From the IMG/VR virus record IMGVR_UViG_3300042556_001537, positions 1 to 36,240 of that record: 36,240 nt of DNA, one strand, 5' to 3'. The DNA is from a virus. Shown piece by piece: positions 1-36,240 of the stretch. Both the position numbers and the translations under genes were made by a program. Each line of letters opens with the position of its first letter. Position 1 is the stretch's first letter. A model generated the notes under the pieces. The model saw nothing but the letters and a program-made list of their open reading frames with translations, made no database searches and was not told where the DNA came from.

Positions 1-102
1 CGAAATGCCAGCGGTAGCCCGGCTTATAAGCCTTGGGTCACTCAGGCGTCCATTTCCCCTTCGGCAGCGGCAAACGTCGTCGCCCTTCAAGAATCAGACT
101 AA
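1..102 (+). CDS. C-terminal end of an upstream virion gene (portal candidate), partial
   Basis: An open frame enters from the left edge and ends with TAA at 100-102, giving about 33 residues (ending VVALQESD). The composition, rich in Ala, Ser and Val, looks like real protein, and the stop is followed at once by the AAAGGAAG ribosome site of the next gene. Position before the scaffold and capsid genes makes a portal or head-tail gene the natural candidate, but no portal domain is inside the window. Another frame is open up to 115, so frame choice rests on composition and spacing only. Confidence 0.45.
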   Translation, partial: RNASGSPAYKPWVTQASISPSAAANVVALQESD

Positions 103-115
103 AGGAAGCCTGTAA

Positions 116-1558
116 ATGCCGATTGCAACCGATTTCACCATATCCGCAACCGGAGACATTCGGCGGCAAGCGGGGGCCGGTACAACGGTTTACTCGGTGC
201 TGGAACTGCACCAGTGGTTGCAGGACTTGGCAGATGATGCGGCGGCAACGGGCAATGACCTGCTTGATATTATCGCGCCGAACCCGTCGAAGCTAGACGG
301 CCCGCGCGATGCGGCAGTTGCTTCGCGCTTGAACCTGCTAACTGAGGGCGCGGTTGCCTTCAATCTTGACGACACTGCCGCGCAGTTTGTCAACTTCGGC
401 TCAATCAAGCAAACCGGGGCGGCGGTCCAATACTCGGGCCTGAAAACCATCGGCGGCATTGTCGCAGGCAGTCCGATCTATGTTGTTCAAAGCGGCAGCA
501 AGATTACAAGCTTCTGGCCGAACGGTCATGTGCAAATCCTCGTCAAGGTCCGCACGGGCGGCTCCCTTATCGACAGCGGCAACGTCACCGCATTCAGCCG
601 GAAATGGGGGCAAGCATATTCGCACTTCGACGTGAACCTTGCGGCGGGCGGCGAAAGCAACGCGGCTCTTTCAACAGCCTTGGACAGCAACATTCTGCTG
701 ACAGAAGCCAATGCTGCGGCTCTGTCCGCCAAGGTTGCGGTGGCCTTCGGCGATACCACGCAAGACCTGGGCAACGGCAACGGCGGCAAGCTGTATAAAG
801 GCACCATCACGCTGTCCGGCGGTGCCACATTGTCAGAAGCCTACCAGTATCTCCAATACCTCACGCGGGAAAACAGCGCGGCCACCCTAAACAGCGTCCC
901 CGGATGGCGCTACCGGGTGTTGAACGCGGCCTACACCGAAATTCCTGCGGCACCCTTCGGCACCTTCGCGGGGGGTACATTCTTTCTTGCGCAAGGCTGG
1001 TGGATTACCGGCGTTCTTCCGGCAGAGGCAACACGCTACCAGCTTATCGCCCATGATGGCACAACGCAGGTTCCGCCGACTGTTGTAGGCATCACCGTGG
1101 GCAACCTTGTGTCCGGCGACCGGGTGCTTGTGGCGCGGGACAATGGGTCGGGCGGGCTGCTGAAAGACGAATACACGCCCGTTGCGGCGTCATCGGGGGC
1201 CACGGCCCTGCAAATTGTGGAAAGCATCAAGACTGACACGCCTTCCTCTGGCGTCATCCGGATCAAGGGCCTGCGGTACACGTACTCGTCTTTCAACGCT
1301 GGCACCAAGACCTTCTCGGGTCTGTCCCCGGCGCTGGCGAGTAACATTGTCGCGGCGGATGAAGTGTTCGTGCCCTTCATCGACCGGCAAGCGACGGGCG
1401 CGGTGGAAAGCGTCAGTTTCATCTATGCTAGCAACTTCAATACCCGCGTCGATGTCCGCAACGGCAGCGGCGGTTCGCCCATCGTCCCGTTTTCAACCAC
1501 GCTTTCGATCACCAATGCAGGCGGTAGCGTTAACGCAAGCCGAAACAGTGATGTGTAA
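116..1558 (+). CDS. phage structural protein of unknown function (480 aa)
   Basis: First complete gene of the virion block, with AAAGGAAG about 8 bases before the ATG. The protein has a short helical N-terminus (residues about 25-50, LHQWLQDLADDAAA) and then long stretches rich in Gly, Thr, Ser, Val and aromatic residues typical of beta-sandwich virion proteins. I see no enzyme motif, signal peptide or membrane segment. Its stop overlaps the next ATG (TAATG), so the two are translationally coupled. Position between the probable portal and the scaffold suggests a head decoration or tail-associated protein. The role is inferred from place and composition only. Confidence 0.8.
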   Translation: MPIATDFTISATGDIRRQAGAGTTVYSVLELHQWLQDLADDAAATGNDLLDIIAPNPSKLDGPRDAAVASRLNLLTEGAVAFNLDDTAAQFVNFGSIKQTGAAVQYSGLKTIGGIVAGSPIYVVQSGSKITSFWPNGHVQILVKVRTGGSLIDSGNVTAFSRKWGQAYSHFDVNLAAGGESNAALSTALDSNILLTEANAAALSAKVAVAFGDTTQDLGNGNGGKLYKGTITLSGGATLSEAYQYLQYLTRENSAATLNSVPGWRYRVLNAAYTEIPAAPFGTFAGGTFFLAQGWWITGVLPAEATRYQLIAHDGTTQVPPTVVGITVGNLVSGDRVLVARDNGSGGLLKDEYTPVAASSGATALQIVESIKTDTPSSGVIRIKGLRYTYSSFNAGTKTFSGLSPALASNIVAADEVFVPFIDRQATGAVESVSFIYASNFNTRVDVRNGSGGSPIVPFSTTLSITNAGGSVNASRNSDV

Positions 1559-2073
1559 TGGCCTATTATGCCGCGCCGTTCACCTTTGATTTTGTGGTGT
1601 CCCGCATTGATGTAGATGTGGGTGTCCAAGATGTTGACTGCGCCACGCTTTACACTGCGATAAAGGCCGCACAGGCCAGCGTTGAGGGGATTATCTATGA
1701 CCGGATCGGGCGCGGATCGGGACTTAACAACCTCGGTCCAGGGGTCCAAGTCGGTCTCACCGTCGAGGTATTGGGGGACTGGCAACTGCGTTTTCCGGCA
1801 GGAAACTACGTTGCCCGCATTGCCGGTGGAAACTTCATTGGCGGACCCGGTGGAGACCCCATTTCCTACACCGCCGGAGTGCAAACCCTTCTAATCCAGT
1901 CCGCCGCGTCAACAGTGGTGACGGCAGGCGGCAGCGTGCCGACGGCTGCACAGAACGCAGCGGCAGTGCTGGCAGCGGCACAGGCTACGCCTATCCACGC
2001 GGATATTCAGCGGGTCAACGGCGTCGAGATTATCGGGAGCGGCGTTCCCGGTGACAGTATGCGGCCTGCCTGA
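1558..2073 (+). CDS. phage structural protein of unknown function (171 aa)
   Basis: The ATG overlaps the previous stop by one base and the stop overlaps the next ATG by one base (TGATG), so this sits inside a tightly coupled virion operon. The first ~115 residues look beta-rich (alternating Val, Thr, Gly and aromatics; ends of strands marked by GGNF, GGPGGD). The C-terminal 50 residues are an Ala-rich helix followed by a short VNGVEI-type segment often seen at the ends of phage head or fibre proteins. No known catalytic motif is visible. A small virion component is the likeliest role. Confidence 0.75.
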   Translation: MAYYAAPFTFDFVVSRIDVDVGVQDVDCATLYTAIKAAQASVEGIIYDRIGRGSGLNNLGPGVQVGLTVEVLGDWQLRFPAGNYVARIAGGNFIGGPGGDPISYTAGVQTLLIQSAASTVVTAGGSVPTAAQNAAAVLAAAQATPIHADIQRVNGVEIIGSGVPGDSMRPA

Positions 2074-2483
2074 TGACTGTCTGGGCAGGCGGTTTCTGGC
2101 AACCCGGCTTCTGGGCTACCGGATTCTGGCAAGAAGCGCCGATCCGGATTGTTGCCGATGACGGCGGCGATGTGGTCAAGCGGTTTTTCCGCGACCGGCA
2201 GATCAAGGAGTTTGAGGACGCCCTGGCCGCTATGGCCGAGGATGCCCCGCAGGAAGCCGCACAGGCGGCGCTGGTGGCCTTTGCCCCGGTTGCGGCGGCA
2301 GTGGTCGGGGAAGCGGAGATAGCGGCTGCACGGGCCATTTCGGACGCCCTGCGCACGGCGATGGAACGACAGCGGGGCCACGCGGCCTTGGTGCGGGTGA
2401 TTGAGGCCGAACTGGCGCGCATTGTGAAGATGCGGCGCAGGCGGCGGGATGAAGCGGCATTGCTGCTTTTGGGGGCGTTATGA
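2073..2483 (+). CDS. small phage protein with N-terminal GFW repeats (136 aa)
   Basis: The N-terminus carries three evenly spaced Trp/Phe/Gly units (GGFW-QPGFW-ATGFW, residues about 5-18), then about 110 residues that are strongly helical and charged, ending in an Arg-rich helix (KMRRRRRDE). The GFW units are a recurring feature of small proteins encoded beside phage scaffold genes, as far as I recall, but their role is unknown to me. Coupled on both sides: start overlaps the previous stop, and the next ATG lies four bases inside its end (ATGA). Confidence 0.75.
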   Translation: MTVWAGGFWQPGFWATGFWQEAPIRIVADDGGDVVKRFFRDRQIKEFEDALAAMAEDAPQEAAQAALVAFAPVAAAVVGEAEIAAARAISDALRTAMERQRGHAALVRVIEAELARIVKMRRRRRDEAALLLLGAL

Positions 2484-2704
2484 GTGCCGGTGAAGCCCAA
2501 TTCCTGCTAGACAGCGAGACTGTCAAAGAGATTTTTGCACAGCTTGAGCGCGATGCCATTGAAACGGCTATCGGCGCAAAGCTGGGCGATGATGAATGCC
2601 GCCGCAACGCTTTAGGCGAAGTGCGCGCCATACGGTCATTGAAATGGAAGTTGGAAGCCCTTGTGAGGGCCAAGACCACTCCGGTTTCAAGGGCCGTCGT
2701 TTAA
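2480..2704 (+). CDS. small helical phage protein (74 aa)
   Basis: Starts in an ATGA overlap with the preceding stop. The protein is almost wholly helical with many charges (SETVKEIFAQLERDAIETAI, then EVRAIRSLKWKLEALVRAK), with no membrane segment or catalytic motif. Proteins of this size and pattern occur directly upstream of scaffold genes in many tailed phages, but I cannot name a function. Probably a minor head-assembly component. Confidence 0.75.
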   Translation: MSAGEAQFLLDSETVKEIFAQLERDAIETAIGAKLGDDECRRNALGEVRAIRSLKWKLEALVRAKTTPVSRAVV

Positions 2705-2728
2705 CCTCACCAGCAAAGGATGCTGAGA

Positions 2729-3637
2729 ATGGACGCAACCGAACAGGTTAGCGAGGACTACGCTTTTGACGACGAGCAGGCCGTAGAAGGCGAGGCCGAG
2801 GATCAATCTCTTGACACCCTCGAATCCGCCCTTGATGCACTCGAAGACGACAGCGAACCGGACGGAGAACCCCAGGGCGAAGAACCCGACGCGGAACCGG
2901 CGGAAGAAGATGACAGCGTGATGGTCACACTGGACGGGGACGAGAAAGTTACCCTGAAAGACCTTAAAGCCGGGTACTTCCGGCAGAGGGACTACACGCA
3001 GAAAACGACGGAAGTTGCGCAGGAACGGAAAGCGGTAGAGGCCACAAAGGCCGCGCTTGCCGAGCGCACATCTGTCTTGGAAACCGCGTTGCAAAACCTT
3101 GGCGGGTATCTGCAAGGCTTAATCCCCCCCGAGCCGCCCCTGCAATTAGCGCAGACCGATCCCGGACGCTATCAGTACCAGCGGGCCTTGCGTGAAAACG
3201 CAATCGCCGAGTTGGGTCAACTGGTCAGCATCAAGGGGCAGGTCGATACGCATAATCAGGCGGTTTCGGAGGCTGAACTTCGGGAATACCGCGACCGCGA
3301 ACAAGCTGCGCTGGTGAAAGCCATGCCAGCACTTGCGGACCCGGTGAAAAGAGTTGCGTTTGATCAGTCGGTAAAGGCCGCCGCGAAAGCGTTCGGGTTT
3401 ACCGATGAGGAAATCAGCGCGACCGCCGATCATCGCATATTGCGCCTCGTTCACTTCGCCCGCTTGGGGCAGAAGGCTGAGGAAAACCGCAACAACGCGA
3501 AGAAGCGGATTGAAACCCCGAGGATGGGAAAGGCCACACCGGCAGTCGCGCCGGTGAATGTAGCCCAAGAAAAGGCAAAGCGACGTCATGCGCAAATCGG
3601 CACAATCAAGTCGGCGCTTGCAATCGACTTCGACTGA
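2729..3637 (+). CDS. scaffold (capsid assembly) protein
   Basis: About 302 aa, directly upstream of the major capsid gene as scaffolds usually are. Residues about 1-65 are extremely acidic (runs of Glu and Asp with DDSEPDGE and AEEDDS), followed by a VTLDGDEKVTLKDLKAGYFRQRDYT motif region around residue 65-90 that is characteristic of this podovirus scaffold family, then a long charged coiled-coil and a basic C-terminus rich in Lys and Arg that would contact the capsid protein. An ATG nine bases upstream (2720) directly abuts the AAAGGA ribosome site; the ATG at 2729 has proper spacing, so I use it. Scaffolds line the procapsid interior and leave before DNA filling. Confidence 0.85.
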   Translation: MDATEQVSEDYAFDDEQAVEGEAEDQSLDTLESALDALEDDSEPDGEPQGEEPDAEPAEEDDSVMVTLDGDEKVTLKDLKAGYFRQRDYTQKTTEVAQERKAVEATKAALAERTSVLETALQNLGGYLQGLIPPEPPLQLAQTDPGRYQYQRALRENAIAELGQLVSIKGQVDTHNQAVSEAELREYRDREQAALVKAMPALADPVKRVAFDQSVKAAAKAFGFTDEEISATADHRILRLVHFARLGQKAEENRNNAKKRIETPRMGKATPAVAPVNVAQEKAKRRHAQIGTIKSALAIDFD

Positions 3638-3662
3638 TCGTGCCTACCCATGAGGTAGTGTT

Positions 3663-4655
3663 ATGGCTGTTATTACCAACACCTTCACCACGGCCAGCCC
3701 GAAAGGCAACCGTGAATCCCTTTCCGATGTGGTGTCTCGCATCACCCCGGAAGACACCCCGATTTATTCGATGATCTCGAAGGAATCGACGACCTCGATC
3801 TTCCCGGAATGGGAGATTGATACACTGGCGGCACCGGCTGCAAACGCGCAGCTTGAAGGTGACATCTACACCTTCGCCGCCATTGCGCCTGTGACCCGTG
3901 TGGGCAACTACACGCAGATCATGCGCAAAGACTGGGTTATCTCCAAAACCCAGCAGTCGGTGGACAACGCGGGCCAAGCTGAACAGGAAAAAACTGTCAA
4001 GCTGAAGCGCGCCATCGAACTGAAAAAAGACACGGAACTTGCCATCATCAGCAATGCCGCGTCTGTCGCTGGTGCAACCCGCGTGATGGGTGGCCTGCCG
4101 TCTTGGTACGCTACGAACGTCTCGCGCGGTGTGAACGGTGCAAACGGTGGTTACAACACCGGCACCAAGCTGACCGTTGCTGCTACGACCGGCACGCAGC
4201 GGGCCTTCACCAAGGCACTTCTGGATACGACGATGCAAGCGTCCTACGTTTCGGGCGCGAACATCAAGTTTGCGGTTGTGTCGCCCTATGTGAAGTCGGT
4301 TTTCGTCACCTTCATGTCGGATACCAACGTGGCCCCCTTCCGCATGGCGGTTTCTGCTGACAACAAGCGGACCATCATTGCGACGGCGGACTACTACGAA
4401 GGCCCGTTTGGCCGGATCGCGGTTGTTCCGAACCGCGTCATGGCGACTTCGGCGGCTGTTGCCCGTCGCGTTCACCTGATCGATGACGAAATGCTTGCGA
4501 TGAAGGTTCTGCGCAAAATCGCGTCGGACCCGGAAGTGACGACCAATGCCGACTCCAAGGCAGGCGTAATCATCGGCGAGCACACGCTGGCCGTCAAAAA
4601 CGAGGCCGGTCTTGGCAGCATTGAGGATATTTTTGGCCTGACCGTTTCCACCTAA
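3663..4655 (+). CDS. major capsid protein (SU10/DUF5309-type)
   Basis: 330 aa, preceded by GAGG about 7 bases before ATG. The N-terminus (FTTASPKGNRESLSDVVSRI, then TPIYSMISKES) and the following EWEIDTLA, NYTQIMRKDWVISKTQQ and GLPSWYATN segments match the capsid family I know from SU10-like podoviruses and Pfam DUF5309. It would form the icosahedral shell with an HK97-type fold. Codon use is very regular and GC-rich, as expected for the most highly expressed virion gene, and a hairpin follows directly after the stop. No frameshift or truncation is seen. Confidence 0.9.
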   Translation: MAVITNTFTTASPKGNRESLSDVVSRITPEDTPIYSMISKESTTSIFPEWEIDTLAAPAANAQLEGDIYTFAAIAPVTRVGNYTQIMRKDWVISKTQQSVDNAGQAEQEKTVKLKRAIELKKDTELAIISNAASVAGATRVMGGLPSWYATNVSRGVNGANGGYNTGTKLTVAATTGTQRAFTKALLDTTMQASYVSGANIKFAVVSPYVKSVFVTFMSDTNVAPFRMAVSADNKRTIIATADYYEGPFGRIAVVPNRVMATSAAVARRVHLIDDEMLAMKVLRKIASDPEVTTNADSKAGVIIGEHTLAVKNEAGLGSIEDIFGLTVST

Positions 4656-4663
4656 TGACACCG

Positions 4664-4685
4664 GGGCAGGCTTCACGGCCTGCCC
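4664..4685 (+). terminator. hairpin after the capsid gene (attenuator-like)
   Basis: GGGCAGGC and GCCTGCCC pair perfectly (8 bp) around a six-base loop, nine bases after the capsid stop. No U-run follows, so it is unlikely to be a full terminator. It may reduce read-through or protect the 3' end of the capsid message, which would help set the high capsid-to-tail protein ratio. Confidence 0.55.
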
Positions 4686-4709
4686 TTCACCCTAATAAGG
4701 AGCGCCCCA

Positions 4710-4880
4710 ATGGCGACGAAAGAAACCACCACCCCCGTTCTGATGAAATATGCCTACTGGCCGGAAGAAGACGTTCGCGTTGACGCGGGCCAGGTGATTG
4801 AACTGCCGCTTTCCCAAGCCAAGGCGCTGATTGCCGCTGGCAAGGCGGAAAGGGCAGACGCTTTTCCGGGTGAAAAGTGA
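4710..4880 (+). CDS. small phage head protein (56 aa)
   Basis: A short gene between capsid and adaptor genes, with an AAGGAG site (4697-4702) placed 7 bases before ATG. The product is a compact small domain with a conserved-looking YAYWPEEDVRVDAGQVIELP core followed by an Ala/Lys helix (SQAKALIAAGKAERAD). Small proteins with this DVR..AG..I.LP..QAK pattern commonly follow phage capsid genes and are often annotated only as head or hypothetical proteins. It overlaps the next start by four bases (GTGA). Confidence 0.8.
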   Translation: MATKETTTPVLMKYAYWPEEDVRVDAGQVIELPLSQAKALIAAGKAERADAFPGEK

Positions 4881-5182
4881 CCATCCGGGACGGCGCGTGG
4901 TCGCTTTTCGACTACGATTTCAAAACCGGGCGGCAGGTGTGGAAGACCGTCAACGATGACGGCTCGACCACCTTCCGCACCGACTATCGCGTTGATGACG
5001 TGCTGGAAGCCAACCACACGGCGCGGTCGGCAGCGGCGGGGACAAAGCACGGCGACTGGTCGCGTATCGCGTCCATCCCGCTGAATACGTTCTACGCCGA
5101 ATTGGAAGAGGCGCAAAGCCAGATGGACGGGCGGTATATCGACCGCTGGCTTGCGGAAAACCCGAAGTTCAAGACGCGATAG
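4877..5182 (+). CDS. phage head-tail region protein of unknown function (101 aa)
   Basis: GTG start in a GTGA overlap with the preceding stop, preceded by a purine-rich stretch. The protein contains an aromatic N-terminal part (WSLFDYDFKTGRQVWK) and a C-terminal helical part with FYAELEEAQSQMDGRYIDRWLAEN. No membrane segment or catalytic motif is visible. Its constant place between the capsid and the adaptor proteins in such podoviruses suggests a virion or assembly role, but this is inference from context. Confidence 0.75.
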   Translation: MTIRDGAWSLFDYDFKTGRQVWKTVNDDGSTTFRTDYRVDDVLEANHTARSAAAGTKHGDWSRIASIPLNTFYAELEEAQSQMDGRYIDRWLAENPKFKTR

Positions 5183-5190
5183 GATAACCG

Positions 5191-5757
5191 GTGGACCTTC
5201 CCGAACTCATAGCCGAAACGGTTGAACGGACAGGGGACAGCGGCGTTCCTACGCGCGCCTCGATCTACCTGCAATTCGCCGAGGCGGACCTGAACAGGCG
5301 TCTGCGCATCGGGGCCAATGAAACCGTCGCCACCCTCACAACGGATGCCAGCGGCAACGTGAACCTGCCCGCCGATTACAGCGAATTGCGGTCGCTATTC
5401 ATCGCCGGGATGCCCGTGCGCAACACGGCCTTGCCGTCGGTCGAAGACAAGCTGACGCCCGGTTACACGATTCAGGGCCACCAGTTGCAGACGACCTACG
5501 CCAACACGCCCGTGACGCTGCACTACTACGCGGCAGTCCCGACCCTGCAAACGACCGGCACGAATTGGCTGATCGTCGCGGAGCCGGAAGTCTACATCTA
5601 CGCCATGATGCGGCAAGTCTACTTGGCGAAACTGGACGTTGAAAAGGCGCAAGCCTGCGATGTGGTCCTGACCGGCCTGATTGCCGAAATCCAGCGGGCC
5701 GACCGCATCAAGCGGTTTGGCAAGCTGCCGTATCGCGTTGCAGGGGTGAACCCATGA
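5191..5757 (+). CDS. head-tail adaptor protein (SU10 adaptor-like)
   Basis: 188 aa with a GTG start. The pattern matches phage adaptor proteins: an N-terminal helix (DLPELIAETVERTG), the IYLQFAEADLNRRLRI helix, a beta part with VNLPADYSELRSLFI, a middle with YYAAVPTLQTTGTNW, and a C-terminal helical part (YIYAMMRQVYLAKLD). In podoviruses such proteins dock under the portal ring and join it to the nozzle. It overlaps the following gene by four bases. The family name is from recall of the SU10 adaptor family (Pfam), not from a search. Confidence 0.8.
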   Translation: MDLPELIAETVERTGDSGVPTRASIYLQFAEADLNRRLRIGANETVATLTTDASGNVNLPADYSELRSLFIAGMPVRNTALPSVEDKLTPGYTIQGHQLQTTYANTPVTLHYYAAVPTLQTTGTNWLIVAEPEVYIYAMMRQVYLAKLDVEKAQACDVVLTGLIAEIQRADRIKRFGKLPYRVAGVNP

Positions 5758-6344
5758 TCAGCGACATCCTGCCCGAAATTCTGGCCGAGTGCGGTATTGA
5801 CCGCGCCGCGCCCGTCATCAGCGACGGCTCTTTTGAAATGCGCCAGATCACGGCCCTTCTCAATGCGGCGGGCCGGGAGATTAACACGCGCAACGAATGG
5901 GCGCGCGGGGCGGTATCGTTCACGGCGGCAAGCGTGGCATCGGTCGCCTTGCCCGCCGATTTTCAGGAATTGGCAGAAACCGGGCCGGTAATGGTCGGCA
6001 CGGGATACAACCCCGCGCGTCTGGTGACATCGCCGGAACTGTGGCAACTGCTGTCCCGCACCCCGTCTGCACAGAATTATTTCCGGCTGGAAGGTGGCAG
6101 CATCCTCTTTGCCCCGGCTATCGGCGCGGGCGGCGTGACAATCCGCTACCAGTCGAAGAACTGGCTGGGAACGAAAGACGCTGTGACGGCAAATACCGAC
6201 ACGGCCATATTCCCGGAGCGGCTGCTGGCGCGTGGGGTGATCTATCGGTGGAAGCGGTCCAAGGGCTTGCCCTATGAAGACCTTATGGCCGAGTTTGAGG
6301 CCGATCTGGCGACGGCGGCAAACGCCGACAAGGGGCTGGCATAA
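5754..6344 (+). CDS. second adaptor-like head-tail protein
   Basis: 196 aa, starting in an ATGA overlap. It repeats the design of the preceding gene: an N-terminal helix, ALLNAAGREINTRNEW, a beta segment with SVALPADFQELAE, and a C-terminal helical part with RGVIYRWKRSKGLPYEDLMAEFEADL. Two consecutive adaptor-like genes suggest an old duplication giving two stacked rings between portal and nozzle. It overlaps the next gene (ATAATG, one base). The identity of the exact ring component is uncertain. Confidence 0.75.
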   Translation: MISDILPEILAECGIDRAAPVISDGSFEMRQITALLNAAGREINTRNEWARGAVSFTAASVASVALPADFQELAETGPVMVGTGYNPARLVTSPELWQLLSRTPSAQNYFRLEGGSILFAPAIGAGGVTIRYQSKNWLGTKDAVTANTDTAIFPERLLARGVIYRWKRSKGLPYEDLMAEFEADLATAANADKGLA

Positions 6345-8770
6345 TGCGCCCCGCCCGCAAGGTAAACCGCACAGCACAAGCCCCTACAGCGCAGCCCGTG
6401 GCGTTCCCCGCGCCAATCGGTGGTTGGGTGGAGAATTTGAACATCGCCACGGGCGGGCCGGGAACGGCGCGTGTGATGGAAAACATCTTCCCCGGCGTGC
6501 AGGGGTGCCGGGTACGCGGCGGGCGGAAAAAGGTGGCGACCGTAGGGGTGCGGGTGAAGTCCATGTTCACCTATCAGTCGGGGGTCGTAAACCGGATGTT
6601 TGCGGCCACGTCTGCCGCCATATATGACATCACTAGCTTAATACCGTCCACGGTCCCCACGGCTGCCGTTTCCGGCATGGCATCGGGCTACTGGTCAACG
6701 GTCCAGATGGGGACGGCGGGCGGCGAGTTTCTTGTGGCTGTCAACGGCACGGATACCCCCAGGACGTTCAACGGCACGACCTGGGCGACAACCTCGATCA
6801 CAGGCGTGACATCATCGGAATTGTCCTATGTGTCGAAGCACAAAAGCCGCCTGTGGTTTGTGCAGAAGAACAGCCTCAAGGCATGGTATCTGCCCGTGGA
6901 TAGCATCGCGGGCGCGGCGGCTGACCTGTCCCTGACGGGCGTTATGCAGCGCGGCGGGTCGCTGATGTTCATTGCTACATGGTCGCAAGACACAGGCGAC
7001 GGGCCGGATGACCGGATCGTGTTTGTGTCCACCGAAGGCGAGGTTGCCGTTTACGAAGGGTCCAACCCGGCGTCGTCGGCGGATTGGGCGCTAGTCGGCC
7101 TGTATAACATCACAAAGCCGCTTGGCCCCAAGTGCCATTTCCCGGCGGGCGGTGACCTTGTTATCGGGACGGAAACCGGATTGATCCCGCTTTCTGCGGT
7201 CACGCAGAAAGACCCCGCTGCAATGGACGTATCGGCGCTGTCGGCGGCGATTGAGCAATCATGGCGGGATCAGGTCAAGCGGCGGACGGTAGATCAGCCT
7301 ATGGAAATGGTCAAATGGCCGCGCGAAAACATGCTGATGGTTTCGTTGCCGCATGACCAGACGACAAGTTTTGTCGCCAATATCCAGACCGGCGCATGGT
7401 GCAAGTATATCGGCTGGGACGTGCAGGCCGCGACGGTATTCCGGGACCAAATGTATATCGGCGACCGTGCGGGGTTTGTTTACGCGGCGGAAGTCGGCGG
7501 TTCGGATGAAGGGGCGGCAACCGGGGGGTTGTTTGTTCCCGGAATGCCTGGTGCGGGAGGCACCGGGCCGTGGGACTTGGCTTCGCTTTACCCGACCGGT
7601 GTGGTGCGAGACCTTGGCTTCGGCGGCGTCGGCGTCATTCACAAAGATTTTGTATTCAAACCAGACGGCACCAGAGCCTATATTGTAGACAGCCAAGGCA
7701 TTTCATCATTCAACACTGCGACGGCATGGGGTATATCAGGTCTGACAAATATTCTAAATATACCACAAATAAGTCAGTTTAACTCTTTGGCGTGGAAGTC
7801 CGACGGCACCAAGTTTTACACGTTACTTGACAACGGTATTTTAGAACAAAATACCACCTTTCACGCTTCTGGCAATCAGTATTTGTGGACTATAGATACT
7901 GTAGCCGTCGACAGAAGTGTGTCTTTTTCTGGCGGTGCGCCGTTTGGCATGGCTTTTAATGCCGATGGGACAAAAGTGTTTATCGGCCTCGGCAGTACCA
8001 TTACGCAATGGAACCTGTCTACGGGATGGGACTTTTCGACTCTGACAAACAGCGGTCTGACACTGACTCTGCCGCCCGGCACAGCGGGCGATCAGCCCAG
8101 CAGTTTCGACTTCAAGAATGACGGCACAAAACTTTATGTTGCTGCCAACGCTCCGGCCAACCGAAGGATATACAGCTTCACGCTGGCGTCCGCATATACG
8201 CTGGCCGGTGCGGCGTTGGACGCATACAGCGCGTCCATGCCCTACGTTTCCGGGTTCACCTTCAAACCGGACGGGACGCGGCTTTATGCGGTAAATGACG
8301 ACACCAACGAGATTGTTGAATATGGGTTTTATGGCGTCGGAATCGACGGTGTTTCGGCCATCACGGGTGCGCCGTATGTCTGCAAACTGTCTTACATGCC
8401 GTCGGACCTTGGCGGCACGGCAACGGAAAAAACCGTGGGGATGATCCGGGCGCGGTTCCTGTCATCCGGCCCGTTAACACCGCAACTGTCTGTTGCAACA
8501 AACTACGCGGTCGATTTCCCCCCCGCGCCTGCCGCTACCGCTATCCCGGCGGGTGGTGGTTCCCTATGGGGCGTTGCCCGGTGGGGTGTTAGCCGCTGGG
8601 GTTCTGGCGATCTAAGCGCCGTGCGCGGGACGTATGATACCGGCTGGATTTCAGTTGGGGCGAATGGTCAGGTCGTTGCGCCGCAGTGGCAGATCGTCAT
8701 TGACGGTGACGGACGCCCTTCGGCGGAATTGCTAGTGATTGATGTTCTGATGGAACCCGGTGGCATTTGA
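6344..8770 (+). CDS. tail nozzle/tubular protein with an inserted beta-propeller domain
   Basis: 808 aa, long for the family. Residues 1-390 and about 676-808 form the expected body of a podovirus tail protein: PAPIGGWVENLNIATGGPGTA start, many beta strands, and a C-terminal part with W-G-V repeats (LWGVARWGVSRWG). Between them, residues about 391-675 (nt 7514-8368) form a foreign-looking domain with five copies of F/W-x-x-DGT-K/R-x-Y/F at residues 438, 484, 538, 590 and 640, spaced 46-54 residues, which is the signature of a beta-propeller. The DNA of the insert is visibly AT-richer (7670-7960) than the flanks. The stop overlaps the next start. The propeller may bind a receptor or surface sugar; that is inference. 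Confidence 0.8.
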   Translation: MRPARKVNRTAQAPTAQPVAFPAPIGGWVENLNIATGGPGTARVMENIFPGVQGCRVRGGRKKVATVGVRVKSMFTYQSGVVNRMFAATSAAIYDITSLIPSTVPTAAVSGMASGYWSTVQMGTAGGEFLVAVNGTDTPRTFNGTTWATTSITGVTSSELSYVSKHKSRLWFVQKNSLKAWYLPVDSIAGAAADLSLTGVMQRGGSLMFIATWSQDTGDGPDDRIVFVSTEGEVAVYEGSNPASSADWALVGLYNITKPLGPKCHFPAGGDLVIGTETGLIPLSAVTQKDPAAMDVSALSAAIEQSWRDQVKRRTVDQPMEMVKWPRENMLMVSLPHDQTTSFVANIQTGAWCKYIGWDVQAATVFRDQMYIGDRAGFVYAAEVGGSDEGAATGGLFVPGMPGAGGTGPWDLASLYPTGVVRDLGFGGVGVIHKDFVFKPDGTRAYIVDSQGISSFNTATAWGISGLTNILNIPQISQFNSLAWKSDGTKFYTLLDNGILEQNTTFHASGNQYLWTIDTVAVDRSVSFSGGAPFGMAFNADGTKVFIGLGSTITQWNLSTGWDFSTLTNSGLTLTLPPGTAGDQPSSFDFKNDGTKLYVAANAPANRRIYSFTLASAYTLAGAALDAYSASMPYVSGFTFKPDGTRLYAVNDDTNEIVEYGFYGVGIDGVSAITGAPYVCKLSYMPSDLGGTATEKTVGMIRARFLSSGPLTPQLSVATNYAVDFPPAPAATAIPAGGGSLWGVARWGVSRWGSGDLSAVRGTYDTGWISVGANGQVVAPQWQIVIDGDGRPSAELLVIDVLMEPGGI

Positions 8771-9162
8771 CCCAAGAAGATGTGGCGGCATTTGTCGCGC
8801 GGGAACTTGGGTTTGCGCGGGGATTCGGCGAATGCGCGGCCATCGGGTTTGGCACGCCTTTGGTGGCGGGTTTTGTCTATCACAACTGGAACCCGGAAGC
8901 GGCAACCATTGAAATCAGTGGGGCCTCTACACGGCGGGACTGGTGCAACAAATCGTTGCTGAGAATAATCTTCGAGTACCCCTTTGACCAGTTGGGGTGC
9001 CAGTTGGTTATTGCGCGGCACTCTGTCGATAATACGCGGGTGCGGCGCATTTGGAAATCACTAGGGGCGGATGAATATATTATCCCTCGGCTGCGAGGCC
9101 GGAATGACGATGAAGCGATTGCAACCCTGACCGTGGAAGCATGGCGAAAAAGGAAGATGTGA
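8767..9162 (+). CDS. GNAT-like acyltransferase fold protein in the tail module
   Basis: 131 aa, TTG start overlapping the previous stop by four bases. The sequence follows the GNAT pattern: an AAIGFGTPLVAGFVYHNWN strand pair, TIEISGAST as the central strand, a helix LLRIIFEYPFDQLGC, and the late motif SVDNTRVRRIWKSLGA. The usual acetyl-CoA loop (Q/RxxGxG/A) is not clear, which is common for the phage tail-linked GNAT relatives of alphaproteobacterial phages. Substrate unknown. It could modify a tail protein or a host component, or be a virion component that kept only the fold. Confidence 0.7.
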   Translation: MTQEDVAAFVARELGFARGFGECAAIGFGTPLVAGFVYHNWNPEAATIEISGASTRRDWCNKSLLRIIFEYPFDQLGCQLVIARHSVDNTRVRRIWKSLGADEYIIPRLRGRNDDEAIATLTVEAWRKRKM

Positions 9163-9512
9163 TGGGTACAGGTATCGGGGTGCGACCGCCAGCTATGCAG
9201 TCCAGAAAGCAAGTAATGCCCGGACGGATGCAAAAACCAATGCAGCCGCAATATGGCGCGCAGCAAAACATGCGGCAGAACATGCCGCAGTGGATGCAGA
9301 ACATGCAACCTCAGTATGGCGGGCAACCCATGCGCCCCGCGTCTGCCGTGATGCCGCCGGATTGGCAACAGCAGCAACCGCCGCGTCCTATCTCGCCCGT
9401 CATGCCGCCGAATTGGCAGCAGCAGCAGCCGCTTCGCCCATCGTCTGCCGTCATGCCCCGCGATTGGCAGCAGCAGCCCGCGCTTATGCAGATGATGATG
9501 CAGAGGAAGTAA
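9162..9512 (+). CDS. Met/Gln/Pro-rich repeat protein (116 aa)
   Basis: I choose the ATG at 9162, which overlaps the preceding stop (TGATG) and has GGAAG upstream; an in-frame ATG at 9141 would overlap the GNAT gene further. The protein is low-complexity: Met- and Gln-rich N-terminal half with two copies of MQPQYG, then three tandem 17-residue units of the type P-x-RP-x-S-x-VMP-x-x-WQQQQ, and a MQMMMQRK tail. No known domain is visible. Place between tail and fibre genes suggests a flexible virion or assembly component. Confidence 0.7.
   Translation: MGTGIGVRPPAMQSRKQVMPGRMQKPMQPQYGAQQNMRQNMPQWMQNMQPQYGGQPMRPASAVMPPDWQQQQPPRPISPVMPPNWQQQQPLRPSSAVMPRDWQQQPALMQMMMQRK
9327..9476 (+). repeat. three tandem 51-bp in-frame repeats
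   Basis: Units at 9327-9377, 9378-9428 and 9429-9476 (the last one codon shorter) encode P-x-RP-x-S-x-VMP-x-x-WQQQQ. Units differ at several third positions and some residues, so the duplication is not recent. Copy number could change by slippage or recombination. Confidence 0.8.
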
Positions 9513-9514
9513 TC

Positions 9515-10513
9515 ATGGGAAACCCAAAGCAAAAGGCCCCGCCCCCCCCGAATCCCGTTGACGTATCCAAGGCGCAGACCGGCACTAGCGTTGCAACGGC
9601 GCTGGCAAACACGTCATTGCAGAACGTCAACCGCGTTGGCGCGGATGGGTCAACGCTGACCTATAACCAGACGGGTTCCAGCGCCTTCACCGACCCTTAT
9701 ACGGGGGTCACATACCAGTTGCCGCAATACACGGCGACGGAAAGACTGTCTGCCCCGGCGCAGGCGATCTACGATACCCGGCAGGGGGCCGAGCAGAACC
9801 TTGCCACGGCGGCACGAAATCAATCCGGCAACGTGGTCAATTCCATGTCGCAGCCCTGGAATCCCGATACAGCCGCGATTGAACGGCGCATCTTTGAACT
9901 TGGGTCCAGCACGCTGAATCCGATGTTTGAACGGCAGCGTGGCGATCTGGAAACCCGTCTGTCTAATCAGGGCATCAAGTTGGGTTCGGCGGCATACGAC
10001 CGCGCCTTGAACGAGCAGGGCAACACGCAAAACCAAGCCTACAACCAGCTTGCATTGCAGGGTCGCGGGCAGGCGTTCGGCGAATTGCAGTCTATTCGGA
10101 ACCAGCCGTTGAACGAACTTTCGGCGCTGCTTTCGGGGTCTCAGGTGTCGATGCCGAATTATGGCGTCAATACCCCGGCGGGTATTCCGACGACCGACAA
10201 CGCGGGGCTGATTAACGCCAACTACCGCCAGCAAATGCAGAACTGGCAAACGGACAGGAACAGTTGGGATGACACGGTTGGCGGTCTGTTTGGCCTTGGC
10301 TCGGCTGCAATCATGTCCGACCGCCGCACGAAGACCGACATTGAAAAGGTCGGCAAGACCGATGACGGCCAGCCGATATATTCCTACCGCTACAAGTCGG
10401 GCGGGCCAATCCAGATGGGCTTGATGGCGCAGGAAGTTGAAAAGAAACGCCCGGATGCGGTTGTCAAAAAGGGCGGCATCCGCTTTGTTGATTATGGGAA
10501 GGCGCTGAAATAA
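9515..10513 (+). CDS. virion protein with C-terminal endosialidase-type chaperone domain (S74)
   Basis: 332 aa. The frame is open further upstream, but the ATG at 9515 has GAGGAAG before it and starts right after the previous gene. Residues 1-20 are Pro-rich; residues about 60-250 are helical with repeats of NQ-rich segments (AYDRALNEQGNTQNQAYNQLALQG), and residues about 267-332 carry the S74 self-cleaving chaperone pattern: MSDRRTKTDIEKVG, YSYRYKSGG, MGLMAQEVEKKRPDAV, VDYGKAL. Such domains trimerise a fibre or spike and then cut themselves off before Ser. Here the Ser is the S of MSDRR. The N-terminal part looks helical, not like a classical fibre. Confidence 0.8.
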   Translation: MGNPKQKAPPPPNPVDVSKAQTGTSVATALANTSLQNVNRVGADGSTLTYNQTGSSAFTDPYTGVTYQLPQYTATERLSAPAQAIYDTRQGAEQNLATAARNQSGNVVNSMSQPWNPDTAAIERRIFELGSSTLNPMFERQRGDLETRLSNQGIKLGSAAYDRALNEQGNTQNQAYNQLALQGRGQAFGELQSIRNQPLNELSALLSGSQVSMPNYGVNTPAGIPTTDNAGLINANYRQQMQNWQTDRNSWDDTVGGLFGLGSAAIMSDRRTKTDIEKVGKTDDGQPIYSYRYKSGGPIQMGLMAQEVEKKRPDAVVKKGGIRFVDYGKALK

Positions 10514-12171
10514 TGGCACAACCCGGTTTCATTTTCGGCCAAGGCACCGCAGACACCTACGAGTCGTTGCAGGCAAAGCGTAGGACGGCGGAACGGCTCG
10601 GCCTTGCGGCTATGCAGACCCCAAAGAGCTTCGGCGAGGGTCTTTCGTCTTTGGGGCAGGCTATCGCATACCGTCGGCTGATGAATCAAGCGGACGCCGG
10701 GGACGCGGCGGGCCGTGCGGCGTATGACGAAAAGCGCGGCTCTGTGCTAGGCGCGCTGATGGGCGGTGCCTTGGGTGGTAGCGCGCCTGCGTTCAATCCT
10801 AGCCCGTCCATGCCGATCACGCCAAACCCTGCCGGACTTGATCCGTCGATTATCAAGGCTGTGGACCGTGTAAACCCGCAAGGACGGGAAGCGGAAATTC
10901 GCGCTGGCCTTATTGAGCGCGGGATGGCCCCGCACATCGCCGATGGCTTTTTGATGAACTTCAAAGACGAAAGCGGACTGGACCCCGGCGTTAACGAGGC
11001 GGATCCTATCGTTCCGGGGTCGCGCGGCGGGTTTGGGCTGGCGCAATGGACTGGCCCGCGTCGTGTCGCTTTGGAAAAATTTGCGGCGGCACGTGGCGCG
11101 GCCCCGAGCGATGCGAACGTGCAACTGGACTTCCTGATGACCGAATTGCAGGGGCCGGAATCCCGCGCGGCGCGCAACATCCTTGCCGCCCCGGACGCGG
11201 GTAGTGCGGCTGCGGCCATTGCAAAAGACTTCCTGCGCCCCGCGCCTGAGCATTTGTCCCGGCGCGTTGCCGAATACACGGGGAGGAACCCCGGCGCGTC
11301 GATCCCGGCAATCATGGAAATTATGGCTGACCCCTACGCCCCCCAAGGCGACAAGATGGTTCTGGGCGCGTTGCTTGAACAGCAGTTGGCGCAGATGCAG
11401 CCGCCCGATCCGATGCAGGCGCTGCAACTGGAACGCGCGCAGCTTGAAATTGACGCGATGCGCAACCCGCAAGCCGATCCAATGCAAGAGTTGGAAATGG
11501 AATACAAGCGGGCGCAGATCGAGCAGATGCGGAATCCGCAGATGGAAGGGCCACTAGTGGACATGTCCGGTTTGCAGATCGGTGGTGATAACGTCCCCGC
11601 CGACGATGCGTTGCGGAAAAAACTGATGGAAGGCGAAGGCGTGGCTTGGGGTGAATACCTCAAAGCGGGCGGCACGGCGTCTGGCATGGCGCAAGATATG
11701 GACGTCATTGACGAACTGATCCAGATTGCGCCGCAAGGTCCGATCCAAGGCCGATTGGCGAAGGTGTTTCCGGGCGTAAGCGATGCGGGCGCAGCGTTCC
11801 AATCCGTTGTGTCGCGCGTTGCGCCGTCCCTGCGCGTTGAGGGCAGCGGTTCGACTTCCGACATTGAATACAACGGTTTCTTGCAATCCATGCCGTCTCT
11901 GGTCAACAGGCCGGATGCGAACGCGGCCATTGCAGGCGTCCTGCGCGCCAAGGCGCAAATCAACATGGATCGTGCGCAAGTGGTGCGCGACTACCAGAAC
12001 GGCACCATGTCGGTTGATCAAGCCCGCAACAAACTGTCGGAAATTGACAGCCGTTCAATCCTGACGCCGGGACTAAAGCAGATGTTGACCGTACTAGCGC
12101 CTGATGCGGGAATCGCGCCCGCCCCCGGCGCAACCCTGACCTACAACCCGCAGACCGGAGAGTTTGAATGA
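10513..12171 (+). CDS. DNA-ejection protein with tail lysozyme domain
   Basis: 552 aa, start overlapping the previous stop (TAATG). After a Gly/Ala-rich N-terminus, residues about 113-240 carry the phage tail lysozyme pattern (Pfam Phage_lysozyme2): AEIRAGLIERGM, FLMNFKDESGLDPG with a likely catalytic Glu in DESG, RGGFGLAQWTGPRR, and NVQLDFLMTEL. Residues about 300-350 hold two Met/Gln-rich repeats (LQLERAQLEIDAMRNPQ and LEMEYKRAQIEQMRNPQ). In podoviruses proteins of this kind are ejected with the genome and cut a hole in peptidoglycan for DNA entry. The end overlaps the next start by four bases. Confidence 0.8.
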   Translation: MAQPGFIFGQGTADTYESLQAKRRTAERLGLAAMQTPKSFGEGLSSLGQAIAYRRLMNQADAGDAAGRAAYDEKRGSVLGALMGGALGGSAPAFNPSPSMPITPNPAGLDPSIIKAVDRVNPQGREAEIRAGLIERGMAPHIADGFLMNFKDESGLDPGVNEADPIVPGSRGGFGLAQWTGPRRVALEKFAAARGAAPSDANVQLDFLMTELQGPESRAARNILAAPDAGSAAAAIAKDFLRPAPEHLSRRVAEYTGRNPGASIPAIMEIMADPYAPQGDKMVLGALLEQQLAQMQPPDPMQALQLERAQLEIDAMRNPQADPMQELEMEYKRAQIEQMRNPQMEGPLVDMSGLQIGGDNVPADDALRKKLMEGEGVAWGEYLKAGGTASGMAQDMDVIDELIQIAPQGPIQGRLAKVFPGVSDAGAAFQSVVSRVAPSLRVEGSGSTSDIEYNGFLQSMPSLVNRPDANAAIAGVLRAKAQINMDRAQVVRDYQNGTMSVDQARNKLSEIDSRSILTPGLKQMLTVLAPDAGIAPAPGATLTYNPQTGEFE

Positions 12172-13700
12172 TTACCGTCAACCTCCCTGATGGCACAAAG
12201 GTTCAGTTTCCCGATGGCACGTCACGGGAGACAATGAAAGCAGCCCTTGCCAAGCGGTTCGGCGCGAAAACCAGCCTGCCGGAACAATTCGGCAGTGGCA
12301 CTAGCGAAGGCATCGCTAGGGCATTGGGTGCGCCGGTTGACCTGATGACTGGCGCGCTTAACCTTGGTTCGCGCGGCATCAACGCGGTCGCTGGTACACA
12401 ACTGCCGCAAATTCAAAACCCCGTCGGTGGAAGCAGCACGTTGCAGAAGTTGATGGACCCATTCATTAGCGATGCGGCCCCGCAGACCACTGCGCAACGG
12501 TATGGACGGCGAATCGGGCAGGAAGTCGGCTTTGGTACGGTGGCGGCACCAGTCGCCATGCTTGCCCCTGCTATCGGCCCCGCTGCCCGTGCAAACCTAC
12601 CAGCTTATGCCGGGACTAGCCTTGCCAGCGATGTTGCCGCAGGCACGGCGGGACAGACTGCGCGCGAAGTTGTCCCCGATAGCGATATGGCCGACTTCTG
12701 GGCTTCTTTGCTTGCCGGGGGGGGCGCTGGGGCTTTGGCCTCGCGCGCCATGCCAGCCTATCAGCCTGGAATGACCCGCGCCGATGTCGGTATGCAAGCC
12801 GATGCAAAATGGTCGGCGGTGAAGGCCGCCCCCGAACGGTTGACGGACGCGGCGACTGCCCGGTTGGCCGGTGACGTGCAAGCATCCCTGCCTACCAGCC
12901 AACTTGCGCCGAGCGCATATCCTACCGCGTTCCGCATGGCTGGGGAAACGCAGGCGCTCAAAAACCCAAGCGTTTATGATGTGGCGGAATTGCGACGCTT
13001 GTTCGGTGATGCGGTCGCGTCCAACCCGCAAGAAAGCCGCGTTGGCGTCGGGATGAAAAAGGCCACGGAAGATTATTTGAACCGCCTCACGCAAGGCGAC
13101 GTGATGGGCGGCGATCCTACGGCAGCGGTGAACAACCTTCGAGCCGCAAACGAACTTTCCGCGCGTGGGCATCGGTATGACGCTGTAGATAACAAGGCCA
13201 TGCGGGCAGAAACGCGCGCCGCCACTACGGGCACGGGCGGCAATGAAGTGAACGCTACGCGCCAGAACGTGCGGACTCTTTACGACAGGGAGCGTGACCC
13301 TACGCTTCGGGGGCAGCGCAAGGGTTTCACGCCCGACGAAATGGCGCAAATGGAACGGATCGTGATGGGGACCGGGCCGCAGAACGCAGCCCGACTTATT
13401 GGGCGCATGGCCCCGACTTCCGGTGCGCTGCCGCTTATGGCAACGGGGTGGGGCGGGGCTGCGGGGGTGGGCTTGGCCGCTGCGGGCGGGTCGCCATTGG
13501 CCGCTATTCCGGCCCTTGCTGGCGGCATTGGGTTCCTTGGCAAAGCCGCTGCGGAATCCATGACGAAAAAAGAAATCCAGAAGCTTTTGGACATGATTGC
13601 CAGCGGCGGGAATCTGAAACCCGGAACGGCCCGCAAGGCGTCCGAAGCCGCTGTCATGCAGCAGCTTCTATCGTCAGCCCTTTCGGGAATGCCGCAGTAA
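12168..13700 (+). CDS. internal virion / DNA-ejection protein (510 aa)
   Basis: Starts in an ATGA overlap. The N-terminus has the PDGTKVQFPDGTSRETMKAAL motif shared by many phage ejection proteins, followed by an amphipathic helical body. Two Ala/Gly-rich hydrophobic stretches (residues about 123-150 and about 420-465) could insert into the inner membrane after ejection. No enzymatic motif is seen. Together with the lysozyme protein upstream it most likely forms the trans-envelope channel for DNA. A small opposite-strand reading frame overlaps its last 27 bases. Confidence 0.7.
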   Translation: MITVNLPDGTKVQFPDGTSRETMKAALAKRFGAKTSLPEQFGSGTSEGIARALGAPVDLMTGALNLGSRGINAVAGTQLPQIQNPVGGSSTLQKLMDPFISDAAPQTTAQRYGRRIGQEVGFGTVAAPVAMLAPAIGPAARANLPAYAGTSLASDVAAGTAGQTAREVVPDSDMADFWASLLAGGGAGALASRAMPAYQPGMTRADVGMQADAKWSAVKAAPERLTDAATARLAGDVQASLPTSQLAPSAYPTAFRMAGETQALKNPSVYDVAELRRLFGDAVASNPQESRVGVGMKKATEDYLNRLTQGDVMGGDPTAAVNNLRAANELSARGHRYDAVDNKAMRAETRAATTGTGGNEVNATRQNVRTLYDRERDPTLRGQRKGFTPDEMAQMERIVMGTGPQNAARLIGRMAPTSGALPLMATGWGGAAGVGLAAAGGSPLAAIPALAGGIGFLGKAAAESMTKKEIQKLLDMIASGGNLKPGTARKASEAAVMQQLLSSALSGMPQ

Positions 13701-13802
13701 GAAGAACACCATTGCAGGGATAAAGAGCAACGCGAAGGGCGGCGCAAAGATCGCTGTCGCCCCTGCGCCAAGCCATATCGCTGCGCCAATCCAATTCTTC
13801 AT
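13674..13802 (-). CDS. possible 42-aa membrane protein, opposite strand
   Basis: Read leftward from ATG at 13802 to TGA at 13674. The peptide is MKNWIGAAIWLGAGATAIFA followed by PPFALLFIPAMVFFLLRHSRKG, that is one or two hydrophobic helices with a positive C-terminal tail. It fills most of a 146-base gap that has no rightward gene. The GGGGGG just before the ATG is too close for an ideal ribosome site, so evidence rests on the strikingly membrane-like composition. It would be antisense to the late operon. Confidence 0.35.
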   Translation of the reverse strand: MKNWIGAAIWLGAGATAIFAPPFALLFIPAMVFFLLRHSRKG

Positions 13803-13846
13803 CCCCCCAACATATGCGCCTTCGGGCGGAAATCAAGGAGTTTGCC

Positions 13847-14452
13847 ATGAGTCGAAACGGCTCCGGGGTCTACAGCCTGCCAGCGGGCAGCACCGCCGTC
13901 GATGACACCATCATCGACCCGGTGGTGTTCAACACGCTGATCTCCGATCTGGAATTGGACGCAAACACGGCACGCCCGATTGTTGCCGGGGGGACGGGTG
14001 CTACCACGGCGGCGGCGGCGCGGACAAATCTTGGGGCGACTACCATAGGCGCGCAGTTGTTTACATCAGCAGATGCAAGTTTTGCCAGAGGCTTTCTTGG
14101 CGCAACCGTCGCCGGGTCCGCAATGTTTATCGCCGCAGACGTGGCCGCGCAGCGCACGCTCTTGGGATTTGCGCAGACGACCGGGACGCCCCGCAGGCTA
14201 TTGTTCCCCGGCAACATGATGTTGCAAGGCGGAACGGGGACCACAAGCGCGGGTGGATCGTTAGCCCTGACATTCCCGTTTGCCTTCAGCGCCACCCCGT
14301 CTTTCGTTATGACGCCGATTGCGGGTGGCGGCGGGGTATTCATGACGTTTTCGGTCATTGGATCAAGCGGGACGACGTGCCTGTCTTGGGTGAGCAACGC
14401 AGGCGCGGCCGCAAGCATCACATTCCACTGGCTGGCATTTGGGGAGGCTTGA
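13847..14452 (+). CDS. tail fibre protein
   Basis: 201 aa. The ATG at 13847 follows AAGGAG by 6 bases and is preferred to an in-frame ATG at 13814. N-terminus MSRNGSGVYSLPAGSTAVDDTII is a standard fibre start; residues 48-90 hold the GGTGATTAAAARTNLGA motif, a common shaft element, and the C-terminal ~75 residues (LALTFPFAFSATPSFVMTPI to SITFHWLAFGEA) match the gp53/H-type-lectin-like fibre tip with a final beta strand. Expected to recognise the host surface. The next gene encodes its assembly factor. Confidence 0.8.
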   Translation: MSRNGSGVYSLPAGSTAVDDTIIDPVVFNTLISDLELDANTARPIVAGGTGATTAAAARTNLGATTIGAQLFTSADASFARGFLGATVAGSAMFIAADVAAQRTLLGFAQTTGTPRRLLFPGNMMLQGGTGTTSAGGSLALTFPFAFSATPSFVMTPIAGGGGVFMTFSVIGSSGTTCLSWVSNAGAAASITFHWLAFGEA

Positions 14453-14455
14453 GCA

Positions 14456-14944
14456 ATGGCGATTTTTTATTCACCTTCGGCGGGTGGCTTTTACAGTCCC
14501 GACTATCATTCCGCAATCCCGTCTGATGCCGTGGAGATTACAGCGGAACTTCACGCAGAACTGATTGCAGGAAATTCGGCCGGGAAAACCATCGCCCCCG
14601 ATGCCAATGGTATTCCGCAGCTTGTCGATCCGCCGATTCCTACGGCAGAGGAAACCCTTGCCGCAGAACGGGCACAGATGAACCCAAATTACACGGCGTT
14701 CCGGTTCGCCATGAGGGCTACTCCGGCTGCGGGATATGCGCACCTTTTGGACCGCGTGACGCAGACCGTCGCTGTGGCCCGATCCGCCGATCCCTTTGCC
14801 GATATCGTGATCTGGTCCGAAAGCGTAACGCGGGTTGTGCGGATGCATCCCGACATGACCAGCTTCGCCACGGCCTTTGATTTGACGCCGGAATCGCTGG
14901 ATGACCTGTGCAGGTTGGCCTTGCAGATCGAGGCCGGATCATGA
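14456..14944 (+). CDS. tail fibre assembly-type protein
   Basis: 162 aa, three bases after the fibre gene. N-terminus MAIFYSPSAGGFYSPDYHSAIPSDAVEIT with AELHAELIAG and APDANGIPQLVDPP is the classical phage fibre-assembly or fibre-chaperone start (Caudo_TAP-like). The C-terminal half is helical. Such proteins help fold or attach the fibre encoded next door. It overlaps the following start by four bases. Confidence 0.75.
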   Translation: MAIFYSPSAGGFYSPDYHSAIPSDAVEITAELHAELIAGNSAGKTIAPDANGIPQLVDPPIPTAEETLAAERAQMNPNYTAFRFAMRATPAAGYAHLLDRVTQTVAVARSADPFADIVIWSESVTRVVRMHPDMTSFATAFDLTPESLDDLCRLALQIEAGS

Positions 14945-15198
14945 CTTGGCTGGAACGCCTTGAACAAATCGGGATTGCCGCAACCACGTCTATCATTGCG
15001 GCAATCGGCGCGGCGATTTGGTGGTTTGTCCGCGCGGTATTCACTGACCGGAGTCGGCTGTCGCTGCTGGAAAGGGAAATGCGCGACCGCGTGCAGCGGC
15101 ATGACGATCTGCGCACCGATGTAACGCGGCAATTCGACAAGGTGGACGAAAAGCTGACCCGGATTGAGACGGTGCTGATTACGGAGAACCGCAAATGA
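14941..15198 (+). CDS. small membrane protein with coiled coil, lysis region (85 aa)
   Basis: I use the ATG at 14941, overlapping the previous stop (ATGA); the frame extends 33 bases upstream but would run into the fibre-assembly gene. Residues about 8-33 form one hydrophobic helix (IGIAATTSIIAAIGAAIWWFV), followed by a charged coiled coil (LSLLEREMRDRVQRHDDLRTDVTRQFDKVDEKL). This design is common just ahead of phage endolysins; it may be a lysis regulator or an additional holin-like protein. No family is assigned with certainty. Confidence 0.7.
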   Translation: MTWLERLEQIGIAATTSIIAAIGAAIWWFVRAVFTDRSRLSLLEREMRDRVQRHDDLRTDVTRQFDKVDEKLTRIETVLITENRK

Positions 15199-15866
15199 AA
15201 CAGCTTCTCGACTTTATCGCCGAACACGAAAGCGAAGGTGCTGCGCGCCGCTTGAATATCAGCGCCTATGACGTGATATGGGGCGGGATCAAAGGGGTGC
15301 ATCGCGCGCCGAAACCGCTCACGCAAATGACCATCCGCGAAGTGCTGGCGTGGCAGGATCGTATTGACCCGTTATATCGCAGCGAAGCGGCGGGCCGGTA
15401 TCAGATATTGGAAGACACCCTGCGCGATCTTTATGTCGAAGCGGGGATGACGCTGGACAGCAAGTTTGACAAAGCCGGGCAGGATCGGCTTGCAATGGCT
15501 TTGCTGAAACGCCGGGGCCTGGACAAGTTTCTTCACGGGTATCTGTCTGTCAACAAGTTCTGCAACGAGTTGGCGAAGGAATGGGCATCCCTGCCGGTAG
15601 TGGACGGGCCGAAGAAAGGCCGCAGCTATTACGCCGGGGACGGCTTGAACGCCGCCGGGGTGGACGTGGAGCCTTTCGTTGCCGTGGTGCAATCAATGCG
15701 CCCGAAAGTCCCGCCCGTGTCGAATGTGGTCACAGCCAGTGACCTTAAACCCGTTGATGACAGTAAAACCCCTGTTTCCTACCATCAACCGGTTTTGATG
15801 ACAGAGTTTCAATCGCTATGGACCATGCTTTTGGCATGGCTGTTCAAGAAAGGACCAAAGAAATGA
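15195..15866 (+). CDS. endolysin, lambda R-like (lytic transglycosylase-type)
   Basis: 223 aa in an ATGA overlap. Similar in layout to lambda R: a likely catalytic Glu in FIAEHESEG, YDVIWGG, EAAGRYQILEDTL (the AGRYQ motif), QDRLAMALLKRRG and the WASLP motif about residue 136. It should cut the glycan strands of peptidoglycan. There is no N-terminal signal; residues about 200-217 (FQSLWTMLLAWLF) form a hydrophobic tail followed by KKGPKK, absent from lambda R, which may tether the enzyme to the membrane. Adjacent holin and spanins complete the lysis set. Confidence 0.8.
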   Translation: MKQLLDFIAEHESEGAARRLNISAYDVIWGGIKGVHRAPKPLTQMTIREVLAWQDRIDPLYRSEAAGRYQILEDTLRDLYVEAGMTLDSKFDKAGQDRLAMALLKRRGLDKFLHGYLSVNKFCNELAKEWASLPVVDGPKKGRSYYAGDGLNAAGVDVEPFVAVVQSMRPKVPPVSNVVTASDLKPVDDSKTPVSYHQPVLMTEFQSLWTMLLAWLFKKGPKK

Positions 15867-16069
15867 GGCTCGTCCCTAATGCGCGCCGCGCGTGGCGCTG
15901 GTTTTCTGTGCAGGCATTTATCGCAATCGGTTTGTTGCAAGCCGCATGGGAAACACTGCCCCCGGACGCGCTTACAGTCATCCCGATTGACTGGCGCGGG
16001 TACATCACCCTTGGGCTGGCGATTGCCGGTCTTGTCGGTCGGCTTATTGCGCAGGAGCCAAAGGAGTGA
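15863..16069 (+). CDS. holin (DUF7940-like, two membrane helices)
   Basis: 68 aa, ATGA overlap with the endolysin stop. The N-terminus is basic (MRLVPNARRAWRW), followed by two hydrophobic helices (about 14-28 and 43-62: ITLGLAIAGLVGRLIAQ) around a short loop with PIDWRG. Size, charge pattern and place right after the endolysin match small holins of Rhodobacteraceae phages. It would form the membrane lesion that frees the endolysin. Confidence 0.75.
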   Translation: MRLVPNARRAWRWFSVQAFIAIGLLQAAWETLPPDALTVIPIDWRGYITLGLAIAGLVGRLIAQEPKE

Positions 16070-16407
16070 TCGGAATTGTTCCTCTGGACGTGTTTTTTTT
16101 GAATGTTGCGGTTTTTTCGGATGACCAATCCCGCTGTGCAGCCTTGCGCGAAGAAGGATGCGACGTTTCGGAACACGATGTATCTTGCCTTGCGTCGGCG
16201 CATATTGATACCGCAGGGGACGGGTCAACACGCCTTTCAATGGTTATCAAGCCGAAGGCAACGAAAGCAACTTGGGCGCACGAGTGCGTTCATATTGCAG
16301 ACTTTGTTATGAACCGTCTTGGTATTCCAATGGGGGTCAGAAATACCGAAATCAGGGCATATCTAGTCGCGCGTCTGTTTGCCGGACTAGAGGAAATGAT
16401 GCCATGA
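16066..16407 (+). CDS. putative zinc-peptidase-like protein with HExxH motif (113 aa)
   Basis: GTG start in a GTGA overlap with the holin; the AAGGAG sequence sits directly on the start, so it is probably translated by coupling. The core is AHECVHIADFVMNRLGIP (residues about 70-87), an HExxH zinc-peptidase signature, followed by NTEIRAYLVARLF where Glu could be a third ligand. The first half is less GC-rich than neighbours (a run of eight T near 16092). Small HExxH proteins occur in phage lysis regions; substrate unknown. Confidence 0.7.
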   Translation: MIGIVPLDVFFLNVAVFSDDQSRCAALREEGCDVSEHDVSCLASAHIDTAGDGSTRLSMVIKPKATKATWAHECVHIADFVMNRLGIPMGVRNTEIRAYLVARLFAGLEEMMP

Positions 16408-16619
16408 CCAGCGCAATCCTCACGGCGCTGTGGAAGCCCGTAGCGGCCCTTCTGGCGCTTCTGGGCATCTACTTAGCGGGAAAGCGACATGCCCGCCAGC
16501 AGGCCAAATATGAGGGCCTGCAAGACTATGCAGCAACAAGGAAGAAAGCCGATGAAGCGGATATTGTGGATAGCCCTGATCTGGCCCGTAGCTGGTTGCA
16601 TGAGCGTGGCAAACGATAG
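16404..16619 (+). CDS. i-spanin (Rz-like inner membrane protein)
   Basis: 71 aa, ATG at 16404 in an ATGA overlap. One N-terminal membrane helix (WKPVAALLALLGIYLAG) then a charged, helical periplasmic part (KRHARQQAKYEGLQDYAATRKKADEA) and WLHERGKR end. This is the Rz pattern. The o-spanin gene begins inside it in another frame at 16552, the usual nested arrangement, and the two proteins should bridge both membranes and fuse them at the end of lysis. Confidence 0.8.
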   Translation: MTSAILTALWKPVAALLALLGIYLAGKRHARQQAKYEGLQDYAATRKKADEADIVDSPDLARSWLHERGKR

Positions 16620-16749
16620 CGCCATCTGCGATGCGACGGATGCGCAGCGCACCGCACATGCGGCGGCATTGGCGGCAGACGGCGGCGATAAGTCGGTGGT
16701 CACAGGGCAGGCGTTGATTGCCACCCTGGACGCAACCTGCCTGAAATAA
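16552..16749 (+). CDS. o-spanin (Rz1-like lipoprotein)
   Basis: 65 aa. ATG at 16552 follows AAGGAAG by the right distance. The signal peptide MKRILWIALIWPVAGC ends in a lipobox (VAGC), so Cys16 would be lipidated and anchor the protein in the outer membrane. The mature part has two further cysteines (Cys26 and Cys63) and is Ala/Thr-rich. Its first 68 bases overlap the i-spanin gene in a different frame. Confidence 0.8.
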   Translation: MKRILWIALIWPVAGCMSVANDSAICDATDAQRTAHAAALAADGGDKSVVTGQALIATLDATCLK

Positions 16750-16765
16750 CGGAAAGGATGAAGCC

Positions 16766-17041
16766 ATGAAAACACTAGCGGCCTTGGCCGTCTGCTTTGC
16801 CATGCCTGCCTTCGCGGATGCCAAATGCGGCGGATATGCTGATATGGCGGCGGCGCTGTCCAAAGAGTTTGGCGAGGCGCAGCGGTTTGTCGGGGTGGAC
16901 AGCCGGGGGCTTGTCACCGTCCTGTTTTTCAATGCCGAAACATCAAGCTGGACGGCGCTTATCGTCGCGCCGGACGGGCGGGCCTGCATGGTTGCGGCGG
17001 GCGTGAACGGCGAGTTTGTTGCGCCCGGAAGCCCTGCATGA
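16766..17041 (+). CDS. small exported protein (91 aa)
   Basis: Preceded by GGAAAGGATG with a good ribosome site. The N-terminus MKTLAALAVCFAMPAFADA is a cleavable signal peptide (cut after ADA), leaving a ~70-residue periplasmic protein with two cysteines (in KCGGYAD and RACMVA) that could form a disulfide. It overlaps the next start (ATGA). Common at the end of Rhodobacter-phage lysis cassettes; function unknown. Confidence 0.7.
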   Translation: MKTLAALAVCFAMPAFADAKCGGYADMAAALSKEFGEAQRFVGVDSRGLVTVLFFNAETSSWTALIVAPDGRACMVAAGVNGEFVAPGSPA

Positions 17042-18123
17042 AGACGCCAGAACACGAAAAGGCCCGCCGCTTGGAAACCATTAAACGGCACCTCGGCGAA
17101 GGCGGGTCTATCGCGTCTGCGGCCCGTGAATTGGGATGCAGGCCGGGGACATTGAGCGAGTGGACGCGCAGTTCGCAGGGTGTCAGCAACAGCCGGGACT
17201 TGGCCGTACCGAGGGTCAGCCCCGTTGTTAAACTAGAGGAAGTGGGCTATCAGACAGACCGGCCCGAGCGCACGCCTGCGGACGCTTGGAACGCCCATTC
17301 TGATGCTTTTGAACGGGCCATATCGGAGACGTTAAAATGCCAGTGGCGACCGATTCACCGCCCGAAAGGGCCGTTCGTCATCTTCCATGCCACAGACGAA
17401 CACCTAGACGCGGACGCCTGCCCGCTGCGCCTGATCGAAGCAGACGTTGCCGCCGCGCATAACCTGAATGCCATTATGGTTCACAGCGGCGATCTGCTGA
17501 ATAACTGGCCGATGGGCGGCAAACTGGCAAAGCAATGGGCGGACCAATCCTGCACGAAATCGGACGCGCTTTTGCGGGCGCAGCATTTTATCAGCATCTT
17601 CGATCCCGACGTTTGGACGGACGGCAACCATGACGAAATGAATGAATATCTGGTTGCGCTGTTCAAAGAGTGGTTGCCCGCCAAGACGCTGACCGACTAT
17701 TGGGCGGTGAACTTTGAAGTCATTACGCCCGGTGGCCGTCCAATCCGGGTGAAGGCTTCGCATAAGTTTGAAAAAGGGTCGTCGTGGTTCCACCCACATC
17801 ACGGGATGATCCGCGAACTGCTAGAGGCGGAGGCGGCGGACCTTTATATGGAAGGCCACCACCACGTTGCGGGTGTGATGTATCGCGTTTTGCCCGAGCG
17901 GCGGATTGCGGCAACGGCGGTAGCATCGGCTGGATACAAGCTGCTGGACAAGTGGGCCACCCGCATCAGCAAGGGCGGCAAGATACCAAAGATTAAGGGC
18001 CGCGCGCATTGGATTGTCGGCGACCCTTACGCTGATGAAGACCAAACCGCTTGCGTGGCGTTTGACTGCCCGAGGCAGGCGGAAGCGTATTTCAACGGGC
18101 TACAGAACTTGCGCGCGGCGTGA
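17038..18123 (+). CDS. metallophosphoesterase with N-terminal helix-turn-helix
   Basis: 361 aa. Residues about 1-45 form a HTH of the transposase/resolvase type (SIASAARELGCRPGTLSEW). Residues 112-345 carry the calcineurin-like metal site in order: DEH (D120, H122), GDLLNN (D152, N155), GNHDE (N197, H198), H242, and EGHHH (H274, H276). All metal-binding residues are present, so it should be an active phosphoesterase on nucleotides or nucleic acid. It is the last gene of the rightward late operon and faces the next, leftward operon. Confidence 0.75.
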   Translation: MKTPEHEKARRLETIKRHLGEGGSIASAARELGCRPGTLSEWTRSSQGVSNSRDLAVPRVSPVVKLEEVGYQTDRPERTPADAWNAHSDAFERAISETLKCQWRPIHRPKGPFVIFHATDEHLDADACPLRLIEADVAAAHNLNAIMVHSGDLLNNWPMGGKLAKQWADQSCTKSDALLRAQHFISIFDPDVWTDGNHDEMNEYLVALFKEWLPAKTLTDYWAVNFEVITPGGRPIRVKASHKFEKGSSWFHPHHGMIRELLEAEAADLYMEGHHHVAGVMYRVLPERRIAATAVASAGYKLLDKWATRISKGGKIPKIKGRAHWIVGDPYADEDQTACVAFDCPRQAEAYFNGLQNLRAA

Positions 18124-18157
18124 TGTGCAGCGCACGAAAGTTTGCAGGCACAGGCGG

Positions 18158-18334
18158 TCATTGCGCTTTCTCCAGCATCATTCTGAGCAACATCTGCACC
18201 GCCGTAGGTGGCTTGTTCACGCCACGCTCTAGGTCGCTGATCGACTGCTTGTGAGCGTAGCCCAGGGCTTCCGCCAATTCCGCCTGCGTCATACCCAAAC
18301 GCAGGCGGGCGGCTTTGATTTCAGCGGGGGTCAT
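18158..18334 (-). CDS. small XRE-type HTH regulator (58 aa), Aca-like position
   Basis: Read leftward from ATG at 18334 (MTPAEIKAARLRLGMTQAEL). The HTH is complete: TQAELAEALGYAHKQSISDLERG with recognition helix KQSISDLERG, then a short C-terminal helix. It is the last gene of a four-gene leftward operon whose promoter contains a palindrome (19094-19108), so it probably represses its own operon. This is the layout of anti-CRISPR-associated (Aca) regulators, though ordinary small phage regulators look the same. It overlaps the upstream gene by 14 bases. Confidence 0.75.
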   Translation of the reverse strand: MTPAEIKAARLRLGMTQAELAEALGYAHKQSISDLERGVNKPPTAVQMLLRMMLEKAQ

Positions 18335-18530
18335 GACGGGGCCTGCGCGCTGCGGCGGTGATTGCGGCCTTCTTGGCCCCCGAAAAGGAATATTGAACGC
18401 CGTTGATGGTCGCGCCACCCTCATAAAGGACAGTCCAGAACCATCTGCCGTAGTCATCCCGATCAATGCACGCAGAAGCCGCGCCTTCTTCGCCGCGATA
18501 CACGCCGCTTGCAATTCGCATGAAGGTCAT
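18321..18530 (-). CDS. small unknown protein (69 aa) in the leftward mini-operon
   Basis: ATG at 18530 shares its A with the TGA of the upstream gene. The product is aromatic and beta-like (SGVYRGEEGAAS, DYGRWFWTVLYEGGATINGVQYSFSGAKKAA), with a Gly/Lys-rich end. No known motif is seen. Small size, presence upstream of an HTH gene and isolation from core phage functions make it a candidate anti-defence protein. Confidence 0.65.
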   Translation of the reverse strand: MTFMRIASGVYRGEEGAASACIDRDDYGRWFWTVLYEGGATINGVQYSFSGAKKAAITAAARRPRHDPR

Positions 18531-18826
18531 CACGCCACCTTTTCCGTTGGCGCGACAGGAACCTCAATCCATTCGTGATAGGTCTCGCCGTTGCTGGCGA
18601 CGACCGAAAAGCCGGATTGGATGCAGACTTGCGGCGCGGGCCGATGGTCATAGGTCAACGGCTGGAATCCCTTTCTCCGGACCTTGATCTTCGCGGCGTC
18701 TATGCTGCTGGACTCCCCGGCGTATTCGGCAATCCCCACTTCATAGTTCATTGCCAGCACCGGCAGGCTGATAATCTCGCCGCGAACAATGCGGCCATCG
18801 GCAGTGGGGAAGTATTTGGCTGTCAT
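18530..18826 (-). CDS. small unknown protein (98 aa) in the leftward mini-operon
   Basis: ATG at 18826 with GGAGGAAA five to eight bases upstream. The sequence is mostly beta (RIVRGEIISLPVLAMNYEVGIAEYAG, then KIKVRRKGFQPLTY) with an acidic, Pro-rich end. No signal peptide or membrane helix. I do not recognise a family. It ends one base inside the start of the next gene, so the two are coupled. Confidence 0.65.
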   Translation of the reverse strand: MTAKYFPTADGRIVRGEIISLPVLAMNYEVGIAEYAGESSSIDAAKIKVRRKGFQPLTYDHRPAPQVCIQSGFSVVASNGETYHEWIEVPVAPTEKVA

Positions 18827-18851
18827 GTCGTTTCCTCCTTCATTGATGTGT

Positions 18852-18865
18852 GCGCCCGAAGGCGC
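18852..18865 (-). other. UUCG-type hairpin in the mini-operon leader
   Basis: On the leftward transcript GCGCC-UUCG-GGCGC forms a 5-bp stem with the very stable C(UUCG)G tetraloop, between the 57-aa and 98-aa genes. No U-run follows, so it is not a terminator; it may stabilise the downstream message. Confidence 0.5.
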
Positions 18866-18871
18866 AGGGGG

Positions 18872-19045
18872 TTAGGCGGCCACCCACACGTTGCGGCGGT
18901 TGCCGCCAAGCGTGAACCGCTCATCCATCTTCACCTTGCCTTCGTCGCGCAGAGCCTTGCCAGCGTCCCAGTAGATTTCAGCGGTGAACCATCCCCGCGA
19001 AGCAACCGCACCCAGAATTTTCGCTTTCTTCTGTTCAATGGTCAT
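18872..19045 (-). CDS. small winged-helix-like protein (57 aa), first gene of the mini-operon
   Basis: ATG at 19045, with GGGAGAGACGGAA before it. The sequence (MTIEQKKAKILGAVASRGWF, then EIYWDAGKALRDEGKVKMDERFTLGG and a Trp-Val end) resembles a small winged helix: three helices followed by a beta wing. Such domains may bind DNA or mimic it. It lies directly behind the strong promoter at 19090-19117. Confidence 0.65.
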   Translation of the reverse strand: MTIEQKKAKILGAVASRGWFTAEIYWDAGKALRDEGKVKMDERFTLGGNRRNVWVAA

Positions 19046-19089
19046 TTCCGTCTCTCCCGTTGTGGGCGTCTGCCCGTTTCCATACCCCT

Positions 19090-19117
19090 AATATAAGCGC
19101 CCCGCTTACAATGTCAA
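19090..19117 (-). promoter_or_regulatory. leftward promoter with palindromic operator
   Basis: On the minus strand a consensus -35 TTGACA (19117-19112), a 16-base spacer, and -10 TATATT (19095-19090). A perfect 15-base palindrome TAAGCG-CCC-CGCTTA (19094-19108) fills the spacer and touches the -10. It drives the four-gene operon ending in the HTH gene and is the obvious binding site for that protein. Confidence 0.75.
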
Positions 19118-19128
19118 CAGGCAATCGC

Positions 19129-19296
19129 ATGAAATTCGCAATCCTCCGCGGCCTCACGCTGCACATCTTTGATAACGGGCAGGAGGTGGCCGTAGTGCCG
19201 CTTACAGACAGGGCGGCATTGGGGCTGGCGTCTGAGCTGATCGGGGCCACGCTGCGGGCTACGCAGGACGGGCGCAACGTGATCCGGGGGGTGTGA
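19129..19296 (+). CDS. small unknown phage protein (55 aa), divergent to the mini-operon
   Basis: ATG at 19129 (an in-frame ATG at 19111 is possible but lies in the leftward promoter). The product has a beta start (MKFAILRGLTLHIFDNGQEV) and an amphipathic helix (AALGLASELIGATLRATQDG). No motif recognised. It reads toward the attP-like region, so it ends just before the first GCGTTCAAA site. Confidence 0.55.
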   Translation: MKFAILRGLTLHIFDNGQEVAVVPLTDRAALGLASELIGATLRATQDGRNVIRGV

Positions 19297-19297
19297 G

Positions 19298-19493
19298 GCG
19301 TTCAAACTTTCCCGATACGTTCCCCTTTTGTCGGGGCTGTTAGCTTTGAACGCGGCGCGGTCTTTGTCATTGATATTGCGGGGAAAAGTGGCTTTCGTAT
19401 AGACGGATTTGCAATCCGCTGCGTAACCTCTCCGCCAACCCGCCTTTCAATGACTTAGCTACCGCGTTCAAAAAAATAACGCAAGCGTTCAAA
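19298..19493. other. probable attP: tRNA-Cys-like core with four GCGTTCAAA arm sites
   Basis: The 9-mer GCGTTCAAA occurs at 19298-19306, 19464-19472 and 19485-19493, and inverted at 19345-19353. Two copies lie on each side of a tRNA-Cys-like sequence (19398-19444). Phage attP sites recognised by tyrosine integrases have this design: a core equal to part of a host tRNA gene with short arm-type sites on both sides. The integrase gene lies 1.4 kb to the right. The 9-mer is expected about 0.0015 times in this length on both strands. Confidence 0.6.
19398..19444 (-). other. tRNA-Cys-like sequence lacking a normal T-arm
   Basis: On the minus strand, acceptor 5' half GGCGGGT (19444-19438), D-arm GCGGAGAGGTTACGC with the conserved GG (19435-19421), and anticodon arm with loop TTGCAAA and anticodon GCA (19412-19410) are all canonical for a Rhodobacteraceae tRNA-Cys. 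The following T-arm (CGAAAGCCACTTTTC) has no TTC loop, and there is no ACCCGCC or CCA. So it is not a working tRNA. Partial tRNA identity is typical of attP; a structured RNA is the alternative. Confidence 0.65.
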
Positions 19494-19520
19494 GAATCAC
19501 GGTTCGGACGCGGTTTGTTC
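19490..19520. repeat. 31-bp direct repeat, left copy
   Basis: Begins CAAAGAATCACGGTTCGG and matches the right copy (20575-20605) at 30 of 31 bases. On the minus strand it encodes the tail end QTASEP-stop, equivalent to the C-terminus of the HNH gene. Confidence 0.85.
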
Positions 19521-19646
19521 CAAGCGACGCTTGACGAATCTTGTCGAGTGACCTATCTTTCCAATGCGACCCTTGCTTGGTGTGCGTGCCCCTGGGCACT
19601 TCAACTGAAAGCCAAGATCGCCGGATTGGCGGGTCGCACACTTCCC

Positions 19647-19910
19647 CTAGTAGTGGAAAGTGGAGCCGTGAATCGTGGCGTATACACGATCTCTGATGAC
19701 CTGCGGATCAGTTGTCGCGTGAAAGCACTCCCCAACAGGAGATCGCTCCCAAACCATCTGCCTTCTAAGCTCCGCGAGGGCTTGCGCAATGGATAAGTCC
19801 GTCAGGGTTACTGTGCAAACGATGAAGTACTTGCTGATGTTTGGACCGTTTCGGAACGTGAAGCACCCAGCTTCATCCGCGAAGATGTATTTGTCTACCA
19901 ACCATCCCAC
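19647..19910 (-). pseudogene. truncated DUF3800 gene (N-terminal part only)
   Basis: Read leftward, starting with GTG at 19910 or the TTG shortly after. The segment YIFADEAG-CFTF, KYFIVCTVTLTD, ALAELRRQMVWE and CFHATTDPQVIRDRVYATI follows the N-terminal part of DUF3800 proteins, which carry an RNase-H-like DEAG/DESG motif and usually run to over 200 aa. Here a stop comes after about 87 residues (HGSTFHY) and I find no continuation in other frames. A broken gene of a family linked to mobile elements and defence islands. Confidence 0.6.
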
Positions 19911-19921
19911 CTGGAGTTAAC

Positions 19922-20074
19922 ATGTCAGAAGCCGAACATATCAAGCAGGGAGAGAAATTCAAAGAGGTCGCCCGCGACCTTTGCGCGGACGAATCCGACG
20001 ACGCCCTTGACCGGATCATGGTCAAGCTGGACCTGAAGAAGAAGCCGGAGGCAGAAGTGCCCGCCAAGAAATGA
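19922..20074 (+). CDS. small charged protein (50 aa)
   Basis: ATG at 19922 with GGAG just upstream. Strongly charged and helical: MSEAEHIKQGEKFKEVARDL, then ESDDALDRIMVKLDLKKKPEAE. Small proteins of this type occur in many alphaproteobacterial phages; function unknown. It starts 11 bases from the divergent DUF3800 fragment and its stop is followed immediately by a pair of palindromes. Confidence 0.6.
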   Translation: MSEAEHIKQGEKFKEVARDLCADESDDALDRIMVKLDLKKKPEAEVPAKK

Positions 20075-20113
20075 GGTATTGATATACCCCAAATCGTGTG
20101 GTATTTAGATACC
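20075..20113. promoter_or_regulatory. two GGTAT-N4-ATACC palindromes
   Basis: GGTAT-TGAT-ATACC (20075-20088) and GGTAT-TTAG-ATACC (20100-20113) are identical in their arms, and their centres are 25 bp apart. This looks like a pair of operator sites on the same helix face region. No gene start is close to them, except that they lie between the 50-aa gene's end and the end of the WYL gene. Confidence 0.5.
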
Positions 20114-20203
20114 CCATGAGGATACAGTTTCCGCACAGGCACTATTCCGACTGCGCCATCAACTCAGGACCGGCGCGCTGGCCTATGCCGTGCGACTGCT
20201 ACG

Positions 20204-20491
20204 TCAGAGTCGGCAGACCACCCGATCAATCGTTTTATCCCATCGGCTGTAGCCCGGTCTCGGTCCCGCAAAGGTATGCTGACCTGTGGAGAGCGCGGTT
20301 AGTTTGGAAATATGAAAATCGCGAAACCCTTGCCCGCTTTCTCCTGACAGTTGCCACGCACTCAGGGTTAAATCCCCGTCGCCGTCATAGCCAAGCAAAT
20401 GCGGTTCGACCACGCGATGAGTACCCTTATACGTGAAGGTCAGCGTTCTTCGGTCGGCTATAGCTTGGCAGATCAACCCGTTCGCAAGCAT
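20204..20491 (-). CDS. mini WYL-domain protein (95 aa)
   Basis: ATG at 20491 preceded by GAGGG. It reads as an isolated WYL domain: ICQAIADRRTLTFTYKG, HRVVEPHLLGYDGDGDLTL, then SAWQLSG, FRDFHISKLTALS and GPRPGYSRWDKTI. There is no HTH, so it is not a classical WYL transcription factor but a small ligand-binding or adaptor protein. It may sense nucleic acid or nucleotides as WYL domains do. It is in the repeat-bounded segment next to a broken DUF3800 gene. Confidence 0.65.
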   Translation of the reverse strand: MLANGLICQAIADRRTLTFTYKGTHRVVEPHLLGYDGDGDLTLSAWQLSGESGQGFRDFHISKLTALSTGQHTFAGPRPGYSRWDKTIDRVVCRL

Positions 20492-20574
20492 AGCCGACCC
20501 TCACACAACATCCTGTGCGGAACGTCTCACGCGCTACCCGATTCGGCAATGGGTACGTCAAGTATAATATCGCC

Positions 20575-20605
20575 CAAAGAATCACGGTTCGGGCGCGGTT
20601 TGTTC
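20575..20605. repeat. 31-bp direct repeat, right copy
   Basis: Contains the last codons and stop of the HNH gene plus six bases beyond. Matches 19490-19520 with one mismatch (19508 A versus 20593 G). The two copies bound a ~1.05 kb segment. Confidence 0.85.
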
Positions 20606-20848
20606 TTCCGCCAGCCGATACACAATATCAAGTCGGTTTGCCTTCGCCTGATTGCAGCGATAGCACATTACCCGTAGGTTCTTCTTCCGGCCACTTCCGC
20701 CGCGCGATTTTGGGATGATGTGGTCAACGGTGGCGCGTAGTCCAGGTGGGCCAGACTTTACCGACCATTGCGGGTGCCACATAATGCGCCCGCATGTAGC
20801 GCAGTCCCTAGCCGCCAGCCTGACAAAGTTTCGCGGGTAAAGGCTCAC
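20582..20848 (-). CDS. HNH endonuclease-type protein (88 aa)
   Basis: GTG start in a GTGA overlap with the integrase stop. Layout: C16-x2-C19, then VDHIIPKSRGG (D42, H43), N57, and CYRCNQAK (C62, C65), a full HNH motif with two CxxC zinc knuckles. Compact HNH proteins of this kind cut or nick DNA during phage packaging or act as homing-like nucleases; here it is coupled to the integrase gene and ends at the 31-bp repeat. Role in integration or packaging is unproved. Confidence 0.8.
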   Translation of the reverse strand: MSLYPRNFVRLAARDCATCGRIMWHPQWSVKSGPPGLRATVDHIIPKSRGGSGRKKNLRVMCYRCNQAKANRLDIVYRLAEEQTAPEP

Positions 20849-21858
20849 TTCCGCTTCCCTCTCGCACTACGCGCCAGCATGATTTGCCGCGCTTCCCCGG
20901 CGTACTTCGCCACCATTTCCTTAGTCCGATGCCCGCTGTAGCTGCAAATCTCGTCGTCGGTGCAGCCTGCCCAGGCCAATTCCATCACGCCGCGATACCG
21001 CAGGGCGTGCAAGTCATATTCCAGAAGCCCCAGCCGCTTGCGTTCGGCCAGCATCAGCTCCGACATGCGCCGATAGGTCAGGGGAAGGCCCCGCACGCTT
21101 GTCAGGATTGACCGGGCCGGGTGCGGATTGAGCCGCGCCTTCTCGGCGTCCATCGCCATGCGCAACGCCTCAGTGCAGGGGATGACCAGCTTCACGCCGG
21201 TCTTGCTCTGCCGCAGTGCAATGGTGTCCCCGTCATAATCCCCCCACTTGAACCGGGTCCAATCGTCGGGCCGCTGTACCGTGCCAATGCCAACCTCAAA
21301 GATCAGGCGCGGCATACCACATGACTGCGCCCGCATTGTGGCAACGGCCTCGTCGGTCCACGGCACATGCGCCCGCTTGCGGTCGTCCGGCGTTGCCAGA
21401 AGGCTTACACCTTTGGCCGGGTTATCGTCGCGCCAGCCTATATCAAGCGCGCGGTCGAACAGCACGTTCAACACCTGGACAATGTAGTTGGCAAACCGCG
21501 TGCGGTCGGCATTCTCGGCCTGCGCGCGTATCACGTCTTTCCGCCGCATACCGGCCACGGGCAGCGGCCCCAGCACGTCCACAACCCAATCCAGCACCTT
21601 GCCATAGTCCGCCTGCGTCCGGGGTTTCAGCTTTTCCCATTGCGGCGATGTCCTGTAATCCGCGACCAGAGCGGTGAACGAGGTTGCCGTGGGCTTTGGC
21701 TTCACCCCGTTCAGCAGCTTGGCATAGGCCAGCGCGAAGGCGGGGGTTCCCGGCGCTTCCTTCATCAGCACCGACACGCCGTTGCGGCGGAACTCGATGT
21801 ATCGGCGCGGCCCGCGTTTCAGCAGGTAGCAGTACGCGGGAAGGTCACGCCGGGTCAT
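20845..21858 (-). CDS. int: tyrosine integrase
   Basis: 337 aa, last-but-one gene of the long leftward operon. Residues about 58-150 form the SAM-like core-binding domain (SFTALVADYRTSPQW). The catalytic set is present: R196 (in TVQRPDDW), K219 (SKTG), H284-x-x-R287 (HALRYRG), H310 (GHRT) and Y319 (KYAGE). The first arginine context is unusual (QRPDD in place of the QR-x-G form) but keeps R. The start at 21858 overlaps the stop of a tiny upstream reading frame. It should recombine the attP-like site at 19.3-19.5 kb with a host site. Confidence 0.9.
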   Translation of the reverse strand: MTRRDLPAYCYLLKRGPRRYIEFRRNGVSVLMKEAPGTPAFALAYAKLLNGVKPKPTATSFTALVADYRTSPQWEKLKPRTQADYGKVLDWVVDVLGPLPVAGMRRKDVIRAQAENADRTRFANYIVQVLNVLFDRALDIGWRDDNPAKGVSLLATPDDRKRAHVPWTDEAVATMRAQSCGMPRLIFEVGIGTVQRPDDWTRFKWGDYDGDTIALRQSKTGVKLVIPCTEALRMAMDAEKARLNPHPARSILTSVRGLPLTYRRMSELMLAERKRLGLLEYDLHALRYRGVMELAWAGCTDDEICSYSGHRTKEMVAKYAGEARQIMLARSARGKRK

Positions 21859-21890
21859 TGGTAGGTGTGCCGGTCAGTGAAGCCATTCAT
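21855..21890 (-). CDS. possible 11-residue leader peptide before int
   Basis: ATG at 21890 with GAGGATGAAAAG before it, encoding MNGFTDRHTYQ and ending in an ATGA overlap with int. The same 18-base start context occurs before the gene starting at 22101. It could couple integrase translation to upstream translation. Confidence 0.3.
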   Translation of the reverse strand: MNGFTDRHTYQ

Positions 21891-21900
21891 CTTTTCATCC

Positions 21901-22101
21901 TCACGCTTCATCTGGCGGCTCGGGCGTGTCCATCCAATGCGTGAAGTACCCGCCCCCCAGACTTCCGTGATGGTTTGCGTCGGTCCACCCTTCGACACCG
22001 CAACAGACATCCCAAATGGCATCCGGGTAGCGCCCGCCTTCTGGACACCATAGATCAATTATCCGGTCCTTCGGCGCTGTTTCAATCGGTTGCCACGTCA
22101 T
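21901..22101 (-). CDS. DUF551-like small protein (66 aa)
   Basis: Begins MTWQPIETAPKDRIIDLWCPEGG and continues with GYFTHWMDTPEPP. The PIETAP opening and aspartate/tryptophan-rich end are typical of DUF551 proteins found in phage early regions. Function unknown. A second such gene lies at 25435-25641. Start overlaps the upstream gene by four bases. Confidence 0.75.
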   Translation of the reverse strand: MTWQPIETAPKDRIIDLWCPEGGRYPDAIWDVCCGVEGWTDANHHGSLGGGYFTHWMDTPEPPDEA

Positions 22102-22250
22102 CTTTTCATCCTCACAAGGTCAAAGTCATCTGCCCGCTCTTCGGGCTTTGGCATCACAAGCACGGCGTCGCCTTCCAGCCGGATTGTGACCCCCAGCTTC
22201 GCAGCCATTTCAGCAGCGGCGCGGATAGCGGCGGGCGTGGGGCGGGTCAT
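22098..22250 (-). CDS. small helical protein (50 aa)
   Basis: ATG at 22250; product MTRPTPAAIRAAAEMAAKLG then VTIRLEGDAVLVMPKPEER, a helix followed by a small beta hairpin. Coupled by ATGA to the next gene. A typical tiny early-operon phage protein of unknown role. Confidence 0.65.
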   Translation of the reverse strand: MTRPTPAAIRAAAEMAAKLGVTIRLEGDAVLVMPKPEERADDFDLVRMKR

Positions 22251-22251
22251 G

Positions 22252-22308
22252 TCAGCACCATTTGCCTGATGTCACGAAATTGGTGGCGCTGTATGTGACT
22301 CCCATCAT
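22252..22308 (-). CDS. possible 18-aa peptide
   Basis: ATG at 22308 directly after a perfect AGGAGG ribosome site, giving MMGVTYSATNFVTSGKWC and a stop two bases before the next start. The strong site suggests it is translated, perhaps only to bring ribosomes to the next gene. Confidence 0.3.
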   Translation of the reverse strand: MMGVTYSATNFVTSGKWC

Positions 22309-22317
22309 CCCCGCCTC

Positions 22318-22554
22318 CTATTGCACTACATTGCGGTTTGACCGCACATGATCCCTATACATATCGACGGCTTGTTGCTCCGAAATGTCGAAGCACTCGG
22401 CGACAAAGGCAAAAAGCCCAATCGAAGCTGAAACCACGGCGCTTGCTGCTTCATCCGTTCCTGCGCCCGGATTTAATTCGGTCAACTTTCCCCACAAGGC
22501 CGTCCGAGCCGCGTGGACTGCCTCGTTGATCTCGTCATCGGTAAAGACCCTCAT
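22318..22554 (-). CDS. small phage protein of unknown function (78 aa)
   Basis: I use ATG 22554 (MRVFTDDEINEAVHAARTAL), preceded by AGGGGCGGG and overlapping the previous stop; the frame is open further upstream in the next gene. It is Ala-rich and helical with a hydrophobic centre (ASAVVSASIGLFAFVAECFD) that may be buried or membrane-associated. No known family. Confidence 0.65.
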   Translation of the reverse strand: MRVFTDDEINEAVHAARTALWGKLTELNPGAGTDEAASAVVSASIGLFAFVAECFDISEQQAVDMYRDHVRSNRNVVQ

Positions 22555-22715
22555 TCCCGCCCCTCCGCTTGCTTTGCCTTGAGGATTGCCAGCAGCAAGA
22601 ATCGGGCAGGCTTGGGCTTCTTGATTGGCCAAAGGCAATCAGGTTTGGGCTTCTTTCGTCCCGTTGCGAGACAGGTACACACACCTCTGCATCGCGTGTT
22701 GTCAAACGCACTCAT
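22551..22715 (-). CDS. small basic Cys-containing protein (54 aa)
   Basis: ATG at 22715, ATGA overlap at its end. Cysteines at 9, 13, 15 and 27 and Lys/Pro-rich segments (GRKKPKPDCLWPIKKPKPAR) followed by a hydrophobic helix. A zinc site is possible. Too short for a family call. Confidence 0.5.
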   Translation of the reverse strand: MSAFDNTRCRGVCTCLATGRKKPKPDCLWPIKKPKPARFLLLAILKAKQAEGRE

Positions 22716-23017
22716 GGCTGTTCCCCCTTGCGAATAGCAGCGGCGATGCTGTGTCGCTTTGCGACGGTCTTTGTCAGTGTTTCTCCGCAGTTCTGGCAGA
22801 AGAAATATTTGCCGCCGTCAATCGATATTGGCTTATGCGACCATCCTGCGTTTGCATCGCAGCCGCCAACCGAAACACGCAAGTCGGCCTCCGCTTTGTC
22901 GGCCCGCTCCCGCTCCGCCTTCACAGCCGCGTCGATCTGCGCTTGCATGGTGTCTTCGCGTATCCATTTCAGTTGCGCGTCAGCCTCGTCTTGCATCGTA
23001 GGGCGGCGGTCACTCAT
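22712..23017 (-). CDS. small protein with zinc-ribbon-like C-terminus (101 aa)
   Basis: ATG 23017 with AAAGGAG before it. An acidic coiled-coil part (AQIDAAVKAERERADKAEADL) precedes GWSHKPISIDGGKYFFCQNCGETLTKT, where CxxC and nearby His could bind zinc. Likely nucleic-acid or protein binding. Overlaps both neighbours. Confidence 0.65.
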   Translation of the reverse strand: MSDRRPTMQDEADAQLKWIREDTMQAQIDAAVKAERERADKAEADLRVSVGGCDANAGWSHKPISIDGGKYFFCQNCGETLTKTVAKRHSIAAAIRKGEQP

Positions 23018-23576
23018 GGCTGTCTCCTTTCTGTGCGGCCCCGGCAACCGCTTGATCGCCGGGGCCTATGTCAAGGGCTTGTGTCTGGGTTTCAGTTGTT
23101 CCAGCGTCAAGCGGCATCACCTCCTTTCCGGTGTCGATCATGGCGCGTAGCTTGGCTTGTGCCGCATCTATCGCCCCCATCACGGCTTCCTCAACAGTGT
23201 CGGCGGCGCAGTGACCAAGCACACCTGATCCGGCACGCTCCGGCAGTTCAAAGCGGACGGTGGCTGTCGGTACGGCAGGCTCTGTCAGGATATGATGCAC
23301 GACAAGCACGACATCGGAACTGTATTTCGACCAAGGCGCTAAGGTGTCCCAATGTTCAGCGCCATGTGCAGCGGCGTCGGGCTGCACGGCGGGAAGGGCC
23401 AGATGCCCCCGCTTAATGGCAAGGCCAATGAAAGCCTGTTCCGGGCCTACACCCCTTTCAAGGATATGCGCCGGGTAGACATCGCGGAAATTGATGGCAA
23501 AGTCGCGGCAAATCTCTGCCACAAGAAGGCCGTTGATTTCGGCCTGTGCATCTTCACGGCTGATCTTGTCACTCAT
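23010..23576 (-). CDS. phage early protein of unknown function (188 aa)
   Basis: ATG at 23576 (MSDKISREDAQAEINGLLVA), ATGA overlap with the upstream gene. A helical N-terminal part with ICRDFAINFRDVYPAHILERG, a middle with WDTLAPWSKYSSDVVLVVHHILTE, and an Ala/Gly-rich C-terminal part. No recognised motif. Confidence 0.65.
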   Translation of the reverse strand: MSDKISREDAQAEINGLLVAEICRDFAINFRDVYPAHILERGVGPEQAFIGLAIKRGHLALPAVQPDAAAHGAEHWDTLAPWSKYSSDVVLVVHHILTEPAVPTATVRFELPERAGSGVLGHCAADTVEEAVMGAIDAAQAKLRAMIDTGKEVMPLDAGTTETQTQALDIGPGDQAVAGAAQKGDSHE

Positions 23577-24346
23577 TTGGTTTCCTTTCCGGGGTTGAGG
23601 ACGGCGCGGGCGGAAATCGCGGCTTCGTAAGCGTTATTTGCCGCCCATGCCTCTCTCGAAAGGCAGTTGGCGAAGTCACTCAGTTCCATGCCTGCTACGT
23701 CCAATGCCAAGGCGGCATCAGCCAGATTTTCCCGCAGCCGCGCGTTGTCTGCCTCTGCGGCCAGCATTGCCTTGTGGTAAGCATCGGCATGGTCAATGTG
23801 GGCCTGCATTTCTTGCAGCTTTTTCTCTGCGACTTCGGCGCGGGCGGTCAGGGCGTCAACCTGCCCCACCAGTTCCTCAAGGCGGTGGTCGATCTGTTTC
23901 CGCACGTCTGCGTCTTCGGCGAGTTGCGCCCGCAGCCGTTCAATCTCCACCCTTGCCGCCCGAACCACATCCTCGGAATGGGCGGCATTGCGCTTGCATT
24001 CGTCACGTTCGGCGCGGTATCGAGAAACAAGATCGACGTACTCCGCGTTATCTCTTGCATCGTCAATCGCCCGGTCAAGCTCTGCCTCCAACTCCGCCAC
24101 CCGCCTTTGCAGTCCGCGCGTCATGGGAAGGTTGTTGCGGTTTGCCTTCTGGATTGAGTCAAGCTGTTCCCGCTGGCGCAGGATTTTGGCCTTCTCCTCC
24201 TGGCGCATCCGCTTTTCTTCGGCAAGCTGCGCCGTCAGGGCTTCGATGCGGTCTGCGGCTTCGGACGCAATGCTATAGTCACGCGTGCCATCATCGAAAC
24301 CCAAGAAGGCCGCATCGCGCAGTTCATTCACCAGATCATCAGTCAT
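23573..24346 (-). CDS. coiled-coil phage protein (257 aa)
   Basis: ATG at 24346 (MTDDLVNELRDAAFLGFDDGTRD); the frame runs further upstream but into the Ref-like gene. From residue about 25 to 230 it is one long coiled coil of Glu, Arg, Ala and Gln heptads (LTAQLAEEKRMRQEEKAKIL, RRVAELEAELDRAIDDA, ERLRAQLAEDA). Proteins of this kind are common in phage early operons and may serve as structural adaptors. Confidence 0.7.
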   Translation of the reverse strand: MTDDLVNELRDAAFLGFDDGTRDYSIASEAADRIEALTAQLAEEKRMRQEEKAKILRQREQLDSIQKANRNNLPMTRGLQRRVAELEAELDRAIDDARDNAEYVDLVSRYRAERDECKRNAAHSEDVVRAARVEIERLRAQLAEDADVRKQIDHRLEELVGQVDALTARAEVAEKKLQEMQAHIDHADAYHKAMLAAEADNARLRENLADAALALDVAGMELSDFANCLSREAWAANNAYEAAISARAVLNPGKETK

Positions 24347-24699
24347 TCGCCTTCCCTCCGTTTTGCGGTCCAGGGCGATACATACTCGCCCGCCAGCATA
24401 TCCCTCGTCACAGCAAGATAGTCGGTGTCCAGTCCATACGTCGCTTCCCATGCGGCCTTGTTTGCATGAATACCCGTGGCCCCTTGGTGGTGTTCGTAGC
24501 ACAGCGGAATCGTGTCATAGTCGCTGGCCTTGGCTTGGGAATAGCGCCCGCTGATACAATGATGCGCGCTTGTCGGGGTGGCCCCGCAACACACGCAAGG
24601 AAGCTGCTTTACCCGGCCCATGTGCTTCAATCCCGCAGCCGTGCCGTTCTTAATCTTGGGGGGCTTGAAGTTCGGACCTATCCAGCGGTTGAAGGTCAT
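24343..24699 (-). CDS. Ref-like recombination nuclease (118 aa)
   Basis: Contains GRVKQLPCVCCGATPTSAHH (C35, C38, H46, H47), then DTIPLCYEHHQGATGIHAN (C67, H70, H71, H78), the zinc/HNH-type core of the phage Ref family that cuts DNA at RecA D-loops. Together with NinB and the SSB-like gene it forms a recombination set. Overlaps both neighbours. Confidence 0.75.
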   Translation of the reverse strand: MTFNRWIGPNFKPPKIKNGTAAGLKHMGRVKQLPCVCCGATPTSAHHCISGRYSQAKASDYDTIPLCYEHHQGATGIHANKAAWEATYGLDTDYLAVTRDMLAGEYVSPWTAKRREGE

Positions 24700-25067
24700 G
24701 CCTTTCCCTCATACCGGGCAAGAATTTCACGGGCCAGCGTCATTGGGTCATTGTGGCCTTCGGCAATCGCGCGGATCGCGTCTTTCGATTCTGCGGTAAA
24801 CGCGGACTCTCGATGCTTTTGATCCCATTCCCGCTTCCAAGCTGCCTCCTCTGCCACACGCTTTGCAGCAAGGGCAACGGGGTCATGCTGTTTGCAGAAA
24901 GCACCGTCGGGTCCATGTCCATTTTTGCGGCTGCATTGTTGTGGCCCATGCCAAGTGCTGCCGGAAATCACTGTATCGGCGCAGCGGGCAAAATCGGGCC
25001 GGACACCCCCATAGCGCCCGTATGCCGGGCGGAAGTGCGCCTTGAACTCGTCACTGTATTCAGTCAT
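24696..25067 (-). CDS. Cys/His-rich early protein (123 aa)
   Basis: Holds RCADTV, QQCSRKNGHGPDGAFCKQHDP, that is, three cysteines and histidines that could bind zinc, then an Ala/Glu-rich helical half. Sits between Ref-like and NinB genes. Nucleic-acid binding is plausible but no family is recognised. Confidence 0.65.
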   Translation of the reverse strand: MTEYSDEFKAHFRPAYGRYGGVRPDFARCADTVISGSTWHGPQQCSRKNGHGPDGAFCKQHDPVALAAKRVAEEAAWKREWDQKHRESAFTAESKDAIRAIAEGHNDPMTLAREILARYEGKA

Positions 25068-25447
25068 GCCGACTTCTCCAATTCAATCCCCTGTTCCGCC
25101 GCATATACCTCAATCGACGTTTGCAGATCGGTCATTTCCTTCACCGACAAATCCGATGACCTAAACCCGGTCGGGAAGAATTGCGTCCCGTCCAGCGTCG
25201 GCAGGAATTGCGCTTCCTTGCCCATTGCCTTCATGAATATGCACTTCCACGCCTCGGCGTCATAGGCCATGCCGTTAATCCGCGCTTCCTTGGCGATGAT
25301 TGTCAGCATAGCCCATAAACGGTCATTCTGAGCCAAGCTGCGCGTCGGTTCTTTGAACTCCACGCGGAACCCAAGGGGCGCGGCGTCAACCCATTTGCGC
25401 AGTAAGGAGCGGCAGGCTGCCCCCCGGATGGTGATTACTCGGCGCAT
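25064..25447 (-). CDS. ninB: NinB-like recombination protein
   Basis: I use ATG 25447 (MRRVITIRGAACRSLL), overlapping the previous gene. The segment EFKEPTRSLAQNDRLWAMLT, the WKCIFMKAMGKEAQFLPTLDG part and SVKEMTDLQTSIEVYAAEQG match NinB (lambda Orf), which binds SSB and single-stranded DNA and loads recombinases. About 127 aa, close to the expected ~140. Confidence 0.8.
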   Translation of the reverse strand: MRRVITIRGAACRSLLRKWVDAAPLGFRVEFKEPTRSLAQNDRLWAMLTIIAKEARINGMAYDAEAWKCIFMKAMGKEAQFLPTLDGTQFFPTGFRSSDLSVKEMTDLQTSIEVYAAEQGIELEKSA

Positions 25448-25641
25448 GGCGGGTCCGGGAACGGCGGCAATATAATTTCGCACCAGTGAGTTGCGTCGGG
25501 ATGCTCAATGGCACCATCATGGCTGGCCGCGTCTTCATGAAACCACCAATAACCCTCGCATCCCTTTTTGGCGGGACTCCAACCGCAAACCCAAATGCGT
25601 TCCAAGTAAGGCGCGGTTTCAATCGGCTTCCATTTCATCAT
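25435..25641 (-). CDS. DUF551-like small protein (68 aa)
   Basis: Begins MMKWKPIETAPYLERIWVCG and ends HWCEIILPPFPDPP. Same family look as 21901-22101. ATG at 25641 has AAGGAACG upstream. Function unknown. Confidence 0.7.
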   Translation of the reverse strand: MMKWKPIETAPYLERIWVCGWSPAKKGCEGYWWFHEDAASHDGAIEHPDATHWCEIILPPFPDPPCAE

Positions 25642-25730
25642 TCGTTCCTTTCGTTTCAGTTGCCCCCGGCACCGGGGAGGTGACAGTGCCGGGGGTTTTC
25701 CCGCGCTACGGGGAGGAGACGTGCGCGGTA

Positions 25731-26375
25731 TTAGAAGGGGATGCTTTCCAGATCATCTTCAAATTGATCACGGGGCGGCGGGCTGTAGCCGTCTGGCGAT
25801 TGCATAAATTGCGCCTGCCATTCCGGGCTGTTCTTAATGACGCCCTGCCAATACTCGGAAAGCTGGCCGAAGATAGTGGCATCGTAATTGTCTAGATCGA
25901 AGAACATCAACGCGCCTTCCGGTTTCGGCCAAGCGTCCCGCTTTCCGGGAAATGCCATAATGGCCGAAAGGTTAGCATACGTTTTGCCGTTGCCGCCCGT
26001 TTCATGCACGATCTGCGCAAGGCATGGAACGCCAAGCAGGTTCTTGATGTGGAAGCCGTTCGGCGGTCCTTTGAAATCATCTTCGATGAATTTCCGCCCG
26101 CGCCAGCTTTCCAAGTCTTTGCGCAGGTTGGCCTTCTCGTGGAATGACCATGTGTATTTCGCGGAATGCAAGACGGGCAGGTTCCCGGCGTCCGACTTGA
26201 CGCGCTGATCGGGGATTTCCCAAGCAATCAGCACTTTGCGCTGGCGCTTGGTTTCACCCTGGAACTCGGTCACTTGCGTTCCAAGGTCGATAACGCGGGT
26301 GCAGACCATCGTGTGTTGGCCTTCGGGGGTGGGGGCAAAGTCGCCACCGGCAGACGGGGTGATATATCCGACCAT
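25731..26375 (-). CDS. phage single-strand DNA-binding-type protein
   Basis: 214 aa. The fold-like middle (TMVCTRVIDLGTQVTEFQG, KVLIAWEIPDQ, KYTWSFHEKANLRKDLESWRG, FHIKNLLGVPCLAQIVH) matches a family of phage DNA replication/recombination proteins, and the C-terminus ends in an acidic tip with DLESIPF, the classic SSB tail that docks partner enzymes. So it should coat single-stranded DNA. Near NinB and Ref-like genes. Confidence 0.75.
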   Translation of the reverse strand: MVGYITPSAGGDFAPTPEGQHTMVCTRVIDLGTQVTEFQGETKRQRKVLIAWEIPDQRVKSDAGNLPVLHSAKYTWSFHEKANLRKDLESWRGRKFIEDDFKGPPNGFHIKNLLGVPCLAQIVHETGGNGKTYANLSAIMAFPGKRDAWPKPEGALMFFDLDNYDATIFGQLSEYWQGVIKNSPEWQAQFMQSPDGYSPPPRDQFEDDLESIPF

Positions 26376-26624
26376 TTATTTGTCCTCTTGTGTTGCAGGT
26401 TCTTCGATCAGTTCTTGTATTCCAGCCGCCCGCTTCCGGGCTTCCAGCGCGTTAACAAAAGCACTCGCCCGCATTGCCAGCGAGTGCATGTCATTCAGGG
26501 CTTCCGCGTCAAATTCATCGCCTTCCATCAAGGAACGGGTCAGCCGTTCCATGCCGCCAATGACAAAGATTGCCCAAGGCGTGCGGGGGCGGGACATGCG
26601 GCTAATCCGGGGCAGGCCGGTCAT
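26376..26624 (-). CDS. small phage protein (82 aa)
   Basis: I use ATG at 26624, overlapping the previous stop. Sequence MTGLPRISRMSRPRTPWAIF, then SLMEGDEFDAEALNDMHSLAMRASAFVNALE and an acidic tail. Basic start and helical acidic end. No known family. Confidence 0.6.
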   Translation of the reverse strand: MTGLPRISRMSRPRTPWAIFVIGGMERLTRSLMEGDEFDAEALNDMHSLAMRASAFVNALEARKRAAGIQELIEEPATQEDK

Positions 26625-26770
26625 TCGATGACCCCTGTGCGGATCATGCGGAGCATTGCCAGCGCATAGCGGCGGTGATAGGCGCGCGTCTTTGGCATCT
26701 TGCCCGTGCGCCAATAGCCGATAGCTTGGATTGCCATAGCGCGGGCAAAGGCTTCGGTTGCGGGTGTCAT
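26621..26770 (-). CDS. small basic protein (49 aa)
   Basis: MTPATEAFARAMAIQAIGYW and RRYALAMLRMIRTGVIE, Ala/Arg-rich and helical. Coupled to both neighbours by four-base overlaps. Unknown. Confidence 0.6.
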   Translation of the reverse strand: MTPATEAFARAMAIQAIGYWRTGKMPKTRAYHRRYALAMLRMIRTGVIE

Positions 26771-26919
26771 TCGTCTGTTTCCTCTATCAGTGTCAGCAGA
26801 TCGGCAATCGCATCGGACTCCGTATCGCCAATGCCGAACGGGCCGTTGTCCGCGTCAGCACGCCGCGCCAGCCAGATTGAGCCAATCGACGTGTCCACAA
26901 TCTCAGTTGCGATGTTCAT
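26767..26919 (-). CDS. small acidic protein (50 aa)
   Basis: ATG at 26919, product MNIATEIVDTSIGSIWLARR and DTESDAIADLLTLIEETDE. Acidic helical end. Unknown role; overlaps both neighbours. Confidence 0.6.
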   Translation of the reverse strand: MNIATEIVDTSIGSIWLARRADADNGPFGIGDTESDAIADLLTLIEETDE

Positions 26920-27629
26920 TCCGCCCCGCCCTTCATGGCGTCGATGTTGTTGTAATGGACGGTGAAGGTCAGCGCATAGACCCACGGGTTTGCGTCCCAT
27001 GCCTCGGGGCCGTGCAGGCTGTTCCAGAGGGCGCAGAAGCTGTGACGCGCCGTCGGCCATACGTCGCTGTAATCGTGCCGCCACCCATGATGCCAGGTCG
27101 GCCTGCCGTCAAAGAACATGGCACCCTCTGCCTTCGAATCTTCCTCGCTGATGTCCTGCAACCGCTGCACCCGAACATCGGTGGCCGTGAGGGTCAGGCG
27201 GCTGGCCCAGCGGGGCATGTGGATAGGGGAACGCCAGCGGCCAACTTCGCCCTGTTCGCGCTTTTCTGACAGATCGTCATTGTCAGCCCGATAGCGCCAG
27301 CCCCATCCTGATACCCATGCAACAGCTTCTTTCACCCAGAGCCGGTCGCCCGGCTGGATGACCGGATAGATGCGATGCGCGCTGCCTTCAAAGTCATCAT
27401 CCCCGGCCTGCCACGGCAGTTTCAGGTACGGCCCCGGATTGCCCATAGGCGAAGGGCCACCGTCCACCCATGCGCCTTTCCAATCCCATTCCTGCCGCTT
27501 GTGCAGGGCAGACCATCGCCCGCCGTTAAACAGGGAATTGCCAGGCGTGATGATGCGGCGGGTCTGCGTCTTGCGCCCGTCGAGCAAAGCCAGCACCATC
27601 GGGCCGGTGAATTCGATGCCGTCGGTCAT
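26916..27629 (-). CDS. ASCH/PUA-like phage protein (237 aa)
   Basis: Opens with MVLALLDGRKTQTRRIITPG, then PGPYLKLPWQAGD, VIQPGDRLWVKEAVAWVSG, SRLTLTATDVRVQRLQDISEEDSKAEG and WDANPWVYALTFTVH. The KTQTRR and GDRLWVKE motifs mark the ASCH-like family often named morphogenetic protein in prophages; it probably binds RNA or modified bases. No catalytic residues are evident. Complete length. Confidence 0.8.
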   Translation of the reverse strand: MTDGIEFTGPMVLALLDGRKTQTRRIITPGNSLFNGGRWSALHKRQEWDWKGAWVDGGPSPMGNPGPYLKLPWQAGDDDFEGSAHRIYPVIQPGDRLWVKEAVAWVSGWGWRYRADNDDLSEKREQGEVGRWRSPIHMPRWASRLTLTATDVRVQRLQDISEEDSKAEGAMFFDGRPTWHHGWRHDYSDVWPTARHSFCALWNSLHGPEAWDANPWVYALTFTVHYNNIDAMKGGAE

Positions 27630-27901
27630 TCTGCGGCCTCCGCATAGGACCGCGCCGCGCCTTCATATTCTTCGAGCAGCGACAAGCACAGGTCTTCGGA
27701 ATCCAGCAGTTGCTCGAGCAGCGGGTTTTCCTGCCACTCAAATTCAGGCTTGCCCTTCACAGCAGGGTGCCGGAACCACATGTAAGACACCGACACGCCG
27801 CCGCTTTCGCCGTCCCAATAATAGTCGTATTGGATTTTGGCCTCAAACCATGCGCCGCCGTGGGGACCGCCTATGTTGAAGTGGGTTTCGGTTGTGGTCA
27901 T
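27626..27901 (-). CDS. small phage protein (91 aa)
   Basis: ATG 27901 (MTTTETHFNIGGPHGGAWFE). Aromatic beta first half (AKIQYDYYWDGESGGVSVSYMW), acidic helical second half (LLDSEDLCLSLLEEYEGAA). Unknown. Coupled to neighbours. Confidence 0.6.
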   Translation of the reverse strand: MTTTETHFNIGGPHGGAWFEAKIQYDYYWDGESGGVSVSYMWFRHPAVKGKPEFEWQENPLLEQLLDSEDLCLSLLEEYEGAARSYAEAAE

Positions 27902-28104
27902 GCGAAACCTCCATTGGCGATGATTGCCAAGCGTTCTGCGTGACCACGGCTGCACAACGTCCCGCCTTCGGGGTTCACGTTAAGATGCTGGCGCACCAGT
28001 TCTGCGGTCACGTTCAAACCGCCTTTCTGCGTGTCGGCCACGAACCAGTAGGGCCAATCGTCGGTGCGATCAGACGCAGATCGGGCATAGTAACGGGCGG
28101 TCAT
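27898..28104 (-). CDS. small phage protein (68 aa)
   Basis: MTARYYARSASDRTDDWPYW then FVADTQKGGLNVTAELVRQHL. Compact alpha/beta look, C-terminal RGHAERLAIIANGG. Widespread small type in alphaproteobacterial phages; no function known to me. Confidence 0.6.
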   Translation of the reverse strand: MTARYYARSASDRTDDWPYWFVADTQKGGLNVTAELVRQHLNVNPEGGTLCSRGHAERLAIIANGGFA

Positions 28105-28394
28105 GCTGCACCGCCTTTGCGCTCGGCAATCACGGCGTCGGCATATTGATATGCACGGGCGGCGATGGCCGCAATTCCATAGTCACGTGTGCCATTTGCT
28201 GCAAGCCCCGCTATCGCCTGCCCCGCAAACCTATCGCGCTGCGCCTGACGGATCATGTCGTCCAGCCATTCAAGGCCGCTGTCCGGCACGCATAGCTTAA
28301 TGGCTGCATAGGCGCGCAGGGACATGCCGTGCTGCGAACGGTGGCTAGGGTATCCAGTTGGGAACGCCTGCCCACCATCATCACGCGCGGTCAT
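28101..28394 (-). CDS. small phage protein (97 aa)
   Basis: ATG 28394 (MTARDDGGQAFPTGYPSHRS), then GMSLRAYAAIKLCVPDSGLE. The GGQAFPT...GMSLR pattern is a common phage early protein type. It ends with an Ala-rich helical half. Role unknown. Confidence 0.65.
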   Translation of the reverse strand: MTARDDGGQAFPTGYPSHRSQHGMSLRAYAAIKLCVPDSGLEWLDDMIRQAQRDRFAGQAIAGLAANGTRDYGIAAIAARAYQYADAVIAERKGGAA

Positions 28395-28675
28395 TGCGTC
28401 ACCGCCAGAAACAGCCAAAGCGCGGCGAAGAACCCGGCAACGAGCAGCGCATCCGACAAATACACCCGGCGCGGCGGCGGGGCGTCCTGCAAGAGCGCGT
28501 GCCGCTGGAACGCCAGCACAATGCGGGCAAGTTCCACGTCGGTCGGTGATCCGAGCAGCAGCAGCGTTTGGCACGCGGCCCGCAGTTCTTCGGGGCTTAC
28601 CGTCTCACGGCGCAGCGTGGCGCGGGCATCGGCCAGCGCGGTTTCATTGGCGGGGAATGTGACTACGGCCCCCAT
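28391..28675 (-). CDS. C-tail-anchored small protein (94 aa)
   Basis: A cytoplasmic helical part (VSPEELRAACQTLLLLGSPT) is followed by a C-terminal membrane helix (SDALLVAGFFAALWLFLAV, residues about 73-92). A membrane-anchored early protein; could act at the host envelope, for example in exclusion. This is inference. Confidence 0.65.
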   Translation of the reverse strand: MGAVVTFPANETALADARATLRRETVSPEELRAACQTLLLLGSPTDVELARIVLAFQRHALLQDAPPPRRVYLSDALLVAGFFAALWLFLAVTQ

Positions 28676-28676
28676 G

Positions 28677-28832
28677 TTAGCGGCCCGCCGTGTCGGTCAG
28701 GTCTGCCAGATAGCGGACGGCAACCGGTGTTTTCAGCGATATGCGCGGCGCAGGGGCGCGGCGGTACGCGACCAGATCAGCAACGCGCAGAACGCCCGCA
28801 AGCTGGTGAACGATGAAATCAGGGTGTTGCAT
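28677..28832 (-). CDS. small phage protein (51 aa)
   Basis: ATG 28832 with GGAGGAAAC upstream; MQHPDFIVHQLAGVLRVADL, then APRISLKTPVAVRYLADLTD. Helical and compact. The upstream leader is a duplicate of the one in front of the 29243 gene. Confidence 0.65.
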   Translation of the reverse strand: MQHPDFIVHQLAGVLRVADLVAYRRAPAPRISLKTPVAVRYLADLTDTAGR

Positions 28833-28834
28833 TG

Positions 28835-28855
28835 TTTCCTCCGAAACGGGCGGCT
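28835..28855. repeat. 21-bp leader repeat, copy 1
   Basis: Minus-strand copy of GCCGCCCGTTTCGGAGGAAA (first base A before it), including the ribosome site of the 28832 gene. Identical to 29251-29271. Confidence 0.85.
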
Positions 28856-28874
28856 TGCGCCCTGTGATTAAGGG

Positions 28875-29243
28875 TTAGTCGCGCACCCAATCCGCAATCG
28901 CGCAGGGGCGCGCACTTTCCGGTATGAGCGAAACGTCGCCCTCGATGCCGGACACGTTGCCCCGGATTCCGGACACGTCGCCCTCGATGCGGGACACGTT
29001 GCCCTCGATGCGGGACACGTCGCCCGTGATCCGCACTTCGCCCCAGATGCCGGTCACGTTGCCCCGGATGCCGGTCACGTTGCCCCGGAAGCCGACCTCG
29101 CCCCGGATGCGGGACACGTCGCCTTCGATGCGGGACACGTCGCCCCAAATGCGGTCATGCGGGCCGTGAACTTTGACGCCATCAACAAAGTGCCAAATCG
29201 CGCCAGCAGCAACGCGGCGCAGTGGTTTTTCGATTTCGGTCAT
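28875..29243 (-). CDS. heptapeptide-repeat (solenoid-like) protein (122 aa)
   Basis: First gene of the leftward operon, behind the early promoter and GGAGGAAAG. After a short start with AIWHFVDGVKVHGPHD, residues about 33-105 consist of ten or so 7-residue units of the form I/x-x-G-D/N/E-V-S/T-x (IEGDVSR, IRGNVTG, IWGEVRI). Each unit has one Ile/Val pair facing inward, as in a left- or right-handed beta-helix. DNA units are 21 bp. No catalytic site. It could be a decoy or shield protein. Confidence 0.75.
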   Translation of the reverse strand: MTEIEKPLRRVAAGAIWHFVDGVKVHGPHDRIWGDVSRIEGDVSRIRGEVGFRGNVTGIRGNVTGIWGEVRITGDVSRIEGNVSRIEGDVSGIRGNVSGIEGDVSLIPESARPCAIADWVRD

Positions 29244-29250
29244 GTCTGTC

Positions 29251-29271
29251 TTTCCTCCGAAACGGGCGGCT
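29251..29271. repeat. 21-bp leader repeat, copy 2
   Basis: Identical to 28835-28855. It forms the ribosome-site part of the leader between the early promoter and the heptapeptide-repeat gene. Confidence 0.85.
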
Positions 29272-29295
29272 CATGTGTCGCGCCATGTGAGGAAG

Positions 29296-29324
29296 AATAT
29301 GCCTGACAGTCATAGCACTGTCAA
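29296..29324 (-). promoter_or_regulatory. leftward early promoter with operator
   Basis: Minus strand TTGACA (29324-29319), 17-base spacer, CATATT (29301-29296). Within it TGACAGT-GCTATG-ACTGTCA is a 7-bp inverted repeat (29304-29323) covering -35 and spacer. The run CTGTCAGGCATA next to the -10 is shared with the rightward promoter, so one repressor should control both. Confidence 0.8.
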
Positions 29325-29414
29325 TGCCTATTAGGAATAATTTGCATGACCGCAAAGGTGGCTTGCGCTTAGGCGCGATTCGCTTAAGGTTGTATCGTTG
29401 TTTCGGGGGGGGGT

Positions 29415-29549
29415 ATGCAGGAATTGATCTTGGCGCTGAGCAAGCGCGAATTGTGGGCCTTGCTAGTCGTGCTAGAGTCTAATCGCGACGGCCAGCCATT
29501 GACTCCAACACCACAGCAGCCGCTTCGGCGCGCGCCGGGTCGTCAATAG
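29415..29549 (+). CDS. possible small protein (44 aa) behind a G9 tract
   Basis: ATG at 29415 one base after nine G residues (29405-29413). MQELILALSKRELWALLVVL looks like a plausible amphipathic helix, but the C-terminal half is Pro/Gln/Arg-rich and overlaps the repressor gene's end. Low confidence. Confidence 0.3.
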   Translation: MQELILALSKRELWALLVVLESNRDGQPLTPTPQQPLRRAPGRQ

Positions 29550-29769
29550 CTTCAAGAGCGGCCAGGACGCGCAGCCGCAGACCTGACGTGTGGAACAGGT
29601 CGGCTGGGTCGCACTTTAGGGCGTCCGCAATCCGCAGAATCATGCTGAGGGTGGGGTTGCCCACGCCCTTTTCGATCTTCGATATGGTCGCTTGGTTGGC
29701 CCCGACCATCTCCGCAAGCTGCGTTTGGGTCAGGCCCCGCGAGTCTCGGATGCGCGCCAGATTCTTCAT
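29479..29769 (-). CDS. XRE-family repressor (CI-like)
   Basis: 96 aa from ATG at 29769 (MKNLARIRDSRGLTQTQLAE). The HTH is standard: QTQLAEMVGANQATISKIEKG with recognition helix NQATISKIE, then a helical C-terminal part (ILRIADALKCDPADLF, and LAALEAIDDPARAEA) for dimerisation. It has no RecA-type protease domain, so induction cannot follow LexA-like self-cleavage. Placed between the two early promoters, it is the natural lysogeny repressor. Confidence 0.8.
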   Translation of the reverse strand: MKNLARIRDSRGLTQTQLAEMVGANQATISKIEKGVGNPTLSMILRIADALKCDPADLFHTSGLRLRVLAALEAIDDPARAEAAAVVLESMAGRRD

Positions 29770-29848
29770 GTCCAGAGTATGCCGCGCAGGAATATGTGAC
29801 GCCACAACTAGCTGGGCATAATTTTCGCACGTCCGCACTGCTTTGGGG

Positions 29849-29877
29849 TTGCAAGGCAAATGCCTGTCAGGCATAAT
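29849..29877 (+). promoter_or_regulatory. rightward early promoter with operator
   Basis: TTGCAA (29849-29854), 17-base spacer, CATAAT (29872-29877). A perfect 13-base palindrome TGCCTGTCAGGCA (29861-29873) overlaps the spacer and -10. The expected start of transcription, about 29884, lies at the ATG of the next gene, so the transcript is close to leaderless. Confidence 0.75.
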
Positions 29878-29884
29878 GCTAAGC

Positions 29885-30145
29885 ATGATAACACTCACCG
29901 ACCATCTTCTCAGCACGGGCGAGACGCAAACCAGCTTTGCTAAGCGCATTGACGTGCATCAGGGAACAATCTCCAAGCTGTGCGCGGGTAAGGCCCCAAG
30001 TCTGGGCCTTGCGCTGAAAATCGAACGAGAGACGGGCGGCGCTGTACCCGTCGCGGCGTGGGCAAGTTCACTCAATACCTCACATGGGGACACCTTAGCT
30101 GATCGTCAAGATCAGGCCCCCTTGGCGCAAGGGGCAGCGGAATGA
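29885..30145 (+). CDS. Cro/YdaS-like regulator (86 aa)
   Basis: ATG at 29885, the first codons of MITLTDHLLSTGETQTSFAK at or next to the transcription start; an in-frame ATG at 29876 lies inside the -10 box. The HTH (TQTSFAKRIDVHQGTISKLCAG) is of the Cro/YdaS type with a short C-terminal tail rich in Ala and Gln. It faces the repressor gene and probably opposes it. Overlaps the next start (ATGA). Confidence 0.75.
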   Translation: MITLTDHLLSTGETQTSFAKRIDVHQGTISKLCAGKAPSLGLALKIERETGGAVPVAAWASSLNTSHGDTLADRQDQAPLAQGAAE

Positions 30146-30348
30146 CCGAGGAGCGATGCGCGCTTTGCGGATGCACCGCTGTCCGCCGCTTTACTTGGGT
30201 GAACGACGCAGGTTCCGGCATCGGGGGCGGGATGCAGGGTGGCCCGATGTGCGACTCTTGCATGTCATTCATGTGGGATGCACTGGACCGCTTTCCCGTT
30301 GCGCGGGAAACCGTGACGATCTGGCCGCTTGGTGGGGTGGCAGCATGA
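30142..30348 (+). CDS. small double-CxxC zinc-finger protein (68 aa)
   Basis: MTEERCALCGCTAVRRFTWV carries C6-x2-C9, and residues 37-40 hold CDSC, giving four cysteines for a zinc site. Gly-rich linker (GSGIGGGMQGGP). Probable nucleic-acid or protein binder. Overlaps both neighbours. Confidence 0.7.
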   Translation: MTEERCALCGCTAVRRFTWVNDAGSGIGGGMQGGPMCDSCMSFMWDALDRFPVARETVTIWPLGGVAA

Positions 30349-30554
30349 CCGACGTTGTTCCCTTCGCCGTCTTGTCGTCGGACGGCCAGTCATTCCGCCT
30401 CAGCGCCGGGGCATGGTCCGGCACGTACGACATCGGGCAGCTTGAGGGCGAACTCGCCTTCTATCGCCGTATGCGGGACCGGAACGGCGGCAAGCAAGCC
30501 CGGTTTTACGAGGCGACCGTTCGCGCGCTGGAACAAATGCAGGCCCGCGCATGA
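30345..30554 (+). CDS. small phage protein (69 aa)
   Basis: ATG at 30345 (MTDVVPFAVLSSDGQSFRLS), chosen over further upstream starts by ATGA overlap. The end is helical (ELAFYRRMRDRNGGKQARFYEA). Unknown role. Confidence 0.65.
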   Translation: MTDVVPFAVLSSDGQSFRLSAGAWSGTYDIGQLEGELAFYRRMRDRNGGKQARFYEATVRALEQMQARA

Positions 30555-30697
30555 TCCGCCGCTTCCTGTCCATATTCCGCCGCCCGCATGTGGAAACCAT
30601 CATTGCCCGCCGTGCTGTGCGGGTCTGCAACCGCGATGCGCAAGCCGTGGCCCGATATGAGGCCGTGCATAGGGCGCTGGCACGGGGGCGGAGATAA
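30551..30697 (+). CDS. small Arg-rich protein (48 aa)
   Basis: ATG 30551 in an ATGA overlap; MIRRFLSIFRRPHVETIIAR and many Arg/Ala, ending RALARGRR. Highly basic, helical, possibly DNA or membrane associated. It shares one base with the next start (TAATG). Confidence 0.6.
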   Translation: MIRRFLSIFRRPHVETIIARRAVRVCNRDAQAVARYEAVHRALARGRR

Positions 30698-31218
30698 TGG
30701 GCAAGCGCAGCAACTTTGCCCGTGTCGAGCGGGACTTTTACCAGACGCCGCCCGAGGCTGTAGAGCCGCTGTTGCCGCACCTGCCATACGGGGCGATGTT
30801 TGCCGAGCCGTGCGCTGGCGACGGGGCGCTGATTTACGCGCTTGAGCGTGAAGGCATGACCTGTATCGACGCGCTGGATATAGAGCCGCGCCACGAATGC
30901 ATATACCAGTATGACGCCTTGGATTGGCTCTGCGACCCGAGCGCAGATTACATCATAACGAACCCGCCGTGGGATCGGGCGCTTCTGCATCCAATGATAC
31001 ATCATTTCGCAAAGCAGCGCCCGACTTGGCTGCTGTTTGACGCGGACTGGATGCACACCAAGCAATCCGCCCCATTCATGCCGCTTCTGCGCGCCGTTGT
31101 TTCGGTTGGCAGGGTCAAGTGGATTCCCGACAGCAAGATGACCGGCAAGGATAACTGCGCGTGGTATCACTTTGCGCCCGGAGATAGCCCTACCGTTTTT
31201 CATGGGCGATCTGCATGA
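30697..31218 (+). CDS. phage N6-adenine-type DNA methyltransferase (173 aa)
   Basis: Motif I FAEPCAGDGALIYALE (residues 35-50) binds SAM and ITNPPWD (NPPW 89-92) is the catalytic motif IV. Order I then IV is the gamma/delta-like order of Dam-type phage enzymes. YQTPPEAV near the start is typical. It should methylate phage DNA and protect it from restriction. Second MTase gene follows 250 bases later. Confidence 0.8.
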   Translation: MGKRSNFARVERDFYQTPPEAVEPLLPHLPYGAMFAEPCAGDGALIYALEREGMTCIDALDIEPRHECIYQYDALDWLCDPSADYIITNPPWDRALLHPMIHHFAKQRPTWLLFDADWMHTKQSAPFMPLLRAVVSVGRVKWIPDSKMTGKDNCAWYHFAPGDSPTVFHGRSA

Positions 31219-31475
31219 GAGCCGCCAAGGTTGACAGCAATCAAGTCGAAATCGTCTCGGCCCTTCGCAAGGTGGGCTGCTGCGTCATGCACATGCATAC
31301 CCTGGGCAAAGGCGTGCCGGACATTCTCGTTGCCCGCCGTGGCAGGCTTTGGCTGGTCGAAGTGAAGGGGCTGAAGGGCAAGCTGACACCGGATCAGGAG
31401 GTGTTTCATGCGGCATGGCCGGTGCATGTCGTCCGGTCGGTCGATGATGCAATCAAGCTGGTAGGTGCGGCATGA
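31215..31475 (+). CDS. VRR-NUC-like PD-(D/E)XK nuclease (86 aa)
   Basis: Compact nuclease fold: GKGVPDILVARRGRLWLVEVKG with PD (D36), E49 and K51 as the PD...ExK metal site, then LTPDQEVFHAAW where Gln61 is the usual partner of the family. Often annotated as a VRR-NUC or Holliday-junction resolvase-like protein. Lies between two methyltransferase genes. Confidence 0.8.
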   Translation: MRAAKVDSNQVEIVSALRKVGCCVMHMHTLGKGVPDILVARRGRLWLVEVKGLKGKLTPDQEVFHAAWPVHVVRSVDDAIKLVGAA

Positions 31476-32161
31476 TCCGCAAGGAAGTCATCATCGGCGA
31501 TTGCAGGCTGATCTTGGGCGATTGCCTTGAGGTCATGCCGACGCTCGGGCGGGTGGATGCCGTGGTGACTGACCCGCCGTATGGGGTAAGCCATGCCAGC
31601 AATTGGGCATCGTCTTGGAAAAATACCAACATTGCAAATGACGGGGATGTTTCGGCGCGGGATAAGGCGCTGGCGCTTCTGGATGTGCCAAGCTTGGTCT
31701 TTGGAAGCTGGAAGCGTGAAAAGCCATCGCGGACGCATACGGTTTTGATTTGGGACAAGGGCGACGCTGCTGGCATGGGCGACCTGTCCGTGCCGTGGAA
31801 GCCGAACCATGAAGAAATCTATGTGATTGGCAAAGGCTTCGCGGGAGTACGCGGCCCGGCCATTTTGCGCCACACCAACATCACATGGGAAAGCCACGGC
31901 AGGCAGCATCCGCACACAAAGCCTGTAAGCCTTCTGTGTGACCTTATCCAGAAATGCCCGAAACGGTGGACCATCCTCGATCCCTTCATGGGCAGCGGCA
32001 CCACCCTTGTTGCCTGCGCCAAGCTGGGCCGCAAGGGCATCGGCATTGAACTGGACGAGGGCTATTTTCAAATCGCATGTGAAAGGGTCCACAAGGCTTA
32101 TCAGCAACCTGACCTGTTTATCGCGCCCCCGGAAAAGCCGGTGCAGGAGGTGTTGCTTTGA
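31472..32161 (+). CDS. DNA methyltransferase, beta-class type (229 aa)
   Basis: Catalytic DPPYG at residues 34-38 precedes the SAM site DPFMGSGTT (170-178), the order of beta-class N4/N6 enzymes. HTKPVSLLCDLIQ precedes motif I as in typical phage MTases. N4-cytosine or N6-adenine specificity cannot be told from sequence alone. An AGGAGG ribosome site for the next gene lies near its end. Confidence 0.85.
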   Translation: MIRKEVIIGDCRLILGDCLEVMPTLGRVDAVVTDPPYGVSHASNWASSWKNTNIANDGDVSARDKALALLDVPSLVFGSWKREKPSRTHTVLIWDKGDAAGMGDLSVPWKPNHEEIYVIGKGFAGVRGPAILRHTNITWESHGRQHPHTKPVSLLCDLIQKCPKRWTILDPFMGSGTTLVACAKLGRKGIGIELDEGYFQIACERVHKAYQQPDLFIAPPEKPVQEVLL

Positions 32162-32442
32162 TAATGACCCCCGCCGATATTGTCGCTGCCGAGGCAATCC
32201 GCTTTCCAGACGCCGGTATCCGTAAAATCGTCCGCGCCGTAGCAGCGACAAGCGGCGTGGATATAGACCGCATTTTAAGCGCAAGCCGCGTGGCATCCGT
32301 TGTAATGGCCCGCGATCTGGTTTGCTACATGGCGCACAGGGAAGGCTATTCAATGGAGCGCATTGGCCGCTGCATTGGCGGGCGGGACCATACGACCATC
32401 GGCACCGCGATTGCGCGGGAAAAAGCGAGGCGCGGCGAGTGA
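32158..32442 (+). CDS. stand-alone DnaA C-terminal-domain protein (94 aa)
   Basis: TTG start at 32158 fits the AGGAGG site (spacing 7); the ATG at 32164 is the alternative. It consists of only the DNA-binding domain IV of DnaA: IVAAEAIRFP, VVMARDLVCYMAHREGYSME, and the signature GGRDHTTIGTAI. No AAA+ part. It may recognise DnaA boxes at the phage origin, or interfere with host DnaA. Coupled to the replication organiser gene. Confidence 0.8.
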   Translation: MIMTPADIVAAEAIRFPDAGIRKIVRAVAATSGVDIDRILSASRVASVVMARDLVCYMAHREGYSMERIGRCIGGRDHTTIGTAIAREKARRGE

Positions 32443-33275
32443 GCGGAACAGTCAACATCGCCCGCAGCCTATTCCAGGATGATGCGTTCAAGACGCAGCC
32501 GTACACCGAGCGCGAAGCCTTCATGTGGCTGGTCATGGAGGCCTCATGGAAGGACAGAACAAAGCGCGTGGGGAACATCACGGTGGAGTTGAAGCGCGGG
32601 CAGCTTGCAGCCTCGATCCGATTTATGGCCGAAGCGTGGCAGTGGGAGAAATCGACCGTTGACCGCTTTTTGAAGCGGTTAGAAAAGCGGGACATGATCG
32701 GGACAGACTGCGGGACAGGCCTGAACGTCATAACCGTTTGCAAATACAACGATTATCAGGGCGGCGAAACGTCAAGCGGGACAGAAGAAAACGAAAAGCG
32801 GGACAGCAGCGGGACAGCAGCGGGACAAACTAGAATCCCTGATGCAATCCCTGATGCAATACACAAAGAAGGTATTGCGCATTTCGCAGAGTTTTGGGCG
32901 GTCTATCCGCACCGGGACGGCAAGCGCGGGCGCAAGCCTGCTGAGGCCAATTATCGCGCCGCCGTCAAGGCTGGCGTTCCAGAGCAAAGCATCATCGCCG
33001 CCGCGCGCCGATACGCCTTGGACAGCCGCGTAAAGGCGGGTTTTGCCCGTGACCCCACGACTTGGCTCAATCAAGCGGGATGGGAAGATGAACTCGGCCC
33101 GCAACATCTTTGCCCGGTTAATGACAGCGGCGCGGTGGATTTTTGGGCGGCAAAGTTAAACGACCCCGCCGCCTTTGTTCCTCAGACGGCAATAACCCCA
33201 AGCCTGACGGCAAGGCTTATTTCATCCGGCCTTGTCACCCAAGAAACCCTAAAGCGCAGAGGCTTCGCAGCATGA
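32439..33275 (+). CDS. replication initiation / organiser protein (278 aa)
   Basis: GTG start in a GTGA overlap. N-terminal winged-helix part (FMWLVMEASWKDRTKRVGN, RFMAEAWQWEKSTVDRFLKR) is the DNA-binding domain of phage replication organisers (DnaD/lambda-O-like); after a Gly/Ser/Thr linker, the C-terminal part (HFAEFWAVYPHRDGKRGRK, ARRYALDS, PTTWLNQAGWED) is typical of proteins that recruit helicase. No helicase gene is in the window; it probably uses the host's. Confidence 0.75.
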   Translation: MSGTVNIARSLFQDDAFKTQPYTEREAFMWLVMEASWKDRTKRVGNITVELKRGQLAASIRFMAEAWQWEKSTVDRFLKRLEKRDMIGTDCGTGLNVITVCKYNDYQGGETSSGTEENEKRDSSGTAAGQTRIPDAIPDAIHKEGIAHFAEFWAVYPHRDGKRGRKPAEANYRAAVKAGVPEQSIIAAARRYALDSRVKAGFARDPTTWLNQAGWEDELGPQHLCPVNDSGAVDFWAAKLNDPAAFVPQTAITPSLTARLISSGLVTQETLKRRGFAA

Positions 33276-33859
33276 CATTCCAAACCCGCACCATCGCCAA
33301 GCGCCCTGGCACCTACATGGAAGCCGGAGAGACCGGCGTACACGTCAACCGCATTACTCTGCGCGCCGAGCCGTGGGATAAACCGGAACTCAAACCGGAA
33401 CTCAAACCGGAACACCAGCGGCCTGTTCCGGGCAAATTTGAAGCCATATCGGTGCGGACCCCGGCCGTTGCAAAGGTGCGGGTGTTGCAACCGGATAGGT
33501 TTGCGCAGTGGGATCAGGATGTGCTGGCAGATGAATGGAAAGCCCTGTGCAGGCGGGAAGGCCACATGCGCGGGCTTCCGCTGTCCACCGAATTGCAGCG
33601 GCAACGGGGCAGCGCAGGCGGGCTTGTATCGCAGCAGCATGACGGCTTGCCGGATTACATGGCCCGCGCCTTGCGGCATTTTTCGCGCGGCGACGATACG
33701 ACAAACGGCATGGCGGCGGCGATCAAGATGTCGGGTTCACGGGGCAAGGAAGCGGTGCGAAAGCTGCGAAGCTATGGGTTTATCCAAAGCACGGCGCACA
33801 GTGGAGGCCGATCCTTCCATGCAATCACGCAGCTCGGCCTGGAGGCGATTTGCAAATGA
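33272..33859 (+). CDS. phage replication-region protein with KPEL repeats (195 aa)
   Basis: ATG at 33272 in an ATGA overlap. It carries a short triple repeat (KPELKPELKPEH, 12-bp DNA units around 33380-33412), a basic middle, and a C-terminal winged-helix-like part (MSGSRGKEAVRKLRSYGFIQ, SFHAITQLGLEAI). Possibly DNA binding. Function unknown. Confidence 0.65.
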   Translation: MTFQTRTIAKRPGTYMEAGETGVHVNRITLRAEPWDKPELKPELKPEHQRPVPGKFEAISVRTPAVAKVRVLQPDRFAQWDQDVLADEWKALCRREGHMRGLPLSTELQRQRGSAGGLVSQQHDGLPDYMARALRHFSRGDDTTNGMAAAIKMSGSRGKEAVRKLRSYGFIQSTAHSGGRSFHAITQLGLEAICK

Positions 33860-34239
33860 GGCGCGTCCTTCCTTCCCGCCGTCCCTGCATTACGGTGAAC
33901 GCAGAATACAACGGTATGCCCCTTGTCGTGACCATCGGCGTTGACCCGGCAACCGGCGCGGCAATGGAGGTCTTTGCCCACGGGCCAAGGTACGGCGCAG
34001 ACCTGACCCGGATAATGGACGACCATTGCACGATTGCCAGCCATGCGATGCAACGCGGGGCATTGCCCGAAGCATTAGCGAAGGCCTGCGGCACTGTGCC
34101 GGTGATTGAGGACGGCCAGGAATCGACCGCCCCGGCATCGGCAATCGGTGTGGTTATGGACGCGGTGAACCGCTTGCCGGAGCATGTCAAGTGGATTGAG
34201 GAACAGCACGCCAAATGGCTCAAGGAGCGCGGGAAATGA
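33856..34239 (+). CDS. TSCPD-domain protein (127 aa)
   Basis: ATG at 33856 (ATGA overlap). The pattern MPLVVTIGVDPATGAAMEVF, DLTRIMDDHCTIASHAMQRG and ALPEALAKACGTV follows the TSCPD domain found at the C-terminus of ribonucleotide reductases and as a stand-alone phage protein. No cysteine pair for catalysis is evident. It may bind nucleotides or partner proteins. Confidence 0.65.
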   Translation: MRRVLPSRRPCITVNAEYNGMPLVVTIGVDPATGAAMEVFAHGPRYGADLTRIMDDHCTIASHAMQRGALPEALAKACGTVPVIEDGQESTAPASAIGVVMDAVNRLPEHVKWIEEQHAKWLKERGK

Positions 34240-34436
34240 TTAAGCACATCATCGCACAAGCTATGTGGGCCGGTATCCTATACGCGGGCATTGCGTTTGT
34301 CCTTGGCGGATGGTGGTCGCCCTATGATTGGGATGGCGGAGACGGGCGGTGGGCGCGGCTTGCCCTGTTGCTCTTTTGGCTTTGGTTTGCCGTAGGAGTT
34401 GTGATGCCATTCCCAGAAAAGTGGCGCAAAAAATGA
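34236..34436 (+). CDS. small two-helix membrane protein (66 aa)
   Basis: ATG at 34236 (ATGA overlap). Two hydrophobic helices (AQAMWAGILYAGIAFVLGGWW and WARLALLLFWLWFAVGVVM) around a WDGGDG loop and a basic end. Could be an envelope-acting early protein. Unknown family. Confidence 0.65.
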   Translation: MIKHIIAQAMWAGILYAGIAFVLGGWWSPYDWDGGDGRWARLALLLFWLWFAVGVVMPFPEKWRKK

Positions 34437-34978
34437 CGGCACACCTTCGCCACATCACCCTGGACGTTCCCATAGCCCCGACATGGCTGATGCTCAAGGT
34501 TCGCAGCAACTGCGAGGTAATGACGCGCGAGGCCCTGAAGGAATGGGGTGTGGAGAGTTTCTTTCCGGGGCGACTTGTGCAGCGTCACAGATTCGGCAGA
34601 ACACGGACTATCGAGCGCGCCGAAGTCACCGGCTATGTGTTCGCCAAGTTCGACCGCGTGCCGCTGGCGGATAACATGCGGGAACGCTTGAAAGGTTTCT
34701 ACGGCTTTGTGACCTGCAACGGCTGTATCGTGACGGTCCCGCGCCCGATTATCCAGCGGCTTCATGGGCTATCGGTCGAGGCGCAGGAATTGGAAGCGGC
34801 ACGTCGGGAAATGCTGCGGGTGAAGGAAGGCGACACTGCCAAGTTCCTGACCGGCGCGCTGGCGGGGCATACGGTCGAGGTGCAATCCATCGGCAGCGTG
34901 GTGACGGTGCTGTTGAACGGGCGGGCAATCAAGACGGATTTGGCTTCGCTGGAACGGGTTGGTAGTGTCGCAGTTTGA
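34433..34978 (+). CDS. NusG/RfaH-like antiterminator (181 aa)
   Basis: ATG at 34433, ATGA overlap. NusG N-terminal domain (WLMLKVRSNCEVMTREALKEW, GVESFFPGR, EVTGYVFAKFDRVPL, and GFYGFVTC) and a C-terminal KOW part (VKEGDTAKFLTGALAGHTVEV then a VLLNGR strand). Phage NusG relatives bind RNA polymerase and let it read through terminators. As the last rightward early gene it likely switches on the late genes. Confidence 0.8.
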   Translation: MTAHLRHITLDVPIAPTWLMLKVRSNCEVMTREALKEWGVESFFPGRLVQRHRFGRTRTIERAEVTGYVFAKFDRVPLADNMRERLKGFYGFVTCNGCIVTVPRPIIQRLHGLSVEAQELEAARREMLRVKEGDTAKFLTGALAGHTVEVQSIGSVVTVLLNGRAIKTDLASLERVGSVAV

Positions 34979-35168
34979 AATCGGGAGGGGTTGACGGTGC
35001 TTCGGAACCTGACCATGCACAACTTGTTAACTTGGTTCGCAACAAGATGTGAGCAAGCGGTGCCTACCTTTGCCGCGATTGCATCATATGTAAAGGCAGT
35101 AGCCAAATCACCCGTTGCTGTGTCATCTTGCTACCAAGCCGGGGACACGGCCACGACAAGACTGGAGG
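34979..35168 (+). other. spacer between early operon and Panacea module
   Basis: About 190 bases without a convincing gene or promoter. CTTGTT (35023-35028) and AACAAG (35041-35046) pair as a weak hairpin. A TTGACG-like box at 34991 has no fitting -10. This may be a boundary between phage core and acquired module. Confidence 0.4.
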
Positions 35169-35174
35169 ATGACG

Positions 35175-35393
35175 ATGCCGCAAGGACCCAACGGGCAGAA
35201 GCGCCCGGCGGACGTGATCGGCAACGCGGTACACATCGCGCGGATCGCGACCGGCGAAGTCGAGGATACGAAGCTGAAGCAACCGGCGAAGCGCGCAAGC
35301 GGCTTGGCGGGTGCGAAGGCACGTCAAGAGAACACCACGCCCGAGCGGCGAGCGGAGATCGCACGGGCAGCAGCCAGCGCGAGGTGGGAGTGA
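35175..35393 (+). CDS. small basic protein, partner of Panacea gene (72 aa)
   Basis: ATG at 35175 placed six bases after GGAGG. Sequence MPQGPNGQKRPADVIGNAVH and IARIATGEVED, then an Ala/Lys/Arg-rich helix (AGAKARQENTTPERRAEIAR) ending SARWE. Widespread small protein type with unknown function. It ends in a TGATG overlap with a Panacea-domain gene, so the pair looks like a toxin-antitoxin unit in which this would be the toxin or a regulator. Confidence 0.7.
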   Translation: MPQGPNGQKRPADVIGNAVHIARIATGEVEDTKLKQPAKRASGLAGAKARQENTTPERRAEIARAAASARWE

Positions 35394-35866
35394 TGCCGTA
35401 TCAATCCGGAACTGTGGCGAGAGAAATTCATCGTCTGGCAAGCGCGAATAGCCGCCCGGTAACGCCCCTAGAACTGATAAAACTGACTTACATTGCCCAT
35501 GGCTGGTCTCTTGGGCTTCGTGGCGTGCCGTTGGTCAGCGAAAATGCGGAAGCGTGGCAGTATGGCCCTGTATTCCCTGAACTTTATCACGGGCTAAAGC
35601 ACTTCCGCGCCTTTCCAGTCACGGAAGTCCCCGCCATTGGGCTTGAAATGGTCGGCATCCGCGATGAAATCGCTGATGACGACAAGGGACTTATCGCCTC
35701 TGTTTTTGAGGCTTACAGAAAGCTAAATGGGGTGCAGCTATCGTCGCTCACTCACCAACCCAACACACCGTGGGACTTGGCTTGGCGCAAAGGCAAAAAT
35801 TCTGTAATCAGTAACACAAGCATCGAAAGCCACTTTAAAGAACTTGCAAAACAACGAGCCGCCTAG
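35393..35866 (+). CDS. Panacea-domain (SocA/DUF4065-like) antitoxin-type protein
   Basis: 157 aa. GTVAREIHRLASANSRPVTP, LELIKLTYIAHGWSLGLRG, the AWQYGPVFPELYHGLKHF motif, and the LSSLTHQPNTPWDLAW end are the Panacea domain of SocA-like antitoxins, which neutralise many unrelated toxins encoded beside them. Complete. The frame is open upstream but ATG 35393 is the coupled start. An IS remnant begins right after its stop. Confidence 0.8.
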   Translation: MPYQSGTVAREIHRLASANSRPVTPLELIKLTYIAHGWSLGLRGVPLVSENAEAWQYGPVFPELYHGLKHFRAFPVTEVPAIGLEMVGIRDEIADDDKGLIASVFEAYRKLNGVQLSSLTHQPNTPWDLAWRKGKNSVISNTSIESHFKELAKQRAA

Positions 35867-35880
35867 CTTCCAGATACCAG

Positions 35881-36093
35881 AACCGCCATAAGCTGGAAAA
35901 CCACCTGCACATGCTGTCGATTTACTTCGTGCACTACAACTTCGTGCGGATGCACAAGAGCCTGCGCATGACGCCCGCGATGGCGGCGGGCGTGACGGAC
36001 AAGCTGCATGACATGGCTTGGCTGGTGGAAGTGATCGACGCGGCTGCACCGGCACCCAAGCCGCGCGGGCCTTACAAGAAGCGCGCCGCGTAA
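35881..36093 (+). pseudogene. IS1-family transposase remnant (C-terminal end)
   Basis: About 70 codons in frame without start: NRHKLENHLHMLSIYFVHYN, FVRMHKSLRMTPAMAAGVTD and GPYKKRAA. This is the tail of a transposase with the KLENH and HYNF...HKSLR..PAMAAG pattern I know from IS1-family transposases of alphaproteobacteria. The catalytic front part is missing, so the copy is dead. It begins within about 15 bases of the Panacea stop. Confidence 0.65.
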
Positions 36094-36169
36094 GGTCACA
36101 TTTTGTTACGCGGGTTGACGCAGACACGACCTATAGACTCAGCAGATCGAATCAGGGTAAAAAAGAAAA

Positions 36170-36197
36170 GCCGCAGAGTGCATCAACACTCTGCGGC
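36170..36197 (-). terminator. strong terminator for leftward transcription
   Basis: GCCGCAGAGTG and CACTCTGCGGC form a perfect 11-bp stem with a six-base loop. On the minus strand the hairpin is followed by TTTTCTTTTTT, a proper U-run. It should end a transcript coming from the right of the window. Confidence 0.8.
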
Positions 36198-36240
36198 CCA
36201 TTCAAACCCGCCGTTGGCTGGCGGTTGCTGTGATCACCCT

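Follow-up and report, generated by a model that had tools for sequence, protein, structure and literature searches.

A probable phage attachment site with the 5' half of tRNA-Cys in a temperate phage of Rhodobacteraceae

Introduction

Temperate phages that integrate into tRNA genes almost always bring with them the 3' half of the gene, and the host promoter stays in charge of its transcription. The opposite arrangement forms a known but rare class: in Islander, the tDNA fragment is a 5' one in 159 islands and a 3' one in 3,760 (159/3,919), and 2,083 are anticodon-centred (PMC4383910). As a general rule, the anticodon loop of the target gene serves as the 7-bp overlap (review, PMC8371274). A survey of Rhodobacteraceae prophages gives their tRNA targets without tRNA-Cys among them (PMC8224337), and within the part of the literature that we covered, no phage-supplied tRNA promoters or 5' halves were found beyond those of Islander.

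The site described here lies in an IMG/VR virus record of 36,240 bp, the whole of which (hereafter, the window) was examined by computation alone. Positions 19298-19493 are very probably the attP by which a temperate phage enters the genomes of Rhodobacteraceae; the site holds the 5' half of tRNA-Cys, and the lambda-type integrase (Int) of the phage would act at the anticodon loop TTGCAAA. This site joins the class of 5'-fragment tDNA elements. As in the islands of that class, the host 5' part would be displaced, the element would supply the 5' half, and the crossover would fall at the anticodon loop; unlike in those islands, an unintegrated attP with four arms can be seen here, and close relatives of the integrase use both polarities. 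With the lambda attP/Int system the site shares a lambda-type Int, arms on both sides, candidate IHF-like sites, and, as inferred here, a 7-bp overlap, while it differs in the location of its core in a tRNA anticodon loop, in having two arms per side, and in the arm sequence. Rhodobacteraceae elements of the 3'-half type (L004, L008, L076, L012, and others) have the same target gene and core and integrases that are about 45-58% identical, but their int genes face the 3' end of the tRNA, and they carry the 3' half with a near-perfect IHF consensus after CCA.

Results

Genomic context and the sister phage

One flank of the putative attP encodes head, lysis, and tail-type proteins, and the other encodes NinB and a cI-like transcriptional repressor (29479-29949, minus strand; phrog_3, E 1.3e-15), which supports a temperate lifestyle. 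A 21-bp repeat, ACGTCGCCCCCGATGCCGGAC, is present in about 10 copies at 28933-29146, within overlapping ORFs. INPHARED phage records contain no DNA similar to the window, and an exact search of IMG/VR with the core pattern gave zero matches.

The tyrosine integrase that the initial annotation placed near the site is a protein of 337 aa encoded at 20845-21858 on the minus strand (Pfam Phage_integrase, E 1.1e-8; PHROG integrases). Its nearest relative of solved structure is lambda Int, and its alignment to lambda Int makes the catalytic residues (R, K, HxxR, H, and Y) readable in P0001. Between int and attP there is an ORF of an HNH endonuclease (20582-20848, minus strand), which overlaps the int stop. 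The distance from int to the tRNA 5' half is 1403 bp in the window, where the gap holds the HNH ORF, vs. 273 bp in a sister phage, L002, which is represented by a 45 kb contig and encodes an integrase 98% identical to that of the window.

About 230 bp around the site can be aligned between the window and L002. The 9-mer repeats, the tRNA 5' half, and two IHF-like sites described below are all unchanged in this block, several substitutions are located on the distal side of the core, and the sequences beyond the block on the integrase side are unrelated. No terminal repeats, which would prove the genome complete, were detected in the window record, as would fit a contig that is one end of a prophage (attL or attR, bordering host DNA) and not an attP. 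This reading is scarcely credible, as phage sequence extends to both sides of the site (head, lysis, and tail-type genes to one, the repressor to the other), and in the 45 kb sister contig the block is also internal, with arms on both sides. Judged from its sequence, the site in the window is an unintegrated attP.

The tRNA-Cys 5' half and the probable crossover region

The minus strand from 19444 to 19403 reads GGCGGGTTGGCGGAGAGGTTACGCAGCGGATTGCAAATCCGT and is identical to positions 1-42 of tRNA-Cys(GCA) of a Tabrizicola MAG (L012) and of Stagnihabitans tardus (L037). A match to the 5' and anticodon parts of tRNA-Cys (GCA) on this strand had been proposed in the initial annotation, which asked for a host gene sharing at least 20 identical bases; the identity found covers 42 nt. 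It ends at 19403, and the phage sequence beyond this point resembles no tRNA. The core holds the 5' half of the tRNA, anticodon loop included, and lacks the 3' half. Neither ARAGORN nor Rfam calls a tRNA in the window, as is to be expected when only half of a gene is present. The annotation was right to single out the identity to the 5' half as odd, although it is a real feature of a rare class and not an anomaly. What it took for a degenerate T-arm is phage arm DNA; no T-arm or other tRNA remnant is present there, and the 3' half would be supplied by the host.

The position of the crossover is suggested by the boundaries of tRNA remnants left in related elements. Remnants of the 3' half start exactly at TTGCAAA in L019, L021, L033, L035, L052, and L080, and remnants of the 5' half end exactly after TTGCAAA in G083 and also in G416 and G419, where they read GGATTGCAAAGCC. 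From these start and end points we infer that the shared core is the 7-nt anticodon loop (19408-19414, minus strand, in the window), flanked by the stem sequences CGGA/TCCG as inverted half-sites. Such a core agrees with the general rule for tRNA targets.

Putative arm-type repeats and IHF-like sites

Exact copies of the 9-mer GCGTTCAAA occur in the 36,240 bp only at 19298 (+), 19345 (-), 19464 (+), and 19485 (+), spanning 196 bp, which confirms the four copies initially noticed, with the tRNA-like core between the two pairs. The number expected in the window is 0.49, and none of 100 shuffles gave four; any 9-mer with four copies in 400 bp was obtained in 2 of 3000 samples of Markov-1 sequence of local composition. 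On the integrase side, the outer putative arm-type site is located at 19485-19493 (+) and the inner one, 21 bp from it, at 19464-19472 (+). On the distal side, the inner, inverted site is located at 19345-19353 (-) and the outer one at 19298-19306 (+). In the tRNA sense, with distances counted from the centre of the anticodon loop, the layout is that of direct TTTGAACGC at -78 and -57 nt, followed at +62 by an inverted copy and at +109 by a direct one.

All four 9-mers are kept in L002, and the inverted/direct arrangement of the distal side is the same in L108, the integrated element of G071. The arm word of this element is unrelated; two direct copies of TGATAACC precede the tRNA, and an inverted copy (with one mismatch) and a direct copy are found past the core. 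The recurrence of the layout with an unrelated word strongly supports the predicted arm-type function of the repeats. The proposal that arm sites around a tRNA-derived core constitute a tyrosine-integrase attachment site gains from both the sister phage and this integrated relative.

An IHF-like site, TTTCAATGACTTA, assigned by consensus match alone (one mismatch to WATCAANNNNTTR), adjoins the tRNA 5' half at 19445-19457 (+). A weaker one, TATCAATGACAAA, with two mismatches, is located at 19363-19375 (-); about 1.2 such matches are expected per 300 bp, and it is weak when taken alone. The two are symmetric about the core, at -40 and +42, and both are unchanged in L002. In elements of the 3' type, AATCAATGGGTTA, a perfect match to WATCAANNNNTTR, directly follows CCA.

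Integrase relatives and their target

Relatives of the integrase were collected from genome contigs (47, nearly all of Rhodobacteraceae) and from 395 genomes of the family. At most Rhodobacteraceae loci with a readable target they adjoin tRNA-Cys, at a distance of 83-160 bp, a result in favour of the initial annotation. The majority of relatives carry the 3' half, with int directed towards the 3' end of the gene; many copies hold the 3' half alone (L004, L008, L014, L076, and others). In a minority, int is upstream of the tRNA and on its strand, and it is with this 5'-half minority that the window belongs. Among the genomes of the genus and the family that were searched, no integrated close relative of the window phage was found, the best integrase being about 58% identical, so its own attL and attR are unseen. 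The pattern of the tRNA-Cys anticodon stem is present in a single copy in each of G003, G083, G350, G416, and G419, so the restoration of tRNA-Cys upon integration matters.

In Falsirhodobacter (L047, G006:C5, about 45.9 kb), an integrase adjoins a tRNA-Cys 5' half that has a host-like promoter and lacks the 3' half; within 40 kb on the element side there is no intact tRNA-Cys.

Integrated elements of the 5' type

G071 and G083 contain elements of 10 kb; in each, tRNA-Cys is intact beside int, and the opposite end is marked by a displaced 5' half. Two genomes of the Tabrizicola genus, G416 and G419, contain one and the same element of about 18-19 kb, which allows the contributions of element and host to be separated. 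At its int end, the leader is identical at 119 of 120 positions over 120 bp and the 5' half is identical, whereas the 3' halves differ (GTGAAGACC vs. GTGTAGACC) and the 100 bp past CCA are 25% identical; as they differ between the two genomes, the 3' halves and the flank are those of the hosts. The far end shows the host promoter and 5' half, with 47% identity over the 120 bp upstream, and the element interior at this end is 100% identical over 150 bp. The comparison at both ends indicates that the leader and the 5' half are provided by the element and the 3' half by the host. By homology, the window phage should integrate in the way of this element.

The stretches examined in G004, G241, G217, and G350 did not show a displaced 5' half; the 5'-type status of the first three is assigned from orientation and that of G350 also from its leader and arm repeats.

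The carriage of a 3' half by most relatives might suggest that the window contains an ordinary 3'-half attP with a decayed 3' half, in which the 5' half was left by aberrant excision and clean integration was lost. Such a history is very improbable, as the 5' half is invariant between the window and L002 despite divergence on the distal side, and integrated relatives use exactly the configuration of the window. A partial tRNA without a match to tRNA models might also be a decoy, a source of tRNA fragments, or a regulatory RNA unrelated to integration. The adjacent tyrosine integrase, the four arm sites, and the elements of relatives, which have their boundaries at the tRNA-Cys anticodon loop, leave this reading an even slighter chance. 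The preferred reading is that of an attP with the tRNA-Cys 5' half as its core.

The elements of the 5' type in G071, G083, G416, and G419 (L108, L109, L123, and L125), of about 10-19 kb, are smaller than the window phage and could be satellites or islands.

Discussion

A mechanism can be proposed in which lambda-type Int binds the four 9-mer arms and, as core sites, the inverted stem sequences CGGA/TCCG, probably assisted by DNA bending of the IHF type at attP. Int would then recombine the 7-bp loop TTGCAAA with that of the host tRNA-Cys. As attP has the 5' half and follows int, with both on one strand, the restored tRNA would be found at the int end, where an intact tRNA-Cys would consist of the phage leader, the phage 5' half, and the host 3' half. 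The host promoter and the host 5' half would end up at the other end of the prophage, and transcription of tRNA-Cys in the lysogen would have to start from phage DNA.

Candidate promoters were scored with a matrix built from 33 host tRNA-Cys leaders (CTTGCA, spacing of 16-18, NTANNN). In L003, L077, L084, and L088, element promoters similar to those of the hosts are present (shuffle p 0 to 0.012); their -10 element lies about 19 nt before the tRNA. Upstream of the 5' half in the window, the host-leader matrix reveals no convincing promoter: the best candidate, CTTGCGT-16-GTAGCT, scores 6.4 vs. the host median of 15.7, and shuffles equal it in 14% of cases (p 0.14). It is located at -18, nearly the same place as the element promoters, and its -35 element runs between the arm sites of the int side. 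The restored tRNA may be transcribed from a phage promoter, by read-through from int, or from another start. By bringing the 5' half, phages of this class would take over the transcription start of what seems to be the sole tRNA-Cys of the host.

In integrase trees, the 5' type does not form one clade, and parsimony requires at least three changes. A single 5'-type group is rejected by the AU test (p 1.05e-4; 1.56e-4 with stricter rows), from which G004, G241, and G217 were left out in the final version. The pair of the window and L002 is the deepest 5'-type member on the tree. It is possible, though we would put it at somewhat under an even chance, that one tyrosine-integrase family with a single tRNA target has repeatedly reversed the half that it carries, perhaps by flipping of the near-symmetric core CGGATTGCAAATCCG, with its palindromic TTGCAA centre, relative to int, and that in elements of the 5' type an essential host tRNA comes under the control of promoters of the element, located next to the integrase arm sites. 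That a near-palindromic core eases the reversal is speculation. We have not seen repeated polarity switching described in one target-specific integrase family, within our limited coverage of the literature. The occurrence of both polarities among close relatives at one target makes the determinants of polarity, its flipping, and the effect of lysogeny on tRNA-Cys supply accessible to testing.

Some loci contain integrases on both sides of the gene. In L088 (G350:C22:229558-231351) and L048, one tRNA-Cys is located between two integrases, and in L058, a probable further case, an integrase fragment is present on one side of tRNA-Cys and arm repeats of the 5' type on the other. In L088, L048, and probably L058, both halves of one tRNA-Cys may be derived from elements.
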